Assembly (NCBI RefSeq): GCF_009749465.1
Contig: NZ_WBIS01000001.1
Span: 930,001 to 994,000 of the forward strand
Source of the DNA: Agromyces terreus
GTDB lineage: Bacteria > Actinomycetota > Actinomycetes > Actinomycetales > Microbacteriaceae
DNA length: 64,000 nt
Reading direction: 5' to 3'
The translations under genes and the position numbers were made by a program. Below the pieces are notes generated by a model. It was not told the origin of the DNA. It saw only the letters and a list, made by a program, of their open reading frames with translations, and did not search any database. Below are positions 1 through 64,000 of this stretch, piece by piece (the stretch's first letter is position 1; the number at the start of each line of letters is the position of its first letter).

Positions 1-167
1 ACGCGAGCATCGTGCTGTCGACGACCGACGTCGACAGCACGTTCGAGGCGGTCGCCGCCAGCGGTGCGGAGGTCGCCCAGGAGCCCATCGATCAACCGTA
101 CGGCGTGCGCGACTGCGCCTTCCGGGACCCGGCGGGCAACATGATCCGCATCCAGCAACCTTCCTGA
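1..167 (+). CDS. VOC (glyoxalase-fold) family protein, C-terminal fragment
   Basis: The reading frame is open from the window edge to the TGA at 165-167 and gives about 54 residues, so the start lies outside. The tail has the usual last beta strands of a vicinal-oxygen-chelate domain, with the signature FRDPAGNMIRIQQ near the end. In such proteins the D-P-x-G-N turn precedes the strand that carries the final metal ligand; here that position looks like Gln, so metal binding is uncertain. Substrate cannot be inferred. The next gene starts 43 bases downstream behind its own Shine-Dalgarno sequence. Confidence 0.8.
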   Translation, partial: ASIVLSTTDVDSTFEAVAASGAEVAQEPIDQPYGVRDCAFRDPAGNMIRIQQPS

Positions 168-210
168 ACGCAACATCACGACCCACGACCTACGACCTGA
201 GGAGCACGTC

Positions 211-669
211 ATGACCGGAACGAAGAAGACGCCCACGCACCAGGCGTTCAGCGCCGAGGAGAAGGCGGCGATGAAGGCCGCCGCCGCCGAGGCCAAGAAG
301 GCCGCGCGCAAGGCCTCCGCCGAGGAGAAGGCCGCCGAGGCCCTCGCCGACTGCGTCGCCAGCATCGAGGCGATGGACGGCGACGATCGCGCGGCCGCCG
401 AGACGATCCATGCGATCGTCCTCAAGCACGCACCTGGGCTCAGCCCGCGCACCTGGTACGGCATGCCGGCGTACGCAGGCGCCGACGGCAAGGCCGTCGT
501 CTTCTTCCAGCCGGCCGGCAAGTTCAAGGCACGCTACGCGACGCTCGGGTTCAACGACGGGGCCGCGCTCGACGAGGGCACCATGTGGCCGACCTCGTTC
601 GCCGTGACGAAGCTGACCGCCGCCGACGAGAAGCTCATCGCCGAACTCGTCGTGCGCGCGGTCGGCTGA
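211..669 (+). CDS. DUF1801/YdhG-type small protein
   Basis: 152 aa. The first 45 residues are an Ala/Lys/Glu-rich, probably helical or coiled-coil extension. The rest has the DUF1801 pattern, with HAPGLSPRTWYGMPAY around residues 70-85 followed by a beta-rich section (VVFFQPAGKFKARYATLGF). Members of this fold are sometimes called iron-chaperone-like after Bacillus YdhG and frataxin, but the role is not established and I do not assign one. GAGGAG lies 7 bases before the ATG. It is probably monocistronic, since a 343-base gap follows. Confidence 0.8.
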   Translation: MTGTKKTPTHQAFSAEEKAAMKAAAAEAKKAARKASAEEKAAEALADCVASIEAMDGDDRAAAETIHAIVLKHAPGLSPRTWYGMPAYAGADGKAVVFFQPAGKFKARYATLGFNDGAALDEGTMWPTSFAVTKLTAADEKLIAELVVRAVG

Positions 670-1012
670 GGCGGCGGCGGTCGGATTCCGGAATCGTCCC
701 GGGCGACGACCGGCCATGCGCCGACGGCATCGGTCGAGCGTCGAATCGGCGGACGATGCTGCCGGTCATGCGTCGAACGCCTCATCCGTGGCGCATCGAT
801 GCGTCGAGAGATTCGGCCGCTGACGTCGAGCGAGCATCGAGTCCTGGTACGGCCCGGAGGCGCCGATCGGCTCCGCTCGCCCCGATCACGACCGAGCGCC
901 GATAATGCACATTATGTCGGTTCGAACGAGCGCACCGAGCGCTGCACGCCTCTCTTCCCCTTCTGACCTGGTGTTCCATACCCCAACGGTGCAGAGTGTG
1001 CAGGAGTTGCCG
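670..1012. other. Intergenic region before the GNAT gene
   Basis: This 343-base stretch has no convincing gene. The open frames that cross it are Arg-rich and have no Shine-Dalgarno sequence. It holds an AT-rich perfect inverted repeat at 902-915 (listed separately) and the ribosome-binding site AGGAG at 1002-1006 in front of a 13-codon reading frame. Confidence 0.6.
902..915. promoter_or_regulatory. 14-bp perfect palindrome, possible operator
   Basis: ATAATG-CA-CATTAT: six-base arms around a 2-base centre, embedded in about 70% G+C sequence. GATAAT at 901-906 also resembles a -10 element, so a repressor bound here could occlude RNA polymerase. It lies 98 bases before the short leader frame of the acetyltransferase gene. 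The regulator is unknown. Confidence 0.4.
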
Positions 1013-1054
1013 ATGAAGCTCCGATCCGCGATTCATGAGAAGGGATCCTCGTGA
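1013..1054 (+). CDS. Possible 13-codon leader peptide (MKLRSAIHEKGSS)
   Basis: ATG at 1013 has AGGAG exactly six bases upstream, which is better placed than the signal of the gene it precedes. The TGA at 1052-1054 overlaps the GTG start of the acetyltransferase gene (GTGA), and that gene's own purine-rich signal (AAGGGA, 1041-1046) lies inside the small frame. This is the layout of a translationally coupled leader peptide. There is no homology support, because the peptide is too short to recognise. Confidence 0.4.
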   Translation: MKLRSAIHEKGSS

Positions 1055-1629
1055 CGTCTGGACACGTCGATGCGGCGCTGACGTTCGAGCTCGCGGACCC
1101 TCGAGCTCCGGAGGCGCAATCGATCCTGGAACGCTTCTTCACCGAGATCGTCGCCCGCTACCGGGGCCGGCCGGCCACCGCTTCGGAGGTCGCGCAGGTG
1201 ATGCTCGACGAGCCGAGCGACGATCTCCGGGGCGACGACGGATTCCTCCTCCTCGCGCGGGAGGGTGACCGAGTGATCGGATGCGGCGGTGTACGCGTCA
1301 TCGAGCCGGGAACCGGCGAACTCACACGGGTGTTCGTCGACGCCATGGCCCGTGGTCGAGGTGCGGGACGGCTGCTGATCGACGAGCTCGAATCGGTCAG
1401 CACTCGTCGCGGCATCCGCACGCTGCGACTGACCGTGCGCGGGGATCTCACCGAGGCGCAGCGGCTCTACCGACGTCTCGGCTACGAGGCCGTCACCCCG
1501 TTCTCCAGATCGCCCTACGCCGACCACCAGCTCGCGAAGACCCTCGTGCCGCTCCCCCGGCAGCCGATTCGTTCGGGTCAGCACGACGGGAAGGGTGCGT
1601 CACCATCAGAACGGCGGATGCCGCGATGA
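1051..1629 (+). CDS. GNAT family N-acetyltransferase
   Basis: 192 aa. GNAT fold: beta4 around VIGCGGVRVIEPGTGEL, the acetyl-CoA pyrophosphate loop R-G-R-G-A-G-R near residue 108 (Q/RxxGxG/A type), and the late motif EAQRLYRRLGYEAVTPF typical of helix 4 and strand 6. The acceptor is unknown. The GTG start is chosen because AAGGGA sits 4-9 bases upstream and the start overlaps the stop of the 13-codon leader frame. About 25 residues at the C terminus (from LPRQPIRSG) extend beyond the fold and look disordered. Confidence 0.85.
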   Translation: MTSGHVDAALTFELADPRAPEAQSILERFFTEIVARYRGRPATASEVAQVMLDEPSDDLRGDDGFLLLAREGDRVIGCGGVRVIEPGTGELTRVFVDAMARGRGAGRLLIDELESVSTRRGIRTLRLTVRGDLTEAQRLYRRLGYEAVTPFSRSPYADHQLAKTLVPLPRQPIRSGQHDGKGASPSERRMPR

Positions 1630-1690
1630 CCGCGCCCCGCACGACGCGGCCGTCCTCCCCCGCACCCTTCGCACGGTCGACGCGGGTCGG

Positions 1691-1696
1691 TAGCAT
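1691..1696 (+). promoter_or_regulatory. -10 element TAGCAT, leaderless start of the VOC gene
   Basis: TAGCAT ends 6 bases before the ATG at 1703, so the transcript should begin at or within a base of the start codon. There is no Shine-Dalgarno sequence, which agrees with leaderless expression. Confidence 0.55.
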
Positions 1697-1702
1697 GCAC
1701 GC

Positions 1703-2140
1703 ATGCCCATCAAACTCGAGAACGTCGGCATCGCGGTTCGCGACCTCGAAGCCACGATCGCGTTCTTCACCGACCTCGGCCTGAGCGTCATCGGCCGTGA
1801 CACCGTCAGCGGCGAATGGACCGACACCGCCGTGGGCCTCGACGGCAACCACGCCAAGATCGCGATGCTGCAGACGCCCGACGGGCACGGCCGGCTCGAA
1901 CTCTTCGAGTACCTCCACCCCGATGCGATCGAGACCGAGCCCACGCTCCCCAACGAGATCGGCATGCACCGGGTGGCGTTCTCGGTCGACGACCTCGACG
2001 CGGCGCTCGAGGTCGCCGCGAGGCACGGGTGCCATCCGCTCCGCGGCGTGGCCACCTACCAGGACGTCTACAAGCTCACCTACCTGCGCGGGCCGAGCGG
2101 CATCCTCGTGATGCTCGCCGAGGCGTTGCAGAAGGGTTGA
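1703..2140 (+). CDS. VOC family protein, methylmalonyl-CoA epimerase-like
   Basis: 145 aa, one full glyoxalase/VOC unit (two beta-alpha-beta-beta-beta modules). It starts KLENVGIAVRDLEATIAFF, has a central RLELFEYLHP strand, and the second module starts MHRVAFSVDDLDAALE and ends TYLRGPSGILVMLAEAL. The spacing and Glu in ELFEY and MLAE are what the metal site of epimerase/lactoylglutathione-lyase relatives uses. The reaction cannot be fixed from sequence. It is probably transcribed leaderless. Confidence 0.8.
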   Translation: MPIKLENVGIAVRDLEATIAFFTDLGLSVIGRDTVSGEWTDTAVGLDGNHAKIAMLQTPDGHGRLELFEYLHPDAIETEPTLPNEIGMHRVAFSVDDLDAALEVAARHGCHPLRGVATYQDVYKLTYLRGPSGILVMLAEALQKG

Positions 2141-2156
2141 GCCGCGCGTGGCCCGA

Positions 2157-2162
2157 TAGTTT
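2157..2162 (+). promoter_or_regulatory. -10 element TAGTTT, leaderless start of SDR gene
   Basis: TAGTTT lies 6 bases before the ATG at 2169, and there is no ribosome-binding site between them. The gap to the previous gene is only 28 bases, so this promoter may serve the oxidoreductase alone. Confidence 0.45.
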
Positions 2163-2168
2163 GGTCGC

Positions 2169-2834
2169 ATGCCCCTCGCTCTCGTCACCGGTGCCGCGCG
2201 CGCCGACAGCATCGCCGCCGGCATCGTCCCCCGACTCCTCGACGACGGGTGGGATGTCGCGACCAGCGATCTGCTCGACGCCGATTTCCCGTGCGACCTC
2301 TCGCAGCCCGAAGCCCCCGGCGCGCTCATCGATGCGGTCCGGCAGGAGCGCGGCCCGATCACGGCGCTCGTGCTCAGCCACGCGCATGACATCGAGTCGG
2401 GCATCCTCGACACCACGGCCGAGAGCTTCGACCGCCATGTCGCCGTCAATGCGCGCGCCAGCCTGCTGATGATCGCGGCCTTCGCTCGCCAGGTTCCGGC
2501 CGACGGCGGCGCGATCGTCGCGCTCACGAGCGATCACACGACCGGCAACCTGCCGTACGGCGCTTCGAAGGGTGCCCTCGATCGGCTGGTCATCTCCGCC
2601 GCGCGCGAACTCGGACCGCGGGGCATCTCCGCGAACGTCCTGAACCCGGGTCCGATCGACACGGGGTGGATCACGCCCGAGTTCGGTCGAGAGCTCGAGT
2701 CGCTGCATCCGCTCGGCCGCCTCGGAACCCCGCACGACATCGCCGAGGTCGTGGCGTTCCTGGTCTCGCCGGCCGGTCGCTGGGTCTCGGGCCAACTCCT
2801 GAAGGCCGACGGAGCGTTCTCGGCGCGCTACTGA
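2169..2834 (+). CDS. SDR family oxidoreductase with atypical cofactor loop
   Basis: 221 aa Rossmann-fold short-chain dehydrogenase. The active-site YGASK (about residue 135) and an upstream Ser (ALTSDHT) are present, as is the C-terminal PLGRLGTPHDIAEVVAFLVS block. The nucleotide loop is LVTGAARADSIAAGI instead of the classical TGxxxGxG; the S-I-A-x-G pattern resembles the divergent enoyl-ACP reductase type. The protein is short for the family (usually 240-260 aa). It probably uses NAD(P)H, and the substrate is unknown. Its last 7 bases overlap the end of the convergent gene on the minus strand. Confidence 0.85.
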   Translation: MPLALVTGAARADSIAAGIVPRLLDDGWDVATSDLLDADFPCDLSQPEAPGALIDAVRQERGPITALVLSHAHDIESGILDTTAESFDRHVAVNARASLLMIAAFARQVPADGGAIVALTSDHTTGNLPYGASKGALDRLVISAARELGPRGISANVLNPGPIDTGWITPEFGRELESLHPLGRLGTPHDIAEVVAFLVSPAGRWVSGQLLKADGAFSARY

Positions 2835-3145
2835 GCGGAGCCCCGCTCCCCGATCGGCATGCCGAATTCGTTGAGCGGCACGTCGATCGGCCGCTCCGGC
2901 AGCCGCCGGCTGGTCGGGCATTCGAGTATCGATTCGGGCGTCGAATGATCGATCACGTGCTCCCCCATCGCATGCCCGCAGACCGGGCAGAGGCGTTCGG
3001 CGATCGGCGTGGTGTCCTCGGGATGGTCCTCGACGACGGTCGCGCCGCCGAACGCGGGCGACAGTGCCCGATCGACCCTCTCGAAGAATCGGGTGTATGC
3101 GTTTCCGGTCTTGCCCTCAGGCGGGCTCGCCACCGTGCGTGCCAT
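2828..3145 (-). CDS. Small Cys/His-rich protein of unknown function
   Basis: 105 aa. I do not recognise a family. The distinctive part is residues 53-76: C53-P-V-C56-G-H58, then H63, H67 and C76, a possible zinc site. The flanks are polar and there is no signal peptide or membrane segment. A real gene is supported by a -10 element (TAGCAT) exactly 6 bases before the ATG at 3145, the same layout as its neighbours. It ends by overlapping the SDR stop codon tail to tail. Confidence 0.7.
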   Translation of the reverse strand: MARTVASPPEGKTGNAYTRFFERVDRALSPAFGGATVVEDHPEDTTPIAERLCPVCGHAMGEHVIDHSTPESILECPTSRRLPERPIDVPLNEFGMPIGERGSAQ

Positions 3146-3151
3146 GAGCGG

Positions 3152-3157
3152 ATGCTA
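3152..3157 (-). promoter_or_regulatory. -10 element TAGCAT, leaderless start of the Cys/His-rich gene
   Basis: Reads TAGCAT on the minus strand, 6 bases before the ATG at 3145. There is no Shine-Dalgarno sequence. Confidence 0.5.
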
Positions 3158-3219
3158 CGCCCCCACGCCCGTCGCCGCCAGCATCGGACTCGGCCGAGCC
3201 GCCGGTGCGCACGCCGTCA

Positions 3220-3225
3220 TAGGCT
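3220..3225 (+). promoter_or_regulatory. -10 element TAGGCT, leaderless start of SDR gene
   Basis: TAGGCT lies 6 bases before the ATG at 3232, and the intervening bases carry no ribosome-binding site. Confidence 0.5.
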
Positions 3226-3231
3226 GTTCGC

Positions 3232-3996
3232 ATGACCCCGGATGCCGCTGCCCGACCCGTCACGATCATCACCGGCGCGAGCCGCGGAATCGGCGCCGAG
3301 ATCGCCCGACGGCTCGCGGCCGAGGGGCACGACCTCGTGCTGACGTACCGAGACCGCCTCGACGACGCCGAGCGCGTCGTCGCCGAATGCGAGGCATCCG
3401 GTGCCCGCGTGCTGCTGCTCCGGGTCGACATGGCCGATCTCGACGCGGCGGCGCAGGTCGTGCCGCAGGCGATCGCCGCGTTCGGCATGATCACCGGCCT
3501 CGTGAACAACGCCGGCATCACCGGGCGCATCGGGCCGTTCCTCGACGCGCCGCTCGAGGAGACCGAGTTGGTCTTCCGGGTCAACGTGCTCGCCCCCATC
3601 GTGGTCACCCAGTCGGCGATCGCGCACATGTCGACGGAGCGCGGCGGGGCCGGCGGCAGCGTCGTGAACATCTCGTCGGGAGCCGCGAAGAGCGGGTCGC
3701 CGAACACCTACATCACCTACGCCATGAGCAAGGCCGCGCTGAATGCGCTGACCACGGGGGCGTCCAAGGAGTTCGGTCCTGCCGGCGTGCGCGTCAACAC
3801 GGTCTCGCCCGGAACGACGCGGACCGAGATCCACGCCGCCGCCGGGCGGCCGAACGCGCCCGACGAGCGGGCCCCGGGCATCCCGATGCGCAGGCCGGGC
3901 GAGGTGCACGAGATCGCCGGCGCCGTCGTCTACCTGATGTCGACGGATGCCTCGTACACCTCGGGCGCCGACATCAGGGTCGCCGGCGGCAACTGA
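3232..3996 (+). CDS. SDR family oxidoreductase (classical, FabG-like)
   Basis: 254 aa classical short-chain dehydrogenase. TGASRGIG cofactor loop at residues 14-21, NNAGI near 90, catalytic Ser in NISSG, YAMSK catalytic Tyr/Lys near 167, then the VSPGTTRTEI segment. The C terminus SYTSGADIRVAGGN is the usual SDR ending. Most relatives are 3-oxoacyl- or sugar/alcohol dehydrogenases using NADP(H); the substrate cannot be told. It is convergent with dhaM, and only 21 bases separate the two stop codons. Confidence 0.87.
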   Translation: MTPDAAARPVTIITGASRGIGAEIARRLAAEGHDLVLTYRDRLDDAERVVAECEASGARVLLLRVDMADLDAAAQVVPQAIAAFGMITGLVNNAGITGRIGPFLDAPLEETELVFRVNVLAPIVVTQSAIAHMSTERGGAGGSVVNISSGAAKSGSPNTYITYAMSKAALNALTTGASKEFGPAGVRVNTVSPGTTRTEIHAAAGRPNAPDERAPGIPMRRPGEVHEIAGAVVYLMSTDASYTSGADIRVAGGN

Positions 3997-4017
3997 GTCG
4001 CCGCCTCCCCCGACGTC

Positions 4018-4749
4018 TCAGGATTCGCCGAAGCCCGATTCCACGAGCTCGGCGATCGCGTCGACGGCATTCGATGCGGCCGGATCCTCACTCGCGATCT
4101 CGAGCGACGCGCCCTTGGTGAGCCCGAGCGACATGATCGCGAGCAGGCTCCGGGCATCGGTGCCGTTCACGGTGACGCGCTGGTCGAACGTGCTCGCGAG
4201 CTTCACGAGTTCCGCCGCCGGACGCGCGTGCAGACCGTCGTCGTTCACGAGCGTGACCGTGCGCACAGGGCCCGCGGATGCCTCGCCGCCGACCTTCTCG
4301 GTCGCCGTCGCCGTGGCCGCGGGCTCGGGCCCCGCGGCATCCGCCCTCTCTGGCTCCCGGGCACCGCCCGCCGACTGCGCCGCCCGCACGACGTCATCGA
4401 GCGGCTCACCCGACTCGGCCGCGACCGCCGCCGCCACTCCCCCCTCGACGAGCGGTGCGTCGACGATCGTCACGCGCGCGCGGAGCTCGTCGTCGAGGAA
4501 GTCGAGCGCCGTCTCGGCGGTCAGGATCGCCGAACCGAGGTCGCAGAGCACGGCGACGCCGGCGCCCGAGTCGGCTTCGTCGATCGCCGACATCACGCGA
4601 TCGAAGCTCGTGCCGATGCGACCGTCGTCGGTTCCGCCCGCTGCGACGAGCGCGACGGACGCCGCCATCTGCCGTGCGAGTTCGACGAGGCCTTCGGCGA
4701 TCTTCGACGAGTGCGAGACGAAGACGACGCCGACGCTCCCCTCCCCCAC
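4018..4749 (-). CDS. dhaM: DhaM-HPr fusion, phosphotransferase subunit of dihydroxyacetone kinase
   Basis: 243 aa from GTG at 4749. This start lies 1 base after the dhaL stop, and further upstream the frame is only shadow of dhaL. Residues 1-130 form the EIIA-mannose-like DhaM domain with the phospho-His in VSHSSKIAEG (about residue 12). After an Ala/Glu-rich linker comes an HPr domain with active-site His in GLHARPAAELVKLA and the regulatory-Ser region ARSLLAIMSLGLTKG. Known role: passes phosphate from the PTS to ADP bound on DhaL. Unlike E. coli DhaM there is no Enzyme I-like third domain, so phosphate must come from the general Enzyme I. Confidence 0.9.
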   Translation of the reverse strand: MGEGSVGVVFVSHSSKIAEGLVELARQMAASVALVAAGGTDDGRIGTSFDRVMSAIDEADSGAGVAVLCDLGSAILTAETALDFLDDELRARVTIVDAPLVEGGVAAAVAAESGEPLDDVVRAAQSAGGAREPERADAAGPEPAATATATEKVGGEASAGPVRTVTLVNDDGLHARPAAELVKLASTFDQRVTVNGTDARSLLAIMSLGLTKGASLEIASEDPAASNAVDAIAELVESGFGES

Positions 4750-4750
4750 G

Positions 4751-5398
4751 TCAGGCGCCCGTCGATTCGGAGGCCGCGTCCGCCGCCGCCTGCAGCAGCA
4801 GTGCGCTCGACTGGGCGCCCGGATCGCGATGGCCGACCGAACGTTCGCCCAGGTAGCTCGCCCGCCCCTTGCGGGCGACCAACGGCTCGGTCGCCTCGGC
4901 GCCGGATGCCGCCGCCTCGGCGGCCGCGGCGAGCACGGCCGAGGCATCCGCGCCGGCGGCGGCGGCTTCGGTCGCGGCATCGACGGCCGGCGTCCAAGCG
5001 TCGATCATGGTCTTGTCACCGGATTCGGCCTTGCCCCGAGACACGATGCCGTCTCGCGCCGCCTCCAGCATCCGCGCCACCGCGCTGCCGTCGAGCGAGG
5101 CATCCGTGCCCGCGGAGGCCGCGGCCTTGAGATAGGCCGTGCCGTACAGCGGTCCCGCCGCGCCCCCGACCGTGGAGATGAGGGTCATCGCGACGAGCTT
5201 CAGCACGTCTCCCGGAGTCGATCCGGCCGCGAGGTCGTCGAGCTTCGGCACCACGGCCTCGAACCCGCGATCGAGGTTCTCGCCGTGATCGCCGTCGCCG
5301 ATGTCGCGATCGAGCCGGATGAGCTCGACGCGGTGCTCCGCGACGACCTCGGCGCTCCGCCGCACCCAGTCGACAGCCCAGTTGATGTCCAGTCCCAC
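4751..5398 (-). CDS. dhaL: Dihydroxyacetone kinase ADP-binding subunit DhaL
   Basis: 215 aa. DIGDGDHG near residue 32 holds the Asp residues that bind the Mg-nucleotide, STVGGAAGPLYGTAYL is the DhaL phosphate loop, and SGDKTMIDAW and GRASYLGERS complete the helical barrel signature. Role: carries the nucleotide that is rephosphorylated by DhaM and transfers phosphate to dihydroxyacetone on DhaK. Starts at GTG 5398 with AGGGG 7 bases upstream and only 10 bases after the dhaK stop, so it is the second gene of dhaKLM. Confidence 0.92.
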   Translation of the reverse strand: MGLDINWAVDWVRRSAEVVAEHRVELIRLDRDIGDGDHGENLDRGFEAVVPKLDDLAAGSTPGDVLKLVAMTLISTVGGAAGPLYGTAYLKAAASAGTDASLDGSAVARMLEAARDGIVSRGKAESGDKTMIDAWTPAVDAATEAAAAGADASAVLAAAAEAAASGAEATEPLVARKGRASYLGERSVGHRDPGAQSSALLLQAAADAASESTGA

Positions 5399-5408
5399 GT
5401 TCGCGCCC

Positions 5409-6410
<1,002 letters not shown>

Positions 6411-6614
6411 GCTCGTCCTCTCCCCTGGGCTGCGAGACGCCGAGCAACCGTGCATCGACGCCGACGCAGCACTCCCTCGGCCAACCTACGCCAGCAGGCG
6501 ACCGCCGTGGAAGGGGTTCGTCGGATGTCCCGCGCGGCCATTCCCCCAGCGCGGGGCACGGGGCTAGGGTGACAGTGCGACCGCAATGAGGCGGCGCACG
6601 CGAAGGGGGTAGAA
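6411..6614. promoter_or_regulatory. Divergent dhaK / glpF promoter region
   Basis: 204 bases. A candidate -10 for glpF is TAGGGT at 6565-6570, with a strong ribosome-binding site (GAAGGGGGT) before the ATG. On the minus strand TAGGTT at 6487-6482 could be the dhaK -10. A 7-bp inverted repeat (CCCGCGC 6529-6535 / GCGCGGG 6549-6555) lies just upstream of the glpF -10 and may be an operator. I see no recognisable regulator-specific box. Confidence 0.45.
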
Positions 6615-7382
6615 ATGAATCTGGGAGTCATCTTCCTTTCGGAGATGGTCGGCACCGCGATGTTGGTTCTGCTCGGCTGCGGCGTCGTCGCCAACGTCGC
6701 GCTCGTCAAGAACAAGGGATTCAACGGCGGATTCCTGATGGTGAACATCGGCTGGGGCCTCGCGGTCTTCTCGGGCGTCATCGTCTCGTTCGCGTCGGGC
6801 GCCCACATCAACCCGGCGGTGACGCTCGGGCTGACCGTGAACATCCTCGGCAAGGGCGGCACGGAATTCGTGCCCGGCATCCCCATCGACGGGGCGTCCA
6901 TCTTCACCTACATCGGCGCCCAACTCGTCGGCGCGATCATCGGCGCCGTGTTCTGCTGGCTCGCGTACAAGCAGCACTTCGACGAGGAGCCCGACCCGGC
7001 CAACAAGCTCGGCGTCTTCTCCACCGGTCCCGCCATCCGCTCCTACGGATGGAACCTCGTCACCGAGCTGATCGGCACCTTCGTGCTGGTCTTCGTGGTG
7101 ATCGGATTCGGGTTCAACGGCGAGGCCGCAGGCCTCGCGTCGCTCGGCGCCCTTCCCGTCGCACTCCTCGTGATCGGCATCGGCGCCTCCCTCGGCGGCC
7201 CGACCGGCTACGCGATCAACCCGGCCCGTGACCTCGGTCCGCGCATCGCGCACGCCATCCTGCCCATCAAGGGCAAGGGCGGCAGCGACTGGTCCTACTC
7301 GTGGGTCCCGGTCGTCGGCCCGATCCTCGGAGGTCTCCTGGCGGGTTGGGCGGCGCTCGCCCTCCTGCCCGTGCTCGCCTAG
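6615..7382 (+). CDS. glpF: Glycerol uptake facilitator (aquaglyceroporin)
   Basis: 255 aa integral membrane channel of the MIP family with six predicted membrane segments and both pore half-helices: INPAVTLGL near residue 62 and INPARDLGPR near residue 203. The Asp after NPAR is the marker of glycerol-conducting rather than water-only channels. It starts with a typical periplasmic-side-first helix (LGVIFLSEMVGTAMLVLLG). Followed after 95 bases by glpK, with a GC-rich hairpin in between. Confidence 0.94.
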   Translation: MNLGVIFLSEMVGTAMLVLLGCGVVANVALVKNKGFNGGFLMVNIGWGLAVFSGVIVSFASGAHINPAVTLGLTVNILGKGGTEFVPGIPIDGASIFTYIGAQLVGAIIGAVFCWLAYKQHFDEEPDPANKLGVFSTGPAIRSYGWNLVTELIGTFVLVFVVIGFGFNGEAAGLASLGALPVALLVIGIGASLGGPTGYAINPARDLGPRIAHAILPIKGKGGSDWSYSWVPVVGPILGGLLAGWAALALLPVLA

Positions 7383-7388
7383 CGGGCA

Positions 7389-7419
7389 GCGCCGCCCGGT
7401 CCGTCGGATCGGGCGGCGC
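7389..7419 (+). terminator. Intercistronic hairpin between glpF and glpK
   Basis: GCGCCGCCCG (7389-7398) pairs with CGGGCGGCGC (7410-7419) around an 11-base loop. There is no U run. It may act as a partial terminator or as an mRNA stabiliser between the two cistrons. Confidence 0.45.
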
Positions 7420-7477
7420 CGTACATCACTGAATCGCGTGCCTCGGCGATCGGGGCGTGCAGCAACGAGAGGAAGTC

Positions 7478-8992
7478 ATGGCCGACTACATCCTGGCGAT
7501 CGACCAGGGAACCACGAGCACCCGCTCGATCGTCTTCGACAAGAAGGGATCGATCGTCTCGACCGGGCAGCTCGAGCACGAGCAGATCTTCCCGAAGGCG
7601 GGGTGGGTCGAGCACGACCCCGCCGAGATCTGGCGCAACACCCGCGAGGTGATCGGCCAGGCGCTCGGCAAGGCCAACATCACCCGCCACGACATCGCCG
7701 CGGTGGGCATCACGAACCAGCGCGAGACCGCCGTGGTCTGGGACAAGAACACCGGCGAGCCGGTCTACAACGCGATCGTCTGGCAGGACACCCGCACCCA
7801 GGCGATCGTCGACCGCCTCGCCGCCGACGGCGGCGTCGAACGGTTCAAGCCGATCGTGGGCCTCCCGCTCGCCACGTACTTCTCGGGCACGAAGATCGTC
7901 TGGATCCTCGAGAACGTCGAGGGCGCGCGCGAGAAGGCCGAAGCCGGCGACCTGCTCTTCGGCACGACCGACACCTGGGTGCTCTGGAACCTCACGGGCG
8001 GCGTCGACGGCGGCGTCCACGCGACGGATGTCACGAACGCGTCCCGAACCCTGTTCATGGATCTCGAGACCCTCTCGTGGCGCGACGACATCCTCGAGGC
8101 GTTCGACGTGCCGAAGTCGATGCTCCCCGAGATCCGCTCCTCCTCCGAGGTCTACGGAACCGTCGGTCTCTCGAGCCTCCTCCGCGAGGTCCCGGTGGCC
8201 GGCATCCTCGGCGATCAGCAGGCTGCCACGTTCGGACAGGCCGCGTTCGACGCGGGCGAATCGAAGAACACCTACGGCACGGGCAACTTCCTGATCTTCA
8301 ACACCGACACCGAGATCATCCACTCGAAGAACGGCCTGCTGACCACGCTGGGCTACAAGCTCGGCGACGAGCCGGCGCACTACGCGCTCGAGGGATCGAT
8401 CGCGGTGACCGGCTCGCTGATCCAGTGGCTCCGCGACAACCTCGGCATCATCTCGAGCGCGCCCGAGGTCGAAGAGCTCGCGAAGACCGTCGAGGACAAC
8501 GGCGGCGCGTACTTCGTCCCGGCGTTCTCCGGGCTCTTCGCACCGTACTGGCGGTCGGATGCACGCGGTGCCCTCGTGGGCCTGACGCGGTACGTGAACA
8601 AGGGCCACATCGCGCGTGCGGCGCTCGAGGCGACCGCGTTCCAGACCCGCGAGGTGCTCGATGCCGTGAACGCCGACTCCGGGGTCGACCTCACCGAGCT
8701 CAAGGTCGACGGCGGCATGATCGCGAACAACACGCTCATGCAGTTCCAGGCCGACATCCTCGGCGTGCCGGTCGTGCGGCCGGTCGTCGCCGAGACGACG
8801 GCGCTCGGTGCCGCATACGCGGCCGGCCTCGCGGTCGGGTTCTGGTCGGATCTCGACGAGCTCCGCGCCAACTGGCAGGAGGACTCCCGCTGGGAGCCGA
8901 AGATGGACGACGAAGAGCGCGACCGTCAGATCCGCAACTGGAAGAAGGCCGTCACGAAGACCTTCGACTGGGTCGACGACGACGTGGAGTGA
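7478..8992 (+). CDS. glpK: Glycerol kinase
   Basis: 504 aa FGGY-family kinase, the usual length. N-terminal ATP loop [13 protein letters not shown]; glycerol-contact regions [20 protein letters not shown] and the C-terminal domain [21 protein letters not shown]. Phosphorylates glycerol to sn-glycerol 3-phosphate in the cytosol, trapping what GlpF admits. The ATG at 7478 is preferred over an in-frame GTG 21 bases upstream because AGAGGAAG sits directly before it. No glpD lies in the window. Confidence 0.96.
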
Positions 8993-9006
8993 TCTCTGCT
9001 CCGAAC

Positions 9007-9051
9007 GGCATGAGAAGGGCCTCGCGGATGCCGCGGGGCCCGACTCATGCC
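9007..9051. terminator. Bidirectional terminator between glpK and trpD
   Basis: Two-tier hairpin: GGCATGAG/CTCATGCC outer stem (9007-9014 with 9044-9051) and an 11-bp inner stem with one G-U pair (9017-9027 with 9031-9041), separated by a small internal loop. It sits between two convergent stop codons. Confidence 0.75.
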
Positions 9052-9061
9052 ACCGGTCAGC

Positions 9062-10126
9062 TCATGCCGCCGATCCGCGCCGGGTCGCCGCGATCCAGTC
9101 GTCGAGCTTGCGTGCGGCGGCGCCGCTGTCGATCGCCGCCGAGGCGACGGCCATCTTCTCGGCGAATCGGTCGAGGATCGCGCGCTGCACCTGCGACGGG
9201 TCCTTCGCGAGCTCGAACGAGACGAGGCCCGCGGCCGCATTGAGCACGACGATGTCGCGCACCGGCCCGGTCTCGCCGGCGAAGACGCGATGCACGATCT
9301 CGGCGTTGTGCGCGGCATCGCCGCCTGCGAGCTGATCGATCCGGGCGCGCGCGATGCCGAGGTCGCGCGGGTCGAGGTCGTGCTCCTTGACGGTGCCCCG
9401 CGAGACCTCCCACACGTGGCTGTGGCCGGTGGTCGTGAGCTCGTCGAGGCCGTCGTCGCCCCGGAAGACCAGGGCGGTCGCGCCGCGGGTCTGGAACACG
9501 CCGACGATGAGCGGCACGCGGTCGAGATGCGCGACGCCGACGGCGGATGCCTCGGGGCGCGCGGGGTTGCAGAGCGGGCCGAGGAAGTTGAACACGGTCG
9601 GCACGCCGAGCTGCGCGCGCACGGGGCCCGCGTGCCGGAATCCGGGGTGGAACGCGGCCGCGAATGCGAAGGTGATGCCGGTCTCCTCGAGCACCTCGGC
9701 GACCCGCTCGGGCGGCATCGCGAGATCGATGCCGAGCGCGCCGAGCACGTCGGACGCACCGGAAGCCGAACTCGCCGCGCGATTTCCGTGCTTGATCACG
9801 GGCACGCCGGATGCCGCGGCCACCACCGACGCCATGGTCGACACGTTCACCGTGCCGAACCGATCGCCGCCGGTGCCGACGATGTCGAGCGCCATCGGGT
9901 CCACCGGCAGCGCAACCGCGTGCTCGAGGATGGCATCTCGGAACCCGACGACCTCGTCGACGGTCTCCCCCTTCACGCGCAATGCCACGAGGAAGCCGGC
10001 GAGCTGCGCCTGCGTCGCCGCGCCCGTCATGACCTGTTCCATGCACCACGCGGCATCCGAAACGCTGAGATCTTCGCCGTCGAGCAGGGTCGTGAGGATG
10101 TCGGGCCAATTCGTTTCCGCGGGCAT
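9062..10126 (-). CDS. trpD: Anthranilate phosphoribosyltransferase
   Basis: 354 aa. Carries the PRPP motif DIVGTGGDRFGTVNVST (about residue 82), KHGNRAASSASGASD, and the NFLGPLCNPARP segment. Catalyses anthranilate + PRPP to phosphoribosyl-anthranilate, the second step of tryptophan synthesis. No other trp gene is in the window. The ATG at 10126 is chosen because a -10 element lies 7 bases upstream and upstream residues are not conserved. Divergent from ctaE; the same trpD/ctaE pairing is known in mycobacteria. Confidence 0.94.
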   Translation of the reverse strand: MPAETNWPDILTTLLDGEDLSVSDAAWCMEQVMTGAATQAQLAGFLVALRVKGETVDEVVGFRDAILEHAVALPVDPMALDIVGTGGDRFGTVNVSTMASVVAAASGVPVIKHGNRAASSASGASDVLGALGIDLAMPPERVAEVLEETGITFAFAAAFHPGFRHAGPVRAQLGVPTVFNFLGPLCNPARPEASAVGVAHLDRVPLIVGVFQTRGATALVFRGDDGLDELTTTGHSHVWEVSRGTVKEHDLDPRDLGIARARIDQLAGGDAAHNAEIVHRVFAGETGPVRDIVVLNAAAGLVSFELAKDPSQVQRAILDRFAEKMAVASAAIDSGAAARKLDDWIAATRRGSAA

Positions 10127-10133
10127 GGTCTCG

Positions 10134-10139
10134 ATCCTA
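10134..10139 (-). promoter_or_regulatory. -10 element TAGGAT, leaderless start of trpD
   Basis: On the minus strand TAGGAT is followed by 7 bases and the ATG at 10126. There is no Shine-Dalgarno sequence. No trp leader peptide or attenuator fits in such a short leader. Confidence 0.5.
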
Positions 10140-10178
10140 GCGAGCGGATTCACGGCTGATTCACGGCGCATCCACACC

Positions 10179-10200
10179 GGAAGTTAGGGCGACCTTACTT
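10179..10200. promoter_or_regulatory. Imperfect palindrome between trpD and ctaE, weakly DtxR/IdeR-like
   Basis: The block AAGTtAGGgcgaCCTtACTT (10181-10200) pairs 8 of 10 positions. Read on the minus strand from 10197 it matches 11 of 19 positions of the iron-box consensus TTAGGTTAGGCTAACCTAA (13 of 19 with the degenerate form). It lies about 55 bases upstream of the ctaE -10, a position suiting an activator or a trpD repressor. The regulator identity is a guess. Confidence 0.35.
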
Positions 10201-10254
10201 CTGGAGATCCGACACGGACCCCGACTATGACGAAAACTCAGCCCTGATTTCGGC

Positions 10255-10260
10255 CATAAT
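10255..10260 (+). promoter_or_regulatory. -10 element CATAAT, probable leaderless promoter of ctaE
   Basis: CATAAT is followed by 7 bases and GTG at 10268. An ATG at 10259 lies partly inside the hexamer and so cannot be in the transcript if this is the promoter. GAAAAC at 10232-10237 is the hexamer 17 bases upstream. Confidence 0.5.
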
Positions 10261-10267
10261 GGTCTTC

Positions 10268-10897
10268 GTGACGAGCACCTCTATGACTTTCCAGGCGAGC
10301 GCGCCCGTGATCAAACGACCGAACACCGTTGCGGTGGGCACGATCGTCTGGCTCGGAAGCGAAGTCATGTTCTTCGCCGGCCTGTTCGCGATCTACTTCA
10401 CGCTGCGGTCGACGTCGCCCGAGCTGTGGTCCGCAGAAGCCGGCGTGCTGAACTTCCCGTTCGCCCTGACGAACACGATCATCCTCGTGCTGTCGTCGGT
10501 GACCTGCCAGTTCGGCGTCTTCGCGGCCGAGAAGATGAAGCCCTACGCGACCAGCTGGAAGCCGTGGGACTGGGGCATGGTCGAGTGGTTCTTCCTCACC
10601 TTCGCCATGGGCGCCGTGTTCGTCTCCGGTCAGGTCTGGGAGTACGCGACCCTCGTCTCCGAGGGCATCGCGCTCGACTCGAACTCCTACGGCTCCGCGT
10701 TCTACCTCACGACCGGCTTCCACGGCCTGCACGTGACCGGCGGCCTCATCGCGTTCCTGCTCGTCATCGGCCGGGTCTTCGCGGTCAAGAACTTCGGACA
10801 CAAGGAGGCGACGAGCGCAATCGTCGTCTCGTACTACTGGCACTTCGTCGACGTCGTCTGGATCGGCCTCTTCCTTGTCATCTACGTCCTCAAATAG
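10268..10897 (+). CDS. ctaE: Cytochrome c oxidase subunit III
   Basis: About 209 aa, five membrane segments: [77 protein letters not shown] and [15 protein letters not shown]. The E in GSEVMFF and the H pair in TGFHGLHV are conserved in this subunit. It stabilises the aa3 core in the bc1-aa3 supercomplex. Start is uncertain: GTG 10268 (chosen from the -10 spacing), ATG 10259 or ATG 10283. First gene of ctaE-qcrC-qcrA-qcrB. Confidence 0.92.
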
Positions 10898-10946
10898 TCG
10901 CAAGCAGGAGCGCCGACCCAGCATGCCCGTGAACAGGAAGAATCCC

Positions 10947-11741
10947 ATGAACCGCCAGAAGCGACGCACCGGCCGCCGGCACCCGCTCGCAACGGTCGCC
11001 TTGCTCGCGATCGGCCTCGTCTTCACCGGAGGCGCGTACGCGGCGCTCAGCGCCGGCACCACCGCTCAGGCCGAGACCGACACCACCTCGCAGCAGACCA
11101 TCGACGAGGGCAAGAAGCTCTTCCAGGCGAACTGCGCGACGTGCCACGGGCTCTCCGCCCAGGGCACCGACAACGGCCCCAGCCTCATCGGCGTCGGCGC
11201 CGCGGCGGTCGACTTCCAGGTCGGCACCGGCCGCATGCCCATGCAGATGCAGGGCCCGCAGGCTCAGGAGAAGCCGGTCCAGTTCACCGATGAGCAGGTC
11301 AAGCAGCTCGCGTACTACGTCGCCTCCCTCGGCCCGGGCCCCGACATCCCCTCCGATCACCTCGTGAACGGCGGCGGCGATGCGGCCAGCGGCGCCGAGC
11401 TCTTCCGCATCAACTGCGCGATGTGCCACAACGTCGCCGGCGCGGGCGGCGCCCTCACCGAGGGCAAGTTCGCTCCCCCGCTCACCGACGTCTCGGGCGT
11501 CCACATCTACGAGGCGATGGTCACGGGCCCGCAGAACATGCCCGTGTTCAACGACCTGAACATCTCGCCCGAAGACAAGCGCGACATCATCACGTACCTC
11601 AAGTACGTCCAGGACAACGCCTCCCCCGGCGGATTCGAGCTGGGCTCGCTCGGCCCGGTCGCCGAGGGTCTGTTCATCTGGATCTTCGGTCTCGGCGCGA
11701 TCGTCGCGATCACCGTGTGGATCACGGCGAAGTCCAACTAG
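10947..11741 (+). CDS. qcrC: Diheme cytochrome c subunit of the bc1 complex
   Basis: 264 aa. N-terminal anchor (LATVALLAIGLVFTGGAYAAL), then two c-type domains with CATCH (about residue 63) and CAMCH (about residue 161), and a C-terminal membrane helix (GLFIWIFGLGAIVAITVWI). In actinobacteria this subunit replaces a separate cytochrome c and wires bc1 directly to aa3. ATG 10947 is chosen because AGGAAG sits 6 bases upstream; ATG 10923 is an in-frame alternative. Confidence 0.93.
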   Translation: MNRQKRRTGRRHPLATVALLAIGLVFTGGAYAALSAGTTAQAETDTTSQQTIDEGKKLFQANCATCHGLSAQGTDNGPSLIGVGAAAVDFQVGTGRMPMQMQGPQAQEKPVQFTDEQVKQLAYYVASLGPGPDIPSDHLVNGGGDAASGAELFRINCAMCHNVAGAGGALTEGKFAPPLTDVSGVHIYEAMVTGPQNMPVFNDLNISPEDKRDIITYLKYVQDNASPGGFELGSLGPVAEGLFIWIFGLGAIVAITVWITAKSN

Positions 11742-11778
11742 CGCACGCCGGTACCGAAGTACCTGAAGAAGGAGAACC

Positions 11779-12855
11779 ATGGCCCAGGACGACAACAGCG
11801 GAGCTGAACTCGCCGCTGCCGACTCGTCGCATGCCGCGCACGAATCCGATGCCTCGCCCGGCACCGCGCTGATCGTTCAGGACGCGTTCGAGAACCCGGG
11901 TTTCCCGGCGCACCGACCCCGTGTGACCGATGAGAACCCGCAGCGCGAGAAGCGCGCGCAGCGCACGGTCTACACGCTCTTCTACCTCTCGATCGTCGGG
12001 AGCCTGTGGGCGGTCGCCGCGTACATGCTCTTCCCGATGGAGTCGAACAACGCGGGCGACGTGCGCCTGAACAACCTGTTCTTCGGTCTGGGCGCGGCGC
12101 TCGCGCTGCTCGCGCTCGGCATCGGCATCGTGCACTGGGGCAAGTCCGTGATGCAGGACGTCGAGCTCGTCGACGAGCGACACGCCATCGGCGGCACGCC
12201 CGAGACGCAGGCCGCGGCCGTCAAGGTGTTCACCGATGCCGACCGCGAGTCGGGCTTCACGCGTCGCTCGGTCATCCGCAACAGCCTCATCGCCGCGATC
12301 GTCGTGTTCCCGCTTCCCGCCGTGGTCGCGTTCCGCGGACTGGCGCCCCAGGACCAGCTTCCCGTCCCGCTGCTGAGCCACACCATGTGGAGCAAGGGCA
12401 CGCGCCTGACGCTCGACCCGAGCGGTGCGCCGATCAAGGCCGCCGACGTCACCATCGGCAGTGCGTTCCACGTGATCCCCGAGGGTCTCACCGACCTCGA
12501 GCACGGCAAGCTCGACGAGAAGGCCAAGGCCGCCGTCCTGCTCATGCGCCTCGAGCCCGGCGACCTGAACGAACTGCCCGAGCGCAAAGACTGGTCGTAC
12601 GACGGGATCGTCGCCTACTCCAAGATCTGCACGCACGTCGGCTGCCCCGTGGCGCTCTACGAGCAGCACACGCACCACCTGCTCTGCCCGTGCCACCAGT
12701 CCCAGTTCGACGTCTCCAACCACTGCGAGGTCATCTTCGGACCGGCCAAGCGCCCGCTGCCCCAGTTGCCGATCGCGGTCGACGACGAGGGCTACCTCAT
12801 CGCGCAGAGCGACTTCACCGAACCCGTCGGCCCGAGCTTCTGGGAGCGTCATTGA
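11779..12855 (+). CDS. qcrA: Rieske iron-sulfur subunit of the bc1 complex
   Basis: 358 aa. N-terminal cytosolic tail, three predicted membrane segments (about residues 63-85, 100-125 and 170-190; the actinobacterial form), then the Rieske domain with CTHVGCP and CPCHQSQFD near residue 290-320 supplying the two Cys and two His of the [2Fe-2S] cluster. Takes electrons from menaquinol to QcrC. Strong GAAGGAGAACC before the ATG. The stop codon overlaps the qcrB start (TTGA). Confidence 0.95.
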   Translation: MAQDDNSGAELAAADSSHAAHESDASPGTALIVQDAFENPGFPAHRPRVTDENPQREKRAQRTVYTLFYLSIVGSLWAVAAYMLFPMESNNAGDVRLNNLFFGLGAALALLALGIGIVHWGKSVMQDVELVDERHAIGGTPETQAAAVKVFTDADRESGFTRRSVIRNSLIAAIVVFPLPAVVAFRGLAPQDQLPVPLLSHTMWSKGTRLTLDPSGAPIKAADVTIGSAFHVIPEGLTDLEHGKLDEKAKAAVLLMRLEPGDLNELPERKDWSYDGIVAYSKICTHVGCPVALYEQHTHHLLCPCHQSQFDVSNHCEVIFGPAKRPLPQLPIAVDDEGYLIAQSDFTEPVGPSFWERH

Positions 12856-14459
12856 GTACCGCATCGCCCACCACTGACACGCAGAAGCGGTCGTTCACGA
12901 CCTCTGCGGCCGTCTATGTGAACGAACGCACGAGCATCGCGGGCTTCATCAAGGAGCTCGGCCGCAAGGCGTTCCCCGACCACTGGTCGTTCCTGCTCGG
13001 CGAGGTCGCGCTCTTCTCGTTCGTCGTCATCCTCATCTCGGGAACGTTCCTGACGTTCTTCTTCCAGGCCTCGATGGCAGAGGTCCACTACGACGGCTCG
13101 TACGTTCCGCTCAAGGGCGTCGAGATGTCCGTCGCGATGGCGTCGACCCTGGACATCTCCTTCGACGTCCGCGGCGGCCTCTTCGTCCGTCAGATGCACC
13201 ACTGGGCGGCGCTGCTGTTCGTCGCGGCCATCGGCCTGCACATGCTCCGCATCTACTTCACCGGCGCATTCCGCAAACCCCGCGAGTTCAACTGGGTGAT
13301 CGGCTTCACGCTGTTCATCCTCGCCATGGCCGAAGGCTTCACCGGCTACTCGCTTCCCGACGACCTGCTCTCGGGCAACGGCCTTCGCATCATCGACGGC
13401 CTGGTCAAGGGCATCCCGGTGATCGGTACGTGGACCTCGTTCCTCATCTTCGGCGGCGAGTTCCCCGGCACTCAGATCGTCGGCCGGCTCTACTCGCTGC
13501 ACATCATGATCCTGCCCGCGCTGGTCATCGCCTTCATCGCGCTGCACCTCGTGTTCGTGGTCGTCCACAAGCACACGCAGTACGCCGGGCCGGGCAAGAC
13601 GCAGCAGAACGCCGTCGGCCCGCCCATCCTGCCGATCTACGCGGCGAAGGCCGGTGGCTTCTTCTTCATCATCTTCGGTGTCATCGCCCTGATCGCGGCG
13701 CTGTTCACCATCAACCCGATCTGGAACTACGGTCCGTACGACCCGTCCCCCGTGTCGGCCGGAACGCAGCCCGACTGGTACATCGGCTTCGCCGACGGCG
13801 CCCTGCGTCTCATTCCGCCGGGCTGGGAGTTCGTCTGGCTCGACCGCACGTGGTCGTTCAACATCATCGTCCCGCTCGTGGCCATCGGCATCTTCATCGT
13901 GCTGGTGCTGATGTACCCGTTCATCGAGGCGTGGATCACCGGCGACAAGCGCGAGCACCACATCGCCGACCGTCCCCGCAACGCCCCGACGCGCACCGCC
14001 ATCGGCGCCGCCGGCGTCACGTTCTACGCCGGGCTCTGGGCGGCGGCGAGCTCCGACATCCTGGCCACGCACTTCTGGTTGACGATGGAGGGCGTGATCC
14101 ACGCGCTCCAGGCCGTCGTCGTCATCGGTCCGTTCATCGCGTACTTCATCACGAAGCGCGTCTGCATCGCCCTCCAGAAGAAGGATCGCGAGATCGTTCT
14201 CCACGGCTACGAGTCGGGTCGTATCGTCCGTCTCCCGGGCGGCGAGTACATCGAGGTGCACGAGCCCCTCGACGAGTACGACCGGTGGCGTCTGGTGAGC
14301 TTCGAGAGCTACGCCCCGCTCATGATCCGGCCCAATGCGCGCGGCAAGATCACCGCCGGTCAGCGGTTCCGGGCCTCGCTCTCCCGTTGGTTCTTCGAGG
14401 ATCGCATCGCTCCCGTGACCAAGGGCGAACTCGAGTCCGGTCACGGCGAACACCACTGA
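12852..14459 (+). CDS. qcrB: Cytochrome b subunit of the bc1 complex
   Basis: 535 aa from TTG 12852, which overlaps the qcrA stop by 4 bases (TTGA), so translation is probably coupled. Heme-b ligand His residues lie in the helix with RQMHHWAALLFVAAIGLHMLR and in SLHIMILPALVIAFIALHLVF; PDWYIGF marks the C-terminal quinol region. There is a cytoplasmic C-terminal extension typical of actinobacteria. Works with QcrA and QcrC to oxidise menaquinol. A perfect hairpin starts 28 bases after the stop codon. Confidence 0.95.
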   Translation: MSTASPTTDTQKRSFTTSAAVYVNERTSIAGFIKELGRKAFPDHWSFLLGEVALFSFVVILISGTFLTFFFQASMAEVHYDGSYVPLKGVEMSVAMASTLDISFDVRGGLFVRQMHHWAALLFVAAIGLHMLRIYFTGAFRKPREFNWVIGFTLFILAMAEGFTGYSLPDDLLSGNGLRIIDGLVKGIPVIGTWTSFLIFGGEFPGTQIVGRLYSLHIMILPALVIAFIALHLVFVVVHKHTQYAGPGKTQQNAVGPPILPIYAAKAGGFFFIIFGVIALIAALFTINPIWNYGPYDPSPVSAGTQPDWYIGFADGALRLIPPGWEFVWLDRTWSFNIIVPLVAIGIFIVLVLMYPFIEAWITGDKREHHIADRPRNAPTRTAIGAAGVTFYAGLWAAASSDILATHFWLTMEGVIHALQAVVVIGPFIAYFITKRVCIALQKKDREIVLHGYESGRIVRLPGGEYIEVHEPLDEYDRWRLVSFESYAPLMIRPNARGKITAGQRFRASLSRWFFEDRIAPVTKGELESGHGEHH

Positions 14460-14487
14460 CGGCTGAACAGCTGAACCGCACCACCGA

Positions 14488-14538
14488 ATCGGGCACCGGA
14501 ACCATGTCGTTGGACACGACATGGTTCCGGTGCCCGAT
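14488..14538. repeat. Perfect 23-bp inverted repeat over a start codon
   Basis: Left arm 14488-14510, loop TGGAC 14511-14515, right arm 14516-14538, no mismatch; the next pair (14487/14539) fails. The ATG of the following gene (14504) lies in the left arm, and the codons for T-T-W-F-R-C-P lie in the right arm. It starts 28 bases after the qcrB stop and has no T run on either side. Confidence 0.95.
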
Positions 14539-15379
14539 CTGCATGCGTCGTCTCGCGCCGATCCAACGCCTCGTCATCGGCTGCGACACCGGGCACCGCT
14601 TCGATGTCTCCAAGCACGGCACCGTCACCCTGCTCCCCCCGAAAGCGCCCCGCACCATCGGCGACGACAGCGAGATGCTCGCGGCGAGGGCTTCGCTCCT
14701 CGACAGCCGACTGTACGAGCCGATCGCACACGCCGTCGTTCAGGCGACCGGGCAGTGGAGACGTTCGGAGGTTCACACCGCGCGCGATCCGTCGGCACGG
14801 CCTCGCATCGCCGACTTCGGCAGCGGCACGGGCTACTACACGAACGCTGTGGCCCGAGAACACGTGGGCTCGCCGGTGTTGGCCGCCGACCGCTCCCCCA
14901 TCGCGGCGCGGATGTCCGCGCGGGCCGTCGCCGACGCGACCGGCGTCATCCTCGACATCTGGCGCCCACTTCCCCTGAACGACGACGTCGTCGACATCGC
15001 GCTCAACGTCTTCGCTCCGCGAAATCCTGCCGAGTACGCACGCGTCATGCGAGCCGACGGGATCCTCGTCGTCGTCGTGCCACGCGAGGACCACCTCATC
15101 GAACTTCAGCGCGCAGGCGCCATGCTGAGCATCTCCGACGACAAAGGCGCCAAGGTGACCGCGGCACTGGTCGAAGCCGGCTTCACCCGCGAGACGGGCG
15201 CCGCGGTCGAATACCGCCGAGAGATCGACGCTGCACAACGCGAGCTGCTGACCGACATGGGACCGACGGCGCACCACGTACGCTCGGCCGATGAACGACC
15301 GAGCGGGAGCCCGGCCCGCTCATCGGTGACGGTGTCGGTCGAGGTGCTGACCTTCCGTCTGGACGCGCGCGGAGACTGA
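14504..15379 (+). CDS. RlmA-like 23S rRNA (guanine-N1) methyltransferase
   Basis: 291 aa. Residues 10-35 carry the RlmA-type zinc motif FRCPICMRRL...GCDTGHRFD followed by SKHGTVTLLPPKAPRTIGDD. Then comes an S-adenosylmethionine fold with IADFGSGTGYYT (about residue 105), AADRSP (strand 2) and a late acidic/hydrophobic strand LNVFAPRNPAEYARVM. The family methylates G745 or G748 in 23S rRNA helix 35, G748 methylation giving tylosin resistance in some actinomycetes; which base is used here is unknown. No Shine-Dalgarno sequence is visible, and the start codon is inside a 23-bp hairpin. TTG 14510 is an alternative start. Confidence 0.82.
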   Translation: MSLDTTWFRCPICMRRLAPIQRLVIGCDTGHRFDVSKHGTVTLLPPKAPRTIGDDSEMLAARASLLDSRLYEPIAHAVVQATGQWRRSEVHTARDPSARPRIADFGSGTGYYTNAVAREHVGSPVLAADRSPIAARMSARAVADATGVILDIWRPLPLNDDVVDIALNVFAPRNPAEYARVMRADGILVVVVPREDHLIELQRAGAMLSISDDKGAKVTAALVEAGFTRETGAAVEYRREIDAAQRELLTDMGPTAHHVRSADERPSGSPARSSVTVSVEVLTFRLDARGD

Positions 15380-15493
15380 ACGGGCGAGACGCCGGAACGC
15401 TGCCAGGAGCGCGACGCTCGGCCCAACCCTTCACGGCCCAGCATGGGACCGAGCGGCACGCAGCGAATGAAGTTGTTGCGTCTGGAACGCCGG

Positions 15494-15525
15494 AACGGCC
15501 CTCACAACGTATTGTGAGGGCCGTT
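15494..15525. terminator. Bidirectional terminator between the methyltransferase gene and ctaF
   Basis: 14-bp perfect stem (15494-15507 with 15512-15525) around CGTA. Flanking bases CGCCGG and CGGCG extend it by several pairs with one bulge. It separates two convergent operons. Confidence 0.85.
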
Positions 15526-15545
15526 CGGCGTGTAGAACCGTAGGG

Positions 15546-15968
15546 TCAGCGGGCGAAGTTTCCGCGGTAGTACTCGTAGACCCAGCCGACGAGGCTGATG
15601 ACGCCGATGCCGACCGCGATGAAGCTGATCCAGAAGCCGACCGCGAGCCCGAGGAAGAGCAGCGCCGCGGAACCCGCGAGCATGATCGGCCACCAGCTCC
15701 AGGGGCTGAAGAAGCCCAGCTCGGGGTCGCCGTCGTCGATGTTCGCGTCGAGACGGTCTTCCGGCAGCTCCGCACCCTGCGCCTTGTGCACGCGGCCGAG
15801 GTAGAACGCGATGAAGGCGGCGAGCACGGCGCTCAGGGAGATGGCGACCAGTCCGACCCATTCGACGCCGGGCTCGAGCTCGTCGACCGCGGTCCACGCG
15901 ATGTAGATCGCCGCGGCGACCGCGAAGAATCCGGCCAGGATCCAGAAGAGAATCACATTCGCGCGCAC
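15546..15968 (-). CDS. ctaF: Cytochrome c oxidase subunit IV (actinobacterial type)
   Basis: 140 aa with four membrane segments: VILFWILAGFFAVAAAIYIAW, VGLVAISLSAVLAAFIAFYL, SWWPIMLAGSAALLFLGLAV and WISFIAVGIGVISLVGWVY. The signature DPELGFFSPWSWWP after the second helix is characteristic of the actinobacterial CtaF. GTG start at 15968 abuts the ctaD stop codon (TAAGTG). Small structural subunit of the aa3 oxidase. Confidence 0.93.
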   Translation of the reverse strand: MRANVILFWILAGFFAVAAAIYIAWTAVDELEPGVEWVGLVAISLSAVLAAFIAFYLGRVHKAQGAELPEDRLDANIDDGDPELGFFSPWSWWPIMLAGSAALLFLGLAVGFWISFIAVGIGVISLVGWVYEYYRGNFAR

Positions 15969-17705
15969 TTACTTGACTTCCTTCGTCTCGACGTCGAACA
16001 CGGGCGCATCGGGCGCATCCTTGCCCGCACCGATGCCGACGGGGATGCCGGCCTCGGGGTGGTTGAGATCGAACGCGGGAGACTCCGAACGGATACGCGG
16101 GATCGAGGTGAAGTTGTGCCGCGGGGGCGGGCAGCTGGTGGCCCACTCGAGCGAGCGACCGTATCCCCACGGGTCGTTCACGGTCACCTTGGGCGCACGA
16201 CGCGCGGTGATGTACACGTTCAGGAAGAAGGGAATCAGCGAGATGGCCAGGATCGCCGACCCGATGGTCGACAGCTGGTTCATCCAGGTGATGTTGTCTT
16301 CGGGCAGGTACGAGTAGTACCGACGCGGCATCGCGACGACGCCCAACCAGTGCTGGATGAGGAAGGTCGTGTGGAAGCCGATGAACAGCAGCCAGAAGTG
16401 CCACTTGCCCAGCGTCTCGTTGAGCATCTTGCCGGTCCACTTCGGCCACCAGAAGTAGAAGCCGGCGAACATCGCGAACACGACGGTGCCGAAGACGACG
16501 TAGTGGAAGTGCGCGACGACGAAGTAGGTGTCGGAGACCGCGAAGTCGAGCGGCGGCGAGGCGAGGATGACGCCCGTGAGCCCGCCGAAGACGAAGGTGA
16601 TGAGGAAGCCGATCGACCAGACGAGCGGCGTCTCGAACGTGATCGATCCGCGCCACATCGTGCCGATCCAGTTGAAGATCTTCACGCCGGTCGGTACCGC
16701 GATGAGCATGGTCATCAAGGAGAAGAAGGGCAGCAGCACGGAACCCGTGACGTACATGTGGTGCGCCCAGACCGTGACCGAGAGAGCGGCGATCGCGATG
16801 GTCGCGTAGACCAGCGTCGAGTAGCCGAAGATCGGCTTGCGGCTGAACACCGGGAAGATCTCGGACACGATGCCGAAGAACGGCAGGGCGATGATGTAGA
16901 CCTCGGGGTGGCCGAAGAACCAGAACAGGTGCTGCCACAGGATGACGCCGCCGTTGGCGGGGTCGTAGATGTGCGCACCGAACACACGGTCGGCGCCGGC
17001 CGCCAGGATCGCAGCCGCGAGCACCGGGAAGGCCATCAGCACGAGGATCGAGGTGACGAGCGTGTTCCACGTGAAGATCGGCATGCGGAACATGGTCATG
17101 CCGGGGGCGCGCATCGTGATGATCGTCGTGATGAAGTTCACGGCGCCGAGGATGGTGCCGAAGCCCGAGAGGCCGAGGCCAAGCATCCAGAGATTGCCGC
17201 CCACACCCGGTGAGAACGTCGTCGATGCGAGCGGCTGATACGCGAACCATCCGAACGATGCGGCGCCCTGCGGCGTGAAGAATCCGGACACCGCCATGAG
17301 CGAGCCGAACGCGAACAGCCAGAACGCGAAGGCGTTCAGTCGCGGGAACGCGACGTCGGGCGCGCCGATCTGCAGCGGCATGAGCACGTTGGCGAAACCG
17401 GCGAACAGCGGCGTCGCGAACATCAGCAGCATGATCGTGCCGTGCATCGTGAAGAGCTGGTTGTACTGCTCACGGGTCTGGACGATCTCGAGACCGGGCT
17501 CGAAGAGCTGGGCGCGGATGATCAGCGCCATGACGCCGCCGATGCAGAAGAACACGAAGGAGGTGATCAGGTACATGTACCCGATGACCTTGTGGTCGGT
17601 GGAGGTGATCCACCGGACGAGGATGTTGCCCTTGCGTTCGACCTTCGGTGCGCCGAAGGGAAGGCTGCTCGACTGCGGCCGAGCCGGTGCGGTCGTGGTG
17701 CTCAT
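15969..17705 (-). CDS. ctaD: Cytochrome c oxidase subunit I
   Basis: 578 aa, twelve membrane segments. Heme and copper ligands are visible: [12 protein letters not shown] (low-spin heme a), FGHPEVYI with the cross-linked His/Tyr, [11 protein letters not shown] (Cu-B) and [11 protein letters not shown] (heme a3). The proton-channel Glu motif GHPEVYI is present. Core of the aa3 oxidase reducing O2. ATG 17705 overlaps the ctaC stop by 4 bases (ATGA), so ctaCDF is a coupled operon. Confidence 0.97.
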
Positions 17706-18604
17706 TCGCCTTCGTGCTCCTCTTTCAGTTCGGGCGCGCCCGTTCCGGGCAGGTTCTGGTTGCGGTCGTACTCGTTCGAGAGCTGACCCTCCTGGCCGAG
17801 ATCGCGCAGCGAATCGATGTAGTCCTCGTACTCCGCATCGGAGACGACCTTCACGTTGAAGAGCATCAACGAGTGGTACTCGCCGCAGAGTTCGGCGCAC
17901 TTGCCCTCGTAGGTGCCCTCGCGTTCGGGCACGAACGACATGTAGTTGGTCTTGCCGGGGAACATGTCCTTCTTGTAGAGGAAGTCCACGACCCAGAACG
18001 AGTGGATGACGTCTCGCGACTCGAGCTCGATCTCGATGTTCTTGCCGACGGGCAGGTACAGCGTGGGCACCTCGGACTCGACGAGCGAGCCCTTCGGCCC
18101 CTCGTCGGAGAGCTGGCCCTGGATGCCGGGCGAGTAGACGTCTTCGTTCACGTAGTTGAAGTCCCAGGCCCACTGCTTGGCGATGACCTCGACCTTGACG
18201 TCGATCTGGTCATCGGCGAAGCGCTGCTCGATCGCCTCCTGATCGCGCGCGGTGAAGGCGAAGAACCCGAGCACCAGGATGAGCGGCACGATCGTGTAGA
18301 AGACCTCGATCGGCATGTTGTAGCGGAGCTGCACCGGGAGGCCGGTCTGGCCCTTGCGGCGACGGTAGGCGATGACGGCCCAGATCGTCAGGCCCCAGGT
18401 GATGACGCCGACGACGAGCAGCACGATCCACGACGTGACCCACAGGCCCGAGACGCGCTCGGTGTGGTTGGTGACGGGAGGCTGTCCGTCCTCGAAGCCC
18501 GGCAGGAACCCGTTCAGCTGAGCAGTCGTGCACCCTGCGAGTACGAGACTGAGCGACGCTGCGATCGGGATAGCAGCCCATCGGAGACGGCGATTGTGGC
18601 GCAC
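17702..18604 (-). CDS. ctaC: Cytochrome c oxidase subunit II
   Basis: 300 aa. Lipoprotein-type leader with lipobox LAGC (about residues 22-25), two membrane helices, then the Cu-A cupredoxin domain with [12 protein letters not shown], which provides both Cu-A cysteines, His and Met. There is no fused cytochrome c domain, as expected where QcrC carries the hemes. GTG start with AAAGG 6 bases upstream. First gene of ctaCDF. Confidence 0.95.
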
Positions 18605-18756
18605 CGGTGACCTTTCGGGAGACTCGAAGGCGCTTCACAGCGAAGCGCATGATCGATGGATAGCCTACTCCGACTCGACCGCGCTGGCGTGCAAGGGAAC
18701 CTCGTTTTCCGGGCATCGGCGTGCGGATTTCTACGATCATCGGCGCAAACAGAAAA
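18605..18756 (-). promoter_or_regulatory. ctaCDF promoter and structured leader
   Basis: On the minus strand TAGGCT at 18667-18662 is a -10 candidate, giving a leader of about 50 nt. The leader holds a 7-bp stem (18630-18636 with 18642-18648, 5-base loop) before the AAAGG ribosome-binding site. The remainder up to the erpA terminator shows nothing else. Confidence 0.45.
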
Positions 18757-18781
18757 GGGAGGCTGCCGGCGGCAGCCTCCC
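18757..18781 (-). terminator. Rho-independent terminator of erpA
   Basis: 11-bp perfect stem (18757-18767 with 18771-18781, loop GGC). Read on the minus strand it is followed by TTTTCTGTTT, one of the few in the window with a classical T-rich tail. Confidence 0.88.
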
Positions 18782-18802
18782 TCCTGGAGTCGAACTCAGC
18801 GC

Positions 18803-19153
18803 TCAGTGGAACGAATCACCGCATGCACAGCTTCCCTCTGCGTTGGGATTGTCGATCGTGAAGCCCTGCTTCTGGATGGTGTCCTCGAAGTCGATCGAGG
18901 CCCCGTCGAGGTAGGGGACGCTCATCTTGTCGACGATGACCTCGACGCCCGAGTAGTCCACCACCGCGTCGCCGTCGAGCATGCGCTCGTCGAAGTAGAG
19001 CTGGTAGATGAGGCCCGAGCAACCGCCGGGCTGCACCGCGACGCGGAGACGCAGATCGTCGCGCCCCTCCTGTTCGAGAAGGCTGCGGACCTTGTCGGCC
19101 GCCGTGTCGCTCAGCTTGACGCCGTGTGCGGTGTCGGTGATGGTGTCGCTCAT
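18803..19153 (-). CDS. erpA: Iron-sulfur cluster insertion protein (A-type carrier)
   Basis: 116 aa HesB/IscA family. The three cluster-binding cysteines are present: QPGGCSGL (about residue 45) and GSCACGDSF near the C terminus. Delivers Fe-S clusters to apo-proteins; the neighbourhood holds customers such as the Rieske protein QcrA and LipA. GAGGAGAGAC immediately precedes the ATG. Own promoter and terminator, so monocistronic. Confidence 0.93.
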   Translation of the reverse strand: MSDTITDTAHGVKLSDTAADKVRSLLEQEGRDDLRLRVAVQPGGCSGLIYQLYFDERMLDGDAVVDYSGVEVIVDKMSVPYLDGASIDFEDTIQKQGFTIDNPNAEGSCACGDSFH

Positions 19154-19196
19154 GTCTCTCCTCGGTGCGTCGAAGAACGCCTGATGTCTGGACGCG

Positions 19197-19202
19197 ATTC
19201 TA
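19197..19202 (-). promoter_or_regulatory. -10 element TAGAAT of erpA
   Basis: TAGAAT on the minus strand predicts a start near 19190 and a leader of about 37 nt that contains the GAGGAG ribosome-binding site. It lies between the M20 stop codon and erpA. Confidence 0.45.
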
Positions 19203-19219
19203 CCCGCTCCTCCTGGGAT

Positions 19220-20662
19220 TCAGGCCGGTTCGGCGGATTCCGAGGATCCGCGCGCGTCGAGCCTGGCGAAAAGCAGGGCCTCGCTCAGCAGCGCCCGCTT
19301 GAACACGCCGAGGTGCAACGACTCGTTCGGGCTGTGCGCGCGGGAGTCGGGATCCTCGACCCCGGTGACGAGGATCTGCGCCTCGGGGAACTCCTCCACG
19401 AGCTCCGCGATGAACGGGATGGATCCGCCGACGCCGATGTCGATCGGCGCCCGCCCCCAGGCATCCGTCATCGCCGACCGTGTCTCCTCGACCGCCCAAC
19501 CGCCGGTGTCGACGAGGAAGGCCTGCCCCTTGTCGACGTCCTCGAAGCCCAGCTTCACGCCGAACGGCGCCGCTGCCTCGAGGTGCGCGCGGATCGCGTC
19601 GTACGCGTCGCCCGCGTCCTGACCGGGTGCGATGCGGGCGCTGATGCGCACGCGCACCTCGGGCACGAGCGTGTTCGACGCGTTCGCGACGTCGGGAGCG
19701 TCGATGCCCGTGACCGTGACGCTCGGCTGCGCCCAGATGCGGGAGAGGATGCTGCCGGAGCCGATCGGGGTCACGCCCTCGACGAGTCCGGCCTCGGCGC
19801 GAAGCTGCGCCTCGTCGTAGGCCGGCGGTTCGAGGTCGGCCGAGGTGAGCCCGGCGATGGCGACCGAGCCGTCGGCGTTCCACATGGTGTCGAGGACGCG
19901 GACGGCGGCGAGCATCGCGTCGGGGACCGCTCCCCCGAACATGCCGGAGTGCGAGGCGTGCTCGAGGGTGCGGATGCGCACGTTGAATGCGACGGCACCG
20001 CGGAGCGCGACGGTGATGGCCGGGGTGTCGACATCCCAGTTGCCCGAGTCCGCGACGATGATCGCGTCGGCCGCGAGCAGGTCTCGATTCTCGCGCAGGA
20101 AGTTCGCGAAGGATCTGGACGCCCATTCCTCCTCGCCCTCGATGAAGACCGCGAGCCCGAGGTCGAAGTCACCGGCGGCCTCGGCGAAGGCCCGCACGGC
20201 GCCGACATGAGCCATGACGCCGGCCTTGTCGTCGGCGGCGCCGCGTCCGTAGAGCCGATCGCCGCGCTGCGTCGGCTCGAAGGGCGACGTCTCCCAGTCC
20301 TCGTCCTTTCCGGGCGGCTGGACGTCGTGGTGGGCGTAGAGCAGCACGGTCGGTCGCCCGTTGCGCGCCGGGCGGCTCGCCACGACCGCGGGCTGACCGA
20401 GTTCGCTGCCGTCGTCGACGAGCGCCCGGCGCACCTCGACGAGATCGAAGACCCCGGTCTCGCGGAGCAGCGCGGCGACGGCGTCGGCACTGCGGGCGAC
20501 ATGGGCCGGATCGAAGGCGGGCCAGGAAACCGACGGGATCCTCACGAGGTTCGCGAGATCGGCGATCGTGCTCGGGAATCCGGCGTCGACGGCGTCGCGG
20601 ATCGCGTCGACGACCTCGGGGTTCGGGGCGGAGGCGGGGCCGGTGGGTGTGGGCTCGGTCAT
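19220..20662 (-). CDS. M20 family dipeptidase
   Basis: 480 aa metallopeptidase of the M20 family (CNDP/PepV-like). Metal ligands: LLYAHHDVQPPG, GRGAADDKAG with the bridging Asp, the catalytic IEGEEEWASRSF, and late HSPNESLHLG. A dimerisation lid domain lies between residues about 210 and 330 (HASHSGMFGGAVPDAML). Cytosolic hydrolysis of small peptides is likely; the substrate is unknown. ATG 20662 has a -10 element 7 bases upstream; the frame continues further but without conservation. Confidence 0.9.
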   Translation of the reverse strand: MTEPTPTGPASAPNPEVVDAIRDAVDAGFPSTIADLANLVRIPSVSWPAFDPAHVARSADAVAALLRETGVFDLVEVRRALVDDGSELGQPAVVASRPARNGRPTVLLYAHHDVQPPGKDEDWETSPFEPTQRGDRLYGRGAADDKAGVMAHVGAVRAFAEAAGDFDLGLAVFIEGEEEWASRSFANFLRENRDLLAADAIIVADSGNWDVDTPAITVALRGAVAFNVRIRTLEHASHSGMFGGAVPDAMLAAVRVLDTMWNADGSVAIAGLTSADLEPPAYDEAQLRAEAGLVEGVTPIGSGSILSRIWAQPSVTVTGIDAPDVANASNTLVPEVRVRISARIAPGQDAGDAYDAIRAHLEAAAPFGVKLGFEDVDKGQAFLVDTGGWAVEETRSAMTDAWGRAPIDIGVGGSIPFIAELVEEFPEAQILVTGVEDPDSRAHSPNESLHLGVFKRALLSEALLFARLDARGSSESAEPA

Positions 20663-20667
20663 GCCGG

Positions 20668-20675
20668 TAATCTTA
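20668..20675. promoter_or_regulatory. Overlapping divergent -10 elements (M20 gene / DUF3043 gene)
   Basis: The eight bases TAATCTTA read TAATCT on plus (20668-20673) and TAAGAT on minus (20675-20670). The minus element is 7 bases from the peptidase ATG, so that gene should be leaderless. The plus transcript would carry a leader of about 18 nt with GAGGG before GTG 20698. Confidence 0.5.
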
Positions 20676-20697
20676 AAGGAACCGATTCGAGGGACCA

Positions 20698-21279
20698 GTG
20701 GCAAAGCAACCCACCAACAGCGAAGAACCGAGCGCCGAGACGCTCGAAGAGACCCAGGCACGGCTGAAGGCCGGCAAGGGGGCACCGACACCGACCCGTG
20801 CCGAGCAGGAGGCTGCGCGAAAGCGCCCCCTCGTGCCGAACGACCGCAAGGAAGCGGCGAAGGCGGCCAAGGCGAAGGAGGCCGAAGCACGCGAGCGCGC
20901 CCGCGTCGGCATGGCCGCCGGCGATGAGCGGTACCTCCCCATGCGCGACCGGGGTCCGCAGAAGAAGTTCGTGCGCGACTACGTCGACGCGCGCTTCAGC
21001 ATCGGCGAGATCCTGATCCCGGTGATGTTCGCGGTGATCATCCTCACGTTCATCCCGAGCGCGCAGGTGCAGGCGATCGGCATCCTCGCGCTCTGGTCGT
21101 TCTTCCTGATCGCGATCGTCGACGTGATCGTGCTCGGCCAGGTGCTCACCCGCAAGCTCCGGGCCAAGTACGGCGAGAAGACCGAGCGCGTGCGGTGGTA
21201 CGCCGCCATGCGCGCCCTCCAGCTGCGCATGCTCCGCCTGCCGAAGCCGCAGGTCAAGCGCGGCCAGTACCCGAGCTGA
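20698..21279 (+). CDS. DUF3043 membrane protein
   Basis: 193 aa. Residues 1-85 are a charged, Lys/Glu/Ala-rich cytoplasmic stretch. The conserved VRDYVDARFSIGEILIPVMF leads into the first of two membrane helices, followed by ILALWSFFLIAIVDVIVLG and a basic tail (KLRAKYGEK...). The family is actinobacterial and of unknown function. GTG start with GAGGG 5 bases upstream. Divergent from the M20 peptidase. Confidence 0.87.
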   Translation: MAKQPTNSEEPSAETLEETQARLKAGKGAPTPTRAEQEAARKRPLVPNDRKEAAKAAKAKEAEARERARVGMAAGDERYLPMRDRGPQKKFVRDYVDARFSIGEILIPVMFAVIILTFIPSAQVQAIGILALWSFFLIAIVDVIVLGQVLTRKLRAKYGEKTERVRWYAAMRALQLRMLRLPKPQVKRGQYPS

Positions 21280-21296
21280 CGCGAACACGGGTTCCA

Positions 21297-21331
21297 GACG
21301 ACGGCCGGCGGCGGATGCCCCGGCCGTCGTC
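21297..21331. terminator. Terminator between DUF3043 and phosphatase genes
   Basis: 12-bp perfect stem GACGACGGCCGG/CCGGCCGTCGTC (21297-21308 with 21320-21331) with an 11-base loop, between convergent genes. Confidence 0.75.
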
Positions 21332-21402
21332 GTGTCCGGGCCCCTCACGCGCGGGTGGAACCCGTCGGCGGCGCAGCGGCACCGGCGACCGCTGGGCCGC
21401 GC

Positions 21403-22551
21403 TCAGGCTCGGCGGAAGACCCCGCCGCGGATGAGCGGCACGCGCGTCTCGTCGTCGGTCAGCGAACCGTGCTGCCCGATCATGGCCTCGGCCTGCCGGT
21501 TCGGCTCGCGTCGGTCGTAGTACGCGATGCCGGCTCGCGCGGCGACCAGGATGTCGCCGATGCGCGGCCGGACCTCGTCGGCGACGGCGCCGTACAGGCC
21601 CGCCGCGACCGCTTCGTCGCGTGAGAGGACCCACGAGCGGTGCCCCTCGGCGTCGCGCCACCGGGCGAGGAGCCCGTCCCGCTCCCCCGCGTCGAGCGCC
21701 GGCTCGAGGTAGAGCGAGAGGAAGCGCGGCTCTCCGCCCACGTGCCGGACCCCCGCGAGCAGCTCGGGCTTCGCGTCGACGAACACGTGACGGTGCGCGG
21801 GCACGTCGACCACGCCGTGGTCGGCGGTCACGAGCAGACCCGTGCCTCGAGGCATCCGCCCCTCGAAGGAGGCGACCTCCGCGTCGAGCTGCTCGAGCAG
21901 GCCCAGCCATCGGTCGGACTCCCAGCCATGCGCGTGCGCGGCCTGGTCGAGTTCGGGCACGTACAGGTAGATGAGCGGGGCGCTCCTCCTCCGGAGCAGG
22001 TCGAGCGCCTCGGCGAACCGGTCGGCGATCGAGGCGGCGGCGCGATACTCGGCTCCGCGGAGGACCGCCCGCGTGAATCCGGAGTCGGCGTACCGCGCGG
22101 CGCCGATCGCGACGGCGTCGATGCCGGCGGCGTGCGCCCGCTCGAACACGGTCTCGCTGCGTTGCCAGGTCTCGGGCACCATCGCGGCGTCCCACCCGCT
22201 GAGCTGGTTGACGAGCCGGTCGTTCGCTGCGTCGAGCGTGCGATAGCCGACGAGCCCGTGCTCGCCCGGCATGCGCCCGGTGGTCAGGCTCGCGAGGGCC
22301 GCGGCGGTCGTGGAGGGCAGCACCGTGCGGATGACGTCGCGCTTGGCCATCCGTCCCGCGAGGAACCGCGCGTGTCCGGCACGGGCCTGGAGGTTCGCCG
22401 CGCCGAGGCCGTCGACGAGGACCACCACGACGCCGGATGCCTCGGGCAGGCCGAGCCGGTTCGACTCGCCGCCGAGGCTGGACCGCGAACTGCCGAGCAC
22501 CTCGGTGAGGCGCGGAACCGCGTCGGCGGGCACCGGTAGCATGGCAGGCAT
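21403..22551 (-). CDS. Alkaline phosphatase superfamily (nucleotide pyrophosphatase/PhoDE-like) protein
   Basis: 382 aa. Metal site residues of the superfamily: VVVLVDGLGAANL (about residue 45), the nucleophile Thr in VLPSTTAAALASLTTG, YVPELDQAAHAHG, and LLVTADHGVVDVP. These are the hallmarks of type I phosphodiesterase/nucleotide pyrophosphatases. No signal peptide is visible, so it is cytoplasmic. The substrate is not assignable. A -10-like GAGACT lies 7 bases before ATG 22551. Confidence 0.87.
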   Translation of the reverse strand: MPAMLPVPADAVPRLTEVLGSSRSSLGGESNRLGLPEASGVVVVLVDGLGAANLQARAGHARFLAGRMAKRDVIRTVLPSTTAAALASLTTGRMPGEHGLVGYRTLDAANDRLVNQLSGWDAAMVPETWQRSETVFERAHAAGIDAVAIGAARYADSGFTRAVLRGAEYRAAASIADRFAEALDLLRRRSAPLIYLYVPELDQAAHAHGWESDRWLGLLEQLDAEVASFEGRMPRGTGLLVTADHGVVDVPAHRHVFVDAKPELLAGVRHVGGEPRFLSLYLEPALDAGERDGLLARWRDAEGHRSWVLSRDEAVAAGLYGAVADEVRPRIGDILVAARAGIAYYDRREPNRQAEAMIGQHGSLTDDETRVPLIRGGVFRRA

Positions 22552-22558
22552 CGCGCCC

Positions 22559-22564
22559 AGTCTC
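22559..22564 (-). promoter_or_regulatory. -10-like GAGACT, leaderless start of the phosphatase gene
   Basis: GAGACT on the minus strand lies 7 bases before ATG 22551 with no ribosome-binding site. It is a weaker match than the TAnnnT elements elsewhere. Confidence 0.35.
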
Positions 22565-22623
22565 GCACAGGCAGGGCGCGCCCTTCATTCCCGGCGTGAG
22601 CCCGACAGCAGCAGAGAACACGG

Positions 22624-25098
22624 ATGACCCGAGCCAAGAACCCGCCCGCCGAAGAACCGATCGTCGAGCGCATCGAAGACGTCGACGTCGCCACCGAGAT
22701 GCAGGGCTCGTTCCTCGAGTACGCGTACTCCGTCATCTACTCGCGGGCGCTGCCCGACGCCCGCGACGGGCTCAAGCCCGTGCAACGGCGCATCCTCTTC
22801 GGCATGAACGAGATGGGCCTGCGGCCCGACCGCGGGCACGTCAAGTCGTCGCGCGTCGTCGGCGAGGTCATGGGCAAGTACCACCCCCACGGCGACACCG
22901 CCATCTACGACACGCTCGTGCGCATGGCGCAGGCGTTCACGCTGCGGGTGCCCCTCGTCGACGGCCACGGCAACTTCGGCTCGCTCGACGACGGCCCGGC
23001 CGCATCGCGGTACACCGAGGCGCGCCTCACCGCCGCCGCGATCGCGATGAACGAGGGCCTCGACGAAGACGTCGTCGACTTCGTGCCGAACTACGACAAC
23101 CAGTTCATGCAGCCGTCGGTGCTGCCCTCGGCCTACCCGAACCTCCTGGTGAACGGCGCGAGCGGCATCGCCGTCGGCATGGCGACGAACATGGCGCCCC
23201 ACAACCTCATCGAGGTCGTCGCCGCGGCACGCCACCTGATCGCCAACCCCGACGCCTCGCTCGACGAGCTCATGGAGTTCGTGCCGGCGCCCGACCTGCC
23301 CTCCGGCGGCACGATCGTGGGCCTCGCCGGCATCCGCGACGCCTACGCCACCGGGCGCGGCAGCTTCAAGACCCGCGCGAAGGTGCGCATCGAGCCCATC
23401 ACGGCGCGCAAGACCGGCCTGGTGGTCACCGAGCTTCCCTATCTCGTCGGCCCCGAGAAGGTCATCGAGAAGATCAAGGACGGCGTCAACGCCAAGAAGA
23501 TCAGCGGCATCTCCGACGTCACGGACCTCACCGACCGCACGAACGGCCTGCGTCTCGTCATCGGCATCAAGACCGGCTTCAGCCCCGACGCCGTGCTCGA
23601 GCAGCTCTACCGGCTCACCCCCCTCGAAGACTCGTTCAACATCAACAACGTCGCGCTGGTGAACGGCGGCCCGCAGACCCTCGGCCTGCGCGAACTGCTG
23701 CAGGTCTACGTCGATCACCGCATCTCGGTCGTCACCCGTCGGTCGCAGTACCGCCTCGCGCGGCGCAAGGAGCGACTGCACCTGGTCGACGGCCTGCTCA
23801 TCGCGATCCTCGACATCGACGAGGTCATCCAGGTCATCCGCTCGAGCGACGACACCGCCGCCGCACGCTCCCGCCTCATGGAGGTCTTCGACCTCAGCGT
23901 CGTTCAGACCGACTACATCCTCGAGCTCCAGCTGCGTCGGCTCACGAAGTTCTCGCGCATCGAGCTCGAGGCCGAACGCGACAAGCTCCGCGCCGAGATC
24001 GAGGAGCTCGAGGCGATCCTCGCCAGCCGGCATCGCATCGAGGCGCTCGTCTCCGACGAGCTCGCCGAGATCGCCGAGAAGTACGGCACACCTCGGCGCA
24101 CGCTCCTCACCGACGCCCGACCGGTCGCGACCGGCGCCGCGGCCAAGCGTGCCGCGGCGATCCTCGAGGTCGCGGATGTCCCGTGCCGCGTGTTCCTCTC
24201 GGCCACCGGCCGCATCGCGCGGGTCGACCTGCAGCCGGGCGAGGCGGGCGCTCCGAGCATCACGGTTCCGGCACGCCGGAGCAAGCACGACGCGATCCTC
24301 TCGGTCCTCGACACGACGAGCCGGGCCGAGATCGGCGCGGTCACGAATCTCGGCCGGCTGGTGCGTTTCACCGCGGTCGACGTTCCCATGCTGCCGCCGA
24401 GCTCGGTGCAGATGGGCGCCGGCGTGAAGGTCGGCGACTACCTCGGCCTGTCGAATCGCGATGAGAAGGTCCTCGCGCTCGTCTCGCTCACCGCCGACCG
24501 CTCGATCGCCCTCGGCACCAGGCAGGGGGTCGTCAAGCGGGTCTCGACCGGCGCGTATCCGAACCGACCGGAGTTCGAGCTCATCGGCCTCAAGGCCGGC
24601 GACGAGGTCGTCGGCGCGGTGCAGGGCGGCGAGAACGACGAACTCGTCTTCATCGCCTCGGATGCGCAGCTGCTGCACTTCCCGGCGGCGGCCGTTCGGC
24701 CGCAGGGCTGCCCCGCCGGCGGCATGGCGGGCATCAAACTCGCGAGCGGTGCAAAGGTCGTGCACTTCACGAGCCTGCCGTCCGACGCGATCGAGCAGAC
24801 CGTGGTCGTCACGGTCGCCGCGGCGAGCGACACGCTGCTCGGCGTCGACGCCGGCAGCGCGAAGGTCAGCGAGTTCTCGGAGTTCCCGGCCAAGGGCCGT
24901 GCCACGGGCGGCGTCCGAGCGCAGCGATTCCTCAAGGGCGAAGATGCCGTCCGCCTCGCGTGGGCCGGCCCGGCTCCCGCGCTCGCGGTCGCGGCCGACG
25001 GCGCCGCCCGAACCTTGCCCGGGAGCGGCGCCAAGCGCGACGCGTCGGGTCAGCCCCTCGAAGCGCACATCGCGGCGATCGGCACGCGAGTCGGCTGA
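22624..25098 (+). CDS. parC: Type IIA DNA topoisomerase subunit A (ParC/GyrA-like)
   Basis: 824 aa. Winged-helix breakage-reunion domain with [19 protein letters not shown] (quinolone-determining region, Thr and Asp at the GyrA Ser83/Asp87 positions) and catalytic Tyr in AASRYTEAR (about residue 128). The C-terminal beta-pinwheel lacks a recognisable QRRGGKG GyrA box, so it is more topoisomerase IV-like, decatenating or relaxing DNA with the B subunit encoded opposite. Actinobacteria commonly have a separate gyrBA near oriC, which is not in this window. Confidence 0.9.
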
Positions 25099-25161
25099 TT
25101 CGCAACGATCGAGCTGAACCGCGTTGGGCAGAACCGGTCGACGATCGATGCATCTCGTCGC

Positions 25162-25187
25162 CGCGTGGCCCCGATCGGGGCCACGCG
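25162..25187. terminator. 26-bp perfect palindrome, bidirectional terminator between parC and parE
   Basis: CGCGTGGCCCCG-AT-CGGGGCCACGCG is fully self-complementary. It lies 63 bases after the parC stop and 3 bases from the parE stop. Confidence 0.85.
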
Positions 25188-25190
25188 AGG

Positions 25191-27269
<2,079 letters not shown>

Positions 27270-27415
27270 GTCGACCAAGCCTACTGAGCACCGCCGACCG
27301 CTGAGTGCAGGCGCTACGCGCTGAGCGAAATGCCCGACGCAAGGGAAGGACTCGGGCCCGCGACGTGCTTTCATTGATGAACGGAATTCGCGAACGTGAG
27401 CCAGGAGGAGGAGCC

Positions 27416-27646
27416 ATGACGCAGTACACCGAAACCAACGGTGCGGTCGAGGAACTCGAGACCCCGTACGAGCTCACCGCGCTCGATCGCTGCGACGCAT
27501 GCGGTGCCCAGGCGTACATCCGCGTGGTCGTCGGCAGCGGCGAACTGCTGTTCTGCGCCCACCACGGTCGCAAGCACCAGGAGAAGCTCTCGCAGATCGC
27601 GCACAGCTGGCACGACGAGTCCTCGCGGCTCAACGAGCGCCCCTGA
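27416..27646 (+). CDS. Small zinc-ribbon protein, DUF7455-like
   Basis: 76 aa. Core CDACGAQAYIRVVVGSG then LLFCAHHGRKH: two CxxC/CxxH half-sites suggesting one structural zinc. The C terminus is amphipathic helix. Function unknown; short proteins of this kind are common next to core genes in actinobacteria. A very strong AGGAGGAG precedes the ATG, so it is likely well translated. Followed by a large palindromic terminator. Confidence 0.82.
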   Translation: MTQYTETNGAVEELETPYELTALDRCDACGAQAYIRVVVGSGELLFCAHHGRKHQEKLSQIAHSWHDESSRLNERP

Positions 27647-27682
27647 GGCCCAGCTGACGACGCGCAGCGTCATCACGCCACG

Positions 27683-27716
27683 ACGAACGCCCCGAGATCG
27701 ATCTCGGGGCGTTCGT
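27683..27716. terminator. 34-bp perfect palindrome, bidirectional terminator
   Basis: Fully self-complementary: 16-base arms 27683-27698 and 27701-27716 around CG. The outer CACGAC/GTCGTG can extend the stem past a small bulge. It lies 36 bases after the zinc-ribbon gene and 122 bases beyond the gatD stop. Confidence 0.85.
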
Positions 27717-27838
27717 GCGTCGTGCGGGCGTTCGCGCGCAGGACCGTTCGTGCGCCGAACCGTTCGATCGGCGGCGACGGCGTTGCCGGCTGTCGTTCAG
27801 GTCGGGCCGGATGCCGCGACGGCGCGGCACTGCCCGGA

Positions 27839-28582
27839 TCAGCCGGGAGCGTCGGCGACGCCGGCGGCGGCGATCTGGGCTCGGCAGGCGGACTCGGCGT
27901 ACGCGTCGACCGCGCGGGCCTGGTCTCCCGCCTCGTAGGTCAGGCCCGCACGATCGGCCATCGCGGAGAGCATGCGATCGGCGAGGAAGGGGTTCTTCGC
28001 GAGGACCGGACCGTGCAGGTGCGTGCCGATGACCTCGCCCATGACGACGCCCTCCTGCCCTGATCCGCGCCCATTGCCCTGTCCTGCCCGCACTCGGCCG
28101 AGCGGCGAGCCTTCGGCGCCGACGTAGTCGCGGGCATGGTTCTCGAAGCCGACGAGCACACGACCGCTGCCCCGCTCGGCCACGACGAGGTCTTCGGTGA
28201 CGCGGGCACCGGCACGAGGCACCGCTCGCCCGGGCAGGATGCCGAGTCCCTCGACCGTGGTTCCGTCGGGGCGCTCGATGCCCCAGGAGAGCAGCTCCCA
28301 CCCGGTGCCGACGGCGAGGATCGGAACGCCCTCGGTGCCCCAGCGCCGAAGCTCGTCGTGGAGCTCCAGCAGTCGTCCGCGACTGCGTTCGAGGGAGGCG
28401 TCGCTGCCGGAGCCGAGCACGACGGCGTCGACCTGCTCGGGAAGATCGGCGCGAGACTCGACCGCGACGACGCGCGCATCGAGACCGGCCCACGCGGCCC
28501 GACGGGCGAGCACGGCGGCGTTCTCGGCATCGCCGTTCGTGTTCTGCAGCGACGGCACGAGCGTCACGATGGTGAGGGTCAT
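27839..28582 (-). CDS. gatD: GatD-like amidotransferase subunit without the catalytic cysteine
   Basis: 247 aa, class I glutamine amidotransferase fold of the MurT/GatD lipid II isoglutaminyl synthase. Conserved: GSGSDASLERSRGRL, GFENHARDY, and the catalytic-His motif THLHGPVLAKNPF (His190). The nucleophile elbow, usually V-C-x-G-[YF]-Q, is V91-G92-T-G-W-E: Gly92 (codon GGC at 28309-28307) replaces the Cys. The only Cys is near residue 233. It should not hydrolyse glutamine. ATG overlaps the murT stop (ATGA). Role inferred as a structural or repurposed partner of MurT. Confidence 0.85.
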   Translation of the reverse strand: MTLTIVTLVPSLQNTNGDAENAAVLARRAAWAGLDARVVAVESRADLPEQVDAVVLGSGSDASLERSRGRLLELHDELRRWGTEGVPILAVGTGWELLSWGIERPDGTTVEGLGILPGRAVPRAGARVTEDLVVAERGSGRVLVGFENHARDYVGAEGSPLGRVRAGQGNGRGSGQEGVVMGEVIGTHLHGPVLAKNPFLADRMLSAMADRAGLTYEAGDQARAVDAYAESACRAQIAAAGVADAPG

Positions 28583-29835
28583 TCCGCTCCCGTGAGTCCG
28601 AGGTGAGCGCGCGTGCGCCGCATCGAATCGGCCGAGAAGACGATCGTCTTCGTGCCCGACGCGGGCGGAGGCGCCGCGAGGAAGTCATCGAGGGCGCGGG
28701 CGAGATCGGGCTCGACGCGGTCGATCTCGACGCCGTCGTAGGCCAGCATGAGCGCCGCCTCGGCGGCTTTGGAGCCGGACACGATCGAGACGCGACCGAG
28801 CGAGGAGGCGTCGGTGGGCCAGAAGTACGACGGATCGCGCACGTCGGAGCCGATGGCGAACAGGATGTCGCTGGTGCCCGGCTCGATGCTGTCGACGTTC
28901 AGCTGATAGCTGGCGGGGTTCTGCACGAGCACGAAATCGACGTCCTGATCGCGGACGCGCACTCGCTCGCCGCGGCCGAACACGGCCGGGATCGCGCTCA
29001 GTGCGTCGGCCGCGGTCTTCGCATCGAACCGCTCGCCGAGCAATGCCTTCGCGGTCGCATACGCCGCCGTGGCATCGACGCCGTAGTGGATGCCGCGCGC
29101 GGGCAGTTCGACGGTCACGTGCGTGCCGTGATCGTCGATCGTGCCGGATCGCCCGTCGACGGCGACGAGGCGCACGCCGCCCGCCTCCGGCACCCGTGCG
29201 ACCGTGGTCGCGGCGTAGCCGAGGCCGCGAGGCGCCGACGCGAGCACGGCGTCGGACACGCCGAAGCGGTGCACCGAGACATCCGCTCGGACCTTGTCTG
29301 CGAGACGATCCAGGTAGGCGTCGTCGGCGTTGATCACGACGGCCTCGTTCGCACGTGCCGCGATGCGTGCCAGCATGCCGGCCACCATCTCGGAGTCGTG
29401 GAAGCGGTCGATCTGGTCGACCATCACGTTCATCAGGGTGACGACCCGGGCATCGACGCCCTGCATGACGAGTGCGCCGTGTCCCTCGTCCATCTCGAGG
29501 ACGGCCATCTCGCCCGGGACGCGGCCCCGCCAGTCGGCGCGCTCGAGCAGCGCCGACGTGAGGCCCTGGCTGATGTTCGCGGTCGACGGATTCGTGAACA
29601 CGTCGACGTGATGCGCGCGCAGCACGGCCACCAGCATCTTCGTCGTCGTCGACTTGCCGCTCGAGCCCGACACCACCACGAGGCCCTGCGGGAAGCCCGA
29701 GAGCGTGCGCTTCAGGTAGTTCGGGGCGATGCGATTGACCACGAGGCCGGGAACCGCCGATCCGCCGCCCGCCTTGCGCAGCCGGGCGGCGAATCGGGTG
29801 AGCCTGCCGACGAGGATCGCCGGCGCATAGCGCAC
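28579..29835 (-). CDS. murT: MurT-like Mur ligase without the zinc-ribbon cysteines
   Basis: 418 aa. Mur-ligase central domain with a P-loop of unusual spelling, VVSGSSGKSTTTKML (residues 55-69; normally T-G-T-N-G-K-T), Mg/substrate segments NPSTANISQGL and LEMDEGHGAL, and a DUF1727-type C-terminal domain with DVRDPSYFWPTD. Typical MurT carries a four-Cys ribbon in the middle domain; this protein has no cysteine at all. MurT normally activates the D-Glu alpha-carboxyl of lipid II with ATP for amidation. GTG start 7 bases after the sigA stop. Confidence 0.87.
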   Translation of the reverse strand: MRYAPAILVGRLTRFAARLRKAGGGSAVPGLVVNRIAPNYLKRTLSGFPQGLVVVSGSSGKSTTTKMLVAVLRAHHVDVFTNPSTANISQGLTSALLERADWRGRVPGEMAVLEMDEGHGALVMQGVDARVVTLMNVMVDQIDRFHDSEMVAGMLARIAARANEAVVINADDAYLDRLADKVRADVSVHRFGVSDAVLASAPRGLGYAATTVARVPEAGGVRLVAVDGRSGTIDDHGTHVTVELPARGIHYGVDATAAYATAKALLGERFDAKTAADALSAIPAVFGRGERVRVRDQDVDFVLVQNPASYQLNVDSIEPGTSDILFAIGSDVRDPSYFWPTDASSLGRVSIVSGSKAAEAALMLAYDGVEIDRVEPDLARALDDFLAAPPPASGTKTIVFSADSMRRTRAHLGLTGAE

Positions 29836-29842
29836 CGCCGGC

Positions 29843-31117
<1,275 letters not shown>

Positions 31118-31457
31118 TGGTGAACCTCTCCTACATCGCACGGCGCAGCCCCCGGAGGGGTACGGGTCGTGGTGGCCCGAACGTTTTCGGACACTATGAG
31201 GACCCATGTCAAGTCCGCGATGTGCTCGCACGAAACCGTGCACGCGGACCAGAACGGGTCCTTCCCCCATTATACAGGCGCGGCGCACCGTTCCCGTACA
31301 CGTCCGGCAGCGCGTCGCCCGTGCCCGACCCGCACGCGCCCGCCGACCTGCATGGTGCAACGACGGCAGCGTCGCAGACATTCCCCTCGGAGCGTCCGGC
31401 GCGCACGCGGCATCCGCGCTCCACCGCCAGACACCGTGCCCGGCCGAGCGCCCTCGC
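31118..31457 (-). promoter_or_regulatory. sigA upstream region
   Basis: 340 bases without a gene. On the minus strand a perfect TATAAT lies at 31274-31269 (CTGTATAATGG), predicting a leader of about 145 nt. A perfect TTGACA lies at 31212-31207, but I cannot find a -10 at correct spacing behind it. A small inverted repeat, CCGAA/TTCGG, lies around 31177-31190. No terminator for the upstream PAC2 gene is obvious. Confidence 0.45.
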
Positions 31458-32384
31458 TCAGCTGCCGAGGGGCGACTCGTCGTCGTGCCGACGACGAACG
31501 GCGAGGAACTTCTCGAGCTCGGCGGCGATCTCGTCGGCCGACGGAACGTCGCCGTCGTCGTCGGTGAGCGGCGAGCGGAGCGTCGTCTCCTCCATGTAGG
31601 TGTCGTGCCGCTGCTCGAGCGTGCCGACGAGCTTGGCGAGCTCGGCGTTGTCGGCGACCTGCTCGTCGATGCGCGCCACGAAGTCGCGGTTCTGATCGCG
31701 GAGGCTGTCGGTCGGGAAGATGCGACCCGTCGCCTTGCTGACCGCTTCGAGCGCGGCCACCGCCGCTGCGGGATACTCGGTGTCGCTCAGGTAATGCGGG
31801 ACGAGGAGGACGAACCCCGCGACCGGCCGGTCGGACTCGTGCAGGCGCACCTCGACCAGGTGCAGCGCGTTCGCGGGCGCCTCGGTGGTCGGCCGCCAGA
31901 CAGACATGGCCTCGACGAGCTCGCCGCGGTTGCCGCTCACGGTCATGCTCACCGGCCGCGTGTGCGGCACCGGCATCGGAATCGCGTTGATCCAGGTCGT
32001 CGACGAGACGCCGAGCCGGTCGATCAACTGCAGCACCGCCGCGCCGAACCGCTCCCACTGGAAATCGGGCTCGTACCCGGTGAGGAGCAGGAACTGCTGC
32101 CCGATCTCGTCGCGGGCGAGCGAGAGCATGAGCCGCGGCGGCCGGTACTCGGCGATGTGGTCCTCGTCGAAGAGGATCACGGGACGTCGTGCGCGATAGT
32201 CGAGCAGTTCGTCGGCGTCGAAGGTCGCGACCACCACGTTCTCGAGCGTCGCGAGGAGGTAGTCGGTCGTCTGCGCGACCGCGGCGCCCGCATCGGCGAA
32301 CCCGGTGAGCCCGGCGACGAGCGGCAGCCCGCGAGGCACCTCGACCTCGGAGCTCAACTCGTACAGGGAACGTGGATCGCGCAT
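31458..32384 (-). CDS. PAC2 family protein (proteasome assembly chaperone-like)
   Basis: 308 aa. Start [16 protein letters not shown], then [26 protein letters not shown] and the C-terminal [20 protein letters not shown] with an acidic tail. The family is widespread in actinobacteria, with a purine-nucleoside-phosphorylase-like fold; archaeal and eukaryotic relatives assist proteasome assembly. The role here is not established. A TAGGCT element 6 bases from ATG 32384 predicts a leaderless mRNA. Divergent from pepA. Confidence 0.87.
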
Positions 32385-32390
32385 GACTCA

Positions 32391-32396
32391 AGCCTA
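32391..32396 (-). promoter_or_regulatory. -10 element TAGGCT, leaderless start of the PAC2 gene
   Basis: TAGGCT on the minus strand, 6 bases before ATG 32384, with no ribosome-binding site. Confidence 0.5.
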
Positions 32397-32458
32397 CTGA
32401 GCCTCTGCGCGCACCTCGCCGGATCGCGCCCGCGCACGAGATGCTCAGAGCGAACACG

Positions 32459-32464
32459 TAGCAT
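32459..32464 (+). promoter_or_regulatory. -10 element TAGCAT, leaderless start of pepA
   Basis: TAGCAT lies 7 bases before ATG 32472. There is no Shine-Dalgarno sequence. Confidence 0.5.
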
Positions 32465-32471
32465 TCGCTGC

Positions 32472-33950
32472 ATGAGCACCCCCGAACTGCACCTCAGCGA
32501 TCACGCGCCCACGGCGTCCGATGCCGACGTCCTCGTCCTCACCGCGACGACGGGCGAAGACGGCCCGGTGCTGCTCGACGTCGACGGCTACGAGTGGGTC
32601 TCGCCGCTGCTCGGCCCGCTCGGGGCCACCGGAGGTCTTGACGACCTGGTCAGGATCCCCTCGCAGGCCGAGGGACCCGCGGTCATCGCGGTCGCGGGCC
32701 TCGGCGCCCGAGCGGATGCCGCGTCGATGCGCCTCGCACTCGGCAGCGCCCTGCGCAGGCTCGCCGGACAGGACCACGTGGCGATCGCGGTTCCCGCAGG
32801 CCACGCGGACGCCGCCGAGGCCATGCTCGAGGGCGCCGCGCTCGGCGCGTACGCGTTCACCGGGTACCGTTCCGAGACCCGACGCGCCGTCGCGCGCATC
32901 TCGATCCACCCGCCGACCGCCGGCTCGATGCCCGAGGTCCGCCTCGAGCGCGTCCGCGCGGTGGCGGATGCCGCGCGACGCACGAAGGATCTCGTCAACA
33001 CGCCGCCCTCCGACCTCTCCCCCGCCCGCTTCGCCGAGATCGCGGTGGACGCGGCCGACGCGGTCGGCGTGACGTCCACCGTCTGGGACGAGGACGCGCT
33101 CGAGTCCGACGGGTTCGGCGGCATCCTCGGCGTCGGCCAGGGTTCGGCGCGCGGACCCCGCCTCGTGCGCCTCGAGTACGCGCCCGAGACGGCGAGCACC
33201 CACCTCGCGCTCGTCGGCAAGGGCATCACCTTCGACACCGGCGGGCTCTCGCTGAAGCCGGCCGGCTCGATGGTCGGCATGAAGTCCGACATGGCCGGCG
33301 CCGCGACCGTGCTCTCCACGATGCTCGCGCTCGCCGCGCTCGAGGTGCCCGTCCGCGTCACCGGTTGGCTCTGCCTCGCCGAGAACATGCCCTCCGGCAC
33401 GGCGATCCGTCCGAACGACGTGCTGCGCATGCGCGGCGGCAAGACCGTCGAGGTCATCAACACCGACGCGGAGGGCCGGCTCGTCCTCGCCGACGCGCTC
33501 GTGGCCGCCAGCGAGGAGCAGCCCGACGCGATCGTCGACGTCGCGACGCTCACGGGCGCGCAGGTGGTCGCGCTCGGCCACCGCATCGGCGGCCTCATGG
33601 GCCAGGACGCGCTCGTCGATCGCGTGCGCAGGGCGGCGGATGCCGCGGACGAGGCGTTCTGGCCCATGCCGCTGCCCGACGACCTCAAGTCGTATCTGAA
33701 GTCCGACATCGCCGATCTCACGAACGCGAAGCTCGGCACCACCATCCCGGGCATGCTCGTGGCGGGCGTGTTCCTCCGCGAGTTCGTCGGCTCGCGTCCC
33801 GATTCCGAGGAGCGCATCGCATGGGCCCACCTGGACATCGCAGGTCCCGGATTCAACAGCGGCGCTCCATGGGGATTCACCGGCCCGGGCGGCACCGCGA
33901 TGGCCGTGCGGACGCTCATCTCGCTGGGCGAGGACCTCGCGACGGAGTAG
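32472..33950 (+). CDS. pepA: Leucyl aminopeptidase (M17)
   Basis: 492 aa. Two-zinc catalytic domain: VGKGITFDTGGLSLKP, MKSDMAGAATVL and NTDAEGRLVLADAL with the Lys, Asp and Glu ligands and the catalytic Arg. The N-terminal regulatory/hexamerisation domain is weakly conserved, as usual. Removes N-terminal residues from peptides in the cytosol. The frame continues upstream of the ATG, but only into non-conserved Arg-rich sequence. Confidence 0.94.
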   Translation: MSTPELHLSDHAPTASDADVLVLTATTGEDGPVLLDVDGYEWVSPLLGPLGATGGLDDLVRIPSQAEGPAVIAVAGLGARADAASMRLALGSALRRLAGQDHVAIAVPAGHADAAEAMLEGAALGAYAFTGYRSETRRAVARISIHPPTAGSMPEVRLERVRAVADAARRTKDLVNTPPSDLSPARFAEIAVDAADAVGVTSTVWDEDALESDGFGGILGVGQGSARGPRLVRLEYAPETASTHLALVGKGITFDTGGLSLKPAGSMVGMKSDMAGAATVLSTMLALAALEVPVRVTGWLCLAENMPSGTAIRPNDVLRMRGGKTVEVINTDAEGRLVLADALVAASEEQPDAIVDVATLTGAQVVALGHRIGGLMGQDALVDRVRRAADAADEAFWPMPLPDDLKSYLKSDIADLTNAKLGTTIPGMLVAGVFLREFVGSRPDSEERIAWAHLDIAGPGFNSGAPWGFTGPGGTAMAVRTLISLGEDLATE

Positions 33951-34048
33951 TAGGGTCTTAGGGGCGAGATCCTCGCCCATCACTCCGCTCACGGTGACCC
34001 ACCCGAGGCGGTTCGTGCTGCAGAACAGTTGCGCAAGGGAGATTCCGG

Positions 34049-35422
34049 TTGTCCGAGCAGAACTTCGACATTGTCATCCTCGGCGGCGGCAGCGGGGGCT
34101 ATGCAGCGGCGCTGCGGGCCGTCCAGCTCGGCTTCACCGTCGGCCTCATCGAGAAGGACAAGCTCGGCGGCACCTGCCTGCACCGAGGATGCATCCCGAC
34201 GAAGGCGCTGCTCCACGCGGCCGAGATCGCCGAGAACGCCCGCGACTCCGCGAAGTTCGGCGTTCGCGCGACGTTCGAGGGCATCGACGTCCCCGCGGTC
34301 ACCGCCTACCGCGAGGGCATCATCTCGAGCAAGTACAAGGGCCTGCAGGGACTCATCAAGGCCCGAGGCATCACCGTCATCGAGGGTGAGGGCCGTCTCG
34401 TCGCCCCGAACGCCGTCCAGGTCGGCGACCAGCGCATCGTCGGCAAGAACGTGATCCTCGCGACGGGTTCGTACTCGCGCTCGCTTCCCGGCCTCGAGAT
34501 CGGCGGCCGGGTCATCACCAGCGAGCAGGCGCTCGAACTCGACTTCGTGCCCGGCAAGGTCGCCATCCTCGGCGGCGGCGTGATCGGCGTCGAGTTCGCG
34601 AGCGTCTGGAAGTCGTTCGGCGCCGAGGTCACCGTCATCGAGGCGCTCCCCCACCTCGTGCCCAACGAGGAGGAGTCGATCTCGAAGCAGCTCGAACGAG
34701 CCTTCCGCAAGCGCGGCATCGACTACAAGATCGGCGTGCGCTTCCAGTCGGTCGCCCAGCACGACGACGGCGTGGTCGTCACGCTCGAGAACGGCGAGAC
34801 CATCGAGGCCGAGCTCCTGCTCGTCGCCGTCGGTCGCGGACCCGTCACACAGGGCCTCGGCTACGAGGAGGCGGGCGTCACCGTCGACCGCGGCTTCGTC
34901 ATCACCGATGAGCGGCTCGCGACCGGCGTTCCCGGCCTCTACGCCGTCGGCGACATCGTTCCCGGCCTGCAGCTCGCGCACCGCGGCTTCCAGCAGGGCA
35001 TCTTCGTGGCCGAGGAGATCGCCGGCCTCAACCCGATCGTCGTCGAAGACGTGAACATCCCGAAGATCACGTACTGCGAGCCCGAGATCGCCTCGATCGG
35101 CTACACCGAGGCGAAGGCCGCGGAGAAGTTCGGGGCCGATCAGGTCTCCTCCTACGAGTACAACCTCGCCGGCAACGGCAAGAGCCACATCCTCGAGACG
35201 AGCGGTTCGATCAAGGTCGTCCGCGTCAACGACGGCCCGGTCATCGGCGTCCACATGATCGGCGGTCGCGTCGGGGAGCTCATCGGCGAAGCGCAGCTCG
35301 CGGTGAACTGGGAGGCATACCCCGAAGACATCGCACCGTTCCTCCACGCGCACCCGACGCAGAACGAGGCGCTCGGCGAGGCCTTCCTCAAGCTCGCGGG
35401 CAAGCCCCTGCACGCGCTCTGA
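34049..35422 (+). CDS. lpd: Dihydrolipoyl dehydrogenase (E3)
   Basis: 457 aa flavoprotein disulfide reductase. FAD loop ILGGGSGGYAAALRA, redox disulfide GGTCLHRGCIPTKAL, NAD loop VAILGGGVIGVEFASVW, second FAD motif YAVGDIVPG, and the C-terminal His-Glu pair HAHPTQNEALGEA. Reoxidises the dihydrolipoyl arm of the E2 encoded next. TTG start at 34049 with AAGGGAG 8 bases upstream. A possible -10, TAGGGT (33951-33956), directly follows the pepA stop. Confidence 0.95.
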   Translation: MSEQNFDIVILGGGSGGYAAALRAVQLGFTVGLIEKDKLGGTCLHRGCIPTKALLHAAEIAENARDSAKFGVRATFEGIDVPAVTAYREGIISSKYKGLQGLIKARGITVIEGEGRLVAPNAVQVGDQRIVGKNVILATGSYSRSLPGLEIGGRVITSEQALELDFVPGKVAILGGGVIGVEFASVWKSFGAEVTVIEALPHLVPNEEESISKQLERAFRKRGIDYKIGVRFQSVAQHDDGVVVTLENGETIEAELLLVAVGRGPVTQGLGYEEAGVTVDRGFVITDERLATGVPGLYAVGDIVPGLQLAHRGFQQGIFVAEEIAGLNPIVVEDVNIPKITYCEPEIASIGYTEAKAAEKFGADQVSSYEYNLAGNGKSHILETSGSIKVVRVNDGPVIGVHMIGGRVGELIGEAQLAVNWEAYPEDIAPFLHAHPTQNEALGEAFLKLAGKPLHAL

Positions 35423-35487
35423 TCCACTCATCCCATACGACTGCAATAAGCTAGATAGCGTCCCAACGCTGTGAAGGAGACAAGCGC

Positions 35488-37047
35488 ATGAGCGAATCCG
35501 TCAGCCTCCCGGCACTCGGTGAGAGTGTCACAGAGGGCACGGTCACCCGCTGGCTGAAGAACGTCGGCGACCGTGTCGAGGTCGACGAGCCTCTGCTCGA
35601 GGTCTCGACCGACAAGGTCGACACCGAGATCCCGTCGCCGGTGGCGGGTGTCATCGAGACGATCCTCGTCCAAGAGGACGAGACCGTCGAGGTCGGCACC
35701 GCCCTCGTGACGATCGGCGACGGCTCGGCCGCACCCGCCGAAGACGCTCCCGCGGCTGAAGCGGCGCCCGCAGCCGAGGCCGCGCCGGCGCCCGAAGCAC
35801 CAGCCGAGGCCGCTCCGGCGCCCGAGTCGGCACCGGCCGCGCCCGCTCAGCCCGAACCCGCAGCACCGGCCGCCGAGGCGCCCGCGGCTCCCGCACAGGA
35901 AGCTCCTGCCGCTGCGCCGGCCGCCCCCGCACAGGAAGCTCCTGCCGCTCCCGCACAGGAAGCCCCCGCCGCGCCTGCCGCTCCCGCACAGGAAGCTCCC
36001 GCCGCAGCGCCTGCCGCTCCCGCACAGGAAGCCCCCGCCGCGCCTGCCGCTCCCGCACAGGAAGCTCCCGCCGCAGCGCCTGCCGCTCCCGCTCCGGCAG
36101 CGCCGGCCGCTGAAGCACCCTCCGCACCCGCTCCGAGCGGCGGCTCGCACGCCGGCGCACCGGGCTACGTGACGCCGATCGTCCGCAAGCTCGCCAACGA
36201 CCAGGGCGTCGATCTCGCGAGCATCACCGGCACCGGCGTCGGCGGCCGCATCCGCAAGCAGGATGTCATCTCCGCGCAGTCCGCTCCGGCTGCTGAGGCC
36301 GCGCCCGCGCGTACACAGCTCGAGACCTCGCCCCTGCGAGGCACCACCGTGCCGATGACCCGGCTCCGCAAGGTCGTCGCCGAGCGCGCCGTCGTCTCGA
36401 TGCAGTCGACCGCCCAGCTCACCTCCGTGGTCGAGGTCGACGTCACCAAGGTCGCTCGTCTCCGCGACAAGGTGAAGGGCGCGTTCCTCGAGAAGACCGG
36501 CAACAAGCTGAGCTTCCTCCCGTTCTTCGCGCTGGCGACCGCAGAGGCGCTCCGCGCCTACCCGATCATCAACTCCACCGTCGACGGCGACTCGATCGTC
36601 TACCCGGCTCAAGAGAACGTGAGCATCGCGGTCGACACCGAGCGCGGCCTGCTCACGCCCGTCATCCGCAACGCCGGCGAGCTCGACATCGCGGGCCTCG
36701 CGGCGCAGATCGCCGATCTCGCGGACCGCACCCGCAACAACCAGTTGAAGCCCGACGAGCTCTCCGGCGGAACCTTCACGTTGACCAACACGGGTTCGCG
36801 CGGCGCGCTCTTCGACACGCCGGTCGTCTTCCTCCCGCAGTCGGCCATCCTCGGCACCGGAATCGTCGTGAAGCGCCCGGTGGTCGTGAACGTCGACGGC
36901 ACCGAGGCGATCGCGGTTCGCTCGATGGTCTACCTCGCCCTGTCGTACGACCACCGCATCATCGACGGTGCAGATGCCGCCCGCTTCCTCACCGCGGTCA
37001 AGGACCGTCTCGAGTCCGGCGACTTCGAGGCAGACCTCGGCATCTGA
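35488..37047 (+). CDS. sucB: Dihydrolipoyl acyltransferase E2 of 2-oxoacid dehydrogenase
   Basis: 519 aa. One lipoyl domain (residues 1-80, lipoyl Lys in [12 protein letters not shown]), a long Ala/Pro/Glu linker (about 81-220) built of PAQEAPAA repeats, a peripheral-subunit-binding domain ([20 protein letters not shown]...GVGGRI), and a catalytic domain ending with [16 protein letters not shown] (His/Asp active site). Usually named SucB; in actinobacteria the same E2 often serves PDH and OGDH, so it could work with aceE of this window. GAAGGAG before the ATG. Linker repeats are listed separately. Confidence 0.93.
35951..36088 (+). repeat. Exact 69-bp tandem duplication in the E2 linker
   Basis: Two identical 69-bp units, 35951-36019 and 36020-36088, each encoding 23 residues of the swinging-arm linker, followed by a diverging partial copy. 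The wider tract (about 35880-36110) holds six copies of CCGCACAGGAAGC. It stays in frame, so only linker length changes. Confidence 0.9.
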
Positions 37048-37070
37048 GCCGAGACCGCGCCTGAACGCCG

Positions 37071-37108
37071 AACCGGCCCCGCTCCTCACTCGAGGGGCGG
37101 GGCCGGTT
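37071..37108 (+). terminator. Terminator after the E2 gene
   Basis: AACCGGCCCCGC (37071-37082) pairs with GCGGGGCCGGTT (37097-37108) over a 14-base loop, 23 bases after the stop codon; it can also stop the convergent pseudokinase transcript. Confidence 0.75.
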
Positions 37109-37148
37109 CCGTTCCGCGTGCGGCCACCGCGTCGTCGCGTCACCCGGT

Positions 37149-38765
37149 CTAGGGCAGCTCCGTCTTTTCCGTGAAGATCTCGCGCAGGCGCCACCCGGCA
37201 TCGCTCTGGACGATGAGCAGCGAGACCCCTGCGCCCGAACCCTCGGCCTCCACGTCGACGAGCACCGCCGCGCCCATCTCGGCGACGACCGCCGCAGAAT
37301 CGGCATCGAGGTCGGCGATGCCCGGTGCGCCGTCTCTGGCCGCGAGCAGCAACCGCCAATCGGACTCCTCGATCGGTGAGCCGGCCTGGACGTAGGTGGC
37401 GAGGCACTCCGGATCGAGCACGGCGAAGCAGGCGGCTCTGCGCATGAGGAGCTCGGATGCCGCGGCCTCGGGATCGTCTCCCACCACGGCCACACCCGGG
37501 TCGACCGGCTCCGGCGCGCTCGCGTCGGGCGAAGCCTTCGCGCCGCCCTCGTCGAACGCCTCCTGCCGGGCACCGGCGTCCTCGGTCGCCGATTGCGCCG
37601 CATCGACGTCGCCGCCCGATCGCGCATCCGCCGGCGGCACCATCGTGAGCAGCATCACGAGCGCGGCCGCGCCGACGAGCGCCGCGACGACGATCTGCCG
37701 CCGCCTCCTCAGCGCCCAGCTGCGAAGGCGAACGCGGATTCCCGCGAGCCGATCACCCTCGACCGAGTCCATCACCCGCTCGATCAAGGGCGGCGGGACT
37801 TCCGCGACGTCGAGGAGACCGACGGCGACGGACGGAAGGCGGGTGCCGCGAACGTTCGGGGCACGGTCGACGGACCCCTCGGGGAGACCGGTCGGTTCGA
37901 CGGTCGCCTGCGGCGGAAGCACACGCGCCGGCGTGCGCTGGACGCGCGCGGGCGCGACGCCGCCGACGGCGGCCGGCGTCGCCGACGCGAACACGACGCG
38001 CTCGAGTTCCTGCTCGAAGGCGACGAACGGGCGCCGAGCGAGCGCTGCCGCCATCAACGCCCGCGCGTCGTCGAAGACACCTCCCGGTCGCACCGCCGTG
38101 ATCACCGCCTCGGCGTAGCCGGCGAGTGCGGCCAGGCCCTCCCGACGCATCGCGGTGCGATCCGCCCCGCCGGCCGGGAGCCGCTCGACCGCGCCGAGTC
38201 CGAGCAGGCGCGGGCGACCGCTCTCATCGAGGCGGACGTCGGACGGGGCGAGCCGCGTGTGCACGAAGCCTCGGTCGGCGAGCCGTGCGACCGCTGCGGC
38301 GATCGGCGCGATGAGCGTGACGGCCTCCCCCGGCTCGAGCGTGCGCTCGGTGAGCAACTGGGCCACGCTCGCTCCCGCGATGCGCTCGACGACGAGGATC
38401 CTGCTCCCGTCGTCGGCCGTCGCCACGTCGATCAGCGCCGGCGGCGAGGCGCCGGGCACGTCGTCCATCACCTCGGACTCGATGCCGATCGCCACGTCGG
38501 CGGCGTCGTCACGGTAGACGCGCAGCACGACCAGCGTCGTCCCGTCCACCGCGATGCCGTCGGCTGCGCCCTGCCCACCTCGCACGCGTCCTTCGCGGGT
38601 CGCGGCCGCGAGATAGAGGTCGGCGCGCCGCCCGGACGCGATGCGTCGCACCACGCGATACCCGGCGATGCCCGTGCCGGGCTCGGGGCTCGCGGGGCTC
38701 GCCGAGGGCTCTTGGATCGGGCGACCGGGCACGGGATCGGTCGATCGTCGCTGGCGTCGTCTCAT
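37149..38765 (-). CDS. Transmembrane serine/threonine pseudokinase-like protein
   Basis: 538 aa. Residues 35-245 follow the order of a bacterial Ser/Thr kinase but every key position is lost: glycine loop RIASGRRADLYLA, beta-3 Lys replaced (VVLRVYR, Arg82), HRDLKPxN becomes H169-T-R-L-A-P-S-D, and DFG becomes G-L-G (189-191). After a linker come a basic stretch, one membrane helix (QIVVAALVGAAALVMLLTMV, about 368-387) and an extracytoplasmic domain of about 150 residues that is acidic and ends WRLREIFTEKTELP. Probably a scaffold or sensor; partner unknown. Start ATG 38765. Confidence 0.75.
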   Translation of the reverse strand: MRRRQRRSTDPVPGRPIQEPSASPASPEPGTGIAGYRVVRRIASGRRADLYLAAATREGRVRGGQGAADGIAVDGTTLVVLRVYRDDAADVAIGIESEVMDDVPGASPPALIDVATADDGSRILVVERIAGASVAQLLTERTLEPGEAVTLIAPIAAAVARLADRGFVHTRLAPSDVRLDESGRPRLLGLGAVERLPAGGADRTAMRREGLAALAGYAEAVITAVRPGGVFDDARALMAAALARRPFVAFEQELERVVFASATPAAVGGVAPARVQRTPARVLPPQATVEPTGLPEGSVDRAPNVRGTRLPSVAVGLLDVAEVPPPLIERVMDSVEGDRLAGIRVRLRSWALRRRRQIVVAALVGAAALVMLLTMVPPADARSGGDVDAAQSATEDAGARQEAFDEGGAKASPDASAPEPVDPGVAVVGDDPEAAASELLMRRAACFAVLDPECLATYVQAGSPIEESDWRLLLAARDGAPGIADLDADSAAVVAEMGAAVLVDVEAEGSGAGVSLLIVQSDAGWRLREIFTEKTELP

Positions 38766-38905
38766 GCCGCCATGTTCCCGCAGCGTCGCCCGTCGCCCCC
38801 GCGCTCCGAGCTCGATGGGATCGATCGGGCCGCGGGCGCCCCTGTCGAGGACGAGTCGATCGACGCGATGCCGGACCATCGCGGCGACCCGCGGCATCCA
38901 CTGCC

Positions 38906-38911
38906 TAGACT
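38906..38911 (+). promoter_or_regulatory. -10 element TAGACT, leaderless start of lipB
   Basis: TAGACT lies 7 bases before ATG 38919; there is no Shine-Dalgarno sequence. Confidence 0.55.
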
Positions 38912-38918
38912 GGGCAGC

Positions 38919-39560
38919 ATGCTCGACTTCGTCGTCGCGGGGCTAAGCGCCAACTCCGTGCCGTATCTCGAGGGTCTCGACCTTCAGCGCGCCGTCCATC
39001 GCGCGGTCGTCGGGGGCCAACGCCCCGACACCGTCCTCCTTCTGGAGCACACCTCCGTCTACACCGCCGGCAAGCGCACAGCGCCCGATGAGCGGCCGAC
39101 CGACGGAACCCCGGTCATCGACGTCGATCGCGGCGGCAAGATCACCTGGCACGGTCCGGGGCAGCTCATCGGGTACCCGATCATCCGTCTCGCCGAGCCG
39201 GTCGACGTCGTCGCCTACGTGCGTCGCATCGAGGCCGTGCTCATCGACGTCCTCGCCGGACTCGGTATCGCAGGAGTCCGGGTCGACGGACGATCGGGCG
39301 TCTGGGTCGGCCCGCCCGGGCTCGAGGAGAAGATCGCCGCGATCGGCATCCGGGTCGCCGACGGCGTCACGATGCACGGATTCGCGCTCAATTGCTCGAA
39401 CCCGCTCGACCCCTACGACAAGATCGTCGCCTGCGGCATCCGCGACGCCGGCGTCACCACCGTCTCACGGGTGACGGGTGTCGAGACGACACCCGCCGAC
39501 GTGATCGAGGCCGTCACCTCGGGGTTGCGTGCCGAGTTCGAGGGCGTGGTCGTCGCGTGA
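38919..39560 (+). CDS. lipB: Octanoyl-ACP:protein octanoyltransferase
   Basis: 213 aa. [18 protein letters not shown] is the family signature; the acyl-thioester Cys is in [11 protein letters not shown] and the catalytic Lys in [11 protein letters not shown]. Transfers octanoate from acyl-carrier protein to lipoyl domains, here including the E2 2 kb upstream. The stop overlaps the lipA start (GTGA), so lipB-lipA is a coupled operon. Confidence 0.95.
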
Positions 39561-40546
39561 GCGCCGCCGCAGAGGGGCGCCGGATGCTGCGCCTCGAAGT
39601 CCGCAATGCCCAGACGCCGATCGAACGCAAGCCCGAGTGGATCAAGACCCGGGCCAAGATGGGGCCGGAGTACCGCCAGTTGCAGCACCTCGTGAAGAGC
39701 GAGGACCTGCACACGGTCTGCCAGGAGGCGGGCTGCCCGAACATCTACGAATGCTGGGAGGACCGCGAGGCGACCTTCCTCATCGGAGGGTCGCAGTGCA
39801 CCAGGCGCTGCGACTTCTGCCAGATCGACACGGGCAAGCCGGCCGACTACGACGTCGACGAGCCCCGTCGCGTCGCAGAGTCGGTCGTGCGCATGCAACT
39901 GCGCTACTCCACCGTCACGGGCGTCGCCCGCGACGACCTGCCCGACGGCGGAGCATGGCTCTACGCCGAGACGATCCGGCAGATCCACGAGCAGTCCCCC
40001 GGCACCGGCGTCGAGATCCTCGTACCCGATTTCAACGGCGAGCCCGAATTGCTCGGCGAGGTCTTCTCGGCACGCCCCGAGGTGTTCGCCCACAACGTCG
40101 AGACCGTGCCGCGCATCTTCAAGCGCATCAGGCCCGCGTTCCGATACGAGCGTTCGCTCGACGTGATCACGCAGGCCCGGGCTGCGGGGCTCATCACCAA
40201 GTCGAACCTCATCCTCGGCATGGGCGAGGAGCCCGCCGAGGTCTCGCAGGCCCTGCACGACCTGCACGATGCGGGAACCGACATCATCACCGTGACGCAG
40301 TACCTGCGCCCGAGCCCCCGCCACCTGCCGGTGGACCGCTGGGTCAGGCCCGAGGAGTTCGTCGCCTTCAAAGAGGAGGCCGAGTCGATCGGATTCCTCG
40401 GCGTGCTCGCCGGCCCGCTCGTGCGCTCGTCGTACCGGGCAGGTCGGCTCTGGGCGCGGTCGATGCACGCGAAGGGGCGTGAACTGCCGCCGCAGCTCGC
40501 CCATCTCGCCGACGAGACCACGGGCTTCGCGCAGGCGGTCGGCTGA
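39557..40546 (+). CDS. lipA: Lipoyl synthase
   Basis: 329 aa radical-SAM enzyme. Auxiliary cluster Cys in [13 protein letters not shown], radical-SAM [10 protein letters not shown], and the C-terminal Ser ligand region RSSYRAG. Inserts two sulfurs into the octanoyl group placed by LipB. The start is GTG 39557, overlapping the lipB stop; ATG 39584 is an alternative nine codons later. Confidence 0.95.
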
Positions 40547-40606
40547 GGCATCCGCTCGCCGCCTTCGCCCAACGAGAACACGGTCGGAGGCGGCTCCGCG
40601 CGCCGG

Positions 40607-40612
40607 TATCCT
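40607..40612 (+). promoter_or_regulatory. -10 element TATCCT, leaderless start of DUF4191 gene
   Basis: TATCCT lies 7 bases before ATG 40620. Confidence 0.45.
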
Positions 40613-40619
40613 TGTCACC

Positions 40620-41333
40620 ATGGCACGCACCAAGGACTCGTCGTCTGCTCCGAAGGAACCCGGCCGTCTGAAGCAGATGTGGCAGGTCTTCCAGATGACC
40701 CGTCGCTACGATCCGACGGCGCAGTGGTTGATGCTCCTGGTGTTCCTGGCACCCGTGATCGTCGGCCTCGGCCTGGCACTGTGGCTCAGCGAGGGCAACG
40801 GGTTCACCATCGCGCTCTGGATCATCGCGGGCGTGCTCGCGGGCGTGCTGCTCGCGATGATCGTGCTCGGTCGTCGCGCCGAGCGGGCCGCGTACTCGCA
40901 GATCGAGGGCCAGCCCGGTGCGGTCGGCGCGGTGCTCCGCAGCGGGCTCCGCGGAGGTTGGATCGGCAACGAGATGCCGGTCGCCGTCAACGGCAAGACG
41001 CAGGACGCGATCTACCGCTCCGTCGGCCGCGGAGGCGTCGCGCTCATCAGCGAAGGCCCCCTCTCGCGCACGCAGCGCATGCTCGACGACGAGAAGCGCA
41101 AGGTCGCGCGCATCCTCCCGAACGTCCCGGTCACGCTGATCTCCGTCGGCGACGACGAAGGGTCCATCGAACTGCACCGGCTTCCGGCCACGCTGCGCAA
41201 GATCAAGCGCACGCTCACGAAGCCCGAGGTCCTCGCGGTCTCGAACCGCCTCAACTCGCTGCAGAACTCGCTGCCGATCCCGAAGGGCATCGACCCGATG
41301 AAGGCGCGCCCGCAGCGCGGCAAGATGCGCTGA
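40620..41333 (+). CDS. DUF4191 membrane protein
   Basis: 237 aa. Two membrane helices (about residues 38-58 and 64-84: [40 protein letters not shown]), then a cytoplasmic domain with [20 protein letters not shown] and a basic C terminus. It lies right after lipA, the usual place for this actinobacterial family. Function unknown; the context suggests a link to lipoate metabolism but nothing in the sequence shows it. Confidence 0.85.
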
Positions 41334-41352
41334 TCACCGACGCAGGCGAGCT

Positions 41353-41393
41353 CGACGAAGCGGCATCCGATCAGATCGGATGCCGCTTCGTCG
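41353..41393. terminator. Terminator with 19-bp perfect stem
   Basis: Arms 41353-41371 and 41375-41393 are perfectly complementary around the loop CAG. It lies 20 bases after the DUF4191 stop and faces the RDD gene from the other side. Confidence 0.88.
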
Positions 41394-41487
41394 TCGATGG
41401 GTGCGTCACGCGGCTGCCGCGGTGATCCGGATGCCGCAGCCGCGCGCCGCACCGGCCGTGCCCGTTGCGCCGTGCAGGGCCCGGCAC

Positions 41488-41922
41488 TCAGGCCCGGATC
41501 AGGACGGTGCCGGCGATCTTGTCGTGGAACCCGCGCTGGTCGGAATCCCAGACGAGCACGGGCACGACGATCGCGAGCAGGACCGTGCGCACGATCGGAC
41601 GCCAGAGCCCGACCCATCCGCCGCTGATCGGCACGATGCGCAGGCCCGCGACGCGGTGGCCGACGCTGCCGCCGATCGTCGGGATGAAGACGATCTGCAT
41701 GAGGACGAAGATGCCGAGCGTGAGCCACGAGTGCAGGGTCGAGCTGTACGGGGCGAACGCGAGGGCGATGAGGATCGCCGCCGCCCAGTCGACGGCGATC
41801 GCGAGGAAACGGCGTCCGACGCGGCCGACGGAGCCGCGCCCCTCGTCGGGGAGGCCGAGTCGTTGCCCGGGCCACCGGCTGGGTTCGAGTCGTCCGAACG
41901 TCGTCGGTGTAGAGTCAGGCAT
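41488..41922 (-). CDS. RDD family membrane protein
   Basis: 144 aa. The RDD hallmark is [19 protein letters not shown] with Arg and Asp at the start of helix 1; helices follow at [19 protein letters not shown] and [13 protein letters not shown], and [12 protein letters not shown] closes the domain. Family members are proposed transporters or stress-related; the substrate is unknown. It is leaderless by its TAGAAT element and divergent from glnA. Confidence 0.87.
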
Positions 41923-41928
41923 CCATGG

Positions 41929-41934
41929 ATTCTA
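41929..41934 (-). promoter_or_regulatory. -10 element TAGAAT, leaderless start of the RDD gene
   Basis: TAGAAT on the minus strand, 6 bases before ATG 41922. It lies next to the GlnR box of glnA, so GlnR could affect both directions. Confidence 0.5.
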
Positions 41935-41949
41935 CCGGCGGCCCCCTGC

Positions 41950-41987
41950 GTAACATGCCGGAAACAAACGCGTCACGGTAGAGAAAC
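41950..41987 (+). promoter_or_regulatory. Double GlnR box upstream of glnA
   Basis: GTAAC (41950-41954), GAAAC (41961-41965), GTCAC (41972-41976), GAAAC (41983-41987), each separated by exactly six bases. This fits the actinomycete GlnR consensus gTnAC-n6-GaAAC in two successive units without a deviation. GACAAT at 42005-42010 downstream could be the glnA -10. Confidence 0.9.
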
Positions 41988-42069
41988 CCTCCCTCTGTAC
42001 GGTCGACAATGGCTGTGCACGTCCGTCCGGCCTCGCCGGTTCAACTCGCCCCCTTGGAGATTCCAACCC

Positions 42070-43494
42070 ATGTTCAGTGATTCCTCTGAAGTCCTCAAGT
42101 TCATCAAGGAGACGGATGTCAAGTTCCTCGACATCCGCTTCACCGACCTCCCGGGCGTGCAGCAGCACTTCAACATCCCGGCGTCGACCGTCGACGAGGA
42201 GTTCTTCACGGTCGGGCAGCTCTTCGACGGCTCCTCGATCCGCGGGTTCGCGAACATCCACGAGTCCGACATGCAGCTCATCCCCGATGTGACCACCGCG
42301 TACATCGACCAGTTCCGCACCGCGCGCACCCTGGTCATGGTGTTCGACATCTACAACCCGCGCAACGGCGAGATCTATTCGAAGGACCCGCGTCAGGTCG
42401 CCAAGAAGGCCGAGAAGTACCTCGCGTCGACCGGCATCGCCGACACCGCGTTCTTCGCCCCCGAGGCCGAGTTCTACATCTTCGACGACGTGCGCTACGA
42501 GGTCAACCAGCACTCGAGCTTCTACTCGGTCGACTCCGAAGAGGGCGCCTGGAACTCGGGTCGCACCGAAGAAGGCGGAAACCTCGCCAACAAGACCCCG
42601 TACAAGGGCGGCTACTTCCCGGTCTCCCCCGTCGACAAGACGGCCGACCTGCGCGATGACATCACGCTGAACCTGATCGAGTCGGGCTTCACGCTCGAGC
42701 GCTCGCACCACGAGGTGGGCACCGGCGGCCAGCAGGAGATCAACTACCGCTTCGACACCATGGTGCACGCGGCCGACGACATCCTGAAGTTCAAGTACAT
42801 CGTCAAGAACACGGCCGAGCAGTGGGGCAAGTCCGCCACGTTCATGCCCAAGCCTCTCTTCGGCGACAACGGTTCGGGCATGCACACCCACCAGTCGCTG
42901 TGGAACGACGGCAAGCCCCTCTTCTACGACGAGGCCGGCTACGGCGGCCTGTCCGACCTGGCTCGCTGGTACATCGGCGGCCTGCTGAAGCACGCCCCCG
43001 CTGTGCTCGCGTTCACGAACCCGACGGTGAACTCGTACCACCGCCTCGTGCCGGGCTTCGAGGCCCCCGTGAACCTGGTCTACTCGGCGGGCAACCGTTC
43101 CGCGTCGATCCGCATCCCGATCACGGGCACCAACCCGAAGGCCAAGCGCATCGAGTTCCGTGCGCCGGATGCCTCGGGCAACCCGTACCTCGCCTTCGCC
43201 GCGCAGCTCATGGCCGGCCTCGACGGCATCAAGAACCGCATCGAGCCGCACGAGCCCGTCGACAAGGACCTCTACGAGCTTCCCCCCGAGGAGGCGAAGG
43301 CGATCCCGCAGGTCCCGGGCTCGCTCGGCGAGGCGCTCGAGGCGCTCGAGGCGGACCACGACTTCCTCCTCGAGGGCGGCGTGTTCACCAAGGAGCTCAT
43401 CGAGACTTGGATCGACTACAAGCGCGAGCGCGAGCTGAAGCCCCTGGCTCAGCGTCCGCACCCGTTCGAGTTCGAGCTGTACTACGGCGTCTGA
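42070..43494 (+). CDS. glnA: Glutamine synthetase type I (adenylylated form)
   Basis: 474 aa GSI-beta enzyme, dodecameric, ATP + Glu + NH4+ to Gln. Active-site segments [45 protein letters not shown] and the Tyr loop region [10 protein letters not shown], whose Tyr is the adenylylation target of GlnE in this class. TTGGAG about 10 bases before the ATG. Transcription is probably controlled by GlnR through the double box about 80 bases upstream. Confidence 0.97.
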
Positions 43495-43516
43495 TCCGGA
43501 CTCCCTGCGTTCCCGG

Positions 43517-43550
43517 AGGGGCCCGCATCGCTTCGGCGGTGCGGGCCCCT
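43517..43550. terminator. glnA terminator with UUCG loop
   Basis: 15-bp stem with one G-U pair (43517-43531 with 43536-43550) capped by TTCG, an especially stable tetraloop. It lies between the convergent glnA and glnE stop codons. Confidence 0.85.
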
Positions 43551-43590
43551 TCCGCGTCTCGAGAGCCGGCGCCGCAGCAACGGACGCGTC

Positions 43591-46500
43591 TCAGTGGGTC
43601 GACGGTTCGCGACGCTCTTCTTCACCGTAGAACCCGCGCTCGAAGACGGCACGGGCGCGACGCGTGACCCCGAGGTAGTCGTGCTCGAGCTGCGTGGCGG
43701 AGCCGGGCGGGTACCCCATGATGCGTGCGACGCCCTCGAGCTGGGTGCGTTCAACGGGAAGCACGTCGGTCGTTCGCTGGAGCCAGAGCGTGAGCGATGA
43801 GCGGGCGCGCGAGGCGAACAGCCAGGCGATGCGCAACGTCTCGGCATCGGATTCCGCGATGTACCCGTGCTCGACGCACGCGGCGAGGGCGTCGAGCGTC
43901 GACGTGGTTCGCAGGTCGGGCGCCGAGGCCGCATGCTCGAGCTGCTCGAGCTGCACGAACCACTCGACGTCGCTGAGCGAGCCGCGCCCGAGCTTGAGGT
44001 GGCGCGTGGGGTCGGCCCCCTGCGGGAGGCGTTCGTTCTCGACGCGCGCCTTGATGCGCTTGACCTCGCGGATGTCGCGATCGGAGATCTGCTCGGGATA
44101 GCGGATCGTGTCGGCGAGGAGGGTGAAGTCCTCGATGAGCCCGCGGTCGCCGGCCACTCCGCGCGCCCGGAGCAGCGCCTGGGCCTCCCAGGTGAGCGAC
44201 CAGCGTGCGTAGTAGGCGCGGTAGGCGTCGAGCGAACGCACGACGACGCCGTTGCGACCCTCGGGGCGCAGATCGGCATCGAGTTCGAACGGGAGCCGGG
44301 CATCCTCGCTCAGTCGCACGAGTTCGGCGACGATGCGGAGGGCCTGGGAATGAGCGGCGTCGGGCGCTTCGTCGGCGGGGCGGTACACGTAGATGATGTC
44401 GGCGTCGCTGCTGATGCCGAGTTCGCGCCCGCCGAAGCGGCCCATGCCGATGACCGCGAACTCGATGCCATCGGGCGCCGACCGGCGGATGGTCGCGAGC
44501 AACGCCGCGATATGGTTCTCGGTCACATCGCTGAGCGCCTTGCCGAGGTCTTCGACCGTGACGACATCGAGGATCGCCGCGAGGGCGAGTCGGAGGATCT
44601 CGCGACGACGGATGGCACGGAAGATCTTCGCGGCGGCCTCGGCGTCGGCGTGCCTCGCCAGGACGGCGCGGCCCTCCTCCTCGAGCGCCTCGATGCTGCG
44701 CGGGCGGAGCTCGTCGAGGTCTTCGAGCCAGGCGACCGCCTCGGGGCTGTGTTCGAGGAGCACGGCGGCGTATCGCGAGCCGGAGAGCACCCTCGTGAGG
44801 TTGAGCGCGGCGTCGGAGCTGTCGCGGAGCAGGCGCAGGTACCAGTGCGTCGTGCCGAGCGTGTCGCTCAGCCTGCGGAAGGAGAGGAGGCCGAAGTCGG
44901 GGTCGGTGCCCTCGGCGAACCAGGAGATCAGGACGGGCATGAGGTTGCGCTGGATCTGCGCCCTCCGCGAGACGCCGGCGGTGAGCGCGCCGATGTGCGC
45001 GAGCGCTCCACGGGGGTCGCGGAACCCGATCGCCGCGAGCCTCGCCTCGGCCTGGGCGCTCGTGAGCTCGAGACCGGATGCCGGCAGTGCGGCGACCGCG
45101 GAGAGCAGCGGCCGGTAGAAGAGGCGTTCATGCAGACCGCGCACGCGCTGGCGCACGCTCTGCCAGACCTCCCCGAGCCGTTCGGCGTCGGGGGCGAGAC
45201 CGGACGCACGGGCGATGCGGCGCCTCCCGGCGGCGTCGAGCGGCATCAGGTGCGTGCGTCGGAGCCGTTCGAGTTGCAGACGGTGCTCGAGGACTCTCAG
45301 CAGCCGGTAGTCGCGTGAGAACTCCGCGGCCTCCTCTCGCCCGACGTAGCCGTTGTCGGCGAGGGCTTCGAGCGCCGGAAGCGTGCCCTTCTGATGGATG
45401 GCGTCGTCGCTCGCACCGTGGACGAGCTGCAACAACTGCACGGTGAACTCGATGTCGCGGAGTCCCCCGGGCCCGAGCTTGACCTGGAGGGCCACCTCGT
45501 CGGCGGGGATGAACTCCGTCACCCGTTCGCGCATGCGCTGCACCGACTCGACGAAGCCCTCGCGGCTCGAGCTGGTCCAGACCTTGGGCCCCACCCCTGC
45601 TGCATACCGGGCGCCGAGCTCGGCATCGCCCGCGAGCGGCCGCGCTTTCAGCAGGGCCTGGAACTCCCAGCTCTTCGCCCAGCGGTCGTAGTACTGCAGG
45701 TGCGAGTCGAGCGTGCGCACCAGCGCGCCGTCTTTCCCTTCGGGGCGGAGGTTCGGGTCGACCTCCCAGAGGAGCGGTTCGATGGCCGGCTCCGAGATGA
45801 CGCGCATGAGGATCATCGCGAGCCGGGTCGCGATCTCGAGGGCGCGCGCGTCGGACACGATGTCTTCGTCGGCGGACTCCCCCACGTAGATGACGTCGAC
45901 GTCGCTGACATAGTTGAGCTCCCGCGCCCCGGCCTTGCCCATGCCGATGATCGCCAGCCTCGTCGCGGCGACCTCGGCCTCTGGGTAGCGCCCCGGGGCC
46001 GCCGGAGCGCCCTCGGTGCGGGAACTCGCGAGACGTGCGACGCTCAGCGCGGCATCGAGCGTCGCGCCCGCGAGGTCGGCGAGGCCGGCGGCGACGGTCT
46101 CGACCGCGTCGACGGCGTCGAGGCGGGTGAGGTCGTACACCGCGATGCGGGCGAGCAGGCTGCGGTACCGGACGCGCAACGCGGTCGACGCGGACTCGAC
46201 GGATGCCCCGGGCGCGCTCCACGCCTCGGCGACCGCGCCGAGCATCAGCTCACGCGCCTCGTCGGCCCGGAAGGGCGGGGCCGGCACCTCGTGGAGGAGC
46301 GCGAGCTCGGCCGGATGCCGCAGCAGGAAGTCGGCGAAGCCCCTCGACGCCCCGACCAGGCGGGCGAACCGCTCGGCCGACGACGGCTGCTCGAGCACCG
46401 ACGCGATCTCCTGCGGTGCGCGGGCGAGCAGGCGATCGGTCGCGATGAGCGCCTCATCGGGATCGGCCGCGTGCGCGAACGCCTCGAGCAGGACCTCCTC

Positions 46501-46608
46501 GTCGAGCGCCGTCGCCTCCGCGAGCGCTCCGAGGCGCTCGGCGGAGGCCGACAGGTCGTCGAAACCGGCACGGGCGAGCCGTGCAAGCGTCGGTGCCTGG
46601 CGGGACAT
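43591..46608 (-). CDS. glnE: Glutamine synthetase adenylyltransferase/deadenylylase
   Basis: 1005 aa, full length. Two nucleotidyltransferase halves: the N-terminal one has GMGKAGARELNYVSDVDVIY with EVDPNLRPEGKDG, the C-terminal one has GMGRFGGRELGISSDADIIY with ELDADLRPEGRNG; both Asp pairs are intact. Adds or removes AMP on the glnA-type Tyr in response to nitrogen state. Starts 9 bases after the glnA2 stop, so glnA2-glnE is an operon facing glnA. Confidence 0.95.
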   Translation of the reverse strand: MSRQAPTLARLARAGFDDLSASAERLGALAEATALDEEVLLEAFAHAADPDEALIATDRLLARAPQEIASVLEQPSSAERFARLVGASRGFADFLLRHPAELALLHEVPAPPFRADEARELMLGAVAEAWSAPGASVESASTALRVRYRSLLARIAVYDLTRLDAVDAVETVAAGLADLAGATLDAALSVARLASSRTEGAPAAPGRYPEAEVAATRLAIIGMGKAGARELNYVSDVDVIYVGESADEDIVSDARALEIATRLAMILMRVISEPAIEPLLWEVDPNLRPEGKDGALVRTLDSHLQYYDRWAKSWEFQALLKARPLAGDAELGARYAAGVGPKVWTSSSREGFVESVQRMRERVTEFIPADEVALQVKLGPGGLRDIEFTVQLLQLVHGASDDAIHQKGTLPALEALADNGYVGREEAAEFSRDYRLLRVLEHRLQLERLRRTHLMPLDAAGRRRIARASGLAPDAERLGEVWQSVRQRVRGLHERLFYRPLLSAVAALPASGLELTSAQAEARLAAIGFRDPRGALAHIGALTAGVSRRAQIQRNLMPVLISWFAEGTDPDFGLLSFRRLSDTLGTTHWYLRLLRDSSDAALNLTRVLSGSRYAAVLLEHSPEAVAWLEDLDELRPRSIEALEEEGRAVLARHADAEAAAKIFRAIRRREILRLALAAILDVVTVEDLGKALSDVTENHIAALLATIRRSAPDGIEFAVIGMGRFGGRELGISSDADIIYVYRPADEAPDAAHSQALRIVAELVRLSEDARLPFELDADLRPEGRNGVVVRSLDAYRAYYARWSLTWEAQALLRARGVAGDRGLIEDFTLLADTIRYPEQISDRDIREVKRIKARVENERLPQGADPTRHLKLGRGSLSDVEWFVQLEQLEHAASAPDLRTTSTLDALAACVEHGYIAESDAETLRIAWLFASRARSSLTLWLQRTTDVLPVERTQLEGVARIMGYPPGSATQLEHDYLGVTRRARAVFERGFYGEEERREPSTH

Positions 46609-46617
46609 CTGGTCAGG

Positions 46618-47955
46618 TCAGAGGATCTCGACGTTGCGCTGCAGCTCGAAGGGCGTCACCTGCGTGCGGTAATCGCGCCACTCGGCCCGCTTGTTCGCGA
46701 GGACATAGTTGTAGACCTGCTCCCCGAGCGTCTCGGCGACGAGCTCGGAGTTCTCCATGAACTCGATCGCGTGGTCGAGGCTCGCCGGCAGCGGGCTGTA
46801 GCCGAGGGCCCGCCGCTCGCTGTCGGTGAGCGCCCAGACGTCGTCTTCGGCCTCGGCGGGCAGCTCGTAGCCCTCTTCGATGCCCTTCATTCCGGCGGCG
46901 AGGAGCAGCGAGAACGCGAGGTACGGGTTCGCGGCCGAGTCGATGGCGCGGTACTCGACGCGGGCGCTCTGCCCCTTGTTGGGCTTGTAGAGCGGCACCC
47001 GCACGAGCGCCGAGCGGTTGTTGTGGCCCCAGCACACGAAGCTCGGCGCCTCGTCGCCGCCCCAGAGCCGCTTGTACGAGTTCACGAACTGGTTCGTCAC
47101 GGCCGAGATCTCGTGCGCGTGACGCAGCAGGCCGGCGATGAAGTGGCGACCGATCTTCGAGAGCTGGTACTGCGAACCGGCCTCGTAGAACGCGTTCGCG
47201 TCGCCCTCGAACAGCGAGAGGTGGGTGTGCATGCCGCTGCCGGGGAACTGCGAGAACGGCTTCGGCATGAACGTCGCGTAGACGCCCTGCTCGATCGCGA
47301 CCTCTTTGATGACCGTGCGGAAGGTCATGATGTTGTCGGCCGTGGTGAGCGCGTCGGCGTACCGGAGGTCGATCTCGTTCTGACCGGGACCGGCCTCGTG
47401 GTGGCTGAACTCGACCGAGATGCCGAGGTCTTCGAGCATGCGCACCGAGCGCCGACGGAAGTCGTGCGCGGTGCCGCCCGGCACGTTGTCGAAGTATCCG
47501 GCCGAATCGACCGGCTGGGGGCCCTCGGGCCCGAACTTCGACGACTTGAGCAGGTAGAACTCGATCTCGGGGTGCGTGTAGAACGTGAAGCCCCGGTCGG
47601 CGGCTCGCGCCAGGGTGCGCTTCAGCACGTTGCGCGGATCGGCGACGGCGGGCTCGCCGTCGGGCGTCGTGATGTCGCAGAACATGCGCGCGGTGGGGTC
47701 GATGTCGCCCCGCCACGGCAACGTCTGGAACGTCGTCGGATCCGGATAGGCCAGCAGGTCGGACTCGTAGGTGCGGCTCAGCCCCTCGATGGCGGAGCCG
47801 TCGAAGCCGATGCCCTCGGTGAAGGCGCCCTCGACCTCGGCCGGGGCGATCGCCACCGACTTCAGGGTGCCGACCACGTCGGTGAACCAGAGTCTGACGA
47901 ACTTGACTCCCCGCTCCTCGATCGTGCGAAGAACGAAGTCGCGCTGCTTATCCAT
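46618..47955 (-). CDS. glnA2: Glutamine synthetase-like GlnA2 (GSI-alpha type)
   Basis: 445 aa. Active-site blocks FDGSAIEGL, THPEIEFYLL, EFSHHEAGPGQNEI, GSGMHTHLSLF and WGHNNRSALVRVP are present. The adenylylation loop is replaced by YELPAEAEDDVW without the NLYDLP-type sequence, so GlnE probably does not control it although the genes are linked. The glnA1-glnE-glnA2 grouping is known in mycobacteria. ATG 47955 has AGAGAGGG upstream. It may be a true or minor glutamine synthetase. Confidence 0.92.
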   Translation of the reverse strand: MDKQRDFVLRTIEERGVKFVRLWFTDVVGTLKSVAIAPAEVEGAFTEGIGFDGSAIEGLSRTYESDLLAYPDPTTFQTLPWRGDIDPTARMFCDITTPDGEPAVADPRNVLKRTLARAADRGFTFYTHPEIEFYLLKSSKFGPEGPQPVDSAGYFDNVPGGTAHDFRRRSVRMLEDLGISVEFSHHEAGPGQNEIDLRYADALTTADNIMTFRTVIKEVAIEQGVYATFMPKPFSQFPGSGMHTHLSLFEGDANAFYEAGSQYQLSKIGRHFIAGLLRHAHEISAVTNQFVNSYKRLWGGDEAPSFVCWGHNNRSALVRVPLYKPNKGQSARVEYRAIDSAANPYLAFSLLLAAGMKGIEEGYELPAEAEDDVWALTDSERRALGYSPLPASLDHAIEFMENSELVAETLGEQVYNYVLANKRAEWRDYRTQVTPFELQRNVEIL

Positions 47956-48029
47956 CCACACCCTCTCTCGCATCTCTCAGGGTAGCGGTTCCGCGGGGCT
48001 CGGGACGCCGCTTCGAGGGGAGCGTGTGG

Positions 48030-48035
48030 AAGACT
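48030..48035 (+). promoter_or_regulatory. -10-like AAGACT, leaderless start of panB
   Basis: AAGACT lies 6 bases before ATG 48042 with no ribosome-binding site. Confidence 0.4.
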
Positions 48036-48041
48036 TGCGGC

Positions 48042-48956
48042 ATGTCCGAGCAGCCCGCGTCCCCTTCCGCCGCCGATCCGCTCTCCGGCGGAGCGTCGCC
48101 CGCCGGCGACCAGAGCGTCGAGGCGAACCCCTACGGCGGCGTCGCGGCATCCGGCGGACCGAAGCGGGTCCGCACCCGGCACTTCCGCAACGCCAAGCGC
48201 GACGGCATCAAGATCACCGGCCTCACGAGCTACGACCAGCTGACCGCACGCATCTTCGACCGTGCCGGCATCGACTTCCTGCTCGTCGGCGACTCGTCGG
48301 GCAACAACGTCTTCGGCTACGAGACCACGCTCCCGGTGACGGTCGACGAGCTCATCCCCCTCACCCGGGCGGTGGCCGGCGCGGTCGAGCGCGCCTTCGT
48401 GATCGCCGACATGCCGTTCGGCTCCTACGAGGTCGGCGCCGAGGAGGCCCTGCACACCGCGATCCGCTTCATGAAGGAGACCGGGGCGCACGCGGTCAAG
48501 CTCGAGGGCGGCGTGCGCAGCGCCGAGCAGATCCGGCGGGTCGTGCAGGCCGGCATCCCGGTGATGGCCCACATCGGCTACACGCCGCAGAGCGAGCACG
48601 GGCTCGGCGGGCACATCATCCAGGGTCGCGGAGAGGGCATCGAGCAGCTCCTCGCCGACGCGGACGCCGTGCAGGACGCCGGCGCATTCGCCGTGGTGCT
48701 CGAGATGGTCCCGTCCGACGCAGCCCGGCAGGTGACCGAGCGGCTCGACATCCCGACGATCAGCGTCGGCGCCGGGCCCGACACCGACGGCCAGCTCCTC
48801 GTCTGGACCGACTGGGCGGGGCTCACCACGGGCCGCGTGCCGAAGTTCGTGAAGCAGTACGCCGATCTCGCCGGAATCCTCGGCCAGGCCGCGGCGGAAT
48901 GGCGCGACGACGTCGCCGACGGCCGGTACCCCGGACCGGAGCACAGCTACGAGTGA
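48042..48956 (+). CDS. panB: 3-methyl-2-oxobutanoate hydroxymethyltransferase
   Basis: 304 aa TIM barrel. Mg/substrate residues in LLVGDSSGNNVFGYETTLPVT, IADMPFGSY, KLEGG, AHIGYTPQS and the catalytic Glu in VLEMVPSDAA. First step of pantothenate synthesis from ketoisovalerate and methylene-THF. The first about 45 residues are a low-complexity extension. No other pan gene is nearby. Confidence 0.94.
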   Translation: MSEQPASPSAADPLSGGASPAGDQSVEANPYGGVAASGGPKRVRTRHFRNAKRDGIKITGLTSYDQLTARIFDRAGIDFLLVGDSSGNNVFGYETTLPVTVDELIPLTRAVAGAVERAFVIADMPFGSYEVGAEEALHTAIRFMKETGAHAVKLEGGVRSAEQIRRVVQAGIPVMAHIGYTPQSEHGLGGHIIQGRGEGIEQLLADADAVQDAGAFAVVLEMVPSDAARQVTERLDIPTISVGAGPDTDGQLLVWTDWAGLTTGRVPKFVKQYADLAGILGQAAAEWRDDVADGRYPGPEHSYE

Positions 48957-48972
48957 TCGGATGCCGCGGGGA

Positions 48973-49158
48973 TCAGTCCTCCGCGGCGTCCTCCTCCGAC
49001 CACTTCGCGCTGTTGGCGCGAAGGATCTCGAGGGCGCGGGAGGCCTCCTCGCGCGTGTCGAACGGACCCACGCGATCGACGGAGGGCGACTGGAACCCCT
49101 GCTCGACCTCGCCCGTCTTGAGGTTGTACCAGAAACGGTGCTCGATATCCTCGGACAT
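48973..49158 (-). CDS. Small SPOR-like protein
   Basis: 61 aa, acidic. FWYNLKTGEVEQGFQ then VGPFDTREEASRALEILRAN, the pattern of a minimal SPOR-like/septum-related repeat found as a short stand-alone protein in actinobacteria. There is no signal peptide or membrane segment. Function unknown. Its ATG is 11 bases from the divergent map ATG. A minus-strand TAGGAT (49170-49165) lies 6 bases before the start, so the mRNA is probably leaderless. Confidence 0.78.
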   Translation of the reverse strand: MSEDIEHRFWYNLKTGEVEQGFQSPSVDRVGPFDTREEASRALEILRANSAKWSEEDAAED

Positions 49159-49172
49159 AGGCTGATCCTATG
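49156..49172. promoter_or_regulatory. Interlocked divergent promoters of the SPOR-like gene and map
   Basis: The 17 bases CATAGGCTGATCCTATG hold both start codons at their ends. On plus, TAGGCT (49158-49163) is 6 bases before the map ATG; on minus, TAGGAT (49170-49165) is 6 bases before the SPOR-like ATG. Each -10 overlaps the opposite start codon. Confidence 0.65.
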
Positions 49173-50033
49173 CCGAAGGATGCCGCTGGCCACCTGATCC
49201 CCGGACGCCTGTCGCCGATGCGCCGCGTCCCGTCGTCGATCCCCCGCCCCGAATACGTCGGCCGCGCCGCGCCGGCCGAGAACACGGCCGGTGATCGGTA
49301 CACGCCCGACGAGGTCGGACGCGTGCGCGCCGCCGGTCGCATCGCGGCGCAGGCGATCGAGGCGGCGGCATCCGCGATCCGACCGGGCGTCACGACCGAC
49401 GAACTGGACCGGATCGTGCACGACTTCGTCGTCGACCACGGCGCGTACCCGTCGACGCTCGGGTACCGCGGTTACCCGAAGTCCTCGTGCACGTCCGTCA
49501 ACGAGGTCATCTGCCACGGCATCCCCGACGACACCGTGCTGGAGGACGGGGACCTCGTCAACATCGACGTCACGGCCTACCTCGACGGCTACCACGGCGA
49601 CCTGAACCACACGTTCCTCGTGGGCGAGGCGGGCGACGAGGCGGGGCTGCTCGTCGAGCGCACCCGCGAGGCATTGGCGCGAGGCATCCGCGCCGTCGCG
49701 CCCGGCCGTCAGGTGAACGTCATCGGGCGCGCGATCGAGGCGTACGCGAAGCGCTTCGGATACGGCGTCGTACGCGACTACACCGGCCACGGGGTGGGCC
49801 GGGCGTTCCATACCGGGCTCGTGATCCCCCACTACGACGCGCCGCAGTTCGACACCGTGATCGAACCGGGCATGATCTTCACGATCGAGCCGATGCTCAC
49901 CCTCGGTGGGATCGAATGGGATGTCTGGGCCGACGACTGGACCGTCGTGACCCGCGACCGCTCGCTCACCGCGCAGTTCGAGCACACCCTCGTCGTCACC
50001 GAGCGCGGAACCGAGATCCTCACCCTTCCTTGA
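49170..50033 (+). CDS. map: Type I methionine aminopeptidase
   Basis: 287 aa. All five metal ligands: [19 protein letters not shown] (two Asp), [10 protein letters not shown] (His), TIEPML (Glu) and [10 protein letters not shown] (Glu); the substrate His is in NEVICHGIP. Removes the initiator Met cotranslationally. The about 40-residue N-terminal extension with a PxxP-like stretch is typical of the actinobacterial MapB/MetAP1c type. Confidence 0.95.
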
Positions 50034-50056
50034 GCGGCCGGCCGCACCCGTCGCGA

Positions 50057-50062
50057 TAGTGT
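50057..50062 (+). promoter_or_regulatory. -10 element TAGTGT, leaderless start of ppgK
   Basis: TAGTGT lies 6 bases before ATG 50069. Confidence 0.5.
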
Positions 50063-50068
50063 GGCGGC

Positions 50069-50824
50069 ATGGCGACCAAGCACGCGATCGGCATCGACAT
50101 CGGCGGAACGGGCATCAAGGGGGCGATCGTCGATCTCGAGACCGGCGCCCTCGTCAGCGAGCGCCGCAAGGTGCGCACACCCGCGGGCGGCGAGCCCGAC
50201 GACATCATCGCCGCCACGACCGAGCTGCTCGAGACCATCGGCGAGGACGGCGACATCGACGGACTCGCGCTCGGCGTGTGCTTCCCGGCCATCGTGAAGC
50301 GGGGGCACACGCTCTCGGCGGCGAACGTCTCCGAGCAGTGGATCGGGCTCGCGGCGGAGGAACGCTTCGAGCAGTCGCTCGGCCGCGACATCCACTTCAT
50401 CAACGATGCGGATGCCGCCGGCGTGGCCGAACTCCGGTTCGGCGCCGCAGCCGACGTCGACGGCCTCGTGATCCTCACGACGCTGGGCACCGGCATCGGC
50501 TCGGCGTTCCTCTACGACGGCGTGCTCGTCCCGAACACCGAACTCGGCCACCTCGAGCTCGACGCCGACGACGCCGAGCACCGCGCCGCGTACTCGGCGA
50601 TGGAGCGCGAGGAACTCAGCTGGAAGCAGTGGGCGCATCGTCTCCAGCGCTTCTACGCCCACGTGGAGTTCATCTTCTCGCCCGACCTCCTGGTCGTGGG
50701 CGGCGGGGTCTCGAAGCATCAAGAGCACTTCCTGCCGCTGCTCGACCTGAAGACGCCGATCGTGCCCGCCGTGCACCGCAACAACGCCGGCATCATCGGC
50801 GCCGCCGCGCTCGCCCTGGACTGA
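50069..50824 (+). CDS. ppgK: Polyphosphate glucokinase (ROK family)
   Basis: 251 aa. Phosphate loop IGIDIGGTGIKGAIVD, catalytic Asp in INDADAAGVAELRFG, second phosphate loop LTTLGTGIGSAF, and ELGHLELD. The combination with a short HRNNAGIIGAA end is that of PpgK, which phosphorylates glucose using polyphosphate or ATP. Lacks the CxCGxxGC zinc motif of ROK repressors, so it is an enzyme. Followed by rnpB on the other strand. Confidence 0.92.
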   Translation: MATKHAIGIDIGGTGIKGAIVDLETGALVSERRKVRTPAGGEPDDIIAATTELLETIGEDGDIDGLALGVCFPAIVKRGHTLSAANVSEQWIGLAAEERFEQSLGRDIHFINDADAAGVAELRFGAAADVDGLVILTTLGTGIGSAFLYDGVLVPNTELGHLELDADDAEHRAAYSAMEREELSWKQWAHRLQRFYAHVEFIFSPDLLVVGGGVSKHQEHFLPLLDLKTPIVPAVHRNNAGIIGAAALALD

Positions 50825-50856
50825 GCCGGGCGCGGCCGAGCGCGATGCGGTGGAGT

Positions 50857-51238
<382 letters not shown>

Positions 51239-51244
51239 GGGTTC

Positions 51245-51250
51245 AGCCTA
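51245..51250 (-). promoter_or_regulatory. -10 element TAGGCT of rnpB
   Basis: TAGGCT on the minus strand ends 6 bases before the first base of helix P1, the same spacing as at the leaderless coding genes. This supports the RNA 5' end at about 51238. Confidence 0.55.
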
Positions 51251-51290
51251 CAGGGCGTCACCTCGACGGCCGCCGCCTGCAGGCGACGGC

Positions 51291-52028
51291 TCAGATGCCG
51301 GACTCCTCCGTGCGCACGAGGATGCGGTCGCACTCGGGGCACAGGAGCACCTCGTCGGGCGCGGCGCGACGCACCTCCTCGAGGTCGGAGCCCGTGAGCG
51401 TGATCGTGCAGCCGCCACACGTGCGCTGGCGCAGCAGCGCGGCGCCGACGCCGGCGCCGCGCGTGCGACGCTGCTCGTAGTACGCGAGCAGCTCGGGCGG
51501 CAGTTCGCCGGCCACGACGGCCCGATCGCGCTCGGCGCCGTCGCGTTCGACGACGAAACCGGCGGATGCCTCATCGCGGGCCGTCTCGAGCGTCGCGGTC
51601 TCCTCGGCGATGACGGCGCGCTCGGCGTCGATGGCCGAGACGGCCTGCTCGGCCTCCTCGACGCGCTCCATGACGACGAGCTCCTGGTCTTCGAGGTCGG
51701 AGAGGCGCTTCTTCAGCGAGACGAGCTCGGACTCGAGGGCGGCGACGTCCTTGGTGGAGGACGAGTGCTGGAGGCGGTCGCCGTCGCGTGCGATGCGGGC
51801 CTCGACGACCTCGACGTCGGACTCGATGCGCTTCAGCTCGGTGCGGGCGTCCTCGAACGTGCCGAGCGCCTCTGCACGCCGGGAGCGCACCGCGGTGTCG
51901 CGCTGGGCGAGCTCGGCGATCGGCGCCGTCTGCGGCAGGCTCCCGAGCCGGTGCGCGATCTGCTGCAGGCGCGTGTCGACGGCCTGGAGTCGCAGAAGTT
52001 GCTGCTGGTCGGCTGGGCTTGCCTTCAC
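51291..52028 (-). CDS. Coiled-coil protein with C4 zinc ribbon
   Basis: 245 aa. Residues about 1-175 are a long heptad-rich antiparallel coiled coil (many Leu/Glu/Arg, e.g. ALESELVSLKKRLSDLEDQE). The C terminus has CGGC and CPEC (TCGGCTITL, LLCPECDRIL), the zf-RING_7/C4-ribbon family. Such proteins are proposed to bind nucleic acid; the role is open. GTG start with AAGGAG 6 bases upstream, 37 bases after the Nif3-like gene, so the two form an operon. Confidence 0.88.
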   Translation of the reverse strand: MKASPADQQQLLRLQAVDTRLQQIAHRLGSLPQTAPIAELAQRDTAVRSRRAEALGTFEDARTELKRIESDVEVVEARIARDGDRLQHSSSTKDVAALESELVSLKKRLSDLEDQELVVMERVEEAEQAVSAIDAERAVIAEETATLETARDEASAGFVVERDGAERDRAVVAGELPPELLAYYEQRRTRGAGVGAALLRQRTCGGCTITLTGSDLEEVRRAAPDEVLLCPECDRILVRTEESGI

Positions 52029-52065
52029 GTGGTGCTCCTTGTGGGATTCGCGGTGGGAATGGTCA

Positions 52066-52896
52066 TCATTGCACGACCTGGAAGTCCCAGGGATCGGTGC
52101 GGAGCTCGCTCACGCGGAGCTCGAGATCGGGGTGGGCCTCGGCGAGCTGGGCGGCCGCGGCCTCGAGCCAGAGCCACTCGCTCGCCCAGTGCGACACGTC
52201 GACGAGCGCCGGGCCGCCGCCGAGCCGCGACTGCTCGCGCGCCTCGGAGGCGGGGTGATGCCGCAGGTCGGCCGTGATGTAGACGTCAGCGGCGCGGACG
52301 GCAGGGTCGCCCAGCAGCGAGTCGCCGGCGCCTCCGCAGACGGCGACGGTCTCGACGACGTCGTCGAATCCGCCCGCGACGCGCACCCCGGTGGCGGTCG
52401 GCGGCAGGATCTCGGCCAGGCGGCGCGCGAGGCGGCCGAGCGTCGTCGGCTCGGCGAGGCGCCCGACGCGGCCGAGCCCCTGGCCCGGCGCGGAGCCGGG
52501 GCCGGCCGACGGCACGATGGGCGCTGGGTCGATGAGCCCGAGGTGCCCGGCGAGCACGGCCGAGGTGCCGCGCTCGACCACGTCGGCATTGGTGTGCGCC
52601 GCGACGAGCGCGCAGTCGCCGCGGATGAGACGGGCGAGCAGCGACCCCTTGTAGCGGTCTTCGGCGACCGTCGTCACCCCGCGCAGCAGGAGCGGATGGT
52701 GGGCCACGATCAGGTCGGCGCCCCACTCGATCGCCTCGTCGACCGTGTCGCCCACGGCGTCGACGGTGAGGAGCACGCGCTGCACCGGAGCGGCGGGATC
52801 GCCGGCGACCAGGCCGACCGAGTCCCAGGGCTCGGCGCCGGCGACCGGCCAGAGGCGCTCGATCGTGGTGAGGAGGTCTGCGAGGTCGGCGGGCAC
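52066..52896 (-). CDS. Nif3-like dinuclear metal-centre protein (YbgI/YqfO)
   Basis: 276 aa. Metal ligands of the family: VAHHPLLLRG (about residue 60), AAHTNADV and the C-terminal VDVSHWASEW; WDSVGLVAGD near the N terminus is the family start. It forms hexameric rings with two metals; the proposed role is as GTP cyclohydrolase-like or NIF3 hydrolase, not settled. GTG 52896 has TAGGCT 7 bases upstream, so leaderless; the upstream frame runs into the tRNA gene and is not coding. Confidence 0.9.
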   Translation of the reverse strand: MPADLADLLTTIERLWPVAGAEPWDSVGLVAGDPAAPVQRVLLTVDAVGDTVDEAIEWGADLIVAHHPLLLRGVTTVAEDRYKGSLLARLIRGDCALVAAHTNADVVERGTSAVLAGHLGLIDPAPIVPSAGPGSAPGQGLGRVGRLAEPTTLGRLARRLAEILPPTATGVRVAGGFDDVVETVAVCGGAGDSLLGDPAVRAADVYITADLRHHPASEAREQSRLGGGPALVDVSHWASEWLWLEAAAAQLAEAHPDLELRVSELRTDPWDFQVVQ

Positions 52897-52903
52897 GCGC
52901 CCA

Positions 52904-52909
52904 AGCCTA
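52904..52909 (-). promoter_or_regulatory. -10 element TAGGCT, leaderless start of the Nif3-like gene
   Basis: TAGGCT on the minus strand, 7 bases before GTG 52896, lying 23 bases beyond the 3' end of the tRNA-Val gene. Confidence 0.5.
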
Positions 52910-52931
52910 CCGCCGCGTGCGACCGTGAAGG

Positions 52932-53004
52932 TGGGCCCTGCCGGGCTCGAACCGACGACATCCACGGTGTAAACGTGGCGCTCTACCAACTGAGCTAAAG
53001 GCCC
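52932..53004 (-). tRNA. tRNA-Val (anticodon TAC)
   Basis: 73 nt on the minus strand. The acceptor stem GGGCCTT pairs with the 3' AGGGCCC with one G-U; D loop AGCTCAGTTGGTAGAGC; anticodon stem CCACG/CGTGG with loop TTTACAC (TAC); T arm with GGTTCGAGCC. Discriminator A; the genomic sequence continues CCT, so CCA is added after transcription. Confidence 0.96.
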
Positions 53005-53027
53005 GTCGCGCGAGCGACGCATCCGCC

Positions 53028-53033
53028 ATGCTA
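53028..53033 (-). promoter_or_regulatory. -10 element TAGCAT of tRNA-Val
   Basis: TAGCAT on the minus strand predicts a start near 53021, about 16 bases before the mature tRNA 5' end. Confidence 0.45.
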
Positions 53034-53100
53034 TCGCGGGTCCGCCGGCCTTCCGAGACGGATGCCCCGGCCGTGCGCGCCGCCCGAGCGCGAAGCGCCG

Positions 53101-53568
53101 TCAGGGTCCGCCGAGCGAGGCGAGGGCCTCACGGTACTGGTCGATGCTGCGGGGCTGCCCCGGATCGCTGGCGAAGGCCGCCCGGACCACGCCGTCGACG
53201 TCGATCACGAAGGTCGCCCGTGCGGCGTGCCCCCGCTCCTCGAGGAAGGCCCCGTACGAGCGCGCGACCTCGCCGTGCGGCCAGAAGTCCGACAGGAGGG
53301 GGAAGTCGAACCGCTGCTGCTCGGCCCACGCGCGCAACGCGAACTTCGAGTCGACGGAGACCCCGATCAACTGCACGCCCGCCTCGGCGAACCGCTCGAA
53401 CCCGTCGCGCAGCGCGCACAGCTCGCCCTCGCACGTGCGCGAGAACGCGAGCGGGAAGAACACGAGGACGACCGGCGCGGCCCGCCTGAGCTCGGCCAGC
53501 CGCACCGTCTGGCCGAACTGGTCGGCGAGGGCGAAGTCGGGGGCCGGAGCACCGATCGGGAGCGGCAT
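53101..53568 (-). CDS. Peroxiredoxin (AhpE-like)
   Basis: 155 aa thioredoxin-fold peroxidase. Active site FFPLAFSRTCEGELCALRD with the peroxidatic Cys (T-C, about residue 47) and a second Cys five residues later; Arg further on in the WAEQQRFDFPLLSDFWPHG block. Reduces H2O2/organic peroxides, probably with mycoredoxin or thioredoxin. ATG 53568 with GGAGGAAG 6 bases upstream. Divergent from aceE. Confidence 0.9.
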   Translation of the reverse strand: MPLPIGAPAPDFALADQFGQTVRLAELRRAAPVVLVFFPLAFSRTCEGELCALRDGFERFAEAGVQLIGVSVDSKFALRAWAEQQRFDFPLLSDFWPHGEVARSYGAFLEERGHAARATFVIDVDGVVRAAFASDPGQPRSIDQYREALASLGGP

Positions 53569-53736
53569 CCGTTGCTTCCTCCGTTTTGTCGAATGCTGAG
53601 CGAAGGCACAGCATACCGGGCCGAAACGTTGTGCGAATGTCACTAGTATTGCGAGGAGTGAGCGGTCGAGACCCGGCCGTTCGTCGTGCGCGCGGGCGCA
53701 TCGCCCGGCATGATCTGCCGTAGAGAAAGGTCGAGT
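53569..53736. promoter_or_regulatory. Divergent peroxiredoxin / aceE promoter region
   Basis: 168 bases. Minus strand: TATGCT at 53615-53610 as -10 of the peroxiredoxin gene, with a 35-nt leader. Plus strand: TAGTAT at 53644-53649 as a possible aceE -10, giving a leader of about 80 nt. No clear operator. Confidence 0.4.
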
Positions 53737-56463
53737 GTGACTGTCAACGACCAGGACCCCTACTCCGTCGAGTCCTTGGATTCAGACCCCGATGAGACAT
53801 CCGAGTGGGCCGAGTCCCTCGATGCGCTCGTCACGGCGAAGGGGCACCAGCGTGGTCGCGAGATCATGCTGAGCCTGCTCAAGCGTTCGAAGGAGCTCCA
53901 CCTCGGAGTGCCGATGGTGCCGACCACGGACTACCTGAACACGATCGCACCCGAGAACGAGCCCGAGTTCCCCGGCGACGAGGACATCGAGCGCCGCTAC
54001 CGCGCCTGGCTGCGCTGGAACGCCGCGGTCCTCGTGCACCGCGCACAGCGCCCCGACATCGCGGTCGGCGGGCACATCTCCACCTACGCCGGCGCCGCCT
54101 CGCTCTACGAGGTCGGACTCAACCACTTCTTCCGCGGCCAGGACCACCCCGGCGGCGGCGACCAGGTGTTCTTCCAGGGTCACGCCTCCCCCGGCATGTA
54201 CGCCCGCGCGTTCCTCGAGGGGCGCCTCAGCGACGCCGACCTCGACGGCTTCCGCCAGGAGAAGTCGCGGGCGCCGCACGGCCTCTCCTCGTATCCGCAC
54301 CCGCGGCTCATGCCCGAGTTCTGGCAGTTCCCGACCGTGTCGATGGGCCTCGGCCCGATCAACGCGATCTACCAGGCCCAGCTCAACCGCTACCTCACCA
54401 ACCGCGGCATCAAGGACGCATCCGACCAGCAGGTCTGGGCGTTCCTCGGCGACGGCGAGATGGACGAGGTCGAGAGCCGCGGCCAGCTCCAGGTCGCCGC
54501 GAACGAGGGCCTCGACAACCTCAACTTCGTCATCAACTGCAACCTGCAGCGCCTCGACGGGCCGGTTCGCGGCAACGGCAAGATCATCCAGGAGCTCGAG
54601 AGCTACTTCCGCGGCGCCGGCTGGAACGTGATCAAGGTCGTCTGGGGCCGAGAGTGGGACGACCTGCTCGCCCGCGACCACGACGGCGCGCTCCGCAACC
54701 TCATGAACGTCACGCCCGACGGCGACTACCAGACGTACAAGACCGAGTCGGGCGCGTACGTGCGCGAGAACTTCTTCGGCCGCGACCCGCGTGCGCTCGA
54801 ACTCGTCTCCCACCTCAGCGACGACGAGGTCTGGGGCCTCAAGCGCGGCGGCCACGACTACCGCAAGATCTACGCGGCGTTCAAGGCGGCCACCGAGCAC
54901 AAGGGACAGCCGACGGTCATCCTCGCGAAGACCATCAAGGGCTACGGGCTCGGCAAGTCCTTCGAGGGGCGCAACGCGACCCATCAGATGAAGAAGATGA
55001 CGCTCGACAACCTCAAGGGCTTCCGCGACGAGATGCGCATCCCCATCTCCGACGCACAGCTCGAGGAGAACCCCTACCTGCCGCCCTACTACCACCCCGG
55101 GCAGGGCGACGAGGCGATCCAGTACCTCCAGGAGCGGCGTCGTGCGCTCGGCGGGTACGTGCCCGAGCGTCGCAGCAAGCACGTCGAGATCTCGCTGCCC
55201 GACGACTCCGCCTACGCGATCGCGAAGAAGGGCTCCGGCACGCAGGAGATCGCCACCACGATGGCGTTCGTGCGACTGCTGAAGGACCTCATCCGCTCGA
55301 AGGACTTCGGCAACCGCATCGTGCCGATCATCCCCGACGAGGCGCGCACGTTCGGCATCGACGCCTTCTTCCCGACCGCGAAGATCTACAACCCGAACGG
55401 CCAGCACTACACCTCGGTCGACCGCGAACTGCTGCTCGCCTACAAGGAGAGCCCGCAGGGCCAGATCGTGCACGTCGGCATCAACGAGGCCGGCGCGTTC
55501 GCGGCGTTCACGAACATCGGCACGTCGTACGCGACGCAGGGCGAGCCCCTCATCCCCGTGTACGTCTTCTACTCGATGTTCGGGTTCCAGCGCACGGGCG
55601 ACGCCATGTGGGCCGCCGGCGACCAGATGGCGCGCGGCTTCATCATCGGCGCTACCGCCGGGCGCACCACGCTCACGGGCGAGGGCCTCCAGCACGCCGA
55701 CGGCCACTCGCCGCTCCTCGCGTCGACGAACCCCGCGGTCGTCAGCTACGACCCCGCCTACGGCTACGAGATCGGCCACATCATGCGCGCCGGCCTCGAG
55801 CGCATGTACGGCGGGTCGCACGCCGATCCCAACGTCATGTACTACCTCACGGTGTACAACGAGCCGATCGTGCAACCGGCCGAGCCCGAGGGCGTCGACG
55901 TCGACGGCATCCTCCGCGGCATCCACCGGGTCGCCGAGGGCTCCGGCAACGGCCCCTCCGCGCAGATCCTCGCCTCCGGCGTCTCGGTGCCCTGGGCGCT
56001 CGAAGCCCAGCAACTCCTCGCCGAGGACTGGGGCGTGTCCGCCGACGTCTGGTCGGTCACGAGCTGGGCCGAGCTGCGACGCGACGGCATCGCCGCCGAC
56101 GAGCACAACTTCCTGAACCCCGATGCCGAGCCGCGCGTGCCCTACGTGACGTCGAAGCTCGCGGGGGCAGCGGGTCCGTTCGTCGCCGTGTCCGACTACA
56201 TGCACGCCGTGCCCGACCAGATCCGCGCCTACGTGCCGGGCGACTTCGCGACGCTCGGCGCCGACGACTTCGGGTTCTCCGACACGCGCGCCGCCGCGCG
56301 CCGGTTCTTCAAGATCGACGGCCCGTCGATCGTGGTCCGCGCACTCGAGCAGCTCGTCGCCCGCGGCGAGATCGACCGTTCGATCCCGGCGCAGGCCATC
56401 GAGAAGTACCGCCTGCACGATGTCAGCGCCGGCACCACCGGTTCCGCCGGCGGCGAGAGCTAA
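53737..56463 (+). CDS. aceE: Pyruvate dehydrogenase E1 component (homodimeric type)
   Basis: 908 aa. Thiamine-diphosphate motif [17 protein letters not shown]...NFVINCN (about residue 240), [21 protein letters not shown] near the N terminus, and catalytic His regions in [10 protein letters not shown] and [11 protein letters not shown]. Decarboxylates pyruvate and acetylates the E2 lipoyl arm; no E2 gene is adjacent, so it likely uses the E2 at 35.5 kb, as in corynebacteria. GTG 53737 with AAAGG 6 bases upstream. Confidence 0.95.
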
Positions 56464-56469
56464 CGGAAG

Positions 56470-57675
56470 GTGGCGAAGCCCCGTACCAAGGAGGAGACGC
56501 TCGCGTGGTTGCGAACCATCGCGGGTGAACTGTCGACCCAGACGTTGAAGCGGCTGGAGGACAACCTGTCTTGGTACGGGGACATGCCGCCGAGCCGGCG
56601 GTCGGCCGTCGGCCTCGTCGCGCAGGCCGGCATCTCGTCGTTCATCGCGTGGTTCGAGGACCCGCGGTCGACGCCGTGGATCGCCGCCGACGTGTTCGGC
56701 GCCGCACCAAGAGAACTGCTGCGCTCGGTGAGCCTGCAGCAGACGCTGCAGTTGATCCGGGTCACCGTCGAGGTCGTCGAAGATCGCGTGAAAGACGGCG
56801 GCGAGCCGCTGCGCGAGGCCATCCTGCTCTACTCCCGCGAGATCGCCTTCGCGGCGGCCGACGTCTACGCCCGCGCGGCCGAGGCGCGCGGGCTCTGGGA
56901 CGCGCGCCTCGAAGCACTCGTCGTCGACTCGATCCTCTCCGGCGAGTACGACGACGAGCTGCCCAGCCGCATCGCGGCGCTCGGCTGGCACGGCCACGGC
57001 GAGGTCGCCGTGCTGGTCGGCACCGCGCCGAAGCAGCTCGACGTCGACCACGTGCGCCGCGTCGCCCGGCACATGCAGGCCGACGTGCTCATCGGGGTGC
57101 AGGGCAACCGGCTCGTGCTCGTCATCGGCAGGTCCGAGCACCTCGGCCGGCAGCCAGACGAGGTCGGCACCTCCCCCGCGATGTCCTTCATGGAGTTCGC
57201 GACGCAGCTCGAGGGGCATTTCGGGCCGGGTCATCTCGTGCTCGGCCACGAGGTGCCGAACCTCGTCGACGCCTCGAAGAGCGCGAAGGCCGCACTCGCC
57301 GGTTTCGCCGTGGCACGTTCGTGGCGCCACGCGCCGCGCCCGGTGCATGCCGACGACCTGCTGCCCGAACGGGCTCTCGCGGGCGACCCGCTCGCCAGGG
57401 CCACGCTCGTGCACCGCATCTACCGCCCGCTCCAGGCGCATTCCACCGAACTGCTGACGACGCTCTGGAGCTACCTCGACAACGGGCGCTCGCTCGAGGC
57501 GACGGCGCGCGAGCTGTTCGTGCACCCGAACACGGTGCGGTACCGCCTGAAGCGCGTCTCCGACGTCATCGGCTGGGACGCGACCGGCGCCCGCGAAGCG
57601 CTCATCCTGCAGTCGGCGCTCATCATCGGCTCGATGAGCGATCACGAACACCCGCCCCGGCGTCGTTCGTCCTGA
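56470..57675 (+). CDS. fasR: PucR-type transcriptional regulator FasR
   Basis: 401 aa. A long N-terminal helical ligand-type domain, a GGDEF-like central fold (about 150-270), and a C-terminal PucR helix-turn-helix (LEATARELFVHPNTVRYRLKRVSDVIGWD). Gene order fasR-fabD-fabH-acpP-fabF matches Streptomyces, where FasR activates the fab operon; I infer the same role. It begins 6 bases after the aceE stop at GTG 56470, so it is probably co-transcribed with aceE, tying acetyl-CoA supply to lipid synthesis. Confidence 0.88.
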   Translation: MAKPRTKEETLAWLRTIAGELSTQTLKRLEDNLSWYGDMPPSRRSAVGLVAQAGISSFIAWFEDPRSTPWIAADVFGAAPRELLRSVSLQQTLQLIRVTVEVVEDRVKDGGEPLREAILLYSREIAFAAADVYARAAEARGLWDARLEALVVDSILSGEYDDELPSRIAALGWHGHGEVAVLVGTAPKQLDVDHVRRVARHMQADVLIGVQGNRLVLVIGRSEHLGRQPDEVGTSPAMSFMEFATQLEGHFGPGHLVLGHEVPNLVDASKSAKAALAGFAVARSWRHAPRPVHADDLLPERALAGDPLARATLVHRIYRPLQAHSTELLTTLWSYLDNGRSLEATARELFVHPNTVRYRLKRVSDVIGWDATGAREALILQSALIIGSMSDHEHPPRRRSS

Positions 57676-57769
57676 CGACGACGGTCGCGTTCCCGCCGCT
57701 GTGGGACGCGCACAAGGCTTTCCGCGAGAGCTTGTCGCATCGACACACACGCCGGGCAGCGGTCATTGG

Positions 57770-57775
57770 CAGACT
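57770..57775 (+). promoter_or_regulatory. -10-like CAGACT, leaderless start of fabD
   Basis: CAGACT lies 6 bases before GTG 57782; there is no ribosome-binding site. The 106-base gap after fasR is the likely place for a FasR site, but I see no clear repeat. Confidence 0.45.
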
Positions 57776-57781
57776 AGGGAC

Positions 57782-58702
57782 GTGATCGTCGTCGTCTGCC
57801 CTGGTCAGGGCTCCCAGACCCCCGGATTCCTCGCCCCTTGGCTCGAGGACTCCTCACGCGCCGAACGGCTCGCCGCCTTCTCCGAGGCCGCGGGGGTCGA
57901 CCTGGCCCGGCACGGCACCGTCAGCGACGCCGACGCCATCCGGGACACCTCGGTCGCGCAGCCGCTGATCGTCGCGGCCGGCCTGCTCACGCTCGACGCG
58001 CTCCTGGCCGACGGCCGAGACGCGCGCATCGGCGGCATCGCGGGCCACTCCGTGGGCGAGATCACGGCGGCCGTCGGCGCGGGCGTGCTGACCCCGGCCG
58101 ACGCGATGCGGTTCGTCGGGGAGCGCGGCCGGGCCATGGCGGATGCCGCAGCGCAGACGCCCACCGGCATGAGCGCGGTCCTCGGAGGCGACGAGGCAAC
58201 CCTGCTCGCCCGGCTCGACGAACTCGGCCTGGAACCGGCGAACTTCAACGGCGGCGGCCAGATCGTCGTCGCGGGCGCGCTCGACGCGCTCGAGACGCTG
58301 AAGGCCGAGCCGCCGGCCGGCTCGCGCGTGATCCCGCTGCAGGTCGCCGGCGCGTTCCACACGCGCTACATGCGGCCCGCCGTCGACCACCTCGCGGCGG
58401 TCGCGGCGACCCTGTCCCCGGCCGACCCCGCGCAGACCCTCTGGACGAACCGCGACGGCAGCACCGCGGCATCCGGATCGGCCTTCGTCGACCTGCTCGT
58501 CGGCCAGGTCTCCTCCCCCGTGCGCTGGGATCTCTGCATGGCGTCGTTCGCCGAGGCCGGCGTGACCGGCATCATCGAACTCGCGCCGGCCGGGGCGCTC
58601 GTCGGCCTCGCCAAGCGCGCGCTCAAGGGCGTCCCGACCGTCGCCGTCAAGACGCCCGACGATCTCGCGGCCGCCGTCGAACTCATCGAACAGGCCGCCT
58701 GA
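57782..58702 (+). CDS. fabD: Malonyl-CoA:ACP malonyltransferase
   Basis: 306 aa. CPGQGSQTPGF opening, nucleophile Ser in GHSVGEITAAV (about residue 86), Arg in VGERGRAMADAA and His in VAGAFHTRYM. Loads malonate on the acyl-carrier protein encoded two genes on. GTG start set by the -10 spacing and by the conserved family start. Confidence 0.94.
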   Translation: MIVVVCPGQGSQTPGFLAPWLEDSSRAERLAAFSEAAGVDLARHGTVSDADAIRDTSVAQPLIVAAGLLTLDALLADGRDARIGGIAGHSVGEITAAVGAGVLTPADAMRFVGERGRAMADAAAQTPTGMSAVLGGDEATLLARLDELGLEPANFNGGGQIVVAGALDALETLKAEPPAGSRVIPLQVAGAFHTRYMRPAVDHLAAVAATLSPADPAQTLWTNRDGSTAASGSAFVDLLVGQVSSPVRWDLCMASFAEAGVTGIIELAPAGALVGLAKRALKGVPTVAVKTPDDLAAAVELIEQAA

Positions 58703-58739
58703 TTCGCGGCGACGCCGGAGCACCGAGAGAATGTCGAAC

Positions 58740-59744
58740 ATGACCAAGCCCACCCTGCAGCAGTCCCACGGTCCCGCCTACACCCGCATCTACGCCGTCG
58801 GGGCCGCCCGCGGCGAGAACGCCGTGCCCAACGCGGATCTCGTCGGCCCGATCGACTCCTCCGACGAGTGGATCCAGCAGCGCACGGGCATCGTCACCCG
58901 CACGCGGGCCGGTGCCGACGTCTCGGCGCTCGACCTCGCGACCGAATCCGCGCGCGAGGCCATCGAGAAGTCGGGCGTCGCCCCCGAGCTCATCGACCTC
59001 GTCATCGTCGCCACCATCTCGAACGTCCAGCAGACGCCCTCGATGTCGGCCGTGGTCGCCGATCGCGTCGGCGCGAATCCCGCCGCCGCCTACGACACGA
59101 ACGCAGCGTGCGCGGGCTACGCGTACGCGGTGGCGCAGGCCGACGCCCTGATCCGCACCGGCGTCGCCCACTACGCACTCGTCATCGGCGCCGAGAAGCT
59201 CTCCGACGTGGTCGACCCGACCGACCGCTCGATCTCGTTCCTCCTCGGCGACGGTGCGGGCGCCGTCGTCATCGGCCCGAGCGAGTTCCCGGGCATCGCG
59301 CGCACCGTCTGGGGGTCCGACGGCTCGAAGGCGGGCGCCGTCGGCATGAACGGCACCCTCACCGAGTTCCGCGACGGTGCGGCCGAGTGGCCCACACTCC
59401 GACAGGAGGGGCAGACCGTCTTCCGCTGGGCCGTGTGGGACATGGCGAAGGTCGCCAAGCAGGCCCTCGACGCCGCAGGCGTCTCGGCCGCCGACCTCGC
59501 GGCATTCATCCCGCACCAGGCGAACATGCGCATCATCGACGAGTTCGCGAAGCAGCTCAAGCTGCCCGAATCCGTCGTCATCGCCCGCGACATCGCCACG
59601 ACCGGCAACACGTCGGCCGCGTCCATCCCGCTCGCGACGCACCGTCTGCTCGACGAGCACCCTGAACTCTCGGGGGGCCTCGCCCTCCAGATCGGCTTCG
59701 GCGCCGGCCTCGTGTTCGGCGCCCAAGTGGTGGTTCTGCCCTGA
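58740..59744 (+). CDS. fabH: Beta-ketoacyl-ACP synthase III
   Basis: 334 aa. Catalytic triad Cys in NAACAGYAYA, His in FIPHQANMRI and Asn in TTGNTSAASIPLA; GDGAGAVVIG in between. Condenses an acyl-CoA starter with malonyl-ACP; actinobacterial enzymes often take branched starters. ATG 58740 is preferred (GAGAG about 9 bases upstream); ATG 58731, three codons earlier, is possible. Confidence 0.94.
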   Translation: MTKPTLQQSHGPAYTRIYAVGAARGENAVPNADLVGPIDSSDEWIQQRTGIVTRTRAGADVSALDLATESAREAIEKSGVAPELIDLVIVATISNVQQTPSMSAVVADRVGANPAAAYDTNAACAGYAYAVAQADALIRTGVAHYALVIGAEKLSDVVDPTDRSISFLLGDGAGAVVIGPSEFPGIARTVWGSDGSKAGAVGMNGTLTEFRDGAAEWPTLRQEGQTVFRWAVWDMAKVAKQALDAAGVSAADLAAFIPHQANMRIIDEFAKQLKLPESVVIARDIATTGNTSAASIPLATHRLLDEHPELSGGLALQIGFGAGLVFGAQVVVLP

Positions 59745-59764
59745 ACCACCGACCCCCGTCCATC

Positions 59765-59770
59765 TAGACT
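59765..59770 (+). promoter_or_regulatory. Separate promoter of acpP (-10 TAGACT)
   Basis: TAGACT with CTGAAC 18 bases upstream (59741-59746) predicts a start near 59777 and a 33-nt leader with AAGGAGAAG before the ATG. This would give acpP extra transcription beyond fabD-fabH. Confidence 0.5.
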
Positions 59771-59809
59771 GGCTCTCGGTCAAACGAGACACCATCAAGG
59801 AGAAGAACC

Positions 59810-60058
59810 ATGGCATTGTCCACCGAAGAAGTGCTTGCCGGCCTGGCCGAGCTCATCAACGACGAGACCGGCATCGCAACCGACACGGTTGAGCTGGACA
59901 AGTCGTTCACCGACGACCTCGACATCGACTCGATCTCGATGATGACCATCGTGGTCAACGCCGAAGAGAAGTTCGACGTCAAGATCCCCGACGAAGAGGT
60001 CAAGAACCTCAAGACCGTCGGCGACGCCGTCGACTTCATCGTCAAGGCTCAGGCCTAG
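59810..60058 (+). CDS. acpP: Acyl carrier protein
   Basis: 82 aa, acidic. The phosphopantetheine Ser is in DDLDIDSISMMT (about residue 41), with Ile instead of the more usual Leu after Ser, common in actinobacteria. Strong AAGGAG. Central carrier of the FAS II cycle and donor of octanoate to LipB. Confidence 0.95.
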   Translation: MALSTEEVLAGLAELINDETGIATDTVELDKSFTDDLDIDSISMMTIVVNAEEKFDVKIPDEEVKNLKTVGDAVDFIVKAQA

Positions 60059-60068
60059 TCGCTGCGTG

Positions 60069-60098
60069 GAGCGGGCCGCGGCATCGCCCGGCCCGCTC
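60069..60098 (+). terminator. Attenuating hairpin between acpP and fabF
   Basis: GAGCGGGCCG/CGGCCCGCTC, 10-bp stem (60069-60078 with 60089-60098), 10 bases after the acpP stop and without a T run. It likely lets part of the transcripts end after acpP. Confidence 0.6.
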
Positions 60099-60137
60099 GA
60101 TCAGCTCGATCGTTCCTCCCATCGGAGTGTTTCTCGT

Positions 60138-61373
60138 ATGACCAAGAAGATCGTGATCACGGGTATCGGCGCGACGTCGCCGCTCGGCGGCACCGCCCGT
60201 GAAAGTTGGAATGCCCTGCTCGCGGGCGAGTCCGGGGCCAAGAGCCTCGAGTACGACTGGGTCGAGCAGTACGACCTGCCTGTGCGCTTCGCCGCCCAGG
60301 CGAAGGTGCGGCCCGAGGCGGTGCTCGAGCGTCCCGTCGCGAAGCGGCTCGACCCGTCGAGCCAGTTCGCCCTCGTCTCCGCGATGGAGGCATGGGCCGA
60401 CGCCGGCGCACCAGACGTCGCACCCGAGCGCCTCGGCGTCGACTACGCCACCGGCATCGGCGGCATCTGGACCCTCCTCGACGCGTGGGACACCCTGCGC
60501 GAACGCGGCGCCCGACGCGTGCTGCCGATGACCGTGCCGATGCTCATGCCGAACGCCGCCTCCGCGGCCATCTCGATGCACTTCCACGCGCGTGCGTTCG
60601 CCCGCACCGTGGCATCGGCCTGCGCATCGAGCACCGAATCCATCGCGAACGCCTACGAGCACCTCCAGCTCGGGCTCGCCGACGTCGTCATCGCCGGCGG
60701 CTCCGAATCGGCGGTGCATCCGATCACGCTCGCGTCGTTCTCGTCGATGCAGGCGCTCTCCAAGCGCAACGACGACCCGGCGCACGCCTCACGGCCCTAC
60801 AACGTCGACCGTGACGGCTTCGTCATGGGCGAGGGCGCCGCGAGCCTCGTGATCGAGACCGAAGAGCACGCGCTCGCGCGCGGCGCACGCATCTACGCCG
60901 AACTCGCCGGCGGCGCCGTCAGCGCCGATTCGTACCACATCACCGCGAACGACCCCGAGGGGCGCGGCGCGAGCCGTGCCGTGCTCGACGCGTTGGCGCA
61001 GGCGGGGGCGACCCCCGACGACGTGACGCACATCAACGCGCACGCGACGAGCACCCCCGTCGGCGACATCGCCGAGTACACCGCGCTGCACAGCGTGTTC
61101 GGCGACCGGGTCCACGAGATCCCCGTCTCGGCGACCAAGGCGTCGACTGGCCACCTGCTCGGCGGCACGGGCGCGCTCGAGGCCGTGTTCACGGTGCTGG
61201 CGCTCGAGAACCGCCTCGCCCCGCCGACCATCAACCTCACCGAACAGGACCCGGCGATCCCGCTGCTCGTGTCCGGCGACGCCCAACCGCTCGGCGAGGG
61301 CGCGCAGGTGGCGATCTCGAACTCGTTCGGCTTCGGCGGCCACAACGCGGTCGCGGTGTTCCGCTCGGTGTAG
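60138..61373 (+). CDS. fabF: Beta-ketoacyl-ACP synthase II
   Basis: 411 aa. Catalytic Cys in ASACASSTESI (about residue 168), His in INAHATSTPVGD and His in TKASTGHLLGGTGALEAV, GFGGHNA near the end. Elongating condensing enzyme. ATG 60138 is chosen as the family start (MTKKIVITGIG); the Shine-Dalgarno sequence is weak (CGGAG, 10 bases upstream). Last gene of the fab operon. Confidence 0.95.
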   Translation: MTKKIVITGIGATSPLGGTARESWNALLAGESGAKSLEYDWVEQYDLPVRFAAQAKVRPEAVLERPVAKRLDPSSQFALVSAMEAWADAGAPDVAPERLGVDYATGIGGIWTLLDAWDTLRERGARRVLPMTVPMLMPNAASAAISMHFHARAFARTVASACASSTESIANAYEHLQLGLADVVIAGGSESAVHPITLASFSSMQALSKRNDDPAHASRPYNVDRDGFVMGEGAASLVIETEEHALARGARIYAELAGGAVSADSYHITANDPEGRGASRAVLDALAQAGATPDDVTHINAHATSTPVGDIAEYTALHSVFGDRVHEIPVSATKASTGHLLGGTGALEAVFTVLALENRLAPPTINLTEQDPAIPLLVSGDAQPLGEGAQVAISNSFGFGGHNAVAVFRSV

Positions 61374-61413
61374 TCGAGCGTCGTGAGCGCATGCCGAGGC
61401 ATCCGCTCGGACG

Positions 61414-61445
61414 AAGACCCCGGTGTCCGAGGACACCGGGGTCTT
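61414..61445. terminator. Bidirectional terminator after fabF
   Basis: 15-bp perfect stem (61414-61428 with 61431-61445) around GA, between the convergent fabF and DUF3145 genes. Confidence 0.85.
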
Positions 61446-61536
61446 CTCGTCGACGGCCCGCGGGTTTCGTCCGTGCGCTCACCGGGAATCCATCCTCCGA
61501 CGGCGCGGGACGCCAGCACGCGGGCCGAGGCCCTGC

Positions 61537-62058
61537 TCACCCCACCTGGTGCAACCAGACGACGGGTGCGAAATCGCTCGCGTGACGGAACGGCTCGAGC
61601 TCGTCGTCCCACGCCTGTCCGAGCGCGAGGCGGAGCTCGCGGTGGAGCTCGACGGGGTCGGCACCGGCGATCTCCATGGCATAGCGGATGCGGTCCTCGC
61701 CGACGACCGTGTTGCCCGCGACATCCGTCTGCGCGAAGTAGACGCCGAGATCGGGCGTGTGCATCCAGCGCGCGCCGTCGGAGCCTGGAGTCGGGTCCTC
61801 GCTGACCTCGTAGCGCAGCTGCTCCCAGCCGCGCAGGGCGGATGCGATCCGCGCGCCGCTGCCGGCGTCACCCTCCCAGTGGAACTCGGCGCGCATGAGC
61901 CCGCGGTAGACGGGCTGCTCGCTCCAGTCGAAGTTCACGGCCGTGCCGAGGGCGCGACCAGCGGCCCACTCGACATGCGGGCACAGCGCGCGCGGTGCCG
62001 AGTGCACGAACAGCACTCCCTGCGCGGGGCGCACGACCCGCGACAACATCTCTGCCAT
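61537..62058 (-). CDS. DUF3145 protein
   Basis: 173 aa, soluble. GVLFVHSAPRALCPHVEWAAGRALG, then FDWSEQPVYRGLMRAEF and a C-terminal AWDDELEPFRHASDFAPVVWLHQVG. An actinobacterial family found next to the fab cluster; function unknown. ATG 62058 with GGAGACGGAG just upstream. Confidence 0.88.
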   Translation of the reverse strand: MAEMLSRVVRPAQGVLFVHSAPRALCPHVEWAAGRALGTAVNFDWSEQPVYRGLMRAEFHWEGDAGSGARIASALRGWEQLRYEVSEDPTPGSDGARWMHTPDLGVYFAQTDVAGNTVVGEDRIRYAMEIAGADPVELHRELRLALGQAWDDELEPFRHASDFAPVVWLHQVG

Positions 62059-62227
62059 CTCCGTCTCCGTTCTCGAGGTGCGTCTTCCCCTACGACCTCG
62101 GAACCGCGGATGGCGGTGTGTTCGATTATCGACGGCGAGCCGTCACCCGCGATTATGCCCCGGATCGGCTGATCTCACAAGGTTCGCCGCACCGGAGCGG
62201 CTGATCGGCAGGGCGGCGCGGAAACCG

Positions 62228-62233
62228 TATGCT
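62228..62233 (+). promoter_or_regulatory. -10 element TATGCT of the PadR gene
   Basis: TATGCT predicts a start near 62240 and a leader of about 53 nt carrying GAGGAG. The same intergenic region has two copies of CGATTAT about 30 bases apart (near 62122 and 62149) that could be an operator. Confidence 0.4.
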
Positions 62234-62292
62234 CGGTGAAGAGTTCCGATCCGTCGCGGCCCGGTCGCGACATCCGTTCCCGAGGAGTCGAC

Positions 62293-62964
62293 GTGGCCGT
62301 TCGCGATGCCCTGCTCGTGCTGCTGTCGATGGGCCCGGCATACGGCTTCGCCCTGCACGGCGGCCTGACCGAGCGCACCGGCGGGCGAAGGAGCGTGAAC
62401 GTCGGGCAGACGTACGCCACGCTCGACCGCCTCACCAAGCAGGGCCTCGTCGAGCCCGACGGAACCACCGACGACGGACTGCCCCTGCACCGCCTCACCC
62501 CGGCCGGACGGGCCGCATCCTCGGCCTGGCTCCACGGCGCGGATGCCTCGGGCGCCGACCCGTGGGACGAGACCGTCGACCGGGTGCTGATCGCCGCCTC
62601 CCTGCCCGGGTTCGACGCGGCATCCGTCATCGACGCGGAACTGGCCCGATGGCGGGAACGGCGGGGCGACGCTGCGCACCGCGCCGAACCCGACGGCCGG
62701 GCCGCTCGCGAGGTCGACGGCGACGTCGGGTCGGGGCATCCGCTCGTCGCGCTCGCCGCCGCCGCGGAGGCAGCACGCGCGTCGGCGGCCGTCGACTGGC
62801 TGGAATCGGCTCGCGAGCGCACGATCGGTTCGGCGCGCGACGGCCGACCGGCGCTGGCGTTCGCGCCTCGTGCCGAGCGCCCGCGGCGCGGACGACGACC
62901 CGGCCCGGCCTCCTCCGGTGCGGCGCCGGGCGAGCCCGCGCTTCAGGGCGCGACCGCTCCGTAG
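62293..62964 (+). CDS. PadR family transcriptional regulator
   Basis: 223 aa. Winged helix: RDALLVLLSMGPAYGFALHGGL, then NVGQTYATLDRLTKQGLVEPDG and LHRLTPAGRAAS. The C-terminal half has an Ala/Arg-rich dimerisation helix and ends in about 60 basic, disordered residues, longer than most PadR proteins. GTG 62293 with GAGGAG 5 bases upstream is preferred to an earlier in-frame GTG at 62236, which lies upstream of the predicted transcript start. Its end overlaps the next gene by 22 bases. Confidence 0.87.
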   Translation: MAVRDALLVLLSMGPAYGFALHGGLTERTGGRRSVNVGQTYATLDRLTKQGLVEPDGTTDDGLPLHRLTPAGRAASSAWLHGADASGADPWDETVDRVLIAASLPGFDAASVIDAELARWRERRGDAAHRAEPDGRAAREVDGDVGSGHPLVALAAAAEAARASAAVDWLESARERTIGSARDGRPALAFAPRAERPRRGRRPGPASSGAAPGEPALQGATAP

Positions 62965-64000
62965 CTGTCGACCACGACCAGGTCGAGCGGGAACCCGACC
63001 GGGAACCCGCCGAACAGCAGCCGGCCAGCGGTGACGGCCGAATCGCGCACCGCCTGCGCGACCTCGTCGGCGAGCGGCTTCGGCGTGTGCACGATGATCT
63101 CGTCGTGCAGGAAGTAGACGAGATGCGGCGCCGCTTCGAAGACCGGCCCGGATGCCGGCGCCGACCGGATCTCGTCGGACCGACGCACACCCATCTCGTG
63201 CAGCTCGGAGCGGAGCGCGGCCATCCAGCACAGTGCCCACTCCGCGGCGCTGCCCTGCACGACGAAGTTGCGCGTGAAGCGTCCCCACTCGCGCGCGGAG
63301 GAGCGAGCCCGGCGCTCGTCGGCGCTCGTCGCATCGGGCTGGCTGGCCCTGGACTGGATCGCCCGCCACTCGGCCGGCGGGCGCGGCGACGAACGGCCGA
63401 GCAGGGTCGTGACTGGCAGGCCGCGTTCACCGTCGCGGGCGGCGGAGTCGACGAGGTGCATCGCCTTCGGGAAGGCGCGGGCCAGCCGCGGCACGAGCCG
63501 CCCGCTGTCGCCCGTGGTCGCGCCGTACATCGCCCCCAGGATCGCGATCTTCGCCTCGTCGCGCGTGGCGACCACCCCCGCGTCGACGAGCCCGCGGTAG
63601 AGGTCGCGATCGTGCCCGGCGCGTTCCATGGCCTCGTCGTGGGACATGCCCGTGAGCACTCGCGGCTCGAGCTGGGCGGCATCGGCGACCACGAGGGTCC
63701 AGCCGGGGTCCGCGACGACCGCGCTGCGCACGAGCTTCGGCAGTTGGAGGGCCCCGCCGCCCGAGGTCGCCCAACGGCCGGTCGCCGTGCCCCCTGGCAC
63801 GTACTCGGGGCGGAAGCGGTCGTCGGACACCCACTCGTCGAGCCACGCCCACCCGTTGGCGCTCAGCAGTCGTGCGAGCTTCTTGTAGGCGATGAGCGGC
63901 TCGATGGCGGGATGGTCGTGCTCGCGGAGCTCCCAGCGCGAGGTGGACGAGGTCGGCACGCCCGCCCCGCGAAGCGCGCGCAGCACGTCGACCTGCGAAT
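62943..64000 (-). CDS. Family A DNA polymerase-like protein (3'-5' exonuclease/polymerase), truncated by window end
   Basis: 352 residues are visible; the N terminus is beyond the edge. Polymerase motif A is VVADAAQLEPRVL (classical DYSQIELR), motif B lies around AKIAILGAMYGATTG, and motif C is FLHDEIIVHTP with the Asp/Glu pair. This matches the actinobacterial PolA-like protein annotated as bifunctional 3'-5' exonuclease/DNA polymerase, distinct from the main polA. It is convergent with the PadR gene, with a 22-base overlap. Confidence 0.88.
   Translation of the reverse strand, partial: SQVDVLRALRGAGVPTSSTSRWELREHDHPAIEPLIAYKKLARLLSANGWAWLDEWVSDDRFRPEYVPGGTATGRWATSGGGALQLPKLVRSAVVADPGWTLVVADAAQLEPRVLTGMSHDEAMERAGHDRDLYRGLVDAGVVATRDEAKIAILGAMYGATTGDSGRLVPRLARAFPKAMHLVDSAARDGERGLPVTTLLGRSSPRPPAEWRAIQSRASQPDATSADERRARSSAREWGRFTRNFVVQGSAAEWALCWMAALRSELHEMGVRRSDEIRSAPASGPVFEAAPHLVYFLHDEIIVHTPKPLADEVAQAVRDSAVTAGRLLFGGFPVGFPLDLVVVDSYGAVAP

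Follow-up and report, generated by a model that had tools for sequence, protein, structure and literature searches.

The window analysed here, a stretch of 64,000 nucleotides from Agromyces, carries a MurT-GatD pair from which the glutaminase nucleophile has disappeared, and it raises the question of what reaction such a pair still performs. The evidence suggests that it now attaches an amino acid linking wall strands. The gatD-like gene, Cys-less at the nucleophile position, occupies 27839..28582 on the minus strand (247 aa). The murT-like gene, encoding no Cys and no zinc ribbon, lies at 28579..29835 on the same strand (418 aa), and the two reading frames overlap by 4 bases. The order is sigA, murT and gatD on one strand, then a small ORF on the opposite strand and gyrB/parE. 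The left flank, at 29843..31381 (minus strand, start codon uncertain), is presumably sigA to judge from its sequence, and the right flank, at 25191..27374 (minus strand, start uncertain), is taken to be a gyrB/parE-like topoisomerase gene; both were placed by synteny. The small conserved ORF (113 aa; 27305..27646, plus strand) is situated between the pair and gyrB.

Both folds expected of the family, a class I amidotransferase in GatD and a Mur ligase in MurT, are present in the adjacent genes. The best nine PDB fold matches of the GatD model (AlphaFold2, mean pLDDT 95.9) are all GatD chains, with a TM-score of 0.86 to 6gs2_A. A distant match is 5dou, the structure of mammalian carbamoyl phosphate synthetase I. 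The MurT model (mean pLDDT 90.5) gives its best E-values to MurT chains of the PDB; by TM-score, it comes nearer to closed MurF (0.69 to 4qdi) than to MurT chains (0.49-0.64), perhaps owing to a closed arrangement of the domains in the model. Both proteins miss the NCBIfam equivalog cut-offs, GatD reaching 99 of 450 bits and 81.7 of 400 bits, and MurT 85.3 and 80.9 of 800 bits. No second MurT was found in Agromyces, whose genome gives a single PF08353 (MurT_C) match at E<=0.001. The nearest relatives of GatD include 28 Agromyces loci, over which the median pairwise dN/dS is 0.27 for GatD and 0.21 for MurT (computed over 241 and 213 gap-free codons).

The roles of individual positions in GatD and MurT were drawn from PMC6085368, PMC5871853, PMC6113224 and PMC3266927. 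In GatD, the codon of Gly92 (28307..28309, minus strand) takes the place of the nucleophile Cys, its counterpart in S. aureus (Sa) GatD being Cys94, the surrounding motif reads V-G-T-G-W-E, and His190 (28013..28015, minus strand) aligns with Sa His189. Gly92, this motif and His190 had been read by an earlier note from the letters alone and were confirmed, as was its observation on the translated murT gene, which has no Cys and a P-loop GSSGKSTTT. The note's dismissal of a sequencing error also holds, because the Cys is missing in 164 of 181 Microbacteriaceae pairs, including 55 of 55 named loci (28 from Agromyces, the others from Cryobacterium, Leifsonia, Microterricola and Glaciibacter). Over 165 Cys-less pairs, the nucleophile position is occupied by Gly in 78%, Ala in 10% and His in 5%. 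In S. aureus GatD, C94G was reported to abolish glutamine-dependent amidation (PMC3266927), which supports the note's view that the pair no longer works as a glutaminase. The same variant was reported to support ammonia-dependent amidation at pH 8.5 (PMC3266927), so the loss of Cys alone does not imply a new amine.

The glutamine-capturing Arg is retained. Arg127 (28202..28204, minus strand), which corresponds to the Arg that captures glutamine in GatD of S. aureus (R128) and S. pneumoniae (Sp; R142), is found in 100% of Cys+ pairs, 96% of Cys-less pairs and 93 of 97 rows of clade 1, the larger of two Cys-less clades; together with the dN/dS of 0.27, this supports the view that GatD has been kept under selection. 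His at position 190 remains in 119 of 164 Cys-less Microbacteriaceae pairs. Other parts of the site are altered. Asn16 (28535..28537, minus strand) stands at the plug position, where Tyr is found in 100% of 110 Cys+ pairs, and Tyr30 of the Sp enzyme has been described as a plug between the GatD site and the MurT opening (PMC6085368). Ser58 replaces the Gly of the oxyanion hole (Sa G60). The positions conserved in Cys+ and replaced in Cys-less pairs are 16, 58, 117, 120, 151, 153 and 188; as 58, 151, 153 and 188 vary inside clade 1, no single new pocket is evident.

By its catalytic residues, MurT appears to remain an intact ligase, a conclusion supported by K61, N87, E114, D116, E117, N136, R288 and D334, each present in 97 of 97 clade-1 rows; Asp334 (Sa D349) is thus kept in Agromyces. 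The positions shifting with Cys loss include R139, T58, N251, N254, N329 and G332, among others. Position 58, in the P-loop GSSGKSTT (29644..29667, minus strand), is Ser here and in 90% of Cys-less pairs, and Thr in 99% of Cys+ pairs. Val139 (29419..29421, minus strand) replaces an Arg found in 100% of Cys+ pairs and equivalent to Sp Arg135, which flanks the gate towards GatD (PMC6085368). At residues 250-254 (29074..29088, minus strand), Tyr251 and Asp254 replace a pair of Asn residues and His250 is gained; the corresponding Asn270 and Asn273 of Sp are probable adenine contacts (PMC6085368). Residues 329-336 (28828..28851, minus strand) read GSDVRDPS for NADGRDxS, a motif likened to the lysine motif of MurE. 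S. aureus MurT was reported, as 'data not shown', to be able to replace MurE in vitro with formation of the UDP-tripeptide (PMC3266927).

Absence of the zinc ribbon had been listed by the earlier note among the changes linked to Cys loss. That link was rejected, since five or more further families of the order (f3, f4, f6, f12, f18) combine a ribbon-less MurT with a Cys+ GatD. The four ribbon Cys are, moreover, kept in three Cys-less pairs of clade 2 (L089, L090, L092), the ribbon region of most other clade-2 members being cut off by sequence extraction. The four-Cys ribbon was also reported not to be universal in the family (PMC6113224). Clade 1 groups in the tree with ribbon-less Cys+ families, so in this clade the ribbon was probably lost before the Cys.

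The distribution of Cys loss was followed in 150 Microbacteriaceae genomes and in two wider samples, 198 genomes from the order and 197 from the class, both of which include some Microbacteriaceae members and had part of their matches fetched. After score and length limits and the removal of repeats of the same genome and sequence, 275 pairs were compared; counts over pairs and genomes ignore relatedness. The Cys is kept in 93 of 94 pairs outside Microbacteriaceae versus 17 of 181 inside. The 93 outside pairs have Cys and His, and the remaining one (L353, family f43) has Asp and His. Among the 150 family genomes, 88 possess only clade-1 Cys-less pairs, 12 only clade-2 pairs, 14 only Cys+ pairs, 3 a Cys+ together with a clade-1 pair, and 29 no pair. 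Four further genomes (G038, G081, G099, G144) carry MurT without a usable GatD and were counted as MurT-bearing, neither Cys-less nor Cys+. Clades 1 and 2 were not found together in any of the 150 genomes. To our knowledge, the whole family has group B peptidoglycan. The expectation that Cys loss tracks this wall type is not supported in its strict form, with 17 pairs of the family keeping the Cys and 29 of 150 genomes lacking the pair.

In the no-pair genomes, the GatD alignment gave only weak partial matches (24 of 29 genomes, best 7e-9); the weak matches inspected among L184-L194 look, by eye, like other class I amidotransferases. PF08353 matches occur in 3 of the 29, all below the cut-off. 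An extra Mur ligase replacing the pair was not seen: eight no-pair family genomes have 5 Mur_ligase_M matches (seven genomes) or 6 (G139), versus 6 to 8 in 17 family genomes with the pair.

Co-variation was compared between 110 Cys+ pairs (17 from Microbacteriaceae) and 165 Cys-less pairs. Changes in the plug, oxyanion hole, gate, P-loop, adenine site and MurE-like motif accompany Cys loss, mainly in the large clade 1. In clade 2, the His of GatD is lost as well (12 of 12 rows), MurT Thr58 is retained (12 of 12), and Arg139, Asn251 and Asn254 are kept where read, with L090, L092 and L183 as exceptions; most rows have lost Asp334. As most clade-2 rows thus lack the MurT changes of clade 1 at Thr58, Arg139 and the two Asn positions, and differ from it by the missing Asp334, Cys loss does not require those changes. 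A quick tree of 94 MurT rows sets clade 1 apart from clade 2. Two independent losses of the Cys are not claimed, as a single Cys-less clade is not rejected by the AU test (p 0.352).

The strongest lead comes from the slot, that is, from evidence beyond the pair's own coordinates. At loci with enough flank, sigA precedes the pair in the same orientation in 113 of 115 cases in clade 1 and 10 of 11 in clade 2, compared with 0 of 16 Cys+ pairs within Microbacteriaceae and 1 of 37 elsewhere. The gyrB gene follows downstream in 100 of 118 (clade 1), 8 of 11 (clade 2), 0 of 15 (family Cys+) and 0 of 5 (elsewhere). The sigA-gyrB interval was also read in 16 of the 29 no-pair genomes and in 4 genomes with Cys+ pairs only. 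All 4 of the latter have an empty slot, with sigA followed by the small ORF and gyrB, as do 2 of the 16 no-pair genomes. Genes in the 16 no-pair slots include a CofE-like ligase of 230 aa (13 slots), ATP-grasp proteins (11), a split alanine-racemase pair (9), an EctB-like diaminobutyrate (DAB) transaminase (2) and a MurJ-like protein (2). EctB makes diaminobutyrate. Assignments of ATP-grasp as PF14397 rest on two scored proteins; one transaminase, above the EctB cut-off, and one MurJ, also above its cut-off, were scored. One CofE-like slot protein was scored against PF01996 (50.2 bits, cut-off 25; 34.9 of 180.65 bits to TIGR01916), the others being assigned by tblastn. Compared by sequence with the PDB, the CofE-like protein gave no match, and its label rests on PF01996.

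The CofE-like gene and the Cys-less pair are nearly, though not strictly, exclusive of each other. Matches to the CofE-like ligase at E<1e-80 occur in 21 of the 29 no-pair genomes and in 0 of the 121 other family genomes, none standing beside a Cys-less pair in the 150 genomes, and the gene sits in the slot in 13 of 13 slots read of no-pair genomes that carry one. In seven genera (g7, g9, g13, g58, g59, g77, g84), one sampled species has the Cys-less pair and one the CofE-like ligase. Hypergeometric values of 5e-14 (107 versus 21) and 6e-6 (91 versus 12), of 150, take genomes as independent and are descriptive only. Three weaker CofE-like matches are found, in G147, which has a clade-1 pair on another contig, and in G053 and G123, adjoining clade-2 pairs; at the two clade-2 loci L090 and L092, the gene adjoining the pair is divergent (36-39% identity). 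Neither the pair nor a strong CofE-like match is present in 8 of 150 genomes, two of which (G022, G146) are 87% complete. With the 14 Cys+-only genomes, 22 of 150 have neither alternative, so another route must exist if all of them are group B.

Racemase and ATP-grasp genes also stand beside the Cys-less pair in relatives. A split racemase is found in 28 of 152 clade-1 loci. Among 130 clade-1 slots read end to end, 15 contain the split racemase and 1 an ATP-grasp gene; 9 such clade-2 slots include 5 with ATP-grasp and 1 with a CofE-like gene plus racemase. This count takes only slots read from sigA to gyrB, and as long slots drop out the racemase share is a lower bound. No racemase lies in the window's own slot, and just one Alr-type match was found in the Agromyces genome. 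With bridge-type genes and the Cys-less pair standing for the most part as alternatives, the interval is best read as a bridge-building slot.

We consider it somewhat more probable than an even chance that the Cys-less pair is an amide ligase joining an amino acid to D-Glu, probably the one with which the group B bridge begins. It would be an ATP-dependent enzyme derived from lipid II isoglutaminyl synthase. MurT would phosphorylate a carboxylate, most likely the alpha-carboxyl of D-Glu in the lipid-linked peptidoglycan precursor. GatD, though unable to hydrolyse glutamine, would still bind an amino acid through Arg127. With the Tyr plug of GatD gone, and in clade 1 the gate Arg of MurT as well, the old ammonia path may have opened, so that the amine of the amino acid could reach the acyl phosphate. 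The predicted product is D-Glu carrying an amino acid on its alpha-carboxyl, the first bridge residue; in B2 types this would be a D-diamino acid. The CofE-like ligase of the same slot would perform this step in some of the other Microbacteriaceae, and the slot racemase could supply the D form of DAB. We infer which substrate and which amine are used, that the amine travels through GatD, and that the CofE-like ligase is an equivalent enzyme. The earlier idea of an amidase turned bridge ligase is partly supported: the context fits, as the slot is common to the CofE-like ligase, racemase, DAB transaminase and MurJ.

The peptidoglycan of Agromyces aureus is B2-gamma (PMC5217419), and the wall of Agromyces silvae contains DAB, Ala, Gly and Glu (PMC11294650). 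Rhodoluna lacicola was reported as B2-beta (PMC4156110), Subtercola as B2-gamma (PMC5945732), Leucobacter chironomi as B-type (PMC4511665) and Clavibacter michiganensis as B2-gamma with DAB as the bridge residue (PMC9603630). CofE was reported to activate a carboxylate with GTP and then join an amino acid (PMC10861534), a CofE-like protein occurs in a streptococcal wall operon (PMC13059722), and MurT-GatD is also known from archaea (PMC11915815). In the literature searched, outside which most subscription journals lie, nothing was found that ties MurT-GatD or CofE to group B walls or assigns an enzyme attaching the group B bridge to D-Glu.

The leading alternative, which we regard as unlikely, is an ammonia-dependent amidase: MurT would amidate D-Glu with free ammonia, and GatD would be a structural or allosteric partner, as in carbamoyl phosphate synthetase I (CPS I). 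The mammalian CPS I is a precedent for an ammonia-dependent amidotransferase with a dead glutaminase. The NH3-dependent activity of S. aureus C94G (PMC3266927) is in line with this, as are the requirement for GatD in the ammonia-fed reaction (PMC6085368), Asp334 in 97 of 97 clade-1 rows and His190 in 119 of 164 pairs. Amidation of D-Glu has also been reported in the group B bacterium C. michiganensis (PMC9603630), so the earlier statement that this carboxyl cannot be amidated in group B is not supported in its strict form. However, Arg127, kept in 96% of Cys-less pairs, would be superfluous for a pure scaffold; the alternative occupant of the slot belongs to an amino-acid ligase family, and the relatives' slots contain a racemase or DAB transaminase. 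In clade 1, moreover, the changes are not confined to GatD, and in MurT they include the adenine site as well as the MurE-like motif.

An amino-acid cap outside the bridge, with Gly or another amino acid as a side substituent on the D-Glu alpha-carboxyl, is improbable. Such a Gly is known from the group A wall (A3-gamma) of Intrasporangium calvum (PMC3035309), and the patchy distribution of the pair would suit an optional modification, but the DAB transaminase, racemase and MurJ genes in the relatives' slots point to supply of a D-diamino-acid bridge. Still less probable is action of the pair on another carboxyl, such as one on the diamino acid of the bridge or on some other polymer of the envelope. 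The Asn residues of the nucleotide site have changed in clade 1 too, and the substrate is putative, yet the carboxylate-activation residues Asn87, Asp116 and Glu117 of MurT are unchanged in 97 of 97 clade-1 rows. A decaying relic without function, which might explain the lost catalytic residues and the 29 of 150 genomes without the pair, is very improbable in view of the dN/dS of 0.27 and 0.21 in Agromyces, the MurT catalytic residues in 97 of 97 rows and the retention of the pair even in a 0.93 Mb genome (L115).

Counted against the reading of the pair as a bridge ligase were the ammonia activity of C94G, the amidation in C. michiganensis, the existence of 22 genomes among 150 that have neither alternative, the CofE-like gene at two clade-2 loci and in G147, and, for Agromyces itself, a slot devoid of racemase in a genome with one Alr-type match.

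The proposed bridge ligase resembles the lipid II isoglutaminyl synthase MurT-GatD, with structures from S. aureus, S. pneumoniae and S. pyogenes, in gene order, both folds, the residues for ATP and Mg, Arg127 and Asp334. Unlike that enzyme, the Agromyces pair has no nucleophile Cys, and its oxyanion hole, plug, gate Arg, adenine Asn pair and MurE-like motif are altered. By analogy with the amino-acid-adding MurE and MurF, acyl-phosphate chemistry would be expected for Agromyces MurT, which differs from them in having no UDP-binding N-terminal domain (the P-loop is at residue 57), in its GatD-like partner and in its presumed target, the alpha- instead of the gamma-carboxyl of D-Glu. With the F420-0:gamma-glutamyl ligase CofE, it would share carboxylate activation and amino-acid ligation, along with the slot, while belonging to another protein family. 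As CPS I does, the pair retains a class I glutaminase domain without the Cys; unlike CPS I, its partner is a Mur ligase, and ammonia use would be putative. The pair offers a clear example from nature of a glutaminase partner that has outlived the loss of its nucleophile, with a residue-level list of the accompanying changes.

A broader proposal, which we rate a little below an even chance, treats the sigA-gyrB interval as a cassette slot for the wall bridge. Amide ligases that are not homologous (two Cys-less MurT-GatD lineages, CofE-like and ATP-grasp) would substitute for each other at this site, accompanied by a DAB transaminase and a racemase in two parts, and so set the group B bridge. 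In the Cys-less MurT-GatD, such a bridge would then have its first known starting enzyme, with the ammonia channel turned into an amino-acid route. Two candidate ligases are hereby named for attachment of the group B bridge to D-Glu, and a chromosomal address is given for finding the remaining bridge genes; with congeners that differ in the ligase, the attachment question becomes testable. Among the no-pair genomes, one slot (L369) was found to contain a solute-binding protein.

In the MurT proteins of clade 1, the large Cys-less group that includes the pair of the window, two asparagines of the segment at window positions 29074-29088 (strand (-), MurT residues 250-254) are replaced, one by tyrosine in 87 of 97 rows and the other by aspartate in 94 of 97. 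A histidine is gained at this segment in all 97 clade-1 rows. The two replaced asparagines are probably adenine contacts, and judging from the sequence the nucleotide of clade-1 MurT may be other than ATP.

Outside Microbacteriaceae, the GatD nucleophile is lost in only one of the 94 pairs (locus L353, genome G400, family f43), Asp being found in place of Cys. A canonical Cys+ pair and a Cys-less pair occur together in three genomes, at separate positions (L104/L105 in G124, L106/L107 in G054 and L109/L108 in G066). Highly divergent GatD-like partners adjoin MurT-like genes in small genomes (L183/L252 of G005, L248, L249 and L250).

At two loci, L090 and L092, a divergent CofE-like gene adjoins the MurT-GatD pair, so that the two ligase alternatives are found at one site. 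These pairs retain the zinc ribbon and have lost both Cys and His of GatD. Slot comparison showed that ATPgrasp_ST (PF14397) proteins accompany the CofE-like ligase and also some MurT-GatD pairs of clade 2, the smaller Cys-less group; they are encoded at L354:980-1999 (-) and in the slots of L087, L091, L093, L095 and L097. The sigA-gyrB slot holds an EctB-like diaminobutyrate transaminase in two genomes without the pair (L360:3102-4370 (-); L368:345-1667 (+)) and a MurJ-like (lipid II flippase) gene at L361:1029-2618 (+) and in L359.

A split alanine racemase is encoded at L361:4945-6556, in L125, L107, L232 and in further slot loci. Motif pattern searches covered the 33 loci where the two frames are separate. 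The long subunit matched the PLP-lysine pattern in 29 loci and the Ser-Tyr motif in none of the 33. Of these loci, 18 have a Ser-Tyr motif (VSYG) in the short subunit, which consists of the C-terminal part only; many of the remaining 15 are short partial matches. From these motifs, the two chains look as if they together form a single racemase site.
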